Source of the DNA: a virus
IMG/VR virus record: IMGVR_UViG_3300044756_000004
Location: 1 to 50,098 of that record
DNA: 50,098 nucleotides
Reading direction: 5' to 3' (one strand)
This document shows, one piece after another, positions 1-50,098 of the stretch (position 1 is the stretch's first letter; the number at the start of each line of letters is the position of its first letter). The translations under genes and the position numbers were made by a program. The notes under the pieces were generated by a model. That model searched no databases, was not told where the DNA came from, and saw only the letters and a list, made by a program, of their open reading frames with translations.

Positions 1-580
1 ATGCGCGATCAAGGGACCCCCGACCCCCTATGGTCGGTTTTGGCAGCGGATGGCATTCAATCGTGCACAATTTAATTGCCTACGAACCAATTGCATACGA
101 TAGTATTGTGTAAGATACTTAGCTTGTAATGCTACTCATGGTATACGGTATTACGTATGCCGTAGTGTATAAGTTACATTGATACATACGTTATACATAA
201 GTAATACTTATGGAGCCAGCAACCATAAGATATACTTATGTCTGTCTGACTATAAGATTATCGTTAGTTCGGTAGGGAATATACTAAAAGAACATAGTAT
301 GAACTATAGGTATCGTTCTATATATGTTCCATCAGACTGTGTGCTGCACTGCACAACGCCAATGGCGTCTCATTGGCAATAGGAAGGCCAATGGATAGGG
401 TTTCAAACGAGGTAGGGTAAGCATGGGTCTAGTCGTAAGGCTACTCACTGACTTTCTAATCCAATGGTGCAGCGCGATAGTTATGCGTCTGTTGCATACC
501 TCAATCACAGTGTTGCCACAGTTCCTATGTTCTGGACGCATATCTAACCAGTTTCATCACGAAAGCGTGAATGTGACTAA
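1..580. repeat. Left copy of diverged 580-bp direct terminal repeat
   Basis: This segment begins with the same bases as 49519 and stays alignable to the right window edge; both copies are 580 bp. Positions 454-580 equal 49972-50098 exactly (127 nt). The preceding 453 nt are homologous but carry many substitutions. It contains no credible gene. Visible elements are a hairpin at 20-37 (CCGACC/GGTCGG), two 17-bp palindromes at 196-240, a hairpin at 358-377 (GCCAATG/CATTGGC) and a small hairpin at 558-569. It may be a packaging/terminal region, an origin or a regulatory RNA. Confidence 0.9.
196..240. promoter_or_regulatory. Pair of 17-bp palindromes (left copy)
   Basis: Two inverted repeats of the form CATAAG-N5-CTTATG lie at 196-212 and 224-240, start to start 28 bp apart. 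The intervening 11 bp and both palindromes are unchanged in the right copy although flanks have diverged. A related half-site pair (GTAAG-ATA-CTTAG) lies near 112-124. Regular spacing suggests binding sites for a dimeric protein (operator, origin iterons or packaging protein); no binder is identified. Confidence 0.55.
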
Positions 581-788
581 TATCACATAGTTAGGCCTTT
601 GTGTCGCCACATTTAGAGTGCTAGGCTGTTGATGGTTGATCGGGGTTCCGATTAGCCCTAGTCCGCTTCGCTCTACTCCTGTCCTACGGGTTTACAGGCT
701 CAAGGCAACGGCGGAATAGGTTCTATCTCATTGTGAAACCGCTACTCAATCGTCTATGCCTGCCCTGCAATCGGGGAAAGGAATAGCG
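581..788. other. ORF-free leader with hairpins before the first gene
   Basis: No convincing ORF. Several short inverted repeats are visible: ATCGG/CCGAT near 637-650, CCTGT/ACAGG near 673-694, and GCGG/CCGC enclosing the segment near 710-752. With the repeat copy it forms about 790 nt of non-coding sequence ahead of the rightward genes. It could hold the early promoters or a structured leader; I could not place a promoter with confidence. Confidence 0.5.
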
Positions 789-902
789 ATGAAATACCCT
801 GTTCAATATCTAGGTGAACGTCCTAACCTTTGGGAACTAACCATAACCCTGACAGGTTGTGCTGTCTGGGTTGTATGGTTCGTTTCAATGGTGACGTTAT
901 GA
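789..902 (+). CDS. 37-aa small membrane protein
   Basis: ATG follows a good ribosome site (AAAGGAA, 8 nt upstream). The product has a polar first half and one hydrophobic Trp/Val-rich segment at residues about 19-37, so a single-pass membrane peptide is likely. Its TGA overlaps the next ATG as ATGA, the coupling used throughout this arm. One copy of the CTGACAGGT motif lies inside it, read as Leu-Thr-Gly. Family not recognised. Confidence 0.55.
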   Translation: MKYPVQYLGERPNLWELTITLTGCAVWVVWFVSMVTL

Positions 903-1129
903 TTATCGTATATCATGAACCCAATAACATGATTGAAGTATCTGGCGTATCTTACATGAAAGAGGTTTTGTATTACTGCGGTGATACAAAGCCACACTAT
1001 TCAGTGCCTGCTATCCCTTTGATAGTGAAATATGATTATGTGGGTTGCGTTAACATTGACGATGTTAGCAATCCGGATGATCCAATCATTGTCTATATGT
1101 GGGACAATTGGAATAAAACTAACCTCTGA
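899..1129 (+). CDS. 76-aa hypothetical early protein
   Basis: Starts at the ATG overlapping the stop of the 37-aa gene, so it is probably translated by coupling. The protein is acidic, beta-rich in appearance and ends just inside a CTGACAGGT motif (1126-1134). A longer TTG-initiated reading from 830 exists but overlaps the upstream gene without a ribosome site. No family recognised. Confidence 0.55.
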   Translation: MIIVYHEPNNMIEVSGVSYMKEVLYYCGDTKPHYSVPAIPLIVKYDYVGCVNIDDVSNPDDPIIVYMWDNWNKTNL

Positions 1130-1187
1130 CAGGTTAACAACAGGGCAGACACGGACGATTGAGAAGCACAACAAACGGAGACTTACT

Positions 1188-2393
1188 ATGTTAAAAGCTA
1201 AGCAATTGACTGCAATCCGCGAGACGTTCTTGGAAGCATCCGGGCATGATCTTCGCCTGACCGATGAAAGCCTTTCGGCTGTCATTGAAAAGGATGTAGA
1301 GAAATGGGACGAAATGGACGGTGAAGATAAGATTGAATTTCTGACAAAGTGTGAAAGCACGATGGCAGGGATTGCAATCACCGATCCGGGCATTTCCACC
1401 ATCGTTTCGCGTATCGCGGCAGACAGTGACTTCACGAAAGAAATTACTGTCTGCATCGAAGCGGCAATGAAGAACAAGACGACCGCCGTTGACATTGCTT
1501 CACACTTGAAGCGTGTCTTGCCAAAGCAGGCATTGGCGAGTGTTCCGTGGCCGGGTTCAAAAGCAGAAACCGGCAAGCGGACTATCCCTAACTCTAATGA
1601 GTTGGCAGATATTGTTGAGACTACGGATCAAACCGGAAAGGCAATCCGTACCGTGTGGCACAATGATTTTGTTTCAACCATGCCGGAAGGCAAGGTCTTT
1701 GAAACCGATATCGATGATGTCAAACGGGAACAGAAAGCCGCTGGCTCTGTCCCTCGTTTCAAGGGTAAGACCATTTCAAAGCGTGACCTTGCGGCAATGC
1801 TGTCTACTGCGACAGCACAACGCAACGCCATGCGAGGAATGTTCAAGCGTGCCTTTGCTCTTATCAAGCAGTTGATTGAGATTGAAGGAATGGAACACGT
1901 TACGTGTGACTTCATTACCGGCCATGATAAGGGCCGTTGTGCAATGTGGCCGAAGGAATACGGGAAGAGCAAGCCGGATGGCAAGCTAGTCACGAATTCC
2001 CCTAAGCCTCTTTGGATGGCACCCGCCGATAATCCCGGCGAAGGCCGTGACTTCAGCGTGACGCAAGTGCTTGCCTTCGATGTTGCCAAGGCGTTGCGTA
2101 TGCCTAACGGCGGCACGATGGCGGAACTGGTTTCTACTGCTAAGACGGAACCGGAAACGCCAGAGGCAACAGACTTCACTCCCGAAAAGATGGACGATGC
2201 TATCGTCGGAGTGTGGCGCAACCTTAGTGAACGGGATAAGATGGCTGCGCTTCGCACCCGTCTTAACAGCCCGGACAACGAGGACACCAAAGAAGCCTAC
2301 TGCGCTCTTTATCTGCTCTTGAAGCCTATCTATACGACCAACGAGAAATGGTACAACGAGCGGCTTAATGGGCCGGAACAAAAGACCGCCTAA
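1188..2393 (+). CDS. 401-aa hypothetical early protein
   Basis: Chosen ATG has CGGAG 8-12 nt upstream; the frame is open further left but that part overlaps the 76-aa gene. The protein is charged and largely alpha-helical in appearance, with a Lys/Arg-rich centre (about residues 190-250), a CDFITGHDKGRC segment around 262-273, and a Pro/Glu/Thr-rich linker near 325-340 before a helical C-terminus. It is the largest of the first genes and is followed directly by a strong terminator, so it closes a transcription unit. Its GC content looks higher than that of the small genes around it. I do not recognise the family; an early host-takeover role is only positional inference. Confidence 0.8.
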   Translation: MLKAKQLTAIRETFLEASGHDLRLTDESLSAVIEKDVEKWDEMDGEDKIEFLTKCESTMAGIAITDPGISTIVSRIAADSDFTKEITVCIEAAMKNKTTAVDIASHLKRVLPKQALASVPWPGSKAETGKRTIPNSNELADIVETTDQTGKAIRTVWHNDFVSTMPEGKVFETDIDDVKREQKAAGSVPRFKGKTISKRDLAAMLSTATAQRNAMRGMFKRAFALIKQLIEIEGMEHVTCDFITGHDKGRCAMWPKEYGKSKPDGKLVTNSPKPLWMAPADNPGEGRDFSVTQVLAFDVAKALRMPNGGTMAELVSTAKTEPETPEATDFTPEKMDDAIVGVWRNLSERDKMAALRTRLNSPDNEDTKEAYCALYLLLKPIYTTNEKWYNERLNGPEQKTA

Positions 2394-2403
2394 CCACTAA
2401 CAG

Positions 2404-2440
2404 AACCCCGCAGGCTTAACCGCTTGCGGGGTTTTTCTTT
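2404..2440 (+). terminator. Rho-independent terminator after the 401-aa gene
   Basis: Perfect 9-bp stem AACCCCGCA (2404-2412) with TGCGGGGTT (2425-2433), 12-nt loop, then a T-rich run. It lies 10 nt beyond the stop codon and ends the first transcription unit. Confidence 0.9.
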
Positions 2441-2455
2441 GTCTTCAATTCCGTG

Positions 2456-2700
2456 GCATCCAGTATACCATATGCCACATACTGTGTACCATGGTGTGAT
2501 GTTTATACCACAGTGACATATCTATCACTGTTGCATAAATGTCACACCCGATAGTCTGACAGGTCCCAACCATACTCGTACGCTCCGGCCATACGATCCA
2601 TAAGCAGTGCTGTATATGCTCGTTTCTAATTATAGCTAAAACACGAGTCGATCTTTCCTCATAGGTCTAGGTTTTAGCTAACTCATTGTTTCTGTTAAGG
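2456..2700. promoter_or_regulatory. Inverted-repeat-rich regulatory island
   Basis: This 300-bp gap has no gene but several inverted repeats. CAGTAT (2461-2466) pairs with ATACTG (2479-2484). GTGACAT (2513-2519) pairs with ATGTCAC (2539-2545). A perfect 10-bp pair TAGCTAAAAC (2633-2642) and GTTTTAGCTA (2671-2680) is separated by 28 bp. A CTGACAGGT motif lies at 2556-2564. It sits between a terminator and a putative promoter, so operator sites or an RNA switch are plausible. Confidence 0.55.
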
Positions 2701-2707
2701 TTGTCGT

Positions 2708-2736
2708 TTGTGTTCAAAGATTGTTCGTGGTAGTAT
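2708..2736 (+). promoter_or_regulatory. Putative sigma70-type promoter, copy 1
   Basis: TTGTGT, 17-bp spacer, TAGTAT. The surrounding 40 bp (from 2696) align with 4931-4971 with few changes, a duplication otherwise unexplained in non-coding DNA. It would drive the run of small genes from about 2742. Confidence 0.5.
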
Positions 2737-2741
2737 TCAAA

Positions 2742-2938
2742 TAATGGAGAGAAGAAATGAAGGAAGCGACGGGCCTCTAGTCCTAGCGGGCCAAGCCATT
2801 CTCCAACACGTCGGTGATGCCTTCATTGATGTACGTCTAGTAACCGTTAGGTTACTATCGTTCATAGGGACACTGTGCCCGTTCAACCTTACCCTACTAC
2901 GGGGAATGTACGACGTAAGCTCTACAAGGGAAGCGTAG
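2742..2938 (+). CDS. Possible 65-aa protein (weak)
   Basis: Open frame from an ATG only a few bases after the putative -10 box, with no clear ribosome site, so it could be leaderless or not translated. The product is Leu/Val-rich with a central hydrophobic stretch. No family recognised. It fills the gap before the better-supported gene at 2992. Confidence 0.3.
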
Positions 2939-2991
2939 TCACCTTGCTTGCAGGTATAGCAAGCTCTTATCTCAAACATGGAGCTACGGCT

Positions 2992-3132
2992 ATGAAGTGT
3001 GTTAAGAATACCCGTACTAACGAAATCATTCGTGTCAGTGATAACACCGCTATGTATATGGTGCAGCAACCTTCGCCTTGGGAGTATTGCCCGAAGTGGG
3101 AATGGAAGGCTCAAAGAGAGGCTTCCAAATGA
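2992..3132 (+). CDS. 46-aa conserved-type small phage protein
   Basis: ATG with GGAG 7-10 nt upstream. The sequence opens MKCVKNTRTNEIIRVSDN and ends with a WEYCPKWEWK-like segment. This architecture (short beta hairpin, then W-x-Y-C-P-K) occurs in small phage proteins of unknown function. ATGA overlap with the next gene. Role unknown. Confidence 0.7.
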   Translation: MKCVKNTRTNEIIRVSDNTAMYMVQQPSPWEYCPKWEWKAQREASK

Positions 3133-3320
3133 TTATCATCATCATGGGTTGGACCAGAGAAGGTAAACCCCTCGACATGTACAAGATTGATATGTCTGTG
3201 ACCGAGCACAAACGTATCGACGATGTGGTGAGTGTATACAAACGTATGCATCCTAGTGCTGTCCGTGTTACGATGGACATTGCTTTACCTCTGTGTGACA
3301 TGGAGGTTCCTAATGTCTAA
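3129..3320 (+). CDS. 63-aa hypothetical protein
   Basis: Start chosen at the ATG that overlaps the previous stop (ATGA). N-terminus is a hydrophobic beta strand (MIIIIMGW), then an amphipathic helix; the pattern is of a small alpha/beta domain. It overlaps the next gene by 8 nt, and its end supplies that gene's ribosome site. Unrecognised. Confidence 0.6.
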   Translation: MIIIIMGWTREGKPLDMYKIDMSVTEHKRIDDVVSVYKRMHPSAVRVTMDIALPLCDMEVPNV

Positions 3321-3537
3321 ATGTATTTGTAAGTTCAAGGCTGTGGGTCAGCCAATGAACCTCAACGGGTGCACCGTACACGAGGATGATTACACGTGTG
3401 ATTTATGTCCTCTCCACTTGTGTGCCATCTATCGTCCATCACGAGAATTCGTAGTGGGAAAGGACAGCTGGCCTGTATGTGTATGTGGCCATGTTGCACA
3501 AGATCACAACGTGAGGGTCATATCATGTATCTTCTAA
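3313..3537 (+). CDS. 74-aa cysteine-rich putative zinc-binding protein
   Basis: GGAGG lies 7 nt before the ATG. Eight or more cysteines (C4, C6, C20, C29, C32, C37, C56, C58) and His60 suggest one or two zinc sites; the C56-x-C58-x-H60 and C29-x2-C32 pairs are clearest. Small zinc proteins of this sort are common early phage products and often bind host proteins or nucleic acid, but I do not recognise the family. Confidence 0.6.
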   Translation: MSKCICKFKAVGQPMNLNGCTVHEDDYTCDLCPLHLCAIYRPSREFVVGKDSWPVCVCGHVAQDHNVRVISCIF

Positions 3538-3553
3538 TTGTAGGGGTGCGAAC

Positions 3554-3703
3554 ATGATGGTGTGGTATTGCCCACTAGATGGGCTGGAATACCGCTGCCT
3601 GCTATTGGTGGGCTGGCGGGTAGTACATCGGCTTGATGTCGATGGTAAGCCGTGGGTCAAGATGGTGAAGGACAAGGAAGTATCCTTATCATGTCTGAAC
3701 TGA
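3554..3703 (+). CDS. 49-aa hypothetical protein
   Basis: Two consecutive ATGs follow a GGGGTG sequence. The product is Trp/Val-rich and looks like a compact beta domain (YRCLLLVGWRVVHRLDVDGK). It overlaps the next gene by 13 nt, consistent with the packing here. Unrecognised. Confidence 0.5.
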   Translation: MMVWYCPLDGLEYRCLLLVGWRVVHRLDVDGKPWVKMVKDKEVSLSCLN

Positions 3704-3876
3704 AGGAGATATGTGTTCAAGATGCTGTCAATCCTCCTTTAACAAGAAAGGAATTAAAAAGACTAGTCCGTGTACTTAAAAGTCTATGTCCTATCCATGC
3801 GATAGACACAGACTTGAAAGTAAACATCATCAAACGGGAAATCACCGTAGGCAATACCGTCTATTGGTGGGAATAA
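3691..3876 (+). CDS. 61-aa hypothetical protein
   Basis: ATG with AAGGAAG about 11 nt upstream. Sequence is Lys/Leu-rich: a probable helix at residues 15-32, then a beta hairpin ending in Trp-Trp-Glu. No family recognised; position suggests an early accessory gene. Confidence 0.6.
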   Translation: MSELKEICVQDAVNPPLTRKELKRLVRVLKSLCPIHAIDTDLKVNIIKREITVGNTVYWWE

Positions 3877-3887
3877 TCGGAGCAAAC

Positions 3888-4196
3888 ATGACTAATGTGG
3901 TAAAAGCAATGGCCCAAGACCTCCAGCGTATTCCGGAGGTGGATAGATTACCGAAGAGTGTCGAAGATGTGTGTGACATCATCGGCAATCAGTTCGAAGA
4001 TACTGCCAACATGCTCGAAGAACGTGCTGAGGCACTGATCGGACGAGCGCAAGAGTTGAAGGACATGGCGAAACATCTTCGTGAAGCCAGTGTCAACGTG
4101 CCTGTGAACTTGAAGAAGTGGGTTGGCGTCGAGATCGAGTACCGAGACGCCGGGTTTAAGGTCAGTTCCGTCAACCCTGATCCTAACTACCGATAG
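3888..4196 (+). CDS. 102-aa coiled-coil protein
   Basis: Start has CGGAG 7-11 nt upstream. Residues about 22-70 form a long charged heptad-like helix (FEDTANMLEERAEALIGRAQ), followed by a small beta region. Probably an oligomeric cytoplasmic protein. It is followed by 70 nt without a gene that contains CTGACAGGT at 4241-4249. Unrecognised. Confidence 0.65.
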   Translation: MTNVVKAMAQDLQRIPEVDRLPKSVEDVCDIIGNQFEDTANMLEERAEALIGRAQELKDMAKHLREASVNVPVNLKKWVGVEIEYRDAGFKVSSVNPDPNYR

Positions 4197-4266
4197 TACG
4201 GCGTGGTTGTAGGTCATCCTTAAACCTTCATTTCACAAGTCTGACAGGTCGCAAAGGAGCACTATT

Positions 4267-4443
4267 ATGCTGGAAATCTTTATCTGCATCGATGATGAGC
4301 GTGACGAAGAGACGGGAGAAATGCTTGGGACTATTCTAAGTATCCCCAAGAGCACCGATCCCGTTGATCTCATCAACGCCATCCGTACGCTCTACCCTAC
4401 CTGTACGTTCTACAGCGTAGACCAGTCTCCGGTGACTGAGTGA
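4267..4443 (+). CDS. 58-aa hypothetical acidic protein
   Basis: AAGGAG sits 7 nt before the ATG, and a CTGACAGGT copy sits 18 nt upstream of it. The product is acidic (ICIDDERDEETGEML) with a helix and two strands. Its TGA overlaps a GTG start for the next gene. Unrecognised. Confidence 0.6.
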   Translation: MLEIFICIDDERDEETGEMLGTILSIPKSTDPVDLINAIRTLYPTCTFYSVDQSPVTE

Positions 4444-4541
4444 TTATCGCAGGTGTAGTGCTGGTCATTGTCGTGTTGCTTCCGGTGTACCTTATCCGGA
4501 AGTTTATACGACGGTACCAGCGTGCTGTAGGTAGGGACTAG
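4440..4541 (+). CDS. 33-aa single-pass membrane peptide
   Basis: GTG start overlaps the preceding TGA (GTGA). Residues 2-18 are almost purely Ile/Val/Leu/Ala, followed by a strongly basic tail (RKFIRRYQRAVGR): N-out, C-in topology by the positive-inside rule. Many phages encode such peptides; no specific function can be assigned. Confidence 0.5.
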   Translation: MIIAGVVLVIVVLLPVYLIRKFIRRYQRAVGRD

Positions 4542-4596
4542 GTATATCTAACCTGCGGCGGATCAACGCTTTTATCATGAATATCGGAGGTTGTCA

Positions 4597-4755
4597 ATGG
4601 CTAAATTGGAGAAATGTCAAGGTTGTGGTGTAGATTTTAAACACCACGAACTTACCCGTCACCGTAAGGTGATGAAGTGTGGAGTTGAATACCCCATCAA
4701 AGCAACTATCATCAAGAACATCTTGAAGATGGAGAAGGAGTTTCGCCGTGGGTAA
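4597..4755 (+). CDS. 52-aa zinc-finger-like protein
   Basis: CGGAGG lies 7 nt before the ATG. C7-x2-C10 plus H16/H17/H22 and C28 resemble a single C2H2/C2HC finger, followed by a Lys-rich helix. Likely a nucleic-acid or protein binder. Overlaps the next gene by 8 nt. Confidence 0.65.
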   Translation: MAKLEKCQGCGVDFKHHELTRHRKVMKCGVEYPIKATIIKNILKMEKEFRRG

Positions 4756-4933
4756 AACTACATACTGGTTCGGTTATTATAAGACCCTCGGAAAGGTTGC
4801 AGCCTCCCGGTGGAGTAGTGACTCACGACCTTCTCCGGGTAATTTCTACACCGTCGAGATTTCGGAGGAGGAGTTTCAGCTGCCAATCACAGCATTAATG
4901 GAGAAGTATCCCTCACCGGAGCCTCCTAGTTAA
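4748..4933 (+). CDS. 61-aa hypothetical protein
   Basis: GTG start inside the end of the previous gene, preceded by AAGGAG 8 nt upstream. The sequence has a basic aromatic N-terminus (GKTTYWFGYYKTLGK) and a Pro-rich acidic C-terminus. Last gene before promoter copy 2. Unrecognised. Confidence 0.6.
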   Translation: MGKTTYWFGYYKTLGKVAASRWSSDSRPSPGNFYTVEISEEEFQLPITALMEKYPSPEPPS

Positions 4934-4942
4934 GGTAGTCGT

Positions 4943-4971
4943 TTGCGTTGAAGATTTTTCTGAGGTATAAT
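4943..4971 (+). promoter_or_regulatory. Putative sigma70-type promoter, copy 2
   Basis: TTGCGT, 17-bp spacer, TATAAT (4966-4971). The upstream block from 4931 is nearly the same as that at 2696. It lies between the small-gene cluster and the next longer gene, so it probably drives the unit starting at 5017. Confidence 0.6.
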
Positions 4972-5016
4972 ACTACTATGATCGAGTTGGGACTTGATCG
5001 TAATCGGGAGGAAAGT

Positions 5017-5652
5017 ATGGCTAACCGGTACATTCAACAGAAGATACTCAAGAACAAGCGACGTGGAAGATACGCTGTCTTCAGCGGGAATACTACGCGC
5101 TTCACAACAGAGCGTGTAGATAGAGGGAAGTACCAAGATGTAAACGTAACCAACCCCGGTACTGCCGAGGAGGATATGGTTCCGACTGGTAAGCACATTG
5201 TTGTGTACGCTGGCGAGGTGTCGCTCAGCAAGCAAGTCATCAATACTGGCCGTGGCCCCGACAAGGAACGGATGCAGGAATACTACCAACGTGTCCATAG
5301 TTACGATCAAGCGTTGCCTATAACATTAGGATTGACGCAGCCAATGGCTGAACTCCTATTGAGGTACGATGATATTGTCAAGAATACACCACGCGAGATG
5401 CGTATCCGCTTGGTGGATAACATCACGGGAACACTGGATTTGTATTTTAATCTAACTCAGTTCTTCTTCGTGGATGTGGATTATCAGAAGCGCTTCATAC
5501 GACGAAGCACTGTATATCCGACAAAGAAGAGAGCACTTGATGCCCTCAAAGATAAGAGAGTCCGGTGGGTCGAGACTATCTCCTCACCGAAGAAGGCTCC
5601 TAAGTTTGAACGAATTGGTAGCGGCAACCCGGTGGCTCCTCCCAAGAGCTAG
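5017..5652 (+). CDS. 211-aa hypothetical protein with C-terminal KFER tail motif
   Basis: ATG chosen for its strong site (GGGAGGAAAG just upstream); an in-frame ATG at 4978 lies almost on the transcription start. The N-terminus is basic, the middle has mixed alpha/beta character and the C-terminus ends in a Pro/Lys tail with KKAPKFERIGSG. That tail resembles motifs in the next two genes (MFDK, MFEK). No catalytic motif or family recognised. It is followed by two hairpins, the second a terminator. Confidence 0.75.
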   Translation: MANRYIQQKILKNKRRGRYAVFSGNTTRFTTERVDRGKYQDVNVTNPGTAEEDMVPTGKHIVVYAGEVSLSKQVINTGRGPDKERMQEYYQRVHSYDQALPITLGLTQPMAELLLRYDDIVKNTPREMRIRLVDNITGTLDLYFNLTQFFFVDVDYQKRFIRRSTVYPTKKRALDALKDKRVRWVETISSPKKAPKFERIGSGNPVAPPKS

Positions 5653-5661
5653 CCGTTACCA

Positions 5662-5757
5662 GCCCCCGGTATAGTGACTAGCCCCGACGCTCCCTGCCGG
5701 GGGCACCCTTTCCCTGTAATGTTGAGTCCCGTAGCGCATCATCCTACGGTATTTTTT
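5662..5757 (+). terminator. Hairpin plus rho-independent terminator
   Basis: First an 8-bp stem GCCCCCGG (5662-5669) with CCGGGGGC (5697-5704) around a 27-nt loop. Then a canonical terminator CCGTAG (5729-5734) with CTACGG (5744-5749) followed by TATTTTTTG. The first may be a processing or protective stem; the second should stop transcription after the 211-aa gene. Confidence 0.8.
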
Positions 5758-5815
5758 GTATCTATTTTTCTAGAATGGTAGTTTTATTAGTCCATTTCGG
5801 ACGTTGGAGTGAACA

Positions 5816-6283
5816 ATGGAGAGAGCTATTGACTTCGTAAGACAGTTCGAACCGATCTACAACAGAGACCCGGAGTGGTGGAATGTCACCTTCTTCTTCG
5901 GCAGTCTCTTGGCAGGACTAGCTGTGTACGGCATTTATCGTTGGGAGCGTAGCCGTACGTGGTATTGGAATAACGTAATCCCTTTCGGGAGAGGAAGAAT
6001 GTCACGTCGGCGAGCAAGAAGAGAATACGTTCGCAGAGATGCGATCGACAAGTTAGTGGATTACGTGGAGGAGAGGGTTTATCATGGGGAGTATACCCGT
6101 GCTGAAGCCAACGAACTCTATCGTGATGCACGTAAGTACTGGCCAGTGAAGGAACTATTTCCATCACCTGTTCTGCTGAAAGAGAACATCCAGAAGCGGC
6201 TGGCTAGGGGACAGAACGGACCTGTGCCTTTGCCGGATAAACCAAAGCCGAAGCATATGTTCGACAAACCAGCGAAAGCTTAG
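5816..6283 (+). CDS. 155-aa membrane-anchored basic protein
   Basis: GGAG 7-10 nt before the ATG. One membrane segment at residues about 24-42 (FFFGSLLAGLAVYGIY), then an Arg-rich stretch (MSRRRARREYVRR), then a helical domain and a Pro/Lys tail ending PKPKHMFDKPAKA. The tail motif is shared with both neighbours. Topology would leave a large basic cytoplasmic domain. No enzyme motif; function unknown. Confidence 0.8.
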   Translation: MERAIDFVRQFEPIYNRDPEWWNVTFFFGSLLAGLAVYGIYRWERSRTWYWNNVIPFGRGRMSRRRARREYVRRDAIDKLVDYVEERVYHGEYTRAEANELYRDARKYWPVKELFPSPVLLKENIQKRLARGQNGPVPLPDKPKPKHMFDKPAKA

Positions 6284-6323
6284 CTCAACCCAGTCGGAGG
6301 GGTTCCGATAAACGGAGAAGAAG

Positions 6324-7760
6324 ATGCAAACGGGAACTATCGTAAGACGTAATGCCAAGACATTCATTCCAAACGCCTTCTTAGAGAAGGTATTGGAGGC
6401 CAATCCCAATGGGTGGGGAGCAGCCATCGTCTCGGATACCGACGGCGAGAAGTCTCTCCTGATCAACCACGGTACTGATCTGACCGTGGAGTTCATTCAG
6501 GAGACGATGCAGACGTTCGAGAAGAACGACATCACTTTCTATTTCGCCAATTCTGAAGATGCTCTCTCCGAGGAAAGTACGTCGCCGTATATCCTCGTCG
6601 AGATGGACGGCGTTCCGAAGATCATTGCCTTCATCGAGGGCAACTTCCCCGGCCATGCCAAGACGGATTCCGCTCTGCCACCGGAGTACCACATGGTGCA
6701 TGAGGTCCTGAAGGATAAGTTTCAGGGTCTCTACGACATGGTGGATGGTGATCTCACGAAGCTGATGGAGACGGTGAAGAAGCCGTTCTTCCGGAAGGAG
6801 ATGCTTCTCAACTCTGTCTCACGCGGCAACATCACTATCGTCGCAGCGAACGGTGAATCGGTGTCGTTCGTTCAAGGTGACACTCAGGCTGAATTCCCAT
6901 GGGGTTGGACAAGCAACACTCATGGTTACGTAGCGGAGGGGAAGAAGGAACCTCCGAAGGAGCCGCCGAAGAAGGCGATGTTCGAAAAGATCGGTAAGTC
7001 TACGGTGAGGGAGAAGGCAACGCCGTCGTCTCCAGCAGCTGCTGAGGCAGCGGCTTCGGCACCGAAGGCTGAGACAGCAGTCATCAAGAATTACACTACC
7101 AAGAAGGAGAAGCCCCCTGCTCATCTCAGCAGGAAGGACAAGGGTAACTGGTATAAGCACAAGATCGGTTACAAACCGAAGGGTTGGGAGAACGCTGTAT
7201 CCGTTGACGTCTACGTCGATCCACAAGGCAAGGTGATGTCCTTCAGTCAAGTGAAGGCTCTCGGCACCGAAGCCATCGGTGTGATGCAGCTTGCGAAGAA
7301 CCCCGAACGCGACAAGGACACCGAGACGGAGAACCTTCCGGAGACCAAGATGACCAACGCCCCTGCCGCCGGGGAGAAGGCCGTCACTACGGAAGTACTA
7401 CCGTTGATGTCTCCAGATTCTCGGAAATATGTCCAGAATATGATGAAGGATGCCGGGGTTCAGAAGACTATCTCCGAGAACGCCGACATGATCCTCAAGC
7501 CGGACAAGGTGCAGCAGCAGGAGGCGAAGTTCGCCGACTTCGCGAAGCAACTTGGCGACAAGGTGGACATCACGGACTTCATCAAGTGGAGTTACGAGAT
7601 GAGGTTGAAGCTTGCGCAGGAACGGCCAGATGCATCAGCGAATATGAACCATACATTCGCTATTATGCTGGCCAAGTATATGCTCAAGGAAGGTAACACT
7701 GAACTGAGCACACCGGCGAAGAAGAAGCCGATGTTTGAGAAGCTGTCGGCTGCTGGCTAG
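6324..7760 (+). CDS. Class II glutamine amidotransferase-like (Ntn) protein, 478 aa
   Basis: Residues about 1-200 resemble a class II glutamine amidotransferase fold: NPNGWG at 27-32 matches the conserved N-P-D-G-W-G loop, FIEGNF (103-108) sits where the family has its H/E-N-G strand, and RGNITIVAANGE plus WTSN (195-198) match the end of the domain. The usual N-terminal catalytic Cys is not evident near residue 1, so activity is doubtful. Residues 205-260 are a Lys/Pro/Ala linker with PPKKAMFEKI at 214-223; a second domain spans 265-460; KKKPMFEKL (466-474) is almost terminal. Start ATG follows an AAACGGAGAAGAAG site. The next gene looks like a gamma-glutamyl cyclotransferase, which supports amide/glutamyl chemistry. 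Confidence 0.6.
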   Translation: MQTGTIVRRNAKTFIPNAFLEKVLEANPNGWGAAIVSDTDGEKSLLINHGTDLTVEFIQETMQTFEKNDITFYFANSEDALSEESTSPYILVEMDGVPKIIAFIEGNFPGHAKTDSALPPEYHMVHEVLKDKFQGLYDMVDGDLTKLMETVKKPFFRKEMLLNSVSRGNITIVAANGESVSFVQGDTQAEFPWGWTSNTHGYVAEGKKEPPKEPPKKAMFEKIGKSTVREKATPSSPAAAEAAASAPKAETAVIKNYTTKKEKPPAHLSRKDKGNWYKHKIGYKPKGWENAVSVDVYVDPQGKVMSFSQVKALGTEAIGVMQLAKNPERDKDTETENLPETKMTNAPAAGEKAVTTEVLPLMSPDSRKYVQNMMKDAGVQKTISENADMILKPDKVQQQEAKFADFAKQLGDKVDITDFIKWSYEMRLKLAQERPDASANMNHTFAIMLAKYMLKEGNTELSTPAKKKPMFEKLSAAG

Positions 7761-7761
7761 G

Positions 7762-7839
7762 CACAGTAGGCGGCTACTGTGGAGCGGCAGAAATGCCATC
7801 CCACCACCGGGGCTGGAGGGCTTCTGGTTCCGGTGGTGG
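7762..7839 (+). other. Two strong intercistronic hairpins
   Basis: CACAGTA (7762-7768) pairs with TACTGTG (7775-7781) around a 6-nt loop. CCACCACCGG (7801-7810) pairs perfectly with CCGGTGGTGG (7830-7839), a 10-bp GC-rich stem. There is no T-run, so this is not a standard terminator. It lies 22 nt before the next start codon and could be an mRNA processing or translation-control site. Confidence 0.65.
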
Positions 7840-7861
7840 TCCTACTAACCTCGGAGGGAAC

Positions 7862-8506
7862 ATGTTCGAATCAGTTAAAAGACTATTCCGCCAAGACCCT
7901 GACAGGTCGGCGGAAGCATGGCACAGGCAATGTGAACTCACACCAGATATCTGGTATCTCGAACAACATCATCGTCAGCTTATCTTTGTAGCTGATGATT
8001 TGATGTCAGACCACCGTCATAATCGTATTCTGACGGAAGCGTCGGCATCAGGGGTTGACCCAATACATCCGTACGCGTATACTGTCGATGATTATAAGTT
8101 CTATCTGAAGGACCTCGGCAAGGTAAGCCACCCTGTCTTGATGGAGAAAGACGCAGAACTCACCGGCTTTGTCCGGTTCCCTCCTGAGCCTGCTCAGGTG
8201 AAGGGAGAATTGTGGTCAATTCGACCATACCAGTTTATTAAGCTTGACAAGCTACGGCAGAATGGGGTACAATTCGTCCGTAAGCGTGTCTCCATTTTCC
8301 TGCCTGCGGTCGATGTCGTATACACTAAGGCCCAACCTAATCCTAAGCTGGTGACAGCGAATGGTGTAGTTCGGGCTTGGATGTACGTTGGTATTCCCGA
8401 ATACTGGGACACTCAGCTTGGTGGTGTATTCGCTACCAAGGCTGCTCCGATATACGAGCACGACCACCCCATCCCCGAAGTGAGAAGATTCTACAAGTTT
8501 GAGTAA
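7862..8506 (+). CDS. Gamma-glutamyl cyclotransferase-like (AIG2/GGCT fold) protein
   Basis: CGGAGGG precedes the ATG. Residues about 110-200 follow the GGCT-like pattern: a V-K-G-E-L-W strand, then a helix with KLDKLRQNG, a VQFVRKRVSIFLP strand and RAWMYVGIPEYWD, equivalent to the family's G-E-L-Y, L-D-x-x-E, Y-x-R-x-x-V and A-W-x-Y segments. The N-terminal 100 residues are unassigned. The catalytic Glu of the family cannot be fixed by eye. It follows the amidotransferase-like gene and overlaps the primase-helicase by 8 nt. Confidence 0.55.
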   Translation: MFESVKRLFRQDPDRSAEAWHRQCELTPDIWYLEQHHRQLIFVADDLMSDHRHNRILTEASASGVDPIHPYAYTVDDYKFYLKDLGKVSHPVLMEKDAELTGFVRFPPEPAQVKGELWSIRPYQFIKLDKLRQNGVQFVRKRVSIFLPAVDVVYTKAQPNPKLVTANGVVRAWMYVGIPEYWDTQLGGVFATKAAPIYEHDHPIPEVRRFYKFE

Positions 8507-10013
8507 GATCGTCGAACAGCATATTCCCTGCCCCAGTTGCCCATCTTCGGATGCTTATTGCATCTATGAGGATGGGCACGGGTATTGTTTTTCTTGTTCC
8601 TTTTTTAAGCCTAAGGATAATCTAATTTTAGAAGATAAATTTACCTTTGAGTATTTACCCTACAGAGGCATTAACAAAGAAACATTTAGAAAATACAACG
8701 CCATCACCAAGGTGGATGCGGATGGGAAACCTATTGCAATCTCATACCCACACCCGGACGGACAGAGTGCTAAGGTAAGAACATTACCGAAGGACTTCAA
8801 GTACGTAGGCGATGTATCTAAGACTGGTTGTTTTGGTACTAATGTGTTTGCGCCCGGCAGTCACAAATACCTAACTATCACAGAGGGGTACGAAGATGCT
8901 CTATCGCTTCATCAGGTTCTTAACAGTCCTGTTATTTCTGTTAAATCAAGTGGCTCTGCTCTTTCTGATTGCACCAAGGATCGGAGTTACATTAACTCCT
9001 TCGAGCGCATATACTTGGCTTTCGACGGAGATGGACCGGGTAGAGAAGCGGTTGCGGCCGTGGCTAAGTTGTTTGACTACAACAAACTCTACGACGTCCG
9101 TTTTCCCGGTGGAACTCGAAAAGATGCGAACGACTATCTCAACGCCGGAGAGCAATCAGAATTAAGGAATCTGTGGTGGAATAGCCGGAAGTTCCTCCCA
9201 GATAACATCGTTTCATCATTCGATGAGTTCGAGAAGGAACTTTCGACACCACCTAAGTATGGCGTGTCGTGGCCATTTCCTACTCTGACGTACATGACCT
9301 ACGGGTTGCGTACGAAAGAGGTCGTCCTCATTACCGCACAGGAAGGTGTTGGTAAGACTGAGGTAATGCATACCCTCGAACATCATCTCTTAAAGGAGAC
9401 TAACGATGCGATCGGTGCGATCTACCTTGAAGAGTCAAAGCAGCGACACTTACAATCAATTGCGGGGATTGAGCTACAAGCTCCAGTACACCTGCCGGAC
9501 AGCGGCTATTCGACTAGCGAGGTATTCAGTGCTCTCAAGTCGGTGGTGCGCTCCGACGATCGTCTGCATGTCTATAGTCATTTTGGTTCTGATGATCCAG
9601 AAGCTCTTCTTGACACTATTCGGTTTCTCGTTACTGCCCGTGGCTGTCGTTGGATTATGTTTGACCTTATTTCTCTATCCGTGGCTGGCCTTGGCGGAGA
9701 TCGAGAGAGAGAAGCCCTCGAATACCTCTCCGCCCGCCTCGAAATAATGACGCAGGAGTTAGACTTCGGGTTGATAATGGTGAGTCATGTCAATGACTTT
9801 GGTCAGACACGTGGCTCACGAATGATTTCAAAGAATTGTCATATCCGGATTGATCTCTCTCGTGATGTCACCAACCCTGACGATAGAGTACGGTTAACTA
9901 CAGTTGTGTCCGTAAGTAAGAACCGTCCTGCGAGACGTACAGGCCCGGCAGGACAGCTTCTATTCAACGATATAGCCTGTACTCTGAAAGAGAACTCAGA
10001 TGTCATGGCTTGA
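8499..10013 (+). CDS. Primase-helicase (T7 gp4-like)
   Basis: Unwinds the replication fork and primes lagging-strand synthesis. An N-terminal zinc site (C11, C14, C30, C33) is followed by a TOPRIM domain with ITEGYED (E129) and AFDGDG (D176, D178). A RecA-like hexameric helicase domain comes next: Walker A AQEGVGKTE at 280-288, Walker B WIMFDLISL at about 385-393, and an LIMVSHVND motif at 425-433. At 504 aa it is slightly shorter than the T7 protein but complete. The TTG start overlaps the preceding gene; no ATG is available near the conserved zinc site. A zinc-less shorter form from an internal start, as in T7, was not evident. Confidence 0.93.
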   Translation: MSKIVEQHIPCPSCPSSDAYCIYEDGHGYCFSCSFFKPKDNLILEDKFTFEYLPYRGINKETFRKYNAITKVDADGKPIAISYPHPDGQSAKVRTLPKDFKYVGDVSKTGCFGTNVFAPGSHKYLTITEGYEDALSLHQVLNSPVISVKSSGSALSDCTKDRSYINSFERIYLAFDGDGPGREAVAAVAKLFDYNKLYDVRFPGGTRKDANDYLNAGEQSELRNLWWNSRKFLPDNIVSSFDEFEKELSTPPKYGVSWPFPTLTYMTYGLRTKEVVLITAQEGVGKTEVMHTLEHHLLKETNDAIGAIYLEESKQRHLQSIAGIELQAPVHLPDSGYSTSEVFSALKSVVRSDDRLHVYSHFGSDDPEALLDTIRFLVTARGCRWIMFDLISLSVAGLGGDREREALEYLSARLEIMTQELDFGLIMVSHVNDFGQTRGSRMISKNCHIRIDLSRDVTNPDDRVRLTTVVSVSKNRPARRTGPAGQLLFNDIACTLKENSDVMA

Positions 10014-10170
10014 CGGGATATCCAGCACTGAGCGTCGGGAAATGATGGAAGAAATCTGTGAAGCATTTCATGACATGCTCATTACAGAAGATGAACTTCG
10101 CCAACAACTGGGAAAGTTAGGATATAACGCTACCGACATTGAAGAAAATATCGAAGAAAATAGGCCATAG
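10000..10170 (+). CDS. 56-aa helical protein after the helicase
   Basis: ATG at 10000 lies inside the end of the helicase gene, behind a GAAAGAG site; a second possible start is at 10042. The C-terminal half (LITEDELRQQLGKLGYNATD) looks like a small helix-turn-helix or UBA-like element. Translational coupling to the helicase suggests a replication accessory role, by position only. Confidence 0.6.
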   Translation: MSWLDGISSTERREMMEEICEAFHDMLITEDELRQQLGKLGYNATDIEENIEENRP

Positions 10171-10179
10171 GAGTTGGGG

Positions 10180-10407
10180 ATGGTGATCAGCGGTAAGGGA
10201 AGTACGTACGACTACTATGAAGCACTACAACTAATCAAAAACAGGTTGTCAGAGACAACCGATAATAAGATGGGATCAACCCATGAAAAACCGATCTCCG
10301 TTCACGAAGGAGATTGTGTTGATGGCGTTAATGGGCCAATCAGCGGGACAGATAATCCAGAAGTTAAAGACAGTCCCCCCAACAACGATCTACGACATAA
10401 TCCGTAA
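10180..10407 (+). CDS. Possible 75-aa protein overlapping the next gene
   Basis: ATG has AGGAG 8 nt upstream. The first 32 residues look protein-like, while the remainder overlaps the next gene in another frame and looks like its shadow. Either two overlapping genes exist or a frameshift joins this N-terminus to the HTH-like frame starting at 10283. Confidence 0.35.
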   Translation: MVISGKGSTYDYYEALQLIKNRLSETTDNKMGSTHEKPISVHEGDCVDGVNGPISGTDNPEVKDSPPNNDLRHNP

Positions 10408-10474
10408 ATATACGAAAGAAGTTCGTATCCTCATTAGGGAACTCCCTGAGGATCAGGAAGAGTTAGACCTCTAG
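10283..10474 (+). CDS. 63-aa HTH-like protein
   Basis: The product has a short helix, then ALMGQSAGQIIQKLKTVPPT followed by another helix, similar to resolvase/sigma-type HTH segments (G-x-S-A-x-x-I-x-x-x-L... P-x-x-T-I-Y). A small DNA-binding protein is plausible. No strong ribosome site precedes the ATG, hence the doubt about its start and relation to the overlapping frame. Confidence 0.55.
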   Translation: MKNRSPFTKEIVLMALMGQSAGQIIQKLKTVPPTTIYDIIRKYTKEVRILIRELPEDQEELDL

Positions 10475-10482
10475 GAGGTAAT

Positions 10483-10872
10483 ATGACAATCATGGAAGAA
10501 CCAGTTCAGGAAGAACTGAGAGAGACTCAGTATCCTAAACTCCGAGTTCTCACTGGAGGGAAGGGTCCACCAGAACCTCCGCCAGTTAATAACTGGTTAG
10601 CAGAATTAGCTGCAGGTACGACATTCGTAGCACGTGAACGTACCATGAAACAACAGCTTGACTACAACCTCTATCATGTGCTATTTAAAGACCTCCCGAA
10701 GGTGATGCTTCTTACATGGAAGCTCCCTGATGGTAAACTTCTTGATTGCTATGTAGACCCTCAGAGGTTCAGCAATCGTATGGAACTAGGTGTCATCCTA
10801 GGTATAGAAACAGAGGTGGAACAACCACCCAAGGAAATCTCCCATGACCCAGACGACAACCGATACGAATAA
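10483..10872 (+). CDS. 129-aa hypothetical protein
   Basis: Excellent ribosome site (AGGAGG, 6 nt before ATG). An N-terminal disordered stretch contains a Gly/Pro segment (GGKGPPEPPP), followed by a folded region at about 40-110 with alternating strands and helix. Lies between helicase and polymerase. No motif identifies a function. Confidence 0.75.
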   Translation: MTIMEEPVQEELRETQYPKLRVLTGGKGPPEPPPVNNWLAELAAGTTFVARERTMKQQLDYNLYHVLFKDLPKVMLLTWKLPDGKLLDCYVDPQRFSNRMELGVILGIETEVEQPPKEISHDPDDNRYE

Positions 10873-11041
10873 CGTAATCTATATTGACCATGCTACTTGG
10901 TATACTATGCGTCAATTGAAAGAGAACATTGCCTTCATGAAGAATGACAAAGAAAGTCAGTACGATTTGTCATTGAAGGCTGAGACAGATTTACTTAGAC
11001 ACTTTATGGATAGTGTCCTCAAACGAAAGGAAGCCGCGTGA
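10844..11041 (+). CDS. 65-aa helical protein
   Basis: AAGGAAA precedes the ATG, which lies 29 nt inside the previous gene. Sequence is mostly a charged helix (residues 20-62). Its TGA overlaps the next GTG start. Unrecognised. Confidence 0.65.
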   Translation: MTQTTTDTNNVIYIDHATWYTMRQLKENIAFMKNDKESQYDLSLKAETDLLRHFMDSVLKRKEAA

Positions 11042-11205
11042 ACAACTATAACAACAGAGGCACTCTGCTGGACAGAGCAGCAAAAGCTATGTCAAATATT
11101 ACTGTCATCGGCGTGTGCTGCGCTGTGCTGGCAGCAATGGGTTATCTGGCAAGCCAGCACATCAACTGCGTTGACTTCTTTCAGAAGTTCTGTGTAATCC
11201 ACTGA
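11038..11205 (+). CDS. 55-aa single-pass membrane protein
   Basis: GTG start overlapping the previous TGA, with AAGGAAG upstream. Hydrophobic segment at residues about 20-38 (ITVIGVCCAVLAAMGYLA) with a basic N-terminus, then a short Cys-containing tail. Followed by a hairpin/terminator. Function unknown. Confidence 0.55.
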   Translation: MNNYNNRGTLLDRAAKAMSNITVIGVCCAVLAAMGYLASQHINCVDFFQKFCVIH

Positions 11206-11212
11206 TAATTAA

Positions 11213-11232
11213 GCCCGCCTTCGGGCGGGTGT
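11213..11232 (+). terminator. UUCG hairpin overlapping the polymerase start region
   Basis: CCCGCC (11214-11219), TTCG loop, GGCGGG (11224-11229). The T-rich tail is weak (TGTTTGG), so it may be a leaky terminator or RNA-processing stem. The polymerase frame begins 3-12 nt after it, so the hairpin probably also limits polymerase translation. Confidence 0.6.
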
Positions 11233-13200
11233 TTGGTCATTTTGAGAATAGTAATAGACATAGAATGTAATGCACTTGTCAACCCTGACAGGTGCTGGTT
11301 GGTTGTCGCTAAAGACCTAGACACAGGGAGTTATCATGTCTTCAGGAATCTTACAGAGGACCCACAAGAGGCTCGTGACTTCAGAGAATTCTGTAGTAAG
11401 GTTGAGTTATTCGTGGGCCATAATTGGCTTGGTTATGATTGGCCTGTGCTCGTATTACTGGGTCTTCTTGAACCTCGTGATATTATACCTCACTCGCTCG
11501 ATACCCTCATCGTATCCAAACTAGTCGATTACTCTCGGAATGGGCATTCCATCGAGGATTACGGCCGTGAGTTTGGATTAGAGAAGGGGAAGTTCACAGA
11601 CTTTTCTAAATACTCCCAACAAATGGAGGATTATTGTGTTCGCGATGTAGACATATGTCATCGCATATATCTTAAGTACCTTAAGTATGTTTCTAATATT
11701 CAACATCGGCCTAGTATTATACTGGAACACGAATTTCAACTTGTGGTCAACGAGCTTCATAACAATGGTTTTGGCTTTAATAGTCGTAAGGCAAATAATC
11801 TCCTCGAAAAAGTTTCCAAAGAACTGGCCGCATTAGATAAAGATATCCTTGAAGCATTTCCTTCTAAGTTGAAGTTGATTAAAGAGATCACTCCAAAGGA
11901 GACTAAATTTGGAACTATATCACTTACTTCCATCCCCAGAAATATGCGTGATAGTATTAGTAATCTTAACGTTGGAGCACCTTTTTGCTATTGCGCTTGG
12001 ACAACCTTCAATCCTTCTTCTCATAAGCAGATTGTTGAAGTACTTAACCAAGCGGGATGGAAACCCATAGATCGTACTCAGACCCACATAGATACCCAAA
12101 GAAGGTGGGATCGGCTGAAGTATGCTAAAGGGAATAGAATAGCACTTGACACCGAGAAGAAAGAAGTCTATACTAAGCTCCAAGAATTAAGTAAGACTGG
12201 CTGGAAAGTCAACGAAGTTAACTTAGAGACTTTACCCCCATCTGCCCCTCCTTCAGCTAGAACTCTAGCTAAGCGCATCCTCCTTGAGTCCAGACGCCGA
12301 ACTCTCACCGAATGGTTAGGGCTTGTAACCGCTGATGACCGTATACACGGAAAATTCTATGGCATCGGTGCTTGGACTCATCGGATGGCGCATCAATCCC
12401 CCAATACTGCCAACATCCCCAACGAGTATGACACTGCGGGCAAGAAGAAGTTGCTCGGCAAAGAACTCCGCTCTCTTTGGTGTGCACCTCGCAATCGTCT
12501 GCTCGTTGGGGTTGACGCGGAAGGAATTCAACTCCGTATCTTTGCTCATCTGATTAACGATCAGGAGTTTACAGATGCCCTTGTCAATGGCAGAAAAGAA
12601 GACAAGACCGATCCACATTCGCTTAACCAGTCGATCATTGGTAGTACGTGTAAATCTAGAGCCGCTGCAAAACGTTTCATCTACGCTTTACTTCTCGGAG
12701 CGGGCTTGCCTAAACTGGCTGAAATCCTTGGGTGCACAATACCCGAAGCACAACAAGCGCTTGATAATTTGTTGGACCGATATTCCGGCTGGCAGACACT
12801 TAAGGAACAGGTTTTTCCGAAAGACGCAAAGCGCGGCTGGTTTACAGGACTGGATGGTCGCAAGGTCGCTATTCCCGGAGAGACAGCGAGCAACCGTAAA
12901 CATCTAGCGATGTCAGGTTATCTTCAAAATGGCGAAGCTGTCTGTATGAAGCTTGCCACTCTGAAGTGGATAGATAAGCTAAAGGATTACGATGCAAAGT
13001 TGGTCAACTTCGTTCACGATGAATGGCAGACTGAATGTCCGAATAACATGGAGACAGCCTTGGCTATTGCAAGTATGCAAGCCGACAGTCTCCGTATCGT
13101 TGGAGATGACTTGAAGCTCAATTGTCCGTTAGCAGGGAGTTACTACAATGACGATCTCAAGGACTACACCATCGCAACGAATTGGGCTCACACACATTGA
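11233..13200 (+). CDS. Family A DNA polymerase with 3'-5' exonuclease
   Basis: Replicative polymerase. The exonuclease domain has DIE (9-11), an HNWLGYDWP motif (63-71) and YCVRD (134-138). Polymerase motifs are the HRMAHQSPNTANIP segment (383-396), motif A VDAEGIQLR (427-435) with catalytic D428, motif B KRFIYALLLGAG (480-491) and motif C FVHDEW (593-598) with D596. At 655 aa it is close to T7 gp5 length. No ATG exists near the exonuclease start: initiation is at TTG 11233 or TTG 11242, directly after the UUCG hairpin. A thioredoxin-binding insertion like that of T7 was not obvious. Confidence 0.95.
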   Translation: MVILRIVIDIECNALVNPDRCWLVVAKDLDTGSYHVFRNLTEDPQEARDFREFCSKVELFVGHNWLGYDWPVLVLLGLLEPRDIIPHSLDTLIVSKLVDYSRNGHSIEDYGREFGLEKGKFTDFSKYSQQMEDYCVRDVDICHRIYLKYLKYVSNIQHRPSIILEHEFQLVVNELHNNGFGFNSRKANNLLEKVSKELAALDKDILEAFPSKLKLIKEITPKETKFGTISLTSIPRNMRDSISNLNVGAPFCYCAWTTFNPSSHKQIVEVLNQAGWKPIDRTQTHIDTQRRWDRLKYAKGNRIALDTEKKEVYTKLQELSKTGWKVNEVNLETLPPSAPPSARTLAKRILLESRRRTLTEWLGLVTADDRIHGKFYGIGAWTHRMAHQSPNTANIPNEYDTAGKKKLLGKELRSLWCAPRNRLLVGVDAEGIQLRIFAHLINDQEFTDALVNGRKEDKTDPHSLNQSIIGSTCKSRAAAKRFIYALLLGAGLPKLAEILGCTIPEAQQALDNLLDRYSGWQTLKEQVFPKDAKRGWFTGLDGRKVAIPGETASNRKHLAMSGYLQNGEAVCMKLATLKWIDKLKDYDAKLVNFVHDEWQTECPNNMETALAIASMQADSLRIVGDDLKLNCPLAGSYYNDDLKDYTIATNWAHTH

Positions 13201-13324
13201 TTGTGAACCCGTATGGGAGGAGGATGAAATAATTTTATTTGACATGTACACCAAAGATGGTGTATGGTTAGGAAGTAAGCGTTTGCTTAGATATTGTGAG
13301 GAATTTAATGACCAGTTTAAATGA
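13148..13324 (+). CDS. 58-aa hypothetical protein overlapping the polymerase end
   Basis: Starts 53 nt inside the polymerase gene in another frame, with AGGGAG about 8 nt before the ATG. The second half (EIILFDMYTKDGVWLGSKR) looks like a beta hairpin. Its end overlaps the next gene. Good spacing and an acidic folded look favour a real gene. Unrecognised. Confidence 0.55.
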   Translation: MTISRTTPSQRIGLTHIDCEPVWEEDEIILFDMYTKDGVWLGSKRLLRYCEEFNDQFK

Positions 13325-13529
13325 CGCAAGTATAAAACATACTGCAACCTACGTTGTCGGATTTGTTGCAGGTCTTCTAGATGGGATGGCTCCCGGAACA
13401 TGGACTTCAATAAATCTCTATCACGATGATAACGGCTTATATGATGTAGCTGTTGTTGAAGGTCCATTAGATCGAAACGGAAATCTCTGGAATACTCCAG
13501 AAGGTTTAGAACTACCTAATAAAAATTAG
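13308..13529 (+). CDS. 73-aa hypothetical protein
   Basis: GAGGAA lies 5 nt before the ATG. The product contains a Gly/Ala-rich segment (YVVGFVAGLLDGMAPG) and a beta-rich C-terminus. Overlaps the previous gene by 17 nt. Unrecognised; replication-cluster position. Confidence 0.6.
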   Translation: MTSLNDASIKHTATYVVGFVAGLLDGMAPGTWTSINLYHDDNGLYDVAVVEGPLDRNGNLWNTPEGLELPNKN

Positions 13530-13539
13530 AGAATTTATT

Positions 13540-13698
13540 ATGACAAGTTATGCAGTTAATTGTTCATTTAACGAAACCATTTTTATTGATGCTTCCGACA
13601 AGGAAGAGGCTGAAGATTTGGCCAAAGAAAACTTTGAGGTTGAGTACGGGTTGGCACCGGGTCAATGCTCCATTGAAAGTATAGAGGAAATTAAGTAA
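13540..13698 (+). CDS. 52-aa acidic protein
   Basis: ATG 10 nt after the preceding stop. The pattern is strand, then helix with DKEEAEDLAKENF, then strand: a small ferredoxin-like or LysM-like alpha/beta unit often seen in phage accessory proteins. Its stop is directly followed by the TTG of the SSB gene. Confidence 0.6.
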   Translation: MTSYAVNCSFNETIFIDASDKEEAEDLAKENFEVEYGLAPGQCSIESIEEIK

Positions 13699-14187
13699 TT
13701 GGCTTCAGAATTTATTGACGTTCAAGGCAAGGTGTCTTGGCTCCACGCGGTTGGATTTAATCGCTTCGACAAATGGAGCGTAACTCTTCACCCCGATACC
13801 CGTAGCCTTGAAGTCATTAGAGACTTACAGGCCCAAGGTATTAAGAACCAAATGAAGAAGGATGACGACGGATATTATATCCAGTTCTCCCGTGAGCCAA
13901 GTAAGCTCATGCGGGGTAAAGTTGTAGCCTTCGCAGCACCTAAGGTTGTCGATAAAGACGGTGTACCAATCGACGGTAGTAGAGTCGGTAACGGCTCAGA
14001 CGTCACTGTACGATTGGAGGTGTACCAGCACGGTACGCCTAACGGTGGGAAGGCTAAGGCAGCTAGGTTTGATAGCATCCGCATTGACAACCTTGTACCC
14101 TACCAACCTGATCGTGACCTTGGATCACAAGACGAGAAGGACGCAGTTAAATCACTAACTGAAGCTCCTGAACCATTGTTTAATTAG
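13699..14187 (+). CDS. Single-stranded DNA-binding protein (T7 gp2.5-like / DUF2815-type)
   Basis: Coats single-stranded DNA during replication and recombination. The sequence has the OB-fold pattern of podophage SSBs: V-x-G-K-V-S-W near the start, FDKWSVTLHPD, a DGYYIQFSRE strand, then P-x-V-x-D-x-x-G, IDGSRVGNGSDVTVRLEVY and a DSIRIDNLVPY end. The C-terminus is acidic and ends in Leu-Phe-Asn, reminiscent of the aromatic acidic tail used for partner contacts. TTG start directly after the previous stop with a GGAAA site. At 162 aa it is slightly short of gp2.5. Confidence 0.8.
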   Translation: MASEFIDVQGKVSWLHAVGFNRFDKWSVTLHPDTRSLEVIRDLQAQGIKNQMKKDDDGYYIQFSREPSKLMRGKVVAFAAPKVVDKDGVPIDGSRVGNGSDVTVRLEVYQHGTPNGGKAKAARFDSIRIDNLVPYQPDRDLGSQDEKDAVKSLTEAPEPLFN

Positions 14188-14224
14188 GTATTTGTTATTC
14201 CCTTTAGGAGGGAACCGCGCGTCC

Positions 14225-14323
14225 GTGAACGTTGACGGAGCAGAGGGTTTTAAACCAAACGCACCTCCTAATTCATTTTTCTGTCAGTGGTGTACGAAAC
14301 GTAGAAGACCCTGTAACACGTAG
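14225..14323 (+). CDS. Possible 32-aa Cys-containing peptide (weak)
   Basis: GTG frame after a strong but distant ribosome site (TTTAGGAGGGAA, 14202-14213). The C-terminus has C20-x2-C23 and a later Cys in a basic context, like half a zinc knuckle. It could be a real micro-protein or part of the 5' end of the structured RNA region. Confidence 0.3.
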   Translation: MNVDGAEGFKPNAPPNSFFCQWCTKRRRPCNT

Positions 14324-14331
14324 GGAGACTT

Positions 14332-14451
14332 ATGAGCCCCGGTGGGTTGTGGACCTGCCTGATGTTACTGTTCTGGAGCGTGCTCAGCACACCAATCCTA
14401 GTAGGACGTCTTAGGACGCTATCTGTAAGACAAAGTGAGCTACAGGTTTGA
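14332..14451 (+). CDS. Possible 39-aa membrane peptide (weak)
   Basis: ATG with GGGAG 6 nt upstream. Hydrophobic residues 6-25 then a basic tail. Several hairpins overlap this stretch (for example GTGCT/AGCAC, CGTC/GACG near 14408-14418), so it may instead belong to the non-coding RNA. Confidence 0.25.
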   Translation: MSPGGLWTCLMLLFWSVLSTPILVGRLRTLSVRQSELQV

Positions 14452-15926
14452 TCGAACGGATGGAGGAGCGGATTTACGACCCGTGTGACAGAAGAACTGT
14501 CCCTCGTAGTCCAAATACTTGAGGGATACCCCAGTGTGTAGGTGTGATCGTATCAGGTGCACATTGCAGCCGGAAGGTTAGCCGGACTCCCGTCGTGTTA
14601 CCCGATGGAGGCTAAAACAGGGAACACCAAGGTGTATATCGTTTCCTCTCCAGTGATATCTGGTTAAACATCAGCAAGCGGTTTAATAGTCCTACCCTAG
14701 AGTGGGTCCGTACGCAAAGGCGGAGGCCAACACCAACCAAGACTTAAGCTCTGGTAGACAGCAAAGACTAAAGAAGCAACGACCCCTTTGTTGGGTACAG
14801 CCCATCCTGAAGGAAGTTAGCTTCGATGTTATCTGCACATGTGAAACCTAGAATGAAGTGTACGCCAAAACTATAGCGGAATATGGCTTATGGCCGTGAC
14901 TTAAGCTCCGGTACGGTCCCCGTGATGATTAGTGTAATCGGCGAGTGCAGCTGCCCCGTGCATGGTTAAAGGTTAGCCAAAAACCAGCAGTAGTATGGAG
15001 GTTCAAATCTCCCATTCTTTGAATAGTCTGTGACGGACTAAGTAGCTCAGATAATGGAACCGAGCAGTACCGCTATGGTACTAAACGTACTCAAACCCAT
15101 TAAGCGCAAGATCGGCCCTGAACCGATCCTAGGCACTGGCTATGAACCATCAGTCCCATGTATACGCATGACCCCGAGGGGGTCCTAGACTACGCTCTGC
15201 GTTGACGAAGCTCTGGGCCAAGGCTGAAAAGGACTAGCAGGTTGGTCGCGAACACTCCGTAGCCTGTAACCCAACTCGGTGGTGAATCGAGGTCTTTGAC
15301 TAACGGGAAACCAATACGGAAAGGACAGACCGTCCGGATGTCTAACATCTGGTCACTCTGTTTATCTGAATCTGCACCACCTGTTTCGTGGCAGCAGACG
15401 CCCCTGCAAACCTGAATCAGGTTCATCTCAGGAAGAGCGTAATCTGAAGCAGGAAACGCCGCCTCTTTGGCCGAAAGGTTTTTAAAAAAGCGGAGAGCCC
15501 TGAAACAAACGACGACTACAAGTAGTTAGAGCAGGAACAAAACTGGCTCACACGAAGGTGTAGAAGTGATCAGCATCTCAGTCTCTGTATATGTACACTA
15601 TCTTACACAGTGGAAACCACGCAAGATATGCTCTGCGTAAATACAGCCGGGACCTGATCCGTACGAACGTAGATTGTGAGAAGGGTAATCAATCCCCTCA
15701 CGACGTCCTGAACCTCAACACTCCTTAAAATTCCAGCAGATTACTGGATAGAGAGGGAGTATCAACCGAACGGAGATCGGCAATGATGTTCAACGATGTA
15801 ACCCCCAGAAGAATAAGATGTTTAATAGACCATCGGCAACTTGGACAACCTCCTTAACAAAGAGGGGCGATAGTTAGCGATGGGGCCATGACTACCACGT
15901 GTCATATACCGTGGCGCTCTGGCCCC
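14452..15926 (+). ncRNA. Candidate giant structured non-coding RNA (about 1.5 kb)
   Basis: No credible ORF on either strand for about 1.5 kb, which is unique in this densely packed genome. Dozens of local stems are visible. Examples: GATCGG/CCGATC (15110-15128); GACCCC/GGGGTC (15170-15184), enclosed by CTAGG (15128-15132) and CCTAG (15184-15188); GTGAG-AA-GGG with CCC-CTCAC (15676-15701); CCAG/CTGG near 15733-15748. A terminal GGGGCC (15882-15887) with GGCCCC (15921-15926) encloses CCACG/CGTGG. GNRA loops GG-GAAA-CC (15305-15312) and CC-GAAA-GG (15471-15478) read correctly only on the plus strand. A 16-nt motif recurs at 14741 and 14898. Large phage RNAs such as GOLLD and ROOL are known, but I could not match this to either. 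Confidence 0.65.
14995..15015 (+). other. tRNA T-arm-like hairpin in the large RNA
   Basis: ATGGAG (14995-15000) pairs with CTCCCAT (15009-15015) with one bulged C, around the loop GTTCAAAT, which is the universal T-loop sequence. I could not assemble the rest of a tRNA around it: no matching acceptor strand or anticodon arm upstream. It is more likely a T-loop module of the structured RNA, or a tRNA remnant. Confidence 0.45.
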
Positions 15927-15958
15927 GCCCCCAACGCCCCCACAACCGGAGAAGTAAC

Positions 15959-16279
15959 ATGGCTAAGAATGGATCAGATTTGGTCGCAGTGTTGGAATAC
16001 CTCGACCGCAAGACAGCTTTCAAGCCGCCCAAGTCGGGCCGTAAGACTAGGAAGTTGGTTATCCCAGATGAATTCGATTTGATTTCCTACGTTCAGAAGA
16101 AGGAAGAAGAAGTCGAACGTTGGAAGAAGTATTTGAAGGACAAAGAGAAGTTGGAGAAGAAGGACACCAAACCAGAGTATAAGGGACCGAACCTGAAGTT
16201 CGTCGAATGGTACATCATTGGTATTCTCTCTTATCCTCTTGTCGGTCATATCTGGCAACTCGCAACAACAGTAAAGTAA
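15959..16279 (+). CDS. 106-aa C-terminally anchored membrane protein
   Basis: CGGAG 8 nt before the ATG. A basic N-terminus, then a long Lys/Glu-rich coiled coil (about residues 46-72), then a hydrophobic C-terminal segment (about 83-102). First gene after the large RNA and immediately upstream of the exonuclease. It could tether a complex to the membrane; unrecognised. Confidence 0.7.
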   Translation: MAKNGSDLVAVLEYLDRKTAFKPPKSGRKTRKLVIPDEFDLISYVQKKEEEVERWKKYLKDKEKLEKKDTKPEYKGPNLKFVEWYIIGILSYPLVGHIWQLATTVK

Positions 16280-16280
16280 A

Positions 16281-17144
16281 TTGGCTTCAATACACACACT
16301 AATCCCTGACATCTACAAACTCGTGGGGTCCGACAATGGCTGGCTCACCGATCTGGTCGCATCCGATATGGGTGACGACATTGCAAGCGCTCTCAAAGTT
16401 TCCTTCGGACCACAAGAGCCACGTGGTTTACGTCTCAGTGGCCTTGGCCCCTCCTGCCCTAAAGCTCTCTGGCATCGCATCCGTACCCCCGAGCTTGCAG
16501 AACCCCTTCCTCCATATGCCCGTATCAAATACTCCTATGGACACATCATCGAGCACCTCGTTATCGGTCTCGCGAAAGCCGCAGGACATGAAGTAACAGG
16601 AGAGCAAGATGAAATCTCTGTTGATGGAGTCACCGGCCACAGGGACTGCGTTATTGATGGTTGCATCGTTGATGTCAAATCTTCTTCTTCCTTTGGCCTT
16701 CAGAAGCTCAAAGACAAAACTATTGCACAAGATGATAATTTTGGGTATCTGGATCAACTTGACGGGTATCTTGTGGGGTCAATGGATGACCCTCTGGTCC
16801 GTACTAAGGACCGGGCCTATCTCTTGGCTGTAGACAAAACCCTTGGACACATGGTGTTATATGAACACATCCTCAGAGAACAATCTATTAGGGAACGAAT
16901 ATCTGCTTACAAGCAAGTTGTTCGATCAGATCAACCACCTCGATGCGAATGCGGGATTGTCCCTGACGGAAAAAGTGGCAATCTTAAGCTCGATACAAAA
17001 GCTAGTTACAGTGCTTTTCGCCACGTATGCCATCCGGGCCTGCGGACGTTTCTTTACGCGTCAGGACCCGTCTACTTAACCAAGGTGGTTCGCCCACCTG
17101 CTCCATATATAATTGAGTTAAAGCAATGGAACAATTTACAATAA
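16281..17144 (+). CDS. PD-(D/E)XK exonuclease (RecB/Cas4-like)
   Basis: Probably degrades host DNA or processes concatemers and recombination ends, the role of gp6 in T7. Visible motifs: SCPKALWHR (C59), EHLVIG with a conserved Glu at about 91, GHRDCVIDG with D122/D126, and the catalytic IVDVKSSS (D131-x-K133), followed by a Y-x-x-Q-L-D-G-Y helix typical of RecB-family motif IV. Extra cysteines near the C-terminus (CECG and HVC) plus C59 could form an Fe-S or zinc site as in Cas4/AddB-like nucleases. TTG start one base after the preceding stop. 287 aa. Confidence 0.8.
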   Translation: MASIHTLIPDIYKLVGSDNGWLTDLVASDMGDDIASALKVSFGPQEPRGLRLSGLGPSCPKALWHRIRTPELAEPLPPYARIKYSYGHIIEHLVIGLAKAAGHEVTGEQDEISVDGVTGHRDCVIDGCIVDVKSSSSFGLQKLKDKTIAQDDNFGYLDQLDGYLVGSMDDPLVRTKDRAYLLAVDKTLGHMVLYEHILREQSIRERISAYKQVVRSDQPPRCECGIVPDGKSGNLKLDTKASYSAFRHVCHPGLRTFLYASGPVYLTKVVRPPAPYIIELKQWNNLQ

Positions 17145-17365
17145 AAATACTAAACAAAGCTACAACTATGGATATGGTACTTCGTTATTACTCTGCTCAA
17201 AAAACCCTTACTTATTTTAATAATAAGAAGTTAGTTCTTCTTGATGGACATCTTGGAGAAGCTGGACAATTTCACGGTCCCATTTGGGCTCTTGTTGACG
17301 AAGACAATAAATGTTTAACAGTAACCCGTGAATTGACCGATCTTCTTTCTTTGAAAGAAATATGA
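17126..17365 (+). CDS. 79-aa hypothetical protein
   Basis: ATG 19 nt inside the exonuclease end. Alpha/beta composition with a VLLDGHLGEAG loop and a WALVDEDNK hairpin. Its end overlaps the next ATG. Low GC compared with the exonuclease. Unrecognised. Confidence 0.65.
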   Translation: MEQFTIKILNKATTMDMVLRYYSAQKTLTYFNNKKLVLLDGHLGEAGQFHGPIWALVDEDNKCLTVTRELTDLLSLKEI

Positions 17366-17526
17366 TGGAAAAATGGAAGAAGAATGCTTGGCGGTCCGTC
17401 TGGACTCAACGTCGAGATGAATTAGTCAGAGCATGTGCTCGCTACCCGGACTCCGATAGGTATCCGACACGGCAGATCGAACTTCAGGAGTTGAACGCAA
17501 AGCTTGAAGACCTCGACAAGGAATAG
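17362..17526 (+). CDS. 54-aa helical protein
   Basis: Starts at ATGATGG overlapping the preceding TGA. Trp/Arg-rich N-terminus and a long helix ending in LEDLDKE. Overlaps the endonuclease VII start by 23 nt. Unrecognised. Confidence 0.55.
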   Translation: MMEKWKKNAWRSVWTQRRDELVRACARYPDSDRYPTRQIELQELNAKLEDLDKE

Positions 17527-17857
17527 ATATCTCCTTAAGAAATTTGGGATAACAGAGGAACAGTATGATGAGCTTTTCAGGAAACAAGGCGGACGCTGCG
17601 CAGTATGTAAACGATTATCTTCTAGCTTCAAAACCCGGCTCGCTGTCGATCACGATCACCGATCAGGACACATCAGGGGGTTGCTGTGTATACATTGCAA
17701 CCGATATGTCGTCGGACGACATCGTAAAGATGTTGGGTCAAGCTTGCTTAGAGCGGCTTACGAGTACTTAGAAGCAGAATACCCCGGATGGATAGTACCA
17801 CCGAAGAAGAGGAAAAGACATGGTAGGAAAAGATTACGACGAGTTCGACATACGTGA
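17504..17857 (+). CDS. Endonuclease VII-like Holliday junction resolvase
   Basis: Resolves branched DNA before packaging. Classic recombination endonuclease VII pattern: two Cys pairs (C32-x2-C35 and C62-x2-C65) bind structural zinc and flank the catalytic VDHDH (D49-H52), followed by HIRGLLC and CNRYVVGRHRKD. The N-terminal RNRYLLKKFGITEEQYDEL helix is also typical. A strongly basic tail (residues 100-115) extends it. TTG is the only reasonable start. 117 aa, slightly shorter than the T4 enzyme, which has an extra dimer domain. Confidence 0.93.
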   Translation: MKTSTRNRYLLKKFGITEEQYDELFRKQGGRCAVCKRLSSSFKTRLAVDHDHRSGHIRGLLCIHCNRYVVGRHRKDVGSSLLRAAYEYLEAEYPGWIVPPKKRKRHGRKRLRRVRHT

Positions 17858-17951
17858 CGCACGCAATGCAGGCTTCTGGACTGGAGCACTGGCAGGAAGT
17901 TTTGGCACCTTTGTTCTCTGCCTACTGTTGGGGTTCTATTTCTCAAGTTGA
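17820..17951 (+). CDS. 43-aa single-pass membrane protein
   Basis: GAGGAAAAG precedes the ATG. Acidic N-terminus, then a Gly-rich hydrophobic segment (residues 18-42). Overlaps endonuclease VII by 38 nt and the next TTG start by 4 nt. Unrecognised. Confidence 0.55.
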   Translation: MVGKDYDEFDIRDARNAGFWTGALAGSFGTFVLCLLLGFYFSS

Positions 17952-18097
17952 CTGATTACGCTGCCATCCTTGATGTATACTCCATCGAAGAACTACTGGA
18001 ACTAAACGACCTTACTACAGAAGACTTACTTATTTATTTAGTTGAGGAAGGGTATCTTTCTCTTCCTTCTATCAAACCTTTAGAGTTCGATGATTAA
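17948..18097 (+). CDS. 49-aa acidic helical protein
   Basis: TTG start overlapping the previous TGA. The sequence (SIEELLELNDLTTEDLLIYL then EEGYLSLP) resembles small conserved podophage proteins with an E-L-L-x-x-N-D-x-T-x-E-D-x-L-x-Y-L core. Function unknown. Overlaps the next gene by 8 nt. Confidence 0.65.
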   Translation: MTDYAAILDVYSIEELLELNDLTTEDLLIYLVEEGYLSLPSIKPLEFDD

Positions 18098-18260
18098 GAA
18101 AACAAAACACCCGACGAACAAGCTTGAACGCCGGGTTATTGCAAAGAAGAAAATACATTCTAACGCTTCCCCTGTTTATTTGCTCCTTAAAGAGAAGGAA
18201 GAACAAGATGCGTCAGCTTCGAAACATCGAGTGTTATCTGTCGGACGCGAACCTACGTGA
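18090..18260 (+). CDS. 56-aa basic protein
   Basis: ATG overlaps the end of the previous gene. Highly basic N-terminal half (MIKKTKHPTNKLERRVIAKK), so nucleic-acid binding is plausible. The C-terminal 17 residues overlap the next gene in another frame. Unrecognised. Confidence 0.5.
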   Translation: MIKKTKHPTNKLERRVIAKKKIHSNASPVYLLLKEKEEQDASASKHRVLSVGREPT

Positions 18261-18414
18261 TGCAGTGTCGGGTCTTCTCTACACCCTGAACATCGTCCGT
18301 GACAATGAGATCATCGTTTCTCTTACTGTCGGTAACTCTGATGCCGAAGGTATCCGACCCATCAGCTTCACTTGCATTGAAGAGAAGGAGACTATGCTTG
18401 TAGTTCATAAGTAA
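18208..18414 (+). CDS. 68-aa hypothetical protein
   Basis: GAAGGAAG lies 6 nt before the ATG. Strand-helix-strand-strand arrangement with CYLSDANLRDAVSGLLYTL and a final strand pair. Followed by a 7-bp hairpin (TTAGGGC/GCCCTAA, 18425-18442). Unrecognised. Confidence 0.65.
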   Translation: MRQLRNIECYLSDANLRDAVSGLLYTLNIVRDNEIIVSLTVGNSDAEGIRPISFTCIEEKETMLVVHK

Positions 18415-18454
18415 TTAATTTAAATTAGGGCCATTGCCCTAAGAAGGAAAAGAA

Positions 18455-18646
18455 ATGACACATGAAAACACGATTCCCGCTGACATCAATATTCCGGTCG
18501 ATCTCGTCGAAATTCTCGATGAAGCAGGCAACCCCACCGGGCAGTACCGAATTGCCCCCGTGGACGGAGCAACCTATAGTGACGGTGAAACCCCATACGA
18601 GGGGACCACGGTCACGGAAGACACCCCCGATCACGTCGTCCACTAA
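18455..18646 (+). CDS. 63-aa acidic protein
   Basis: AAGGAAAAG precedes the ATG, directly after a 7-bp hairpin that may control access. The product is acidic, Pro/Thr-rich and probably extended (VEILDEAGNPTGQYRIAPVD). Last gene before the structured intergenic region. Unrecognised. Confidence 0.65.
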   Translation: MTHENTIPADINIPVDLVEILDEAGNPTGQYRIAPVDGATYSDGETPYEGTTVTEDTPDHVVH

Positions 18647-18673
18647 TTTATCATTGTGATGTGTTGAGGATTT

Positions 18674-18846
18674 GGTGGGGTGACCGTCCGAGCGCCTTAA
18701 GCAGCAGCGTAGACCCCTCCACAGAGGACACCTCTGACATATAGGTTGAAATCCGGCACCGTACTAGTTATCGGTAAAAGTTCGGAATTCCTATTCACAT
18801 CAACGAAGAAGGAGCTAGGTTATCTCCGTTTCCTAGCTCCTTTTTC
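18674..18846 (+). ncRNA. Candidate small structured RNA ending in a terminator
   Basis: The 212 nt between 18646 and 18859 have no gene. GTGGGGT (18675-18681) pairs with ACCCC-T-CCAC (18714-18722) across a loop containing a D-arm-like GACCGTCCGAG; CAGAGG (18722-18727) pairs with CCTCTG (18731-18736). A rho-independent terminator closes the unit: AAGGAGCTAGG (18809-18819) with CCTAGCTCCTT (18832-18842), then T5. The whole could be a small RNA or an attenuating leader of the next gene. Parts look tRNA-like, but no cloverleaf closes. Confidence 0.5.
18809..18846 (+). terminator. Rho-independent terminator before the 230-aa gene
   Basis: Perfect 11-bp stem AAGGAGCTAGG with CCTAGCTCCTT, 12-nt loop, followed by TTTTTC. 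It lies only 12 nt before the next start, so it either ends the upstream unit or attenuates the last rightward gene. Confidence 0.9.
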
Positions 18847-18858
18847 TATGGAGGTATT

Positions 18859-19551
18859 ATGTTAGGTAGGAATAAGTATATTAAAATTCGTCGCGAATAT
18901 TTCGGTGAAACTTCTTTAGAAGCTTCAAATAATTTCATTAAATATAAGAAAGTAAAAATGAGACTTGATTCTCTTAAGTGTAAAAAAGTTGAATTAGTTG
19001 ATTGCCCAACGGCACAACCAACTCCGGTCTGGAATACACCTATGCCCGGCTGTTGTTCAAAAGAAGAAGGGAAAACCCCCATGCGTTACAATGACAACTA
19101 TGCTCATGCTTCCGTCACTGCTCCTCAGTCGGATACGGCTGTGACTCGTGACTATCTCAACGGTCGTTTGGTTCAGGCTTTCGGTCTGAAGGAACGGGAG
19201 TTTCATACGATCTTCAATCTCTACGTCGATAATACTCCTAAGACTTATAAGGAGATGATCGACGCAATCAAGAATGATAAGTTCAAGATTGATCCGAAGG
19301 TTGAACGTCGTCTGGCTGATGCTGAAGACGATAAAGATGAAGATTCCTTCCGGTTCTACGGACCGATGTCTGGCATTATCTGGGATGGCCCGCAGCCTGA
19401 CCGTAAGGGTTACGAGGCTGCGTGTACTGAGATGGACAAGCAGTACAGGAAGGCCAATGATGCTGTGATGGTGAAGTCGGCTGAAGACGGTCTGGCTGCC
19501 ATTGAAGCGTTCGAAGCTTGGCTGCCTACGAAGGCTGACACTGCCCAGTAA
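18859..19551 (+). CDS. 230-aa hypothetical protein, last gene of rightward arm
   Basis: GGAGG sits 5-9 nt before the ATG. The first 74 residues are Lys-rich and AT-rich in codon choice; the rest (from Met at 19081) is acidic, GC-richer and helical, with a DAEDDKDEDSF stretch and an IWDGPQPDRKGYEAA segment. Position 19081 has a weak GAAGGG site, so a second internal start is possible. No family recognised. The gene stands alone between two terminators, so it may be separately expressed. Confidence 0.75.
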   Translation: MLGRNKYIKIRREYFGETSLEASNNFIKYKKVKMRLDSLKCKKVELVDCPTAQPTPVWNTPMPGCCSKEEGKTPMRYNDNYAHASVTAPQSDTAVTRDYLNGRLVQAFGLKEREFHTIFNLYVDNTPKTYKEMIDAIKNDKFKIDPKVERRLADAEDDKDEDSFRFYGPMSGIIWDGPQPDRKGYEAACTEMDKQYRKANDAVMVKSAEDGLAAIEAFEAWLPTKADTAQ

Positions 19552-19563
19552 GGGCCAACAAGA

Positions 19564-19583
19564 TTAGAGGAACCAACCTCTAA
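19564..19583. other. Small hairpin before the convergent terminator
   Basis: TTAGAGG (19564-19570) pairs perfectly with CCTCTAA (19577-19583) around a 6-nt loop. It lies between the 230-aa stop and the main terminator and may protect the mRNA end. Confidence 0.5.
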
Positions 19584-19600
19584 CGATCAGCGCAAAACTA

Positions 19601-19635
19601 AAGCCCCTAGGGATTTCTCCTTAGGGGCTTTTTTT
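19601..19635 (+). terminator. Terminator between the convergent arms
   Basis: AAGCCCCTA (19601-19609) pairs with TAGGGGCTT (19622-19630), followed by T7. It ends rightward transcription 50 nt after the last gene. Read leftward, the same stem is followed by a weaker TTTAGTTTTG tail and may also stop the late operon. Confidence 0.93.
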
Positions 19636-19655
19636 GTGCCTAAATTGGTAGAATG

Positions 19656-20132
19656 TTACTGTTCGGGTAAAATTAACTTATTTCCGGGTTCATATTTACG
19701 AAAGTAATCTTGAAGTTCTTCTTTAGAATGTTGTTTCAAATTAAATTCGGAGGGTTTAAAAGACCAAGTATTGTCTTCTTGTTTATTCCATTGTCCACCG
19801 GGAGTAGAGTCTGTACTATATTTACTTTCATTGGAGAAAGTAATGTGATTGGGAAGTTTAAATGTATCTGGGTAATGTTGCCCCGGAGACATACGTGCAT
19901 CGGGATTAGCTTGTTTCCAACCATCATAATCGTAATCAGGAGTAGAAACTTTATCCGAAACTTCAATGCCACCAAGTTCTTTAAGCTCGATATCTTCTAA
20001 TTGTTTGTTCTGTTGCTGTATCTGAGGAGTGACAATCATCTTGTCATCTACATCCTCTGGAACAATCCAGTCTGATGCTACCTGATGAAATTCATCATCA
20101 TAAAAGGCACCTTTAGAATCACCTATTGTCAT
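19656..20132 (-). CDS. Virion-associated protein with conserved W/F/EP C-terminus (158 aa)
   Basis: Last gene of the late operon. The N-terminal half is acidic (YDDEFHQVASDWIVPEDVDD). The C-terminal half has HITFSNESKYS, GGQW, NTWSFKPSEFNL and DYFRKYEPGNKLILP. I recall this signature (H-x-T-F-S ... G-x-W ... Y-F-x-x-x-E-P) from podophage virion or internal proteins. Function unknown; probably a structural or ejected protein. Overlaps the upstream gene by 4 nt. Confidence 0.7.
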   Translation of the reverse strand: MTIGDSKGAFYDDEFHQVASDWIVPEDVDDKMIVTPQIQQQNKQLEDIELKELGGIEVSDKVSTPDYDYDGWKQANPDARMSPGQHYPDTFKLPNHITFSNESKYSTDSTPGGQWNKQEDNTWSFKPSEFNLKQHSKEELQDYFRKYEPGNKLILPEQ

Positions 20133-20377
20133 CGTGCTTTATATCCTTTGTGCGGAGGTTGTCTCTTTCGGTTCGCGCGTCTAGAAGTAACCTTAGTAGG
20201 TACATGATCGAGACTACCAGTAGGATGATACCCAACGTGATCAAGTTCTTTTTTATCACCTTTGTGTACCAAACCTTTCTTCATGGCCTTATAGCGTGCA
20301 CGACCTCTAGCGGCACGTCGTTTCTTCTGTATAGCAGTAGACTCCCATGCGTTTTCTTTAGGATAATTACGTGCCAT
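20129..20377 (-). CDS. 82-aa basic HNH-like small phage protein
   Basis: Strongly basic; the pattern A-R-x-Y-P-K-E-x-A-W, KRRAARGRARYKAMKKGLV, KGDKKELDHVGYHP and a final R-A-N-R-K-R-Q-P resembles a phage family with a degenerate HNH-type core (E-L-D-H). The catalytic His pair is incomplete, so nuclease activity is uncertain. TAATG-type junction with the internal protein gene. Confidence 0.65.
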   Translation of the reverse strand: MARNYPKENAWESTAIQKKRRAARGRARYKAMKKGLVHKGDKKELDHVGYHPTGSLDHVPTKVTSRRANRKRQPPHKGYKAR

Positions 20378-22713
20378 TAGCGGAGAGTCCTAATAGGGGC
20401 ATCGATTGGTTGGTCTGACAGGTTCCCTGAGATAATGCCACGAGTCTGGTATGATTCAAGCTGAGGACGGTCCACAGGGGCCTGAGAGCCTGCTGGGTTC
20501 GTTATAAATGACTGGACGTCACTAGGTACCGGCTCAGGTGCAAACTTACTGGCGGGGCTAGAGCCTTTCTCGTTGATCTTATAACCACGACTAGAAATCA
20601 TAGCTCTCATAATCTGAGCAGGAACTCCTTCGATATCTTTAGTCGGAGAGAAGTTAGCAGCCTTGAGAGTCCTGAAGACAAACGCATCTACATTACTACC
20701 TTCAACCTTAGCTATCTCAGCGAGATTACCTAACACCATATTGAGGTTCTGAGTTACAGGATTATCTGTACCATTCTTATCACGAAGCATCAATCGGGTA
20801 TGCTTACTATCCCAAGATAGATCATAACTACCACCAGAATTCTTAACTAGCTCATTGATAGTACCGACTTGATTTCTAATCAATCCGACAGCTTCTCCTT
20901 GTGCCCAATTAGAATACTTAGGCCAAGCAGTGGGTTCAACAGAAGCAGCATGAGCACGGATAGCCTGTGTAACAGCAGGAGCAGTTAGTGTAGCAAATGC
21001 AGACGACCTACCTTGTACGACACGTCCTTTGGTATCGTCGTAATAGTCATCCATGAACTTACTAAGAACACCACGATTACTAGGATCGTAGAAGTATTTA
21101 ATTGCATTACTCTTAGCTTCAGGAGCAGCTGTAGGATCAGTAATGACTTTAGTTAATCCTGTTAGATTCTTATAAGCTTGTCCGGGCAACGGAGTGCCTG
21201 AGATATTACCAGCTTGACGCATCTCATCAATACTCTGAGAGAATGTATAAGTCTTACCATCGACACCTTTGTAACCACCAGTTTGTGCAACAGCTTGCTG
21301 TCCCATTTCTTTTATTAAAGGTTGGACATCAGTACTTAATCCTGCACCAAGCATTGACCCTACAATATCAGGAGCTAACTGAGGTATTAGTTTATTGAAG
21401 ACAGAAGCTGTTTGAACTCGACCGCCAACAGTAGGGTCTTTCAAAACCTTAAATGTAGCATTACGTTGAGTAGCTTCAGCAGCTTCACCTAATGTGTAAG
21501 CAGGTCCAACCTGTTTATTAAGAAGAAATTCACTTGTCTTTTCAAATAATGCTCCTACAGAAGAATTGATAATCTTCTTAGTTTCTTCAGGTCCTATGAC
21601 ATCTGCAACAGACTTACCTAACGTACCATCTGCTAGTTTAGGACGTGTATTCAAAAGCATAGCCGTCTGTGTATAAGTCTTGGCCTTAATAGCTTCGTAT
21701 TCTTGAGTTAACCCCCGATAAGCGTCATCGTTAGCACGTTCAGGATGGACAGTAAGTTCATACATTCTATCGGATATATCAGCAGCAGATCGTCCGTTTT
21801 GGGCAGAAAGCATTTGCTTGTTAGCAAACGCTATTGTAGCTGCGTGATTAGCTGCAGCAACAGCGTAATTAGTAGCATTAGTTATCTGTGTTTTGTCGTC
21901 TTGACTCTGAGACTCAAACTGAGCTTTCTTAAGAGCAAGAGCATTCAGCTGTCCTTGATTAAAGGACAACCACTGCATAACTTTATTACTATCACCAGTA
22001 GTTTTGTACATCTGAAGTACTTTGTCAGAGTCGGGGAAGCCGGAGTTACTGACAATCTGGTGTTCCCAGAAGGTTTGTTCTTTATTAGCATTAGCTGCAC
22101 GTTGAGCAATATCAGTACGAAGACTATTGACTAGTTCGTTAGCGATATCTTTACCAGTAGCCTTCTGCATTGTAGCATCGACGTACTCACGCCAACCGGG
22201 GTACGTAGCTCTGAGGTCCTTCAGCTGTGCGTACAGCTTCATATCAATCTCAGTGTTGCTAGGCTTACCTGAAGCCTGCGCAGCACCTAATCGCTCAACG
22301 TTCTTTAATCCTGCTGCCAACCCCGGAGGTACGTCAGGAGAATTAACATTAGCCATGATGTCTACCGGAGCACCGGGAGCCACTTCAGCCGTATCAGTGG
22401 CTGTTGCCGGAGCAGCAGGACCAAGCCCTGTAGGGTTAGCCTTGAGTTCCTTTAGTGCGTCGATGTATCCATCAGTCAATGGGTCTACACGACTATAGAC
22501 GTCGTTCTTGATGACACCCTTGACTGTACTGTCTGCTAGTTCCGCAATACCTTCAAAGGCTTTGCCTGCAGTGGCAAGAGCCATTCCTGCAGCTTTACCT
22601 GAATATTCCCCAGACTCATCTGCCTTCGGCTGTGATATAGGTTCCGAGTATCCCTTAAGGAAACTAGGCATCTTATCTTGGCCGGGAGCGACCTGTGGGT
22701 TTAATACGGCCAT
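20377..22713 (-). CDS. Internal virion protein, 778 aa (T7 gp15-like position)
   Basis: Long helical, Ala/Gln/Asn-rich protein with an N-terminal M-A-V-L-N-P and an AGMALATAGKAFEGIAELAD segment typical of podophage internal/ejection proteins. Residues 180-330 contain heptad-like helices. It sits between the giant internal protein and the end of the late operon, the place occupied by core and ejection proteins. Probably packaged and ejected with DNA to form the trans-envelope conduit. Start ATG shares a base with the stop of the upstream gene (TAATG). Confidence 0.75.
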   Translation of the reverse strand: MAVLNPQVAPGQDKMPSFLKGYSEPISQPKADESGEYSGKAAGMALATAGKAFEGIAELADSTVKGVIKNDVYSRVDPLTDGYIDALKELKANPTGLGPAAPATATDTAEVAPGAPVDIMANVNSPDVPPGLAAGLKNVERLGAAQASGKPSNTEIDMKLYAQLKDLRATYPGWREYVDATMQKATGKDIANELVNSLRTDIAQRAANANKEQTFWEHQIVSNSGFPDSDKVLQMYKTTGDSNKVMQWLSFNQGQLNALALKKAQFESQSQDDKTQITNATNYAVAAANHAATIAFANKQMLSAQNGRSAADISDRMYELTVHPERANDDAYRGLTQEYEAIKAKTYTQTAMLLNTRPKLADGTLGKSVADVIGPEETKKIINSSVGALFEKTSEFLLNKQVGPAYTLGEAAEATQRNATFKVLKDPTVGGRVQTASVFNKLIPQLAPDIVGSMLGAGLSTDVQPLIKEMGQQAVAQTGGYKGVDGKTYTFSQSIDEMRQAGNISGTPLPGQAYKNLTGLTKVITDPTAAPEAKSNAIKYFYDPSNRGVLSKFMDDYYDDTKGRVVQGRSSAFATLTAPAVTQAIRAHAASVEPTAWPKYSNWAQGEAVGLIRNQVGTINELVKNSGGSYDLSWDSKHTRLMLRDKNGTDNPVTQNLNMVLGNLAEIAKVEGSNVDAFVFRTLKAANFSPTKDIEGVPAQIMRAMISSRGYKINEKGSSPASKFAPEPVPSDVQSFITNPAGSQAPVDRPQLESYQTRGIISGNLSDQPIDAPIRTLR

Positions 22714-25700
22714 TATTGTTCTCTTTTATGTAATTGTTGATACGCTTCATCGTATATTTGACGTTTATCCGTTGGGATCAAAGACAGATAAAAACGATCT
22801 AGATTTTTAGCTAGTGTACCACGGTTCATTGTAGCCAATCGTTGGATAGCTTTAGCTTGCATTTCTAACGGAACCATTGCTGACTCCAGTTGGAAGAATG
22901 CATTAGTCATGTGTTTAATAGCTTGATCTCTATTACCGTTAAGGGCATCTTGCTGACCTAAATAAGCATAGTGTTCGAAGTCATTGATAGCACGTAGATA
23001 GTTCTGTTGACGTTCTTTGTTGATCTTATTACGTAGATACATATCGTCTTCTACGACGTCACGTAATCCACTTAATGTCCTGAACATAGCATCAATCTTA
23101 CCTATGTCATTAACAGGACGTCCGTGGCTATCAAGCCACTTACCAAAGGCTTCAGCGTAAATCATACGCCTACCCATCTTCCATGAATTGATGACATCAG
23201 GAGCTTGATACCAATCATCCATAGTTAACTTAAAGACTTTCTTATTAGGATCAGACTGAAGCTGACTATACATAGCTTGTGTAAACGGAGACAGACGAGA
23301 CAGCGTATCTCCAATCTTACTACCGACAGCACCAGTTAATATCTTCCAGAAAGGAACATCAGCTTCTAATAGATCACGAATAATTTGGTAACCACCGGGA
23401 CCGAAACGGTTATTGAAGTCATAATATGTTCCTTTAGCCATGTCACCGCCACCAGTGATAGCAGCACCAACCATAGACAGAGGACCTTCAAACACGAGTG
23501 TTGTGATCATATTCTTACCGGGGACATAGCCATTCTCAAGAGCCTTCTGACGCATCCAATCTCCACCGGGGATAAGCGTCAATCCTGTAGAAGTAACCAT
23601 ACCAAATAGCATACTGTTAATAAGGAACATCTTGGCACGTACTTTCATACGTCCAGCAAATGTCGGAGCAAGATTACGACTCCAGAAAACGTCTCCGACT
23701 TTCTTGATGTAATCAAAGAACATCATCGGAACACCAACCAATCCCTTATTAAGGATGGTATTTGCGTCACGACTCATCAGTGAATTAAGATAATTAGCCC
23801 TATAGAGTATCTGCCCTTCTTCGACCTGAGTAATCTTCTTGAAGGGATTCTTCTTTCTAAACTCATAGAAAGCAGTATAGTATGCACCATACCGGACATT
23901 CTGGTTAGCTAAGTCGAAGAAAATCTGACTACTACGAAGGAAACGTCCACCATCGCTGATAAAGAAGTTCTTCTTATGCATACCGTTGTCTAGTGATATA
24001 GTATTACCAATCACTCCGAAGCCACTACGATCTAAGAACTTCATAGCTTCAGTGAATTCACCGGGACGCCATCCAAACATAGTAGCTTTAGTATCCATTG
24101 CAGATACTACATTTGGTTTCTTATTGATACGGCTCCATTGATGCAACAAAGCTCCGAAGCTACCAGCTGCAGCATGATCGACATCTGCAAGAGCAAAGAT
24201 AGTTGCATACGCCATACTCTGTGCAGTCAACTGTGTCCAATTAAGCAATCCCAGAGTAGTATGGAATGTCATACCTCGTAGGAAATCTACTGGGGTACTG
24301 ACACGATCAAGTAACCATTCAGGAGCCAATAGAGGAGCCTTAATGACCTTACCTAACGTAGGAGCTTTATTAGAAACTGCAGCGATTGATCTACTAACTT
24401 CTGCTGCATATATAGCATCAGACATAGATTGACGTAGACCGTGCATCACAGTATCAATCTTACTAGGCTCTCCTAGGAAGTCTTTGATCTTATAACGATT
24501 AGTCTCTGCGTTGATACGACGTAATGCAGTATCTGGGTTATTCTTAAGCTTACCTTCTCTGAAATACCAGAAAGGAGAAGACCTTACCATTGCAATTGGA
24601 TTCTTCTCACTTATATCGAAAAGATCGATATTTTCTTGAATCCAATGTTCCGCTGCCGTGATCTTCATGTCATCCATATAGATAGAAGACACTGCACGTT
24701 CCATAGCTCTAGTAAGAGCGGTAATAGGATCAGTTAAACTAGCAGGACGGAATTCATAGAAAGGTTTAGCACCGCTACCCTTATTAAAGAACTCATTGAG
24801 AGCATAAGAGTCACGTGGCTGTGTGTAAGCAACTTGGAAGTTACGTGCTAGCGATCCATGTTTAGTACCATCAACGAATGTATTAGTAATCGTGCCAGCA
24901 CTATCAGTTTTAGAAAACTTATTAGATAATTCGTTATCTAAATCCGCAATAGTCTTACCCTTCGGGACAACTCTGAATTCCTGACGGGGATCAGTACTGA
25001 AACGCGGAGGTTGTATTTCACCAGTTACAGGATTTTTACTAGGTCGGAAGCCTGCATAGAGTTTCTTGAATTCAATATCAAAATGATCTTTAGCATAAGC
25101 CTTGACACCTTTGGCATCTCTAGCACGTATCAACCGTGCTATTTCATTCATGTGTTTAGCGAAGTCTTCACCTTGTGCACGACTGGTAACAAAACCAAAC
25201 GTACTATCACCTTCGTAGATATGTTCAAATCTGCTACTAACCTTCTGAGGACGAATGATAGCTTGCTTAACAGAATGATCGTAATCATACTCCCAGTGTC
25301 CACCACCTCGATAGCCAACTTGATCGTATGTAATAGGCTTAACCTTCATATTGTTACTAAAGATATAACGAATACGAAGGGTATTACCATCACTATCTAT
25401 ACGGCTGATCGGACGAGCTTCTGGGTTATATATCTGTCCGCCAGTAAATCTTCCATGATCAACAAGCTCACGGAAAGCTTCTTGGTTATCAGGGCTCATG
25501 TTATGCCAGTACTTCTCGCTTCCATCTGAGGAAACAATAAGCATCACATCGTCACCAATAGCAGGAACCTTATTTAGAAGCTGAGCTTCGAACCACGGAG
25601 AATCAGTGTTCTCTCCATCCTTATTGGTAGAGAATTGCATCTGCATCACACCCAACCGTGCCTTGTTACGATAAGACATAATTGAACGTAGCACATGATC

Positions 25701-28229
25701 GAAGTGATCAAGTCTAGTAATAGCGAGATAAGCAGACTGCTCTAATTCAGAAGCAGGACGGTTGTAATTAGCTAACCAATGGTTTTGTATTTCTTGGGGT
25801 GTCTGCATGTAGTACCCCGGAAGTTTAGTAACAGGGTCTTCTGCAGTCTGTGCAAATACTAATGCACGAGTGAAGTCTTTAGCAGGAGTACGCCCAACGC
25901 CTTTAAGATAAGTAACAGGGCGGTGAGTAATAAGGTCATCACGGTAAAGTTTTTCAACTGGAGCTATCTCTTGTTGGACAAACTCTAAGAACCTTGTTTG
26001 TCCGAAAACAGTCTTAGCTCGGTTTTCATTCTCTACAACAGACAAAGTGTCATAAGGATTACGGACCAAACCAATGATAGAATTACCTATTTTAGTAATT
26101 TCTCCGGTATCTTTATTACTTATACTCTTAGCTTTGTCTTCGATAATTAGTGCATCTCTGATGCGAGTTTTAACTTCATTCAGAGGAATAGTTACAACAA
26201 GATGGAAGCCCAACCCTTGTTGTTCAATACGAGCAGTTTGTTCAGCTACAAACTTACCAGTTTCAGTATCAATACCAATATGTCCGGGATGAGGAACAAG
26301 CGAAGGTTCAACATCTCCTTCAACAAATTTGTTATCACTGTAACCAATGGGTTGTCCCTTTTTATTAAGGAGAACCTCGGGCTGATAAGTAGTTACTTTA
26401 ACCTTCCCGTCTTTAACGGAAACTGCAGTACGACTGGGAATAGTTTCACCAGTCTCAGCATCTTTAGTAAAGAATAATGCTGCAGGAACGTAGACACGCT
26501 TAGGGACTTGCCCTTCTATTTGAATAGGATAGCCGTTAGTAATAGCGTGATTACGCGCAAGCTCAGGAGAACTAAACCGATTACCGTCGTAGTTACCGAT
26601 GTATACATCAATAGCTGTGGTATTCGAATAAGGTTCATAACGAGCGTCTGCATTAAGAATTGTATTTTGTTTACCGGGGAATAGTGATCCGATGTTATCG
26701 AGGATGTCTCGGTAACCTTGTTCTGCAAGAACAGGCGTACGCATCACACGTACACTTTCTGTTAATACATTGACAGCGCGATTCTCGTAGCCGTCTGCAG
26801 CACTCAGAAATCTTGTGTGTTGCTCTCTTGACAGGTCTCCCGGAGCATTGCGTATAAGATCAGTACGTGTTCGGTGTAAACTGAATAGGGTGTCTGTAGC
26901 GTCACGAAGAGGATCAGGTTGAGTAGTACTTACAATAGCCTTCTGTACCGCAGCCTCTCTGGTATCACCAGCACCCTCGGCAATCGTAGCCTTAGTAATC
27001 TTAGGAGAAGCAGAAGATTGAAGAACATCTGTAATAACCTTAGCCATCTGTTGAACCTGAGTCTCAGGAGGAACAGGACTACCGCGCAGGACTTCCTGCA
27101 CAGACATAGCACCTCTACCTAGATCATCAGATTCTAGTCGAGCTTGAGGGTGAAGATCAGGGCGTTCGACACCATTGACGACAACGCTTGTACTACCACC
27201 ACCGGGTGCAGGAGAAGGCCCACCTCTGGGACGGTATACACCATCAGGACCGGGGGCTAAGCCACCACGGTCTATAGGAGCAGCACGAGTGTTTCTTATC
27301 TGTCCTTTCGGAGCAACTAAGCCAAGTGTAGCAACATTAAGAACTTCCAGAGCACTATCGAGGAACTTATCACTAGTACTCATACCTACGACAGACTGGA
27401 CAAACTTATAAGCTAAGTCTTTATCGTAAGAACTAATGGCATTAGTAAGCCTATCCATCTCTGATTGGAATTGATCAGGAGGAAGCTTAAGAAGTTCCAT
27501 AGCTTTGTTGTCTAGGATATTACCTAGGAAGTCAACGCTATCTGTATTGAGGTTCTTACGAAGAACATATCCTTCATAGAAACCCAGACTAAGCAGTTGT
27601 TTAAAGTCTAGATCAGTAGGCGAACGATGTGTGATACCAAGAAAGTCTTTGAAGTTATATTGAGGTATCTTATCTAGTTCAGCCTTAAGATTCTCAGCTT
27701 TAGTTACAGCGTATTCTTTGTTAGAAAGAATATCACTTCCCTTATCGAAGTACGCCTTGACTGCTTCAGGGTTATTTATTTCAGCATCCGTAAGGATATT
27801 GTCAGGAATACGAGCAGCAGCTTCTTTAGTTGCATTGACGTACGCACGAGCATATGTCTGTTCGATGACTCCACCGGGACGTACTTCAGGAGGAGTTAAA
27901 GATGCGATATCATTAAGGGTAAGTGCAGAACCCTTATTAGCAGCGAGATCAATGATAGCCTTCTGACGGACTTCCATTGCACCAGCTGTGATATTAAGAG
28001 CAGCATTCTCTCGGAGAACAGACTCTTTACCACCAGCGATGTTACGATATATTTCGTCGTAGTCTTGTTTAACAATATCCCCCAGCCCCATATGAGCTTT
28101 ATAGGCACGTGACTGCGCAACCTCTTCATTAGGAGGCTGTGGAGGAGATATTCCTGTATCAATGTTTAGTATAGGTTGAGGCGGAGCGCTCTCAAGCGAA
28201 ATAGGCTGAGAGACTTCTTCGGGTTCCAC
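22713..28229 (-). CDS. Giant internal/ejection virion protein, 1838 aa (T7 gp16-like position)
   Basis: Largest gene, 11% of the window. The N-terminus is Pro-rich and the first 550 residues are helical with a Pro/Gly-rich spacer at about 310-360. The middle (600-1150) looks alpha/beta. The C-terminal third has several hydrophobic stretches (FHTTLGLLNWTQLTAQSMAY; MFLINSMLFGMVTSTGLTLI; GPLSMVGAAITGGG), consistent with membrane insertion on ejection. I could not identify a lytic transglycosylase or polymerase motif. Role by synteny with large podophage ejection proteins. TAATG junction with the downstream gene; single-base overlap with the upstream one. Confidence 0.75.
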   Translation of the reverse strand: MEPEEVSQPISLESAPPQPILNIDTGISPPQPPNEEVAQSRAYKAHMGLGDIVKQDYDEIYRNIAGGKESVLRENAALNITAGAMEVRQKAIIDLAANKGSALTLNDIASLTPPEVRPGGVIEQTYARAYVNATKEAAARIPDNILTDAEINNPEAVKAYFDKGSDILSNKEYAVTKAENLKAELDKIPQYNFKDFLGITHRSPTDLDFKQLLSLGFYEGYVLRKNLNTDSVDFLGNILDNKAMELLKLPPDQFQSEMDRLTNAISSYDKDLAYKFVQSVVGMSTSDKFLDSALEVLNVATLGLVAPKGQIRNTRAAPIDRGGLAPGPDGVYRPRGGPSPAPGGGSTSVVVNGVERPDLHPQARLESDDLGRGAMSVQEVLRGSPVPPETQVQQMAKVITDVLQSSASPKITKATIAEGAGDTREAAVQKAIVSTTQPDPLRDATDTLFSLHRTRTDLIRNAPGDLSREQHTRFLSAADGYENRAVNVLTESVRVMRTPVLAEQGYRDILDNIGSLFPGKQNTILNADARYEPYSNTTAIDVYIGNYDGNRFSSPELARNHAITNGYPIQIEGQVPKRVYVPAALFFTKDAETGETIPSRTAVSVKDGKVKVTTYQPEVLLNKKGQPIGYSDNKFVEGDVEPSLVPHPGHIGIDTETGKFVAEQTARIEQQGLGFHLVVTIPLNEVKTRIRDALIIEDKAKSISNKDTGEITKIGNSIIGLVRNPYDTLSVVENENRAKTVFGQTRFLEFVQQEIAPVEKLYRDDLITHRPVTYLKGVGRTPAKDFTRALVFAQTAEDPVTKLPGYYMQTPQEIQNHWLANYNRPASELEQSAYLAITRLDHFDHVLRSIMSYRNKARLGVMQMQFSTNKDGENTDSPWFEAQLLNKVPAIGDDVMLIVSSDGSEKYWHNMSPDNQEAFRELVDHGRFTGGQIYNPEARPISRIDSDGNTLRIRYIFSNNMKVKPITYDQVGYRGGGHWEYDYDHSVKQAIIRPQKVSSRFEHIYEGDSTFGFVTSRAQGEDFAKHMNEIARLIRARDAKGVKAYAKDHFDIEFKKLYAGFRPSKNPVTGEIQPPRFSTDPRQEFRVVPKGKTIADLDNELSNKFSKTDSAGTITNTFVDGTKHGSLARNFQVAYTQPRDSYALNEFFNKGSGAKPFYEFRPASLTDPITALTRAMERAVSSIYMDDMKITAAEHWIQENIDLFDISEKNPIAMVRSSPFWYFREGKLKNNPDTALRRINAETNRYKIKDFLGEPSKIDTVMHGLRQSMSDAIYAAEVSRSIAAVSNKAPTLGKVIKAPLLAPEWLLDRVSTPVDFLRGMTFHTTLGLLNWTQLTAQSMAYATIFALADVDHAAAGSFGALLHQWSRINKKPNVVSAMDTKATMFGWRPGEFTEAMKFLDRSGFGVIGNTISLDNGMHKKNFFISDGGRFLRSSQIFFDLANQNVRYGAYYTAFYEFRKKNPFKKITQVEEGQILYRANYLNSLMSRDANTILNKGLVGVPMMFFDYIKKVGDVFWSRNLAPTFAGRMKVRAKMFLINSMLFGMVTSTGLTLIPGGDWMRQKALENGYVPGKNMITTLVFEGPLSMVGAAITGGGDMAKGTYYDFNNRFGPGGYQIIRDLLEADVPFWKILTGAVGSKIGDTLSRLSPFTQAMYSQLQSDPNKKVFKLTMDDWYQAPDVINSWKMGRRMIYAEAFGKWLDSHGRPVNDIGKIDAMFRTLSGLRDVVEDDMYLRNKINKERQQNYLRAINDFEHYAYLGQQDALNGNRDQAIKHMTNAFFQLESAMVPLEMQAKAIQRLATMNRGTLAKNLDRFYLSLIPTDKRQIYDEAYQQLHKREQ

Positions 28230-28876
28230 TAGTAAATACTTCCTGTAATATTAAAGGGATTAAATCCACCGGAAGAAGAACTCTTCCCGAAGCCTTGTGA
28301 GAACTGTCCTACAATAGGACCAGCTTTCATTATACTTCCACCAAGGGATGTCAAACCTGCAGCTTCAGCGGACCTACCACTTGCGTCAGCCATATCACCA
28401 CCGAGGCTAGCCATCTGCATTCTATCTTGAGATATAGCGCTATTGAAGCCTGCTATCTTTCGTCCACTCTCTAGTGCGTTACTGACACCAACCTCATTAA
28501 AGAGACCTTGGTCAGCAATCTGTGCCATAGAGCCTTGGAAGCCAGTACCGAATTGAGCACCTTGGTTAACTGCGAGAGCTAATGACTGTGATCTTGCACG
28601 CTGAGTATTGCGCATATTCTCAAGTTGCATACGACGGCCTTCTAGTTCCATCTGCTGTTGCTTAACATCATTGATGCCTTGTTCTTGTTTAGCTACATCC
28701 ATAGAAACACCAGCTTGCTGTTTAGCAATCCTAGCTTTATCTTCTTCTGCACTCATACCCCCTAAACCACCAAAGATAGACATCCCCAGTCCGACTGCAC
28801 TAACGGCAGCACCAAATAAGTTTCCTGTACCAGCAGAGAGACCTACACCTGCTAATGATCCGAAATCAAAAGCCAT
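28229..28876 (-). CDS. Internal core protein, 215 aa (T7 gp14-like)
   Basis: N-terminal Gly/Ala-rich hydrophobic region (residues 5-42), then a long Gln/Glu helix (KQQQMELEGRRMQLENMRNT), then Gly/Ser-rich C-terminus. This layout (membrane-active Gly-rich head plus helical core) is that of small podophage internal proteins placed after tail tube B. Likely forms the outer-membrane part of the ejection channel. TAATG overlap with the tube protein gene. Confidence 0.75.
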   Translation of the reverse strand: MAFDFGSLAGVGLSAGTGNLFGAAVSAVGLGMSIFGGLGGMSAEEDKARIAKQQAGVSMDVAKQEQGINDVKQQQMELEGRRMQLENMRNTQRARSQSLALAVNQGAQFGTGFQGSMAQIADQGLFNEVGVSNALESGRKIAGFNSAISQDRMQMASLGGDMADASGRSAEAAGLTSLGGSIMKAGPIVGQFSQGFGKSSSSGGFNPFNITGSIY

Positions 28877-31194
28877 TATACACCTGTATTCTGTGTTTCA
28901 TATGCAGACCATCCGAAGATATTAAAGGGTTCGCCATCTGTTGATTGTAATTTAAATTGAAGTACCAAACCTTGTCCTCGAATACGATGTCTACGCATGA
29001 CAAATGCAAAATTAGGATTGTTTATATTTACTAGCTGAAGCGTACTCCACTTACCACTGTTACCAGTAATTGCGTAGTTCCACTGTCCTTGTATCTTATA
29101 TGACGTAGGTTCGTCATTAACAGAGTACATATAGAGATATGGTATTTGGAACTTACGTTGAGCTTGTCCATGGACTTTATATCCAGTGATAAAGAAGCTT
29201 ACGTAATTAACTGCACCAGTGACAGTCAACCAATCCTTATAACTAGTATCATGCTCATCTGCGTAATAGAAAGTATTATCGTTAGATGAAGCTGGATATT
29301 TAAAACACGGAGGAACAGAAGTACCGGGAGAAGATACGTACAGTATTCCGTTTATAGTAGCTGTCGTAGTTGAATATACCGTATAAGGATAGAAAGCTTT
29401 GTTATACGTATTGTAGTTTAATATCCTATTAAAGTTATATCTGGTCGCTACACTTGAAAACTCTGTATCTCGATATACCCATTGAATTACATAATCAATA
29501 GGATTGTAAGCACCACGAACGTATTTCTTACAGTTAACAGGGATTTCATTATAGAAAGAAAGAATAGTCCCTACTGTAATAGGATTGACTTCCAAGCCAC
29601 CCTGCTGTGCAGGTTGAACTGCATAAATGCCTTCTTCGTTCCAGAAGTAAGGCAGTCCATTGACGTTAATAAATGAAGTCGAACTGATATTCTTAACAGA
29701 AGATATTTTAGTTATTGTATAATCGTTAGCAGTAAAACCTATGCCTTGACTTCCAGTAATAAACCAAATACCATTAGCAGCAAAGACAAGTAAACCGTTC
29801 TGGATTGCAAATAACTTATAGATATTACCACTTCCAAGAATGGTTATTACACCACCGTCAGAAGGAAGAAGATCAAACAACGTTTCTGAAGTAGGATCAT
29901 TCTGTTGGTAACATTTACCAAGTTCAGCAGGAGATTGTACTATCTGTGAGAAGTAGACATTCTCCGTCCAAGTGTATTGAGCAGCGTCTCCTATAGGAGC
30001 TTGCTGTGCATCCACACCTGTATACCAAGCACGACCTGCAAACCATGCACCAGTACGGGGTCTTACACTCGTATTGATATTAGTTACAGGTTGACCTGAG
30101 ACACCAGATTGATTTTGGTTAAATGCATTCAGTATGTAATGTCCTTTAGGAGCATTACCTGATGTAGGCGTAAAATTGCTAGCAGTAGTAGCAGGATCGA
30201 AGACACCAGAGGAGTTTTTAAATCTCCACCAGACATCTGAGTTAGAAGGAAAGGTCCCAGTAGCTACGCCGAATGACGAAGCATAACCTAGACTGATTGG
30301 ATAGATAGTCCAACTATTTCCTGTAGCAATACCCGGAGTTTGTTGAAAATTAACAGCATGAACTATCAATGTAGTTCCTGCATAGGACGTTACTGTTCCT
30401 GTTGCGTATGCTCCTGCATACATTCCGGGGAAATCAGGACCAGTGTAAACAATCTGAACAGTCTGTCCGGGAGATACACCTACTAAACCAGCTGCTACTG
30501 TAAAGTTAGGATTGACGTTTCCTGCCCCAGAATTCCAAGGAGTTGTAGATAAACCAGTCCAAATATTGGTTGTAATCCATCCTTGGTTACCTAGATTATA
30601 CGCATGTTCAGCAGTAAGAACTGTAGTAGGAGGCCTTATATCCGCTCCTATTGGTTCATAGTATCCTGTGAAATCTCTTATCTGAAGAGAAATTGCAGTA
30701 GCTCTAACCGCATTGCTTGCATATGTACAATAAACAGGATTACAACTAGGATGGAAGATAATTAGATATCCATTACCATCTGCATACTGACATTCAGCAG
30801 TTGTATCGAAAGTCCCATTTAAAGCTGTAAATAAAGCCATATCTACTGTAGATACTAATAGCTGAGTACTTAATGGGTTTGCTGTGGTAGCTGTACTAGA
30901 TTTATAGAAATAAATACCATTGCCGATTTGACGCACAACTAATTGAGTCAGTCCATCCCCACCAGCTAAATCCCATTTATAATCGGATAAAGCAGAGTTA
31001 GTACGTGTCTGTGCGAAAGTAGTTCCATTGACTTCCTTGTCTATACCTAACCGACGTATGACATTGCCAACGATAGTGTAAGTACAATTGTCAGTATCCG
31101 TCGCTGCATTCTCTGGGAAGTTGAGTGCAGTGAATTCAGTCACTAATCCTTTTGTGAAGTTATTCTCTACAGAACTGAGTATTTGAGAAGGCAC
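28876..31194 (-). CDS. Tail tubular protein B / nozzle, 772 aa
   Basis: Forms the distal short tail tube. The start SQILSSVENNFTKGLVTEFTALNFPENAATDTDNC matches, in segments, the podophage tube B N-terminus (F-x-x-G-L-x-T-E-x-T-x-L-x-F-P-E-N-A). The rest is beta-propeller-like and Tyr/Asn/Thr-rich; about 170 central residues (220-390) could be an inserted module. Follows tube A by one small gene. 772 aa is within the family range. Confidence 0.85.
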   Translation of the reverse strand: MPSQILSSVENNFTKGLVTEFTALNFPENAATDTDNCTYTIVGNVIRRLGIDKEVNGTTFAQTRTNSALSDYKWDLAGGDGLTQLVVRQIGNGIYFYKSSTATTANPLSTQLLVSTVDMALFTALNGTFDTTAECQYADGNGYLIIFHPSCNPVYCTYASNAVRATAISLQIRDFTGYYEPIGADIRPPTTVLTAEHAYNLGNQGWITTNIWTGLSTTPWNSGAGNVNPNFTVAAGLVGVSPGQTVQIVYTGPDFPGMYAGAYATGTVTSYAGTTLIVHAVNFQQTPGIATGNSWTIYPISLGYASSFGVATGTFPSNSDVWWRFKNSSGVFDPATTASNFTPTSGNAPKGHYILNAFNQNQSGVSGQPVTNINTSVRPRTGAWFAGRAWYTGVDAQQAPIGDAAQYTWTENVYFSQIVQSPAELGKCYQQNDPTSETLFDLLPSDGGVITILGSGNIYKLFAIQNGLLVFAANGIWFITGSQGIGFTANDYTITKISSVKNISSTSFINVNGLPYFWNEEGIYAVQPAQQGGLEVNPITVGTILSFYNEIPVNCKKYVRGAYNPIDYVIQWVYRDTEFSSVATRYNFNRILNYNTYNKAFYPYTVYSTTTATINGILYVSSPGTSVPPCFKYPASSNDNTFYYADEHDTSYKDWLTVTGAVNYVSFFITGYKVHGQAQRKFQIPYLYMYSVNDEPTSYKIQGQWNYAITGNSGKWSTLQLVNINNPNFAFVMRRHRIRGQGLVLQFKLQSTDGEPFNIFGWSAYETQNTGV

Positions 31195-31490
31195 TAATCT
31201 ATTACCTGATTGATCTCGATATTACGCGGATTGAAGTAATTATCTGCGTATTTCTTTGCAGCCTTGAAGGAAGTAAACTTACACTTCAATGGCTCAGGGA
31301 CCATGCCCATATCATATTTAAAGGACCACAGAGTTGTCTGAGGGTCCATAATAGCATGTAGTTTATTCTCTCCGTTGAACAACCTAGGGTCAGAAGCGCC
31401 TAATGTATTAAGAGGTTTCTTGCCTTCTATTACAGAAAGAACTAACACTCTATCTGCGCTTTTCATTTTACTTTCAGGAGATATTGCCAT
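31194..31490 (-). CDS. 98-aa protein between tail tube A and B
   Basis: ATG at 31490 overlaps the stop of tube A (TAATG); a longer reading to 31505 is less likely. Compact alpha/beta composition with LWSFKYDMGMVPEPLKCKF and FTSFKAAKKYADNYF. Similar small genes accompany tail tube genes in podophages; role unknown, perhaps assembly. Confidence 0.75.
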   Translation of the reverse strand: MAISPESKMKSADRVLVLSVIEGKKPLNTLGASDPRLFNGENKLHAIMDPQTTLWSFKYDMGMVPEPLKCKFTSFKAAKKYADNYFNPRNIEINQVID

Positions 31491-32389
31491 TAGAATGCAT
31501 CCCATCCACGTGCTTTAAAGAGACTGATATTACTACGATAGCCCCCACCATGCCTGCCGAAGTCAGGGAGAGCGTCAAAGTAAGTCGGCCTGTCTATGAC
31601 AGCCTTCTTCTTTTGAACCGCTGTCCAGCCTCGCTTGACCTCTTGGGTGGCTAGTGCGTGTGGCTGTTGCTTTAACTCATAGAAGGCTAATGCAGTAGCT
31701 TCGTTGATAAGTAACTGGAACTCTTCATCTGCCAGATTAGGAATGAAACTATCTACCATATCAAAATGAGGAACTACTCGACCTAGCGCCATAGTCTTAC
31801 TAGCCTGAAGAGTAGTATCTTGAGTATTATCGAAGGCATCAAAGATGACGTAGTAATTACTTATGATCGTACAGAAACGAGGTTGCTGTTGGGTCTTAAA
31901 ATAGAACGTAGAACTAGTGTTGTAGTTGTTACTTGTATCTTGAAAGACAAAGCTATCGACGTCTGACTCGTCAGGATTAAACTTATTAACCATGTCTATA
32001 AACTGGCTGATAGGTAATATTGTGACATACAAATACCCCGGAGGTGGGTTCACCCCACTGCCAGAATTATCTTGAAGATCAGTGTTAACACCATGATTAC
32101 CTACTGAAGTACCATCTGTGATATTACTATCGAAGTACTTCAACCATTTAATTTCAGCAATACCTTGAGGTACAAACATCAGTACTGGGTTGCTGGCATC
32201 CAAAGAAGGATCAAGTTGGATAAGCTGATCATGTTCTGGAAGGTCAACCCGACTGATGATGTCGAAGTATTTATTCTTGATTATATTAGCAACTTGAAGA
32301 GATTCGGCAGAATCACTGATGCTATTGACTTCATCAGAACTCATCCTTGAAAGGATGTTCTGAGTCATGTCAAGAAGTGTTTGTTTCAT
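31490..32389 (-). CDS. Tail tubular protein A / adaptor, 299 aa
   Basis: Connects portal and nozzle. The N-terminal four-helix region has the family pattern: ILSRMSSDEVNSISDSAES, then QVANIIKNKYFDIISRVDLP and a central beta insertion, then a C-terminal helix pair with LINEATALAFYELKQ. Length is somewhat above T7 gp11 (196 aa) but normal for many podophages. Overlaps the upstream gene by 4 nt. Confidence 0.88.
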   Translation of the reverse strand: MKQTLLDMTQNILSRMSSDEVNSISDSAESLQVANIIKNKYFDIISRVDLPEHDQLIQLDPSLDASNPVLMFVPQGIAEIKWLKYFDSNITDGTSVGNHGVNTDLQDNSGSGVNPPPGYLYVTILPISQFIDMVNKFNPDESDVDSFVFQDTSNNYNTSSTFYFKTQQQPRFCTIISNYYVIFDAFDNTQDTTLQASKTMALGRVVPHFDMVDSFIPNLADEEFQLLINEATALAFYELKQQPHALATQEVKRGWTAVQKKKAVIDRPTYFDALPDFGRHGGGYRSNISLFKARGWDAF

Positions 32390-32775
32390 TTACGGTTCCA
32401 CATATTTAGACCGATGTTACCCAGTAAGAAAACCAGAACAACGTAAGGAAGATAAGGAATGCTAGTTCTATCGAAAGAAGCAACATGCCACATCCAACCG
32501 TGATCAATCCAAGGAGTCTCGGCGATAATAGTATCCCAAGTAACAAGAGCTACCCAACATGCAACAGGGAAACAGATTATGTCTCTGCACAGACGGATAG
32601 TTATGTTATCATTAGTAGTCTGGATTATCTGCGCACTGATTTTAGCTTCTTCAAGATCATTAGTGCGGTTAGTTTGAAGTTTGCCTAGCTCCGTATCCTT
32701 GAACTTGCTATAGATATTAGCGCCTGTGGTAAACAAGCCTTGGATAATAGGTCCAATAATAGGGAGCCAAAGCAT
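32386..32775 (-). CDS. Membrane protein, holin candidate A (129 aa)
   Basis: Hydrophobic segments at about 2-18, 66-84 and 108-126, with a charged helix between the first two. It lies next to the endolysin and another two-TM protein, the usual holin/antiholin position. No family match by eye; an envelope-active role is inferred from context. Confidence 0.6.
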   Translation of the reverse strand: MLWLPIIGPIIQGLFTTGANIYSKFKDTELGKLQTNRTNDLEEAKISAQIIQTTNDNITIRLCRDIICFPVACWVALVTWDTIIAETPWIDHGWMWHVASFDRTSIPYLPYVVLVFLLGNIGLNMWNRK

Positions 32776-33116
32776 TACTTAGTTACCGGAGTTTCATCTA
32801 CGATCTTCTTGACGCGCTTCTTAGCCTGCGCAACTGCAGGAGCAGCATCGACAGTCTGAGAAATCTTCAGGAAGGGATCGTTAGCACGACGGGTGATTTC
32901 GGAGAAGATACCTTTAACAAACGCAATCGCTCCAAGAGCCATCACTTGGGTTTTATTAAAAGCAGTTCCTGTTCCAAAGAGACTTGTCAGCGGAGCCCAG
33001 TCCATAAATCCAACACCAGCTATAGCAAGACCCGAAAGAGCCGTAACACGAGCTTCGATGATTGACCCAACAGGGCCGAGGGAGGCTTTGATCTTCTCCC
33101 AGATAGTTTTAAACAT
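32775..33116 (-). CDS. Membrane protein, holin candidate B (113 aa)
   Basis: Start taken at ATG 33116, which overlaps the endolysin end by 8 nt; the longer frame to 33218 lies entirely inside the endolysin. Two hydrophobic segments (about 25-46 and 56-72) with a basic N-terminus, and a Lys-rich C-terminal tail. Typical size and topology for a two-TM holin. Confidence 0.6.
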   Translation of the reverse strand: MFKTIWEKIKASLGPVGSIIEARVTALSGLAIAGVGFMDWAPLTSLFGTGTAFNKTQVMALGAIAFVKGIFSEITRRANDPFLKISQTVDAAPAVAQAKKRVKKIVDETPVTK

Positions 33117-33822
33117 TTGTAGTCTTTCTATTTCGATAGAGATGCACACCGACGTCAATCGCCAGTGCGAGGGCAGCAGCGCCCAGTGAGTAAAGGACCC
33201 AGTGATCAGTAAAGTCATTCCATGTAGTGGCTAGTCCACCAATAGTGCCTGCACCAACGATAGTACCAACTGGCACGGTTGCCTTCTTAAAGACACCCAT
33301 GAACTTCAGTAAGCCAGCGCAACCAAGCTGAGTATCAACATGATTAGGATCATAAACCCCATCAGATACATACTTGCCTTTGACATATTGATTGGTTCCT
33401 GCCCAGATATAGGGTGAAGGAACACCCTTGTTATAATAACCTAATCCGTTATACTTCTCCAATAAAGCTAACGTTCCACCGACAGACCAATCATGATTAT
33501 TGGCTGCATAAGGTGGACACTTAGTGAGTGCATCAACTGCACCGTCTTCCCAAGTAGCGAACGGTCCACGTCCTTTAGGGACATGTGTTGATTTCTTATT
33601 AAGAGGATCACCTTGTCCGAGTTGGGTATTCCAATTCTGTGAAGCTTCTCGTTCATGGATGACAGCGATTACATGCCAAGGAACACCAGTAAGTTTTTCA
33701 ACCTTCTGATATCTATCTTTACTTGCCAGCAAACGGTTAGCAACCTTCTCGAAAGCAGGTCCTTTAGCCGCAGAGACCTTACAGTCAGTCCAACGTTTAG
33801 CATTTGTTTCTTGAAGAGTCAT
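33109..33822 (-). CDS. Endolysin (lysozyme-like) with C-terminal membrane segment
   Basis: Degrades peptidoglycan at lysis. ATG at 33822 overlaps the tail fibre stop (ATGA). HVIAVIHEREAS has the likely catalytic Glu (57 or 59), followed by WNTQLGQGDPL, HVPKGRGPF, a DALTKCPPYA segment and NGLGYYNKGVPSPYIWAGTN. I recall this chain from lysozyme-superfamily proteins of proteobacterial phages and prophages. A hydrophobic segment at residues about 205-226 near the C-terminus suggests membrane tethering. 237 aa. Confidence 0.82.
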   Translation of the reverse strand: MTLQETNAKRWTDCKVSAAKGPAFEKVANRLLASKDRYQKVEKLTGVPWHVIAVIHEREASQNWNTQLGQGDPLNKKSTHVPKGRGPFATWEDGAVDALTKCPPYAANNHDWSVGGTLALLEKYNGLGYYNKGVPSPYIWAGTNQYVKGKYVSDGVYDPNHVDTQLGCAGLLKFMGVFKKATVPVGTIVGAGTIGGLATTWNDFTDHWVLYSLGAAALALAIDVGVHLYRNRKTTNV

Positions 33823-34721
33823 GTCAATCCTGTTCCTGAAATTATCCACTCAGTCGCGGTTACTTTCACAGCTGTCGCGATACCATTTGCAGCAAGACTT
33901 CTGTTACCAGTTGTACCAGCTCCTGCGAGACGCATAGTATCGGATGTTATGGCTATTGTAATTACTCCGCCAGAGTTTTGGTTAATGAATGTAAGGTTAG
34001 TTCCAATTGGGTAAGCTACGTTCGCATTGCTATCAATCGTCCATGTACGCGCGGTCGTATCGGCTGACGGATGAAAGATATGTTTCTGAGCATCAGCTAA
34101 AACTGTAGTATACGCAGCACTCTTAGAATTCTGTGGAAGATTATCATAGAAGATAGCAGAAGCAGAGCTACCAGTCAGGGTGCCGCCAACACCTATGTTA
34201 AGGGTGCTGCCATCGGTAGCATTAAGAGTTAGATTGTTGTTATTAGTAAATGTCTTAGTATTGGCAATTGACAAAGCTCCGCTACTAGTAACAAACTGTA
34301 CACCGTTTATTGAAGTAGCTGTAGCCACACCGATAGTAGGAGTTACCAACGTAGGTGATGTTGCTAATACAGCAGAGCCAGTACCAGTGACAGCCTTCCA
34401 ACTCATATCGTAGTTGGTAGCACTGTTCTTACTGAGAAGCTGGTTAGTCGTACCACCAGCAGGGACATTGCCTACTGCAGTAGTAACTGCGTTTAATTGA
34501 CGTTGCGTTACAGGTTCAGTATCTGTAGCCGAATCTGGTAGATTTAGAATACGATTACTATTCATATCAAAATTAGCACTCATCGTATTAGGAGAAGTAC
34601 CATCTCTTGATAGAGTATTATCGAATGCTGTCTCTAGGATACCGTTGTTGGCATTAATAGCTGTAACAGCTGTAGTCTGGTTCTCTAAATTAACTAAATC
34701 AGTAAGTGTTATCTTACTCAT
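33819..34721 (-). CDS. Tail fibre/spike protein 2, 300 aa
   Basis: Residues 1-75 match the N-terminus of the larger fibre at 34830: MSKITL, then FDNTLSRDGTSPNTM and FDMNSNRILNLP in both. This shared block is probably the virion attachment module. The remainder is Thr/Ser/Asn-rich repetitive beta sequence ending in a compact domain. No S74 chaperone here. ATG lies within the end of the small coiled-coil gene. Confidence 0.75.
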   Translation of the reverse strand: MSKITLTDLVNLENQTTAVTAINANNGILETAFDNTLSRDGTSPNTMSANFDMNSNRILNLPDSATDTEPVTQRQLNAVTTAVGNVPAGGTTNQLLSKNSATNYDMSWKAVTGTGSAVLATSPTLVTPTIGVATATSINGVQFVTSSGALSIANTKTFTNNNNLTLNATDGSTLNIGVGGTLTGSSASAIFYDNLPQNSKSAAYTTVLADAQKHIFHPSADTTARTWTIDSNANVAYPIGTNLTFINQNSGGVITIAITSDTMRLAGAGTTGNRSLAANGIATAVKVTATEWIISGTGLT

Positions 34722-34833
34722 CTTTCTTTTCCAGTTCTGCTATCTTCTTGTTAGCTTCTTCTAACTGATGCTGAAGTACAGCTATCTGAAAAGAAAATTC
34801 ACCTAGAAGAGTTTTAATTTTATCATCAATCAT
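34714..34833 (-). CDS. 39-aa coiled-coil protein between the two fibres
   Basis: ATG overlaps the S74 fibre stop (ATGA) and its TAA lies inside the next gene's start. The sequence is one continuous heptad helix (IKTLLGEFSFQIAVLQHQLE then EEANKKIAELEKK). Probably a trimeric or dimeric coil, possibly a fibre-associated or fibre-chaperone peptide. Confidence 0.65.
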   Translation of the reverse strand: MIDDKIKTLLGEFSFQIAVLQHQLEEANKKIAELEKKDE

Positions 34834-36338
34834 ATTTTGCTTTCTAATGCTTCCAGTCTCTCAAGGACATCGCTCATGGCCGCCCAAAGGTACGGAGTAC
34901 GTGCGCCTTTATCGACACCCCAAGTATCACCGGGAGTGGCTAGGTTTTCATCAATTGAATAAGAAGTCTGTGCTCCCCAACCTATTCCATGAACTCCATC
35001 GGATTTCCATTTGAAGTCACGAACCGGATCAGCCTTGATAATCCTAATAGCTTCCTTAGGATCATATTTACCTATGAAGTCTTTAAGTCTTTCGTCTGAA
35101 GTTGTATTATACGCTGTTGCTCCGGCAGAAGTAGAAATCGAACCTACTTGGGCACTTGCTCTAAAAAATAGAGCCGCACTGCCAGTTCCAGCGTTGGTAT
35201 CATTAATTAGGAGACCTTGTTGCGAGACACCTGAATATTGAACATTAAACCGTTCTACCGCTAATTGAGCAGTTAAGCCACCTACGTACAAATTACCAGT
35301 CAATACACTAGGATTGCCGGGAGCACCTTGGTAAAGGAAATAACTATTAATTGCCCCAGACAATGGATTGGCGTAGTAAGCATACTGATTTGTTACGCCA
35401 CCAGCCCCAATATTGCTATTAAGCATAAAGAAGCCGTAAGCATTGTCGATAATACCAGCGGCATTAGTAACCGTAGGTTGTGCAGTAAACCCTGCCCATT
35501 CTTGACAATGACCTGAGGCATTAAAGATTTGTCTTGCTTGGAAACCATGAACATGGTTCATAGGAGTGGTGCAAGTGCCATTCATCTGGAAGGCAGAGTC
35601 GAAAGACGCATACCCAGAGAATGCACCTCCAGTGACAGCTTCAGTTAATACACTTTCATCTCGGAAAGCGTGAGAATTAAAAAGACCTGATGCAGGAGTA
35701 AAGGTTCTTGTAACAAGAACAGCAGAGTCATCGCCTGAACCGGGGCCACTTCCTACAACAAGAGGTACAGCAGCAACACCACTGAGAATACCATTGCTTG
35801 TTAATTTAACTGCATTAGGAAAAGTAGTTGTAGCTCCGTTGAATGCAGTGTTTCCGCTGAATGTCGCACCTGTACTAAATACAGGAGTACTAGAGAAAGT
35901 TTGAACACCACTCCAAGTAATTGCACCGGCAACAGTAGTAATAGTACTACCTCCGGTAACTACAGTGGAACCTAGAGTAAAAGTAAATGGAGTTGGTGTG
36001 ATCCAACTCATATCGTAGTTAGTTATACTATTCTTTGTTAGAACAGCACCAGTTGCTCCGCCGGTAGGAACGTTATTCAATGTAACTGTTCCGCCTGCAG
36101 CGATATTCGCTAAGTCTTGTAATCTCGCCGGTTCGCTACTAGAGACAGGAGCCGCTAGATTTATAATTCTATTGGAATTCATATCTAGAGTGGCCAACAT
36201 CTGATTAGGTTGCGTGCCATCTCTAGATAGAGTATTATCCATAGCGTTCTGGACAGTCACACTATTTGCATTGATAGTATTAGCTGCCGTAGTGGCGTCG
36301 ATTAGACTACCAACTGGATTTAGTGTGATTTTGCTCAT
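34830..36338 (-). CDS. Tail fibre with C-terminal S74 intramolecular chaperone, 502 aa
   Basis: Start at ATG 36338 (TAATG with the upstream stop). N-terminal 80 residues are the same attachment module as the smaller fibre. The shaft and middle are beta-rich, with a possible receptor domain at about 190-360. The last 90 residues are a peptidase S74 chaperone: SDERLKDF with the Ser-Asp cleavage dyad at about 414, PVRDFKWKSDGVHGIGWGAQ and a final coiled coil (MSDVLERLEALESKI). The chaperone should cleave itself off after trimerisation. Confidence 0.88.
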   Translation of the reverse strand: MSKITLNPVGSLIDATTAANTINANSVTVQNAMDNTLSRDGTQPNQMLATLDMNSNRIINLAAPVSSSEPARLQDLANIAAGGTVTLNNVPTGGATGAVLTKNSITNYDMSWITPTPFTFTLGSTVVTGGSTITTVAGAITWSGVQTFSSTPVFSTGATFSGNTAFNGATTTFPNAVKLTSNGILSGVAAVPLVVGSGPGSGDDSAVLVTRTFTPASGLFNSHAFRDESVLTEAVTGGAFSGYASFDSAFQMNGTCTTPMNHVHGFQARQIFNASGHCQEWAGFTAQPTVTNAAGIIDNAYGFFMLNSNIGAGGVTNQYAYYANPLSGAINSYFLYQGAPGNPSVLTGNLYVGGLTAQLAVERFNVQYSGVSQQGLLINDTNAGTGSAALFFRASAQVGSISTSAGATAYNTTSDERLKDFIGKYDPKEAIRIIKADPVRDFKWKSDGVHGIGWGAQTSYSIDENLATPGDTWGVDKGARTPYLWAAMSDVLERLEALESKI

Positions 36339-36601
36339 TAGCTGCCCGTAGTAATAGAAGCCCAACCAGTCGTACCGTTCGTATTGATATACGCACGAGT
36401 AGACGTACTAGAGCCTGCAGTGCTCAGACAAAGGGTTCCTTTAGGAGCCGAGAATGTCGGAGGAGAGACAGAACTTACTGTGATGTAAGGCTGTGCCGAA
36501 GAAGCAAGCTGAGCACTGGTTTGGGAGTCATAGGTAAAAACCTGTGCATCCTGAATTTCAGTATTCCCTTGCATGTTGTAGTTAGATGTAGGTAGAACCA
36601 T
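36338..36601 (-). CDS. 87-aa minor virion protein
   Basis: C-terminal part follows the motif P-T-F-S-A-P-K-G-T-L-C-L then SSTSTRAYINTNGTTGW, common in small phage proteins attached to heads or fibres. Lies between the leaky terminator and the S74 fibre gene. Probably a decoration or fibre-base component. Confidence 0.7.
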   Translation of the reverse strand: MVLPTSNYNMQGNTEIQDAQVFTYDSQTSAQLASSAQPYITVSSVSPPTFSAPKGTLCLSTAGSSTSTRAYINTNGTTGWASITTGS

Positions 36602-36613
36602 TTGTTTTCCTTA

Positions 36614-36643
36614 TAAAGAAATGGGGGCCATTGCTGACCCCCA
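36614..36643 (-). terminator. Leaky terminator downstream of the capsid genes
   Basis: Read leftward: TGGGGG (36643-36638), 10-nt loop, CCCCCA (36627-36622), then TTTCTTT. It lies directly after the decoration-like gene, as T-phi follows the capsid gene of T7. Genes beyond it need read-through, so capsid transcripts would exceed fibre transcripts. Confidence 0.7.
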
Positions 36644-36649
36644 AGTCAG

Positions 36650-37177
36650 TTACTGGGTGATAGTACCGATACCACGATACTTGATACGAATCTTCATAAC
36701 ACCGTTAGTAAACGTACCCACGTTTGTAAGCGTGATGTAAGCAAAACCATCAGTGAAGTTAGTAGTCGCACCAATCAAGGTACCTGCCGCAGACGTACCA
36801 GCAGTGTAGATAACCTTCTTACCCGCAGGGGTAACGGTTGCCAACACTTCGCCAGTGATGAAAGAACCAGCGGCAGTGCCACCAGTACCCACAGTAGAGC
36901 GGTCGGCTCGCATCGTACCGATGGAGAACGACGTACCACCAGCAGCAGCAACTTCAACGTCCATCTCAACCTGCTCAACAAAGCAGTTCGAGGGGAACAT
37001 CGTAGTGTTAGCGAGGATAGTAGTCGCACCCGCAGCGGTATTCGCGAGGGTAACGGTCAACTCGATTTCGCGAGTCTCACCGTAAGAGAGGTAGTCACCA
37101 GCCGTAGTTGGGACTGCCTTAGAAGTTCCGTATTGCCTAAACAGGCCATCCGGATCGAGATAATTGCCACCAGCCAT
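36650..37177 (-). CDS. Capsid-associated (decoration-like) protein, 175 aa
   Basis: Directly downstream of the major capsid gene, same operon, 12-nt gap. Beta-rich, Thr/Gly/Ala-rich single domain (EIELTVTLANTAAGATTIL; FVEQVEMDVEVAAAGGTSF) ending in KIRIKYRGIGTITQ. The size and placement suggest a decoration or stabilising protein. High expression is implied by position. Confidence 0.7.
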   Translation of the reverse strand: MAGGNYLDPDGLFRQYGTSKAVPTTAGDYLSYGETREIELTVTLANTAAGATTILANTTMFPSNCFVEQVEMDVEVAAAGGTSFSIGTMRADRSTVGTGGTAAGSFITGEVLATVTPAGKKVIYTAGTSAAGTLIGATTNFTDGFAYITLTNVGTFTNGVMKIRIKYRGIGTITQ

Positions 37178-37189
37178 AGTTTGTTCTCC

Positions 37190-38149
37190 TTAGGCAGGCA
37201 CTGCAGCGAGTGCAGTGAGTATAGTGACCATGTTCTCAGGCCGATAAAGCTTAAAGCCGTATTCAGCGATAGTGAGATACTCTTCCTGTTGCAGGTCCTT
37301 GTTAAACTCACTGTAGACGGTGGGCATCTGACGGAAGCCACCAATCCACGGCGTAGTATCACCGGGAGTTGCAGAGAAGAAGTAGTTCGCTACACCATTA
37401 GTAACCGCGACGGAGTTGATAGTTTCCGAAGCAATTGCCGGAAGGTAATTGCTGACGTAGATATCGAAACCGTAGATATTGAAGCGGAACTTAAAGCCCG
37501 TAACAATACCGTCACGCGTGACATCACCCCACATAGGCATGGGAGAGATCAGGTTGACGAGGTTAGCTTGGGTCTGAAGCGTATAAGCCACAGAGGGATC
37601 AACGACGGCACAGAGGTTCACCAGCGGCACATTGGCCTTGGTGAGAGCATACTGAGCTTTAGCAAAGTCGGCCAGAGTGACAGTCTGTCCGGTTCCGCCT
37701 GCGACCCAACGATGGGAAGCGCCGTTAATAGTGTTGAGGTTAGATGCAGTTTGTCCAGAGTTCGCGACTGCGAAAATCCGAGTTTCAACAGCTTCCATGA
37801 GCGCACGATGCTGACGAGGCACGAAGGCCGCGATCACATCCTGAGCATAAAAGCTATCTCGCTTAAACTTTTCGCTGATTGCGTTAGCAGAGTACTTGTA
37901 CTGGTCGAACGAGAACGTGAAGTTACCCGTATCGAACTGATTGTACTTAACTGCCATGTTTTCATTGAAGTCGGCAGTTTCTGCTTCACCAATCGACGGA
38001 ATATTTAAAGTATAGCCATCGGGGAAGTCGGAGAGAACCTTAACAAACTTCATCGCATTCAGTTCATCAAGAAGGAGTTCTTTGATCTGACGCGACCAAA
38101 GGTTAGTCCTTACAAGATACTGATTGTTCATGTCGGTAAAACCGGCCAT
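37190..38149 (-). CDS. Major capsid protein, 319 aa
   Basis: Located after the scaffold and before the decoration-like gene. N-terminal helix (YLVRTNLWSRQIKELLLDEL), an FTFSFDQYKYSANAISEKFK segment resembling the HK97-type spine/E-loop region, AVETRIFAVANSG and a C-terminal IYVSNYLPAIASETINSVAV segment typical of the P-domain of podophage capsids. Codon choice is GC-richer than neighbours, fitting high expression. Ribosome site AAGGAC precedes the ATG. Confidence 0.88.
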   Translation of the reverse strand: MAGFTDMNNQYLVRTNLWSRQIKELLLDELNAMKFVKVLSDFPDGYTLNIPSIGEAETADFNENMAVKYNQFDTGNFTFSFDQYKYSANAISEKFKRDSFYAQDVIAAFVPRQHRALMEAVETRIFAVANSGQTASNLNTINGASHRWVAGGTGQTVTLADFAKAQYALTKANVPLVNLCAVVDPSVAYTLQTQANLVNLISPMPMWGDVTRDGIVTGFKFRFNIYGFDIYVSNYLPAIASETINSVAVTNGVANYFFSATPGDTTPWIGGFRQMPTVYSEFNKDLQQEEYLTIAEYGFKLYRPENMVTILTALAAVPA

Positions 38150-38174
38150 AAATGAAGTCCTTAAAAGTTGTTAT

Positions 38175-38894
38175 TTAATTACGTCCATAGAATGCCTCTT
38201 CGCCAATTTCAATGACGTCGTTATGCATCTGGACAGCGATTTTAGGATCAAGGTACAATTTAGGATTGCTCTTCTTGAGTTCCTGATAATAAGCCCAGTC
38301 TCGTTTGTTACTAGCGCGTGGTGAGAAATTGTCGTTTCTCTGCGCTGAACGTGGAGGGGTTTGAAAATTTTCTTTCATTTCGTTATTCAATCCAACTAAG
38401 CGAAAGATCGCATCGGGAGATTCCATAGCAATTTCTTGAATCTTTTCATCAGGTAGTCCTGTTTCTCGGAGGACAGCTTGATAGCTGTTACCGAATCGTT
38501 CCTTGAGTTTATCTTGAACCAGCTTAGCATTAGCCGCTTGACGTTCCTCACGTCGCGTTTTAGCGATGGCTTCGGTTATCTTCTTGTCAATGTCTATAGG
38601 TTCGGGTCGGCTCTCTATTACTTCGTTCGCTGGGGTGTGTTCGCTATTAGAAGGTCCTGCCTTATTTAGTCGATCAACTAATTCTTGCAGGCTAGCCTGT
38701 GCATCCAATTGTTTCTTAGCTTCAAGGTAATCCTTGGAGATATCGTCTTGTCGCTTGGTCAGCGTCTTGACAAACAGATCGGAGTTAATCTTAGCTTCGA
38801 GGAGTTCTTCCTTGGACTTGTCTTTCCATTTGTTTAGAAGTTCTTCTCGTTCTGAAGTCTCGTTTTGGTCAACGGGTTCTTCGAATAAATTCAT
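38175..38894 (-). CDS. Scaffolding protein, 239 aa
   Basis: Highly charged, helical (DKSKEELLEAKINSDLFVKT; KKITEAIAKTRREERQAANA) and located immediately upstream of the capsid gene, as expected for a scaffold. The C-terminal region (YYQELKKSNPKLYLDPKIAV) is the likely capsid-binding part. 4-nt overlap with the upstream gene. Confidence 0.82.
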   Translation of the reverse strand: MNLFEEPVDQNETSEREELLNKWKDKSKEELLEAKINSDLFVKTLTKRQDDISKDYLEAKKQLDAQASLQELVDRLNKAGPSNSEHTPANEVIESRPEPIDIDKKITEAIAKTRREERQAANAKLVQDKLKERFGNSYQAVLRETGLPDEKIQEIAMESPDAIFRLVGLNNEMKENFQTPPRSAQRNDNFSPRASNKRDWAYYQELKKSNPKLYLDPKIAVQMHNDVIEIGEEAFYGRN

Positions 38895-39136
38895 TTTGCC
38901 TCTTGGTCTAGGTTTATAAGTTTGGATATCTTTTTAAGACAACGGTTGTACCCAATCATATCCGCTTGTCTAAGTTCCCAATTGGGAAGATTGTAATCGT
39001 TTGCTTCCGGCTCTATCTTCTCTTCATCGAGAAGAGTCTGCATTCTACGGAAGACTACTTTCGAACCAAGTAGTTGATTCTTGAAGTCCGCTTGTTCTGC
39101 CTCGGTCTTGAGGTGTTTATACCAAGCAGATATCAC
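38891..39136 (-). CDS. 81-aa helical protein
   Basis: Helical throughout (FKNQLLGSKVVFRRMQTLLD; ADMIGYNRCLKKISKLINLD). Small genes of this type commonly lie between portal and scaffold in podophages. Function unknown; 4-nt overlaps on both sides. Confidence 0.7.
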   Translation of the reverse strand: MISAWYKHLKTEAEQADFKNQLLGSKVVFRRMQTLLDEEKIEPEANDYNLPNWELRQADMIGYNRCLKKISKLINLDQEAK

Positions 39137-39363
39137 TTAGGGGCTCCGGGGAACACCCTTAAATTGCTAGGATCAACTGCGCTAGGACCACGCGTAGCAA
39201 TGTCATTCATAGAACGTTCATTGATCTTTTGTCGATCAGCAGCATAATCATTTACAGTAGGAGAATCAGGACGAAGAGGAATTACATCCCCTGCATAACG
39301 TTGAGTTGCATCAGGCATGTTATGCGCCGGATGGTCTTCTTGTTTCATAGGTACTGTGCTCAT
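39133..39363 (-). CDS. 76-aa protein, probably disordered
   Basis: Polar, Pro/Asp/Arg-rich with little predicted hydrophobic core (MKQEDHPAHNMPDATQRYAG). ATG overlaps the stop of the 47-aa gene. Part of the head-assembly block; unrecognised. Confidence 0.65.
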   Translation of the reverse strand: MSTVPMKQEDHPAHNMPDATQRYAGDVIPLRPDSPTVNDYAADRQKINERSMNDIATRGPSAVDPSNLRVFPGAPK

Positions 39364-39503
39364 TTAACTCTCTTAAGTTTAGGGTTCTTTTTCTTAGCAG
39401 CAGGAGAAGCCTTCCTAGAAGCATTGGCGAGAATAGCGCCAGCTGACTTCTTAGATATGCCTTCCTTCTTGGCTATCTTATTCTGTACAGATTTAAAGCT
39501 CAT
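39360..39503 (-). CDS. 47-aa basic conserved-type phage protein
   Basis: Sequence has the pattern MSFKSVQNKIAKKEGISKK, then AGAILANASRKASPAAKKKN and a basic end. I recall very similar small basic proteins next to portal genes of many phages. The KIAKKEGIS...AGAILA part looks like one helix-turn-helix. Overlaps both neighbours. Probably binds nucleic acid or a structural partner. Confidence 0.7.
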   Translation of the reverse strand: MSFKSVQNKIAKKEGISKKSAGAILANASRKASPAAKKKNPKLKRVK

Positions 39504-39696
39504 CGCGGCTCTCTGGGCCTTCGTCGTCATTGTCTACAGAATCAGTAAAACCAATGACACGTCCCCAGCCAGCAGGCGGAGGAGGCAGTCCAGTTTCATT
39601 GTAACTAGTAGATGACTTCATTTGAACAAAGCGTCCTTGAGGGCCTAATGCAATAGCATCAGTCATGATGTCGTTTTGATTACGGATGTTAACCAT
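39493..39696 (-). CDS. 67-aa protein downstream of the portal
   Basis: ATG shares a base with the portal stop region (TAATG). Pro-rich centre (GLPPPPAGWGRVIGF) and acidic C-terminus. Unrecognised; head-assembly block. Confidence 0.65.
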   Translation of the reverse strand: MVNIRNQNDIMTDAIALGPQGRFVQMKSSTSYNETGLPPPPAGWGRVIGFTDSVDNDDEGPESRDEL

Positions 39697-41555
39697 TATT
39701 GTGTTCCTAGTGTTCCTGTGGGAGTCGATCCCATCGGTGGGTTACGTGTAAGGCCAAGGCCGGGGTTTGCTCCCTTAGCCGACCCATCAAGATCGAAGTC
39801 CTCACCTACACCTGTAGCTGTGCCCATCTGTTGGTGGAGTTTCTCTTGAAGAACCTGCACTTGAGCCTGAGCATCCGCCTGTTCAGCCAATGCGATGTAC
39901 GGTGTCACGACTTCATAGTCTGAAAGATCAAAGGTCTGTTCGAGTATCTTAGCAAGCTTCACTCCTGAGAAGTGCGGCTGGACCGTCTGCCAAAGCCCCG
40001 ACCCTGTAAGAGCCGTAAGATTCTGGACAAGCTCAGCTTGTTCGGCGAAATGTCTGGCAGCGATAGGTTTGATTCTTCCAACGCCCGTAATATCTTCGAC
40101 GGTAAGCGTTTCGAAAGTAGCAACTTTGAACTCATCGTCAAACACCTTGATGGTTGTCGAGCCTGACAGGTTTCTTCGGGCTAATTCCAACATTGCGTTA
40201 AGAATGGGCTCGATGATCTGTTCTTCGAATTGATTAATTTTATTCTGGAAGATACGGGCTGAGGCATTCTCTAACCGCTGTACTTCGTATTTAGTTTTCT
40301 CACCGGGAGACCGGAAACCCATAGCTTCGCCGGGAGCGCCCGCCATCTTTTCCATAGTCTCAGCAAGCATAGCCATCTTGGACTCAGCTTGCATAATCTG
40401 TACGTCAGGCTGAACGAGTTCTACGTCACCTTCGTCCGAGACGAATATCTTTTCACCCGGCTGCCATGTGAAGTCTTCGACGAAGCCTTTGATCTTTTGT
40501 ACTGGGTAGGCCGTGAGGTCCCAGATGTCCGCAGCCATATTTTCCAAATGATCAAGACGGTACTGCATACCAACAAGGTTATCGAGGGGACCCATCCCCC
40601 AAAGATTATCTTGTCGCTTCCTCCATGGGACGTGGTAAATAGGAGGTTGGCCAAAAAAACTAGGGTTAGGTTTGTTACCAATAAGCTTATGTCGGTCCAC
40701 GACAGTGATGACTCGATTCTTTTCAAACGTGTCAGTGTAGTGGTCATACCAATCCCCATAGTAAGTTAATACTTCGCAATAATCCGATTGAAGATAAGAG
40801 CGGAAGGAACTAAATCCATCCATGGCATAAAGACGATCCCGTTGAGACCAATCACCTTCGAAGGTTCTCGCATGATATCTAACTTTCTTAAGATAATTAT
40901 AAAGTTCTTCGTACTCTGCACGATTCTCATCGTTAGACATCCGGTCTAACATCGACTTAAGTTCACCCATAGAGATTATAGAACGAACGAACTTAGGAGA
41001 AGAACTGAAGTCTTCTGCTGTAGGATTCATCACCATATCTAGAGGATTAATACGACGTACCGAAGGACCGATGTAACCCGCTTGTGTACCGAAGGATTGT
41101 TCGACTCGGTAATCCTGCCACTCTACAGTGGCAAAACAGTTCCCGAAATCAATGTAATCCAGAATGATCTTATCAATCTCATGTTTAAAGCTAGGCTGCT
41201 CAATAGCCCAAGACATATAATTGACAATAGAATCACGTTTCTCAGATGAGTTTGAGTCTCTTTCATTTGCCTCCCAGATTAACCACTTGCGTTTAGGGAA
41301 CAATGTAGCAGTATAATTACTGTAGAGATTATCCCTAATTTGACAAAGCTTGGGGATTGTGGTACGGTTCTTCCAAGGATTTGCTGAGTTAGTCGTCTGG
41401 CTTGTATCGGTAGCATAAACATAACGACGTATCTCCTCTTTATCATTCTTCCAGACATTACGGAGTGTATCCCACTCAACGTACTTTTCAGTCAGACGGG
41501 TAGCAAGCAGATCGGGACTAAGAATGTTTTCTAGTTCAAGGACCTTCCCGGTCAT
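39696..41555 (-). CDS. Portal protein, 619 aa
   Basis: Dodecameric DNA gate and connector. N-terminal helical stem and wing contain YSNYTATLFPKRKWLIWE, then DFGNCFATVEWQDYRVEQ and RRINPLDMVMNPTAEDFSSS, all typical podophage portal segments. Central part has PPIYHVPWRKRQDNLWGMGP and a YRLDHLENMAADIWD helix. The C-terminal region (from about 530) is a Gln-rich barrel helix and a Gly/Pro tail. Lies 89 nt after terminase with a 30-aa gene in between. Confidence 0.88.
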   Translation of the reverse strand: MTGKVLELENILSPDLLATRLTEKYVEWDTLRNVWKNDKEEIRRYVYATDTSQTTNSANPWKNRTTIPKLCQIRDNLYSNYTATLFPKRKWLIWEANERDSNSSEKRDSIVNYMSWAIEQPSFKHEIDKIILDYIDFGNCFATVEWQDYRVEQSFGTQAGYIGPSVRRINPLDMVMNPTAEDFSSSPKFVRSIISMGELKSMLDRMSNDENRAEYEELYNYLKKVRYHARTFEGDWSQRDRLYAMDGFSSFRSYLQSDYCEVLTYYGDWYDHYTDTFEKNRVITVVDRHKLIGNKPNPSFFGQPPIYHVPWRKRQDNLWGMGPLDNLVGMQYRLDHLENMAADIWDLTAYPVQKIKGFVEDFTWQPGEKIFVSDEGDVELVQPDVQIMQAESKMAMLAETMEKMAGAPGEAMGFRSPGEKTKYEVQRLENASARIFQNKINQFEEQIIEPILNAMLELARRNLSGSTTIKVFDDEFKVATFETLTVEDITGVGRIKPIAARHFAEQAELVQNLTALTGSGLWQTVQPHFSGVKLAKILEQTFDLSDYEVVTPYIALAEQADAQAQVQVLQEKLHQQMGTATGVGEDFDLDGSAKGANPGLGLTRNPPMGSTPTGTLGTQ

Positions 41556-41647
41556 TAGTGATACCCAATTCCGAATAGAACATCTTTAAATGCGTAAGCA
41601 GCAACAGCTATTAAGATTAATACTATAATCGGTATAATTAATCTCAT
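41555..41647 (-). CDS. 30-aa membrane micro-protein between terminase and portal
   Basis: ATG overlaps the terminase stop (ATGA) and its TAA overlaps the portal ATG (TAATG), so it fills the gap exactly and is very probably translated. Residues 2-19 are hydrophobic (LIIPIIVLILIAVAAYAF) and the rest is a short polar tail. Single-pass membrane peptide; function unknown. Confidence 0.7.
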   Translation of the reverse strand: MRLIIPIIVLILIAVAAYAFKDVLFGIGYH

Positions 41648-43209
41648 ATTGTTCCGCCAAATCGTTGGTTGTATTGCATAGGTTGGTCTGTGTTCTTTTT
41701 AATAGAAAATAAATTCATAGGCGGAACTGCAAAGTCTATTGCAGACGCCAGTGCGTCTTTGACGTCATCATGTGCTGGATTAACAAATACTAGCTCTTCT
41801 TCAAGAACCTGAGTATTACCACCTTGGTAATGCCAAATTTGATGGTTAGCATATCGAGGTTCGAGGATGCTCATGATACGTTCCTCTTTAGAACCCTGCC
41901 ATCGGGAAGGACGATATTCGTCTACCGATAGCGATAGCCCGTGAGGACGTATATAGTTATCTTTAAGGTCTTTAACAATAACTTGCTGTGCGACTGATAC
42001 TTCGCAGCGTATCTTTCTAAATCCCCATTTCTCATATAGTTTGAGAATGTGCTGGAAATAATCAGATATCTTATCTGTCTTAAAACGGTCAATCTCAAGG
42101 ATATAGTAATTGTTTAACCCGTCTACGCCCAACACAATGATTGATGTGAAGTCGGATTTCTGCCCAGTTGAATACGCGAAATCAACGGCCGCAACCACAT
42201 TAAGTCGTTCTCGTTTAAAGAACCAGTTGTAGTCTCGGCGGGCGAGGTAATTCTGATCATAGTATTGGAATAAATCCCGTTGGATAGGGGAAGAATCAAT
42301 ATCGTGTGGGTCGTTGTAATATTGGGCTCTGAAGTGTACTTTGTTAAGGTATTGGGATCGTTTTGTATCGAGAACCTCTTGATTAAACCCGTACCACTTC
42401 CCGTCTGTACTCTGACTGCGGGGCCATATATATTCCCCCGTACCATCGCCCACAGTCTCGACGGGATATTCTTTAATGTCGAATAGTTGATTTTCATCTG
42501 ACCTTACTTTGTTTCCGTATGTGTCGTATGTTTCCCGCTCCATCGACGACAACGAAGAATACAAATCCAATGGGTGGTATCTAGTACCAACAACCATTTC
42601 CATAGCATCTACAGTTTCAATCGAAGCCAATAGACCGTATTGGTCCCTAACCTTCTCACGACCTTCTTCAGTGTAAGCATTGTTAGACACGACAACATCG
42701 TCCATAACAGCGATATCGCAATGCATACCGACAATATTCGAAGTAAGACCCGCTGTGAAAATACTGGGGTCACGTATATAATCTGCCTTCCTTTGAGGGT
42801 GATCTACCGAGATTTCTCGTTCAGTCCACTTCTCACGCTTAGCCTCTTCCTTCTCCACCATCTCAGGCCAATGGATACGATAGTTGTCTGAAGTGAGAAT
42901 GTCCTTCATAAACTTCAGCTGCTTAGTAGCAAGATTACTAGTAGAAGAAATATAAAGGATACGGAGACTTGGATTGCGAGTAAGCATCCAAGTACACCAT
43001 AGTGCGATAAGCGCGCTTTTCATGTGATCGCGAGGCAGAAGAAGTAACATATGTTTCTTAGCATTGCTGCTAGTCCACCATGAAATTACTTCCCTGTGGA
43101 TATTACCAAGCATTCGTTTAGGCTGAACAAGATTGATGTAAGACTCGAAGCTATTTAAAGCTTGTAGTTTACGTTTATCTCGTGCTGTCTGTAAATCTGA
43201 TTTCTTCAT
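41644..43209 (-). CDS. Terminase large subunit, 521 aa
   Basis: DNA-packaging motor and nuclease. The ATPase part has a deviant Walker A LLPRDHMKS (58-65), seen in podophage terminases, and Walker B IAVMDD (166-171). The RNase H-like nuclease part begins AAVDFAYS (D343), with later acidic positions in FVNPAHDDVKDALA (about 485). No small terminase was recognised nearby. 4-nt overlaps on both sides. Confidence 0.92.
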   Translation of the reverse strand: MKKSDLQTARDKRKLQALNSFESYINLVQPKRMLGNIHREVISWWTSSNAKKHMLLLLPRDHMKSALIALWCTWMLTRNPSLRILYISSTSNLATKQLKFMKDILTSDNYRIHWPEMVEKEEAKREKWTEREISVDHPQRKADYIRDPSIFTAGLTSNIVGMHCDIAVMDDVVVSNNAYTEEGREKVRDQYGLLASIETVDAMEMVVGTRYHPLDLYSSLSSMERETYDTYGNKVRSDENQLFDIKEYPVETVGDGTGEYIWPRSQSTDGKWYGFNQEVLDTKRSQYLNKVHFRAQYYNDPHDIDSSPIQRDLFQYYDQNYLARRDYNWFFKRERLNVVAAVDFAYSTGQKSDFTSIIVLGVDGLNNYYILEIDRFKTDKISDYFQHILKLYEKWGFRKIRCEVSVAQQVIVKDLKDNYIRPHGLSLSVDEYRPSRWQGSKEERIMSILEPRYANHQIWHYQGGNTQVLEEELVFVNPAHDDVKDALASAIDFAVPPMNLFSIKKNTDQPMQYNQRFGGTI

Positions 43210-44813
43210 TTAATTCGGGTAGTAAAGTATTTACCTTTAATCTGATCATGGAGGTAACCTCCAGAAGATTTCGCGTTTACTAGACTTTTGACCTTATTTT
43301 CATCGACGTTGGAATAATGATAGACTTTATCGTTTTGGAACTTAACAATAAGTTCGTTAGAGTTTCTGTTATGAACTACTTCTGCTAGATTGCTAGAATC
43401 AAGTTTAATAACATTAGGTTTAAGTCCACCTTCTAACTTATGCCATCTTCCAGCGAAGACAAAAGGTTCTTCAGGCGCTGGTACGATTATATCGTACGAT
43501 ATTCCTGATTGAAGAGCAGCTAAGTAAGACGGGTGTAATACATAACCGAAGTCTGAGAACCCTGTGAATACGACTACCGAGGGAACGAAAGCCGGTTGGA
43601 GAACTTCAAACTGCACCGAAGCATCTAGCTGCGGTGATCTCTTAAACTGTGGTTGTTCAAATGTCGTGAAGACATATGGTTGAACAACTTGGACTATTAC
43701 AGGTAGATTGACAAAAGATTGGTCAACCTGCAATACCTGCTTCGATTGCGGCTGCGCAAACGGAGAGAAGATATATTTTATGTCGGACGCCACAAAAGGG
43801 GCGTTCGTAAAACCTTCTCGATAAACCTTTACTATCTGTGGCTGGCTGAACTGTGTGAATACATAGTTCTGAACTACAGGCAATATAGGACTATTTAAGA
43901 AGTCCTGCTGGATAATTCCAGATTTCTTTGGCACTCCAAAGTCAGAGAAACCAGAGAAATTAACTGTAGTAACTACAGGAGTCAGGAAGGCAGGAGTGAC
44001 TAAGAAATCAGGTTGGATTAATCCAGCCTTCTTAGGCATTCCGAAGTCTGAGAAGACGAAAGGTTGGGTTACAACCTGAACAACTGGTAGATTAACGAAA
44101 GAATAGTCTTGTTGTAAGACTCTCTTCGTTAATGGTTGATCAAATCTTCCAAAGACTGTACTTTGAACAACTGTCGTAAGTGAAGTGCTTACGTTGCCTT
44201 CTTTGACAATTTTAGCAACTTGTGGCTGACTAAACGAAGAGAAGACAGTAGTCAGTACTGGAGGTACTGAGACAAATCCTGTAAACCCTTGTTGCAGATT
44301 CTTCTTAGTTTGAACTAAGTCGAAGTCTGAAAAGTCTCCCCCAGCAACTACTGTAGTTGCAACCACTATGGGTTGAAGTTGAGTAGTTAAGTCTGTCTGA
44401 GGTCTGACCTTAGTAAAAGAAGGTTCAGAGAATCTAGTGAATACCAACGGACCCGGCGTTGCCGCATCAGGTCGAAGTATTCTGAAGTTTACATCAGTAT
44501 TACTTTTAGCCTTAATAGGCTGAGGCTGACTAAACCCTGTAAATACTGGAGTTACTGCAACTACTTGAGCTACAGGTTGAGTTACGAACCCTTGATTGTG
44601 AGTTACCTGCTTCTTAGCAGAAGGTTGACTAAATGACGTAAATACTGATGTAGGTAATACAACAGGAACCGCCACAAAGCTTTGTGTTACCTGTAGTGCA
44701 GTATTTCTATTTCGATTGCTGCTATCCCATCTGCTAAAGGGTAAAGTAGGAGGAAGAGGTCCTATCTGGCCAAGAGCAAATTGACCTATTGCATCAAAGC
44801 CGAGAAGAGCCAT
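43206..44813 (-). CDS. Repeat protein with C-terminal KTSC-like domain, 535 aa
   Basis: Residues about 35-440 consist of roughly 12 degenerate units of 30-37 residues, each with an F-x-x-F-S/D-x-P-x-x-K core (VFTSFSQPSAKK; VFSDFGMPKK; YVFTQFSQPQIVK). The last 68 residues fit a KTSC domain: VIKLDSSNLAEVVHNRNSNE, KVYHYSNVDENKV and the KSSGGYLHDQIKGKY end. It lies directly upstream of terminase in the late operon. Repeats could bind a symmetric virion surface, with KTSC as a ligand/RNA-binding tail; both are inferences. Confidence 0.75.
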   Translation of the reverse strand: MALLGFDAIGQFALGQIGPLPPTLPFSRWDSSNRNRNTALQVTQSFVAVPVVLPTSVFTSFSQPSAKKQVTHNQGFVTQPVAQVVAVTPVFTGFSQPQPIKAKSNTDVNFRILRPDAATPGPLVFTRFSEPSFTKVRPQTDLTTQLQPIVVATTVVAGGDFSDFDLVQTKKNLQQGFTGFVSVPPVLTTVFSSFSQPQVAKIVKEGNVSTSLTTVVQSTVFGRFDQPLTKRVLQQDYSFVNLPVVQVVTQPFVFSDFGMPKKAGLIQPDFLVTPAFLTPVVTTVNFSGFSDFGVPKKSGIIQQDFLNSPILPVVQNYVFTQFSQPQIVKVYREGFTNAPFVASDIKYIFSPFAQPQSKQVLQVDQSFVNLPVIVQVVQPYVFTTFEQPQFKRSPQLDASVQFEVLQPAFVPSVVVFTGFSDFGYVLHPSYLAALQSGISYDIIVPAPEEPFVFAGRWHKLEGGLKPNVIKLDSSNLAEVVHNRNSNELIVKFQNDKVYHYSNVDENKVKSLVNAKSSGGYLHDQIKGKYFTTRIK

Positions 44814-44824
44814 TTTAACTCATA

Positions 44825-45865
44825 TTAATAAGCGGCGTATCGAATGACACCCAACATAGTTTGGTTACGTGGTCTAGTTTCTGGAGCTGTTCTTGGTGTT
44901 CCGTTAGAACCATCTGTCGTTGGATTCCCGACCGTAATAGCGACATCCTTATTCAAGAAAGCATTAACTGTAGGAGCGTTACTTGTGCCGAATCCAGCGT
45001 TAGTACTATTTACAGAGTTAAGGCCAGTGTTGCTGTGTATATGACCTTGGAAAGCATCAGTCTGTAAAGTTCCAAAACTTCTAAGAAAGTCAAAGCCAGA
45101 AGAGTTATCTGCACTACGTACAAAACTTCCACGCAAATCAGGAAGAGTAAAGGTAGTTGAACCGTTTCCTATTGCAGTGCCTTCCCAAGGAGCATTAATA
45201 GCAGTATGAACACCAGAACCTGCAGAACTAGTATTGATCGCGGTCCCTCCGGGGGAAGTAGCTAATCTAAATTTATCTGTGCCATCTACAGCATTACTAA
45301 CCACGTAATATTTAGTACCTGTAGATAAACCAGTAGGAAGAGTGCCTGTAGTAGTAAGTAAAATAGGATCGCTATCTCTTAATTGATTTCCAGTCCAAGT
45401 GACTACAGCTGGAGAAGCATTAGTGATAGTTACTGCACTTGAAACAACTAATACAGCGTATAGTGCTGCATATGTCGTTCTAGAGACTTGAGACCCGTCG
45501 CAAGATAGAAAAAACGCAGGAACTCTATTATAGGCAATAAACTTAATTTCACCTATATTGACAAGACTTGCGAAATCTTCTGCTCTGGGTGTTATATATA
45601 CTTGAGCTTGACCCGTTAAACTTATAGGATTATTGCTATTAGTAGACACAGTAACAGAACGCGTAAGAGTAGTACCAGAAGATGTATAAACTCCTGTACC
45701 CGTCTCGCTGTTAGCCCCATCGAAGATACCGTAAGAAACAGTATCACCATCGACAACACCAGCAGATGAAAACGCCAAAAACCCTACAACTGGAGTTCCT
45801 AAAGTAATTGTCCCAGTTCCTGTAGTTGTCGTATTAACCCGAGCTAAGTTATATAGCTTAGACAT
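44825..45865 (-). CDS. Tail-collar-domain virion protein, 346 aa
   Basis: Residues about 100-250 contain a phage tail collar pattern: IGEIKFIAYNRVPAFFLSCD, SRTTYAALYAVL, and TTFTLPDLRGSFVRSAD, then HIHSNTG and an R-P-R-N-Q-T-M end. The middle has a beta insertion (GTKYYVVSNAVDGTDKF). The N-terminus (MSKLYNLARVNTTTTG) is a plausible virion anchor. Probably a third receptor-interacting or collar fibre. Confidence 0.85.
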   Translation of the reverse strand: MSKLYNLARVNTTTTGTGTITLGTPVVGFLAFSSAGVVDGDTVSYGIFDGANSETGTGVYTSSGTTLTRSVTVSTNSNNPISLTGQAQVYITPRAEDFASLVNIGEIKFIAYNRVPAFFLSCDGSQVSRTTYAALYAVLVVSSAVTITNASPAVVTWTGNQLRDSDPILLTTTGTLPTGLSTGTKYYVVSNAVDGTDKFRLATSPGGTAINTSSAGSGVHTAINAPWEGTAIGNGSTTFTLPDLRGSFVRSADNSSGFDFLRSFGTLQTDAFQGHIHSNTGLNSVNSTNAGFGTSNAPTVNAFLNKDVAITVGNPTTDGSNGTPRTAPETRPRNQTMLGVIRYAAY

Positions 45866-46128
45866 TAAATTACTCTGAGACGCTCACGCGCCTCCATTCT
45901 TTTCATTTTCTCTTCGAAGGGATCGCATCCCTTGCCTACACAATTCTCACAGATGAAGGATGGGCGGTGTTTATCTCCACAGAGATGACAAATACCACCC
46001 ATGTCTTCAGCCCGCATCATAGGTCTGACTACCTTTACACGATTACAGTGGGCACAGGTGAACGTATCCCGCTCACCCGTTCCCGGATCAGGCCCTGTAA
46101 TGATAGTATATCCTTGCGCTTGGCGCAT
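45865..46128 (-). CDS. 87-aa zinc-ribbon protein
   Basis: Three CxxC pairs (C25/C28, C47/C50, C60/C63) and C68 support two zinc sites. Basic C-terminal helix (EEKMKRMEARERL). Located in the virion-gene operon; structural or assembly role unclear. TAATG junction with the collar gene. Confidence 0.7.
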   Translation of the reverse strand: MRQAQGYTIITGPDPGTGERDTFTCAHCNRVKVVRPMMRAEDMGGICHLCGDKHRPSFICENCVGKGCDPFEEKMKRMEARERLRVI

Positions 46129-46131
46129 GGA

Positions 46132-46611
46132 TTACTCTACGAAGAAGAAAGTCGCGACGCCAGTCGAAGTGTAAGTAGGAGAATAAGCACGACAACCAAC
46201 ACCAGTGACGGTAGTGGCAGGAACAATCATTGCTGATTTCTCGTCACGTGCAATCCAACGCTGAGAGTTACGTTGGTTAAGTGCTACAGCCATCAAAGAG
46301 ACGCCCATAGTGGGCTCTACAGTATGGTTGGCAGTACCAACAAGACCAGCAGCAGTATCAGCCAAATCCATCGGAGATGGAGTTACAGCAGTACCAGTAC
46401 CAACTGTGGTGTTACGAATGAACTCCCACGTGATAGCACAATCAGTCGCGTTAGGAGCGCCATCTGCACCCACTTCCCATTCATAAATCCAACCACGCTT
46501 CAGCGTAGCCGCACCAGTGAGAGCAGTGAGATTAAGTAGAGTCTTACCGGGAGAAGCAGCGAGATTCTGCTGCGTACCGGCCTGTTTGTTATTAATAGAA
46601 TAGAGAGCCAT
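46132..46611 (-). CDS. Beta-rich virion protein, 159 aa
   Basis: Ala/Thr/Gly-rich with GWIYEWEVGADGAPNATDCA and a VEPTMGVSLMAVALNQRNSQ segment. I recall similar sequences from phage structural proteins (decoration or tail). GC-rich codons suggest strong expression. No family name assigned. Confidence 0.65.
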   Translation of the reverse strand: MALYSINNKQAGTQQNLAASPGKTLLNLTALTGAATLKRGWIYEWEVGADGAPNATDCAITWEFIRNTTVGTGTAVTPSPMDLADTAAGLVGTANHTVEPTMGVSLMAVALNQRNSQRWIARDEKSAMIVPATTVTGVGCRAYSPTYTSTGVATFFFVE

Positions 46612-46620
46612 TTTTACCTT

Positions 46621-46917
46621 TTATGGGAAGACGCCAGCGACGGTTGTTACGTGCTGTCCGCCATTAGTGTAGGGGGAGACAGAACAATTAAGACTACCAT
46701 CAGGTGCCCTAATTGGGTTTGGAATACCTCCTACAGGAGCAGGAGAATTAGTTATATAGATTGCACCACAAGGGTGAGTAGAACCAACGTAACTACCACC
46801 GGGAGCTACGATAGCATTTTGAGCACCGTCTACACTTATAGAACCAGTATAGGCTGCTCCACTGACGATGGCGATATTAATAGAACCATCTGCAGCGTGT
46901 AATCCAGTATATGCCAC
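46621..46917 (-). CDS. 98-aa repetitive virion protein
   Basis: Contains four A/V-D/P-G-S/A-x-N-x-x-I/V units (ADGSINIAI, VDGAQNAIV, APDGSLNCSV), a small beta-repeat pattern known in phage structural genes. Probably a decoration or fibre-base protein. Single-base overlap with the upstream gene. Confidence 0.65.
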   Translation of the reverse strand: MAYTGLHAADGSINIAIVSGAAYTGSISVDGAQNAIVAPGGSYVGSTHPCGAIYITNSPAPVGGIPNPIRAPDGSLNCSVSPYTNGGQHVTTVAGVFP

Positions 46918-47273
46918 TAGTCTTGTTCTTCTTTATAGAGTTTCTTTACTTTTTTAGAAACTGGAGTTAATTGAGAATCGTCAGTATTGACGTAAATTCC
47001 TTTGATAGCTGCGTTACGAACGCGCATATTCCAAAGGTCATCTCTGATATTTGTGACTCTAGAATCGAGACCAGAGAACCTTATATCGTCATGTCTTTCG
47101 TGGTATTCGAGTTTCTCAAGAATAGTTTGTTCAACACTTTTAATTTGCTGAAATACGAAGTTTTTAATCCCTGAGAATTGGTTAGACAGCCACCAAGCTA
47201 ACCCCCATACAGTGCCTCCTACGAAGACACCTACAGACAACCCTACTAAAATCACATCAGGTATCTTGTCCAT
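46917..47273 (-). CDS. 118-aa membrane-anchored coiled-coil protein
   Basis: Hydrophobic segment at residues 8-29, then a coiled coil (about 38-60: FVFQQIKSVEQTILEKLEYH) and a basic C-terminus. Topology resembles an inner-membrane spanin or a phage membrane protein of the DUF2730 sort. No outer-membrane partner lipoprotein was found, so the spanin idea is weak. Confidence 0.6.
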   Translation of the reverse strand: MDKIPDVILVGLSVGVFVGGTVWGLAWWLSNQFSGIKNFVFQQIKSVEQTILEKLEYHERHDDIRFSGLDSRVTNIRDDLWNMRVRNAAIKGIYVNTDDSQLTPVSKKVKKLYKEEQD

Positions 47274-47276
47274 TTG

Positions 47277-47483
47277 TCACCGAAGGTCTAGGTTGCCCAT
47301 CGCCTTAATGTCAGCACGACGCTCTTCTAGAGTTTCGTCCCCTGAAAGAATGCGAAGATCACCTCTTTCCTTAGCATACAACATATCTTTAGTAATATGT
47401 TCTATGGAATATTGTTTCTTTGGAGGAAGTGAGACATCATCGATGATGATATCTTTGTCAGTCATGTTAGTAATTACATACAT
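47277..47483 (-). CDS. 68-aa hypothetical protein
   Basis: Strand-rich N-terminus (MYVITNMTDKDIIIDDVSLP) then a helix with MLYAKERGDLRILSG. The shape fits small phage proteins that set virion surface residues, but no function can be given. ATG overlaps the stop of the upstream gene. Confidence 0.6.
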   Translation of the reverse strand: MYVITNMTDKDIIIDDVSLPPKKQYSIEHITKDMLYAKERGDLRILSGDETLEERRADIKAMGNLDLR

Positions 47484-47731
47484 TAGATCAACGATTTGTT
47501 GGGCATAAGAAGAGGGTTCTTGAACTTCGCGGTAGCCGCTTCTGAATCAAGGATGAGCTTCAATGCCTGTTGGGTTATAATACCATTCAGGACTAACAGC
47601 CCCTTGAGGTCTAGTTGTTCTAGACTCTCTTGGAGCTGATTAGTCTTTTTAGAAAGATCAGGGACGTTATTTATAGCCTTTAACCTTCTTGTCTTTCTTT
47701 TTGTCTTTCTTGGAACCTTCTTTGATTCCAA
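47483..47731 (-). CDS. Hypothetical protein, up to 82 aa (start uncertain)
   Basis: The frame opens at TTG 47731, which overlaps the preceding 37-aa gene by 65 nt; no ATG is available. Residues 22-75 (NVPDLSKKTNQLQESLEQLD, then LVLNGIITQQALKLILDSEA) look like a genuine helical domain. The basic N-terminus may be out-of-frame shadow, or the product of frameshifting from the Lys-rich gene. Confidence 0.5.
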   Translation of the reverse strand: MESKKVPRKTKRKTRRLKAINNVPDLSKKTNQLQESLEQLDLKGLLVLNGIITQQALKLILDSEAATAKFKNPLLMPNKSLI

Positions 47732-47780
47732 GTTTCTTATCTCTGGCCATATCGGCCTTTTTAGCGACAGACATAGCCAT
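47667..47780 (-). CDS. 37-aa Lys-rich peptide
   Basis: ATG 2 nt after the preceding stop (second ATG at 47774). Eighteen of 37 residues are Lys/Arg (DKKLGIKEGSKKDKKKDKK). Likely an RNA/DNA or capsid-interior binder; small Lys-rich genes are common in late phage operons. Confidence 0.5.
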   Translation of the reverse strand: MAMSVAKKADMARDKKLGIKEGSKKDKKKDKKVKGYK

Positions 47781-47784
47781 ACGA

Positions 47785-47997
47785 TTACACCACGGGGGTG
47801 GTGTTAGCGGTAACAGCGTCCTGAAGCTTCTGGGTATTCGCTGTGATATCAGCAATAACCTTATCGAGAGCAGCCGGATCGTTAGCAGCCTGAGCATCCT
47901 TAAGCTGTTGGACAATACCGTTCAAAAGAACGATGATTGAGTCTTCTACAGTCGATTGAGCAGCGACTGCAGCATTGATGTCTTGGATTGTAGCCAT
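47785..47997 (-). CDS. 70-aa coiled-coil protein
   Basis: Start set to ATG 47997, where the helical sequence begins (MATIQDINAAVAAQSTVEDS); the longer frame upstream is basic and unlikely. A single amphipathic Ala/Gln-rich helix with LLNGIVQQLKDAQAANDPAA. I recall near-identical small coiled-coil proteins in many phage late operons; role unknown. Confidence 0.7.
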   Translation of the reverse strand: MATIQDINAAVAAQSTVEDSIIVLLNGIVQQLKDAQAANDPAALDKVIADITANTQKLQDAVTANTTPVV

Positions 47998-48077
47998 GAG
48001 TAGATTTACCTTGATATTAAGTTCGTGGAGGAGATATAGTTGTAACCAGTTACGGTCACGATAGTGACGATGCCGGT

Positions 48078-48218
48078 TCATTCAGGCATCAGGGACCAAG
48101 CAATGGAGATCGCCGATAGTGGGACAACCAAGCCGGGTTGAACGAATAGACAGACTACTGCGGCTATACCGGAGCAGACTGCGATTGCGAGTTTAATGAA
48201 ATGGAAGACTTGATTCAT
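48078..48218 (-). CDS. 46-aa two-segment hydrophobic protein
   Basis: ATGA overlap with the first gene of the operon. Two hydrophobic stretches (residues 7-27 and 30-44) separated by Gln-Pro-Gly make a membrane hairpin. Could be a small holin-like or virion membrane protein. Followed by 80 nt without a gene. Confidence 0.55.
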   Translation of the reverse strand: MNQVFHFIKLAIAVCSGIAAVVCLFVQPGLVVPLSAISIAWSLMPE

Positions 48219-48661
48219 TTGGGCCAACTAGTCTTCACGGGTTGTGGGGGAGACTTAACCGGAGTAGTCGTAGTAGTAGTCGTAGTTTTAAGCTTATCAC
48301 TGAGTTTCTTGTCAGCTTCTGCCTTACGGCGTTCCATGTCTTTCTGATTAGCTTCAGCCTGATGTTGACGAAGAGCCTGAGCTTCCGCTACTTCGTTGGC
48401 AGACGTATCGTAGGACGGAGGAATACCCAACCGGACATTCTTGACGTCTTCATCCTTGACGGTGTTGACGTTATCGTATTTACTATTAGGATAGTTCTTC
48501 TCGATTGCTTTCTTTTCGTCTTCAGTGAAATAAACATCCTTTAGTTTGACGTTCTCACCATTACCATCAGGATACGTGACGTAGATGATCTCGTCAGGGA
48601 TACTGTGGACGGGTTGCGTGATAGCACCGACGGTGACTTCACGATTCTTATAAATAGCCAT
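48215..48661 (-). CDS. First gene of the late operon, 148 aa
   Basis: Start at ATG 48661 (MAIYKNREVTVGAITQPVHS), a conserved-looking beta start; the longer frame would include the promoter leader. Continues with IIYVTYPDGNGENVKLKDVY, then a charged coiled coil (AEAQALRQHQAEANQKDMER) and a Thr8/Pro-rich tail. I recall this N-terminal pattern from phage tail or virion accessory proteins. It is the first product of the strongest promoter seen. Confidence 0.75.
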   Translation of the reverse strand: MAIYKNREVTVGAITQPVHSIPDEIIYVTYPDGNGENVKLKDVYFTEDEKKAIEKNYPNSKYDNVNTVKDEDVKNVRLGIPPSYDTSANEVAEAQALRQHQAEANQKDMERRKAEADKKLSDKLKTTTTTTTTPVKSPPQPVKTSWPK

Positions 48662-48679
48662 TGATTTACTTTCTTGTTT

Positions 48680-48694
48680 GTGGTAATGTACCAC
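48680..48694. promoter_or_regulatory. Palindrome in the late promoter leader
   Basis: GTGGTA-ATG-TACCAC, a perfect 6-bp inverted repeat with a 3-bp centre, placed roughly +10 to +25 from the predicted late start site. This is a typical repressor/operator position or a short 5' stem protecting the transcript. Confidence 0.5.
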
Positions 48695-48711
48695 AGGAAT
48701 TACGAATGCAT

Positions 48712-48740
48712 AGTATAGCAGAAAATGAAAGAAATGTCAA
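48712..48740 (-). promoter_or_regulatory. Late-operon sigma70 promoter
   Basis: Reading leftward: TTGACA (48740-48735), a 17-bp spacer, TATACT (48717-48712). A consensus -35 with a near-consensus -10 makes it the best promoter in the window. It faces the entire late gene block and supports the use of host RNA polymerase. Its -35 box lies 4 bp from the start of the divergent DUF2493 gene. Confidence 0.88.
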
Positions 48741-48743
48741 GAA

Positions 48744-49088
48744 ATGCGTGTTTTAGTATGTGGTGGTCGAGATTACGACGATTGGCCAAGAATGAAAGAA
48801 AAACTAGATGATCTCCATGATAAGAATCATTTCACAGAAGTTATCCACGGTGCTGCACAAGGTGCTGACCGACTCGCAGGAGTCTGGGCTAGATGGAATA
48901 ACATTAAAGAAAGCCCCTATCCAGCAGACTGGAAACAGTATGGAAGTAGAGCAGGGTATGTACGGAATACAGAGATGCTTGAAAAAGGGAAACCAGACAT
49001 GGTTATAGCTTTTAAGGGTGGAAAAGGGACTAATATGATGGTTGAGTTGGCGGAGAAAGCAAACGTACCTACCATTGACTGTAGATAG
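48744..49088 (+). CDS. DUF2493/SLOG-family protein, 114 aa
   Basis: Rossmann-like SLOG domain thought to bind nucleotides or related ligands. Visible family marks: VLVCGGRDYDDW at the start, EVIHGAAQGADRLAGVWA, then YPADWKQYGSRAGYVRNTEM and VIAFKGGKGTNMMVELAEKA. Length fits the family. It is divergent from the late operon and starts the four-gene rightward group at the right edge; in other phages such proteins are early accessory genes. No dedicated promoter was found upstream. Confidence 0.85.
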   Translation: MRVLVCGGRDYDDWPRMKEKLDDLHDKNHFTEVIHGAAQGADRLAGVWARWNNIKESPYPADWKQYGSRAGYVRNTEMLEKGKPDMVIAFKGGKGTNMMVELAEKANVPTIDCR

Positions 49089-49142
49089 GCCCTAGGATTC
49101 AATTAGAAGGTCACTGATGCGTTTAAATGAAAGAAGGCTACC

Positions 49143-49325
49143 ATGGTAGCTCTACCCCCTATTGCTTCACCACAGAGGCTCTCAGAGGCTCAACTCGATG
49201 ATAAGTGGTTTAAGGAATTTGTAGAGTCATATCGGTGCAGGGTATGCAAGATTGATTTAAATTTAGATAACTTTGGTGGGTTAGGTCCTAACCACGGGAT
49301 TTTTTGTAGGAAGTGTTATGAATGA
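49143..49325 (+). CDS. 60-aa zinc-ribbon protein
   Basis: GAAGG precedes the ATG. C32-x2-C35 and C55-x2-C58 form a classic treble-clef/zinc-ribbon pair around a D-N-F-G-G loop. N-terminal 30 residues are helical. Small single-ribbon proteins often bind host enzymes. Overlaps the next gene. Confidence 0.7.
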   Translation: MVALPPIASPQRLSEAQLDDKWFKEFVESYRCRVCKIDLNLDNFGGLGPNHGIFCRKCYE

Positions 49326-49422
49326 TTTAGAAGTGTTTGCAGTGATAATCGTAGTTTGCTTAAGTATATTAGGTTTGGCTAGTTACTTAGGGTTTGTATG
49401 GAAGAATAAAAGATTATGGTAA
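49318..49422 (+). CDS. 34-aa single-pass membrane peptide
   Basis: AGGAAG precedes the ATG, which overlaps the zinc-ribbon gene by 8 nt. Hydrophobic residues 5-27 followed by a basic end (KNKRLW). Typical topology of the micro-proteins in this genome; function unknown. Confidence 0.6.
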   Translation: MNDLEVFAVIIVVCLSILGLASYLGFVWKNKRLW

Positions 49423-49423
49423 G

Positions 49424-49588
49424 ATGGGTTTGTTATACTTGGACAGGGATTTGTATCGTTATGGTGATGTTGTGGTTTCCTTACTAAATTTCTGTGAGAT
49501 ATTTTTGGATTGCACTTCATGCGCGATCAAGGGACCCCCGGCCCCCTATGACCGTGTTTTGCATCGCATACGATTGAATCGGACGTGA
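49424..49588 (+). CDS. 54-aa hypothetical protein running into the right repeat
   Basis: ATG just after the preceding stop, weak ribosome site. The N-terminal 30 residues look protein-like; the last 22 are encoded by the first 70 bases of the repeat. In the left repeat the equivalent frame is altered by substitutions. A real gene here would mark the repeat boundary as not purely non-coding. Confidence 0.4.
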   Translation: MGLLYLDRDLYRYGDVVVSLLNFCEIFLDCTSCAIKGPPAPYDRVLHRIRLNRT

Positions 49589-50098
49589 GAATATTGCCTG
49601 CGAACCAATTGCATACAATAGTATTGCGTAAGATACTTAGCTCGTAAGATATCTTACGGTATACGGTATTACGTACACCATATGTTATAAGTTACAGTAA
49701 TACATACGTTATACATAAGTAATACTTATGGAGCCAGCAACCATAAGATATACTTATGTCTGTATGATATAAGGATACGTTAGTTCGGTAGGCTATTAAG
49801 TAAGAAAGAACATAAGTAGAACTATAGGTATCGTTCTATATATGTTCCATCAGTCTGATTGCTGCACCGCACAACGGCAATAGCCCGTAGGATGGGCAAG
49901 GATAGGCAAGGGATAGGGGTTCAAACGGCAGAGGGTTGGCATGGGTGCGGTCGCATGGCACATAGACAAGCTTCTAATCCAATGGTGCAGCGCGATAGTT
50001 ATGCGTCTGTTGCATACCTCAATCACAGTGTTGCCACAGTTCCTATGTTCTGGACGCATATCTAACCAGTTTCATCACGAAAGCGTGAATGTGACTAA
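49519..50098. repeat. Right copy of diverged 580-bp direct terminal repeat
   Basis: Homologous to 1-580; the final 127 nt are identical to 454-580. The first 453 nt differ at many positions, yet keep the two CATAAG-N5-CTTATG palindromes at 49714-49730 and 49742-49758 with the same 28-bp phasing. It also has a perfect 16-bp palindrome CGTAAGAT/ATCTTACG (49643-49658) missing from the left copy. The hairpin at 358-377 of the left copy is replaced here by a different one, GCCC/GGGC (49883-49897). Confidence 0.9.
49714..49758. promoter_or_regulatory. Pair of 17-bp palindromes (right copy)
   Basis: Same sequences and spacing as at 196-240. Conservation against a diverged background indicates selection on these sites; a third, related palindrome lies 55 bp upstream (49643-49658). 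Confidence 0.55.

Follow-up and report, generated by a model that had tools for sequence, protein, structure and literature searches.

The phage genome analyzed here, a 50,098-base virus record (IMG/VR IMGVR_UViG_3300044756_000004, positions 1 to 50,098; hereafter the window), almost certainly encodes a kilobase-scale structured RNA between its genes for a single-stranded DNA-binding protein (SSB) and an exonuclease. At the level of sequence, comparison of relatives establishes a non-coding structured region, tRNA T-arms, selection on a leader peptide ending in Pro-Pro-stop, and a fixed gene order. We give a probability of about one half to the reading that the RNA, the leader and a small protein constitute a three-part unit with arrest-based gating. 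An earlier note on this DNA had proposed a large structured phage RNA; our analysis supports that proposal, mainly on evidence other than that cited there.

Results

The interval between the SSB and exonuclease genes is non-coding

The window encodes a DNA primase/helicase, a family A DNA polymerase, a Gp2.5-like SSB (13699–14187, plus strand; PHROG 112, E = 3e-7) and, downstream, a Cas4-domain exonuclease (16281–17144, plus strand; PHROG 1990, E = 3.5e-21). Just 3' of the exonuclease gene, a 117-aa ORF (17504–17857, plus strand) resembles, by eye, a recombination endonuclease VII of the HNH type. The closest cultured relatives by protein are distant, with best exonuclease matches of 40–42%, including Zobellviridae (Roseobacter phage CRP-4), and the annotation of three records (CRP-4, Sinorhizobium phage phiM6 and phage T5S1) contained no comparable stretch in the SSB-exonuclease interval. 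A blastn search of the window against 50,697 phage records returned no relevant match, and a GTDB genome scan for the host gave one match, a distant one in a Dependentiae MAG contig. By our own reading, rather than a record-by-record look-up, the habitat of this family of uncultured viruses would be soil.

All homologues compared below are IMG/VR contigs. Scans with the exonuclease and polymerase yielded 134 loci besides the window's own; more than 1 kb lay between the SSB and exonuclease genes (or the contig end) in 70 of the 79 non-redundant loci, 67 of them complete. A long ORF-poor stretch is found at the same place in about 70 related contigs, the longer intervals of which may contain inserted genes. 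Two close relatives of the window do carry extra ORFs of 177–180 aa between the SSB gene and the RNA (L001, 4452–4985; L003, 3990–4532). Where relatives had such further ORFs, the RNA stayed adjacent to the leader ORF and the gene after it.

In the window, the stretch occupies 14188–15782 on the plus strand, its 1,595 nt being counted from the SSB stop to the start of the leader ORF and not between measured RNA ends; across the family the RNA is about 1.1–1.6 kb. Substitutions between the window and L001, its nearest relative, were spread evenly over the three codon positions (75/74/76), and most of the 25 gaps were not multiples of three. The neighboring genes had a clear third-position bias in the same comparison (SSB, 20/14/70; exonuclease, 22/11/39; 106-aa gene, 6/7/23). 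No ORF of plausible gene length crosses 14188–15782; the longest frame left open there has 111 codons, and shuffled sequence gives 113 on average. All 640 similarity matches among the intervals were on the plus strand. By these comparisons the stretch is non-coding. The even substitutions and the shuffle-level frame bear out the earlier note's description of about 1.5 kb without a credible ORF, and the frame-shifted protein in relatives that it had named as counting against an RNA did not appear. Its start at 14452 needs correcting, as the stretch begins directly after the SSB stop, and it had overlooked a short credible ORF with a Shine-Dalgarno site near the 3' end (15783–15857).

Distant relatives (polymerase <47%) have SSB-exonuclease intervals of only ∼85–840 bases, with ordinary tRNA or small genes, and the RNA-leader-protein unit was not found in the six whose shorter intervals were read. 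An ordinary tRNA gene sits at the giant RNA's place in L131 (10911–10982) and L121 (10822–10894). It is possible that such a tRNA was the evolutionary source of the giant-RNA locus; judged from these two contigs, derivation from a tRNA gene is a reasonable guess, not a result. Three other distant relatives (L125, L127 and L134) have small protein genes in the interval, one resembling dCTP deaminase by eye, and the locus is possibly a hot spot for insertions.

Compensatory changes point to a structured RNA

We compared the folding of the stretch with that of shuffled sequences. The single-sequence energy of 14452–15440 on the plus strand was at chance level against dinucleotide shuffles (z = 0.12), with z = −2.1 for the minus strand and −1.9 for a coding control. 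Because the window folds no better than its shuffles, the stems listed in the earlier note are not evidence by themselves: they and their loops can be read in the sequence, but not above chance. Comparative folding gave a different picture. Compensatory pairs were 2–4 times more numerous than in refolded shuffles in three clades: 106 versus 25.9 ± 3.7 in clade A (7 sequences), 153 versus 60.3 ± 7.8 in clade B (5 sequences) and 131 versus 66.5 ± 6.8 in the window's clade (4 sequences). Covarying pairs, which the note had suggested looking for, are thus abundant. The same count was at chance for the polymerase, exonuclease and SSB genes of clade A and for the polymerase gene of clade B. Folding energy does not discriminate, as the clade A polymerase gene reached a z of about −5; the number of compensated pairs does.

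Counts on fixed structures were made for two cores. In the clade A core, 44 of 98 pairs were compensated (shuffled, 19.6 ± 2.7; slid, 3–12), and in the window core (14768–15138), 34 of 88 (shuffled, 16.3 ± 2.6; slid, 4–7); both exceeded 500 of 500 shuffles. These structures come from the same alignments and are biased in their own favor over slid versions, a bias that the refolded shuffles do not have. Taken together, the stretch 14188–15782 is almost certainly a structured RNA by its pattern of covariation.

The plus and minus strands folded about equally well in the comparative analysis, as helices would, so the strand was assigned from loops. GNRA loops, reported earlier as readable on the plus strand only, gave four hairpins on the plus and none on the minus strand against 1.1 per shuffle, a weak asymmetry. 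Among the stems named in the note, the nested CTAGG/CCTAG with GACCCC/GGGGTC and the GTGAG..CTCAC stem were identical in L001 and missing in both L059 and L003. The only named stem retained beyond the closest relative is the terminal GGGGCC/GGCCCC hairpin, which L059 and L003 have in altered sequence.

Several parts of the window's RNA could be delineated on the plus strand from four sequences (the window, L001, L059 and L003). A hairpin domain at 14773–14824 stacks three helices (14773–14780/14816–14824, 14785–14790/14808–14813 and 14792–14796/14800–14804), with seven pairs changed on both sides; L003 disrupts part of the outer helix. The complementary 8-mers GTTATCTG (14828–14835) and CAGATAAT (15048–15055) would close a domain at 14828–15055, a helix without covariation support because both are invariant in the four sequences. 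Inside it, a tRNA-like junction (14850–15018) is closed by AGAATG (14850–14855) with CATTCT (15013–15018), six pairs in which every cell is paired and four pairs are changed on both sides. Its enlarged first arm, at the D-arm position (14863–14943), has eight pairs changed on both sides in two helices. The second arm, at the anticodon-arm position (14945–14996), has nine pairs, every cell paired and four changed on both sides. A T-arm-like hairpin follows (GGAG-GTTCAAAT-CTCC, 14997–15012), departing from a standard T-arm by its 8-base loop; L001 has a GTGG/CCAC stem with the loop kept. CATTCT lies directly 3' of it, like the acceptor strand in tRNA. The D-arm-like TAGCTCAGATAATGGAA (15043–15060) has a core, CTCAGATAATGGAA, that is invariant in the four sequences; its CAGATAAT serves the closing helix of the larger domain, and the local D-stem GCTC/GAGC is found in the window only. 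The hairpin AGTACC/GGTACT (15066–15082), five of whose six pairs are changed on both sides, corresponds to GATGG/CCATC in L059 and GACAC/GTGTC in L003. Between the leader ORF and the next gene, a GC-rich hairpin (15882–15926) is replaced in L059 and L003 by a shorter one of different sequence, and GC-rich hairpins occupy this position in many loci.

tRNA mimicry is built into the RNA

We searched for a T-arm pattern, defined as a five-pair hairpin with a TTCRANN loop closed by G-C. In 165 kb of interval there were 91 such hairpins on the plus strand and none on the minus strand, against 12 in 842 kb of flanks; control loops gave nothing comparable. In relatives, we also observed 12 unique circularly permuted tRNA-like modules, all 12 on the plus strand, in the order T-arm, acceptor-position hairpin with a mostly short loop, and tRNA-Leu-like D-arm (TGGCGNAA..GGNANACGC). 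The acceptor hairpins vary in sequence between phages with pairing kept. tRNA-like elements, which the earlier note placed next to some RNAs of this kind, are present, but inside the RNA and not beside it.

The modules of the 12 relatives resemble YrlA RNA (RF02553), a circularly permuted tRNA mimic (PMC11472068); for the window's module, the better fold is a non-permuted junction with tRNA-like acceptor geometry and enlarged arms. YrlA is also about 110 nt long, against more than 1 kb for the giant phage RNA. The YrlA model picked the permuted module in some relatives; at E ≤ 1 it matched 14 of 57 records, each below the gathering cut-off of 69 bits (best 29.4 bits, in L103's record), and it gave no match in the window. 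No TROVE domain (Ro60/Rsr) was found in the 47 phage records that the search covered; a Ro60 supplied by the host is conceivable. The module also recalls two-piece (permuted) tmRNA, where the T-arm and the 3' strand of the acceptor come ahead of the acceptor's 5' strand and the D-arm. It differs in that its acceptor strands are linked by a short loop without CCA and there was no tmRNA match; the phage short ORF begins at a start codon of its own, with a separate Shine-Dalgarno site.

ARAGORN detected no tRNA in the window or in 44 long intervals (first set of loci), and the tRNA covariance model had no match in the window. With relaxed thresholds ARAGORN gave candidates that were mostly noise, both strands alike. 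In L095, a tRNA-model match of 34.1 bits (11065–11160) lies inside the giant-RNA interval. As a DNA pattern on IMG/VR contigs, the permuted module is not specific, since among the matches listed most were ordinary neighboring tRNA genes. A few of those listed had paired acceptor strands (e.g., L173 and L246) and lay in contigs with YrlA-like RNAs. These YrlA-like RNAs, below the Rfam cut-off and in unrelated phage contigs, map to 2993–3101 (minus strand) of L173 and 3655–3779 (plus strand) of L246, the latter within a tRNA array; both contigs also hold separate permuted-module matches.

A leader ORF ending in Pro-Pro-stop precedes a small protein gene

Directly after the non-coding stretch, a leader ORF of 24 codons (15783–15857, plus strand) with an upstream Shine-Dalgarno GGAG encodes MMFNDVTPRRIRCLIDHRQLGQPP-stop. 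Of the 67 complete loci, 64 have a short ORF that is preceded by a Shine-Dalgarno site and terminates in Pro-Pro-stop closely upstream of the next gene, and the three exceptions carry one under looser criteria. The same test was positive for 4 of 1,220 other ORF starts and for none of the 67 loci on the minus strand. We had spotted the motif before designing the controls; the contrast is far larger than that could yield. All four proline codons are used at the first proline, TAA serves as the stop codon of 63 among the 64 ORFs, and the residue before the prolines is mostly R (29) or Q (24). We considered CCTCCTTAA as a copy of the 16S rRNA 3' end, a reading ruled out by the variation of codons within the Pro-Pro-stop frame. 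By this conservation the peptide is under selection, and the leader is very likely translated.

Ribosomes probably stall at the Pro-Pro-stop on termination, by analogy with TnaC, in which arrest occurs at Pro24-stop (PMC8429421) and a short ORF ending in proline-stop likewise lies upstream of a gene, there a regulated one. The phage leader differs in having two prolines, an otherwise variable peptide and a position 3' of a giant RNA, and its arrest is putative. Known arrest peptides such as TnaC require further residues, whereas the phage peptides share little beyond [R/Q]PP-stop outside close relatives, which weakens the arrest reading. We slightly favor the idea that arrest at the leader regulates the next gene.

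The gene that follows the leader ORF at short distance is always of one family. In the window this gene encodes a small charged protein of 106 aa (15959–16279, plus strand), a proposed partner of the RNA whose family is present in most loci. The family is divergent (51 of 64 members linked by BLASTP), and none of the six members searched matched a Pfam or PHROGs family. The proteins are charged in the middle, and 48 of 64 have a C-terminal hydrophobic segment that passes the threshold, compared with 74 of 390 control ORFs. The segment in the window's protein falls below it (best 19-residue mean, 1.18).

The RNA matches no known class

A search of all 4,227 Rfam families gave no GOLLD, ROOL or OLE match in the window, at gathering or at E ≤ 10, and none at gathering in 12 relatives. 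No Rfam family reached its cut-off in the window or in the relatives' intervals, the outcome of a check that the note had proposed. A direct ROOL search of four records had no match, but its controls were likewise undetected. The openly accessible literature, which excludes most subscription journals, yielded no account of an RNA like this one.

GOLLD and ROOL are large, many-hairpin phage RNAs with a link to tRNA (PMC12286853). The present RNA is similarly very large, ornate, phage-encoded and tRNA-linked, as the note had thought; with no model match to either, it is neither GOLLD nor ROOL. It is longer, its tRNA-like arms are internal, and a leader ORF and a protein gene are fixed at its 3' side. 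The note's view that it is larger than known classes holds: the stretch exceeds OLE (∼600 nt), the 574-position ROOL model and the size stated for many GOLLD RNAs (800+ nt). Its placement between SSB and exonuclease is likewise right, but the unit also includes the conserved leader ORF and the small protein gene. OLE RNA, the evident parallel as to function, has the membrane-protein gene oapA downstream (PMC12265935); the phage RNA is likewise large and structured, and the small protein encoded right after the RNA and its leader may be a membrane protein. There was no OLE model match, however, and OLE is found in Gram-positive bacteria, the giant RNA in phage. OapA has four predicted transmembrane helices against at most one C-terminal segment in the phage partner, whose binding to the RNA is suggested by analogy.

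Discussion

In the reading that we put at about one half, the unit comprises a kilobase-scale structured RNA, whose many hairpins include tRNA-like junctions and T-arms as in tRNA; the leader peptide encoded at the 3' end of this RNA, constant only in [R/Q]-Pro-Pro-stop; and a small protein that is charged in its middle part and in most cases has a hydrophobic C-terminal segment. The RNA would be co-transcribed with the replication genes, as one RNA, and then fold to serve as a scaffold. A ribosome arrested at Pro-Pro-stop would gate the partner protein, perhaps the exonuclease too, and would park next to the tRNA-like RNA. The partner might bind the RNA to form a phage RNP held at the membrane, in the manner of OapA and OLE RNA; we hold such an RNA-protein partnership only tentatively. 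The weak hydrophobic segment of the window's own partner and the lack of a match to a sigma-70-type promoter in 14000–16300 count against the gated unit. The unit need not act as one, as the leader may serve the next gene alone. Its fullest form would be a new kind of phage RNP, in which a kilobase RNA with several tRNA-like arms is tethered to a ribosome arrested on the RNA's own leader, is anchored at the membrane by a dedicated protein and acts on translation or replication in the course of infection; this we consider unlikely.

The best-surviving alternative, to which we give perhaps one chance in four, is an ornate trans-acting RNA of the GOLLD/ROOL kind, a self-assembling cage or scaffold cut from the operon transcript, with the leader regulating only the next gene. 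Size, many hairpins, phage origin and tRNA link are similar (PMC12286853), and the GC-rich hairpins 3' of the leader ORF might mark where the transcript is processed. Against this reading, the searches by sequence and by covariance model matched neither GOLLD nor ROOL, and the RNA sits between replication genes. A giant cis-acting 5' leader, controlling the 106-aa protein and the exonuclease by, for example, sensing tRNA or the translation state, is improbable too: it fits the constant position of the leader ORF shortly before one gene family, but more than 1 kb of structure far exceeds known leaders. It keeps some probability from those relatives in which further ORFs follow the SSB gene and the RNA stays beside the leader ORF and the gene after it. 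For the giant RNA itself, a free trans-acting particle and a giant cis leader may equally apply. An array of ordinary tRNA genes that has decayed or is unusual in form would explain the recurring T-arms, the normal tRNA in the same interval of distant relatives and the L095 match, but ARAGORN found none in the 44 intervals scanned, the acceptor strands pair in permuted order and the covarying helices far exceed what T-arms account for, making it highly implausible. Despite the location inside the replication gene block, frameshift-hidden coding sequence can be practically dismissed from the codon-position-neutral substitutions and frame-breaking indels, and a replication origin or other structured DNA element from the T-arm strand asymmetry of 91 to 0.

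To our knowledge, very few bacterial or phage RNAs of such size and complexity exist in the record, and their functions are mostly obscure. The giant RNA adds about 70 diverse homologues, statistically strong covariation and built-in tRNA mimicry. It also brings two genetic handles not known for GOLLD or ROOL, the near-universal Pro-Pro-stop leader and the adjacent small protein gene, and together these features open its function to experiment. If the proposed unit is real, as a ribosome- or membrane-bound RNP, it would extend the ways in which phages use RNA during infection.
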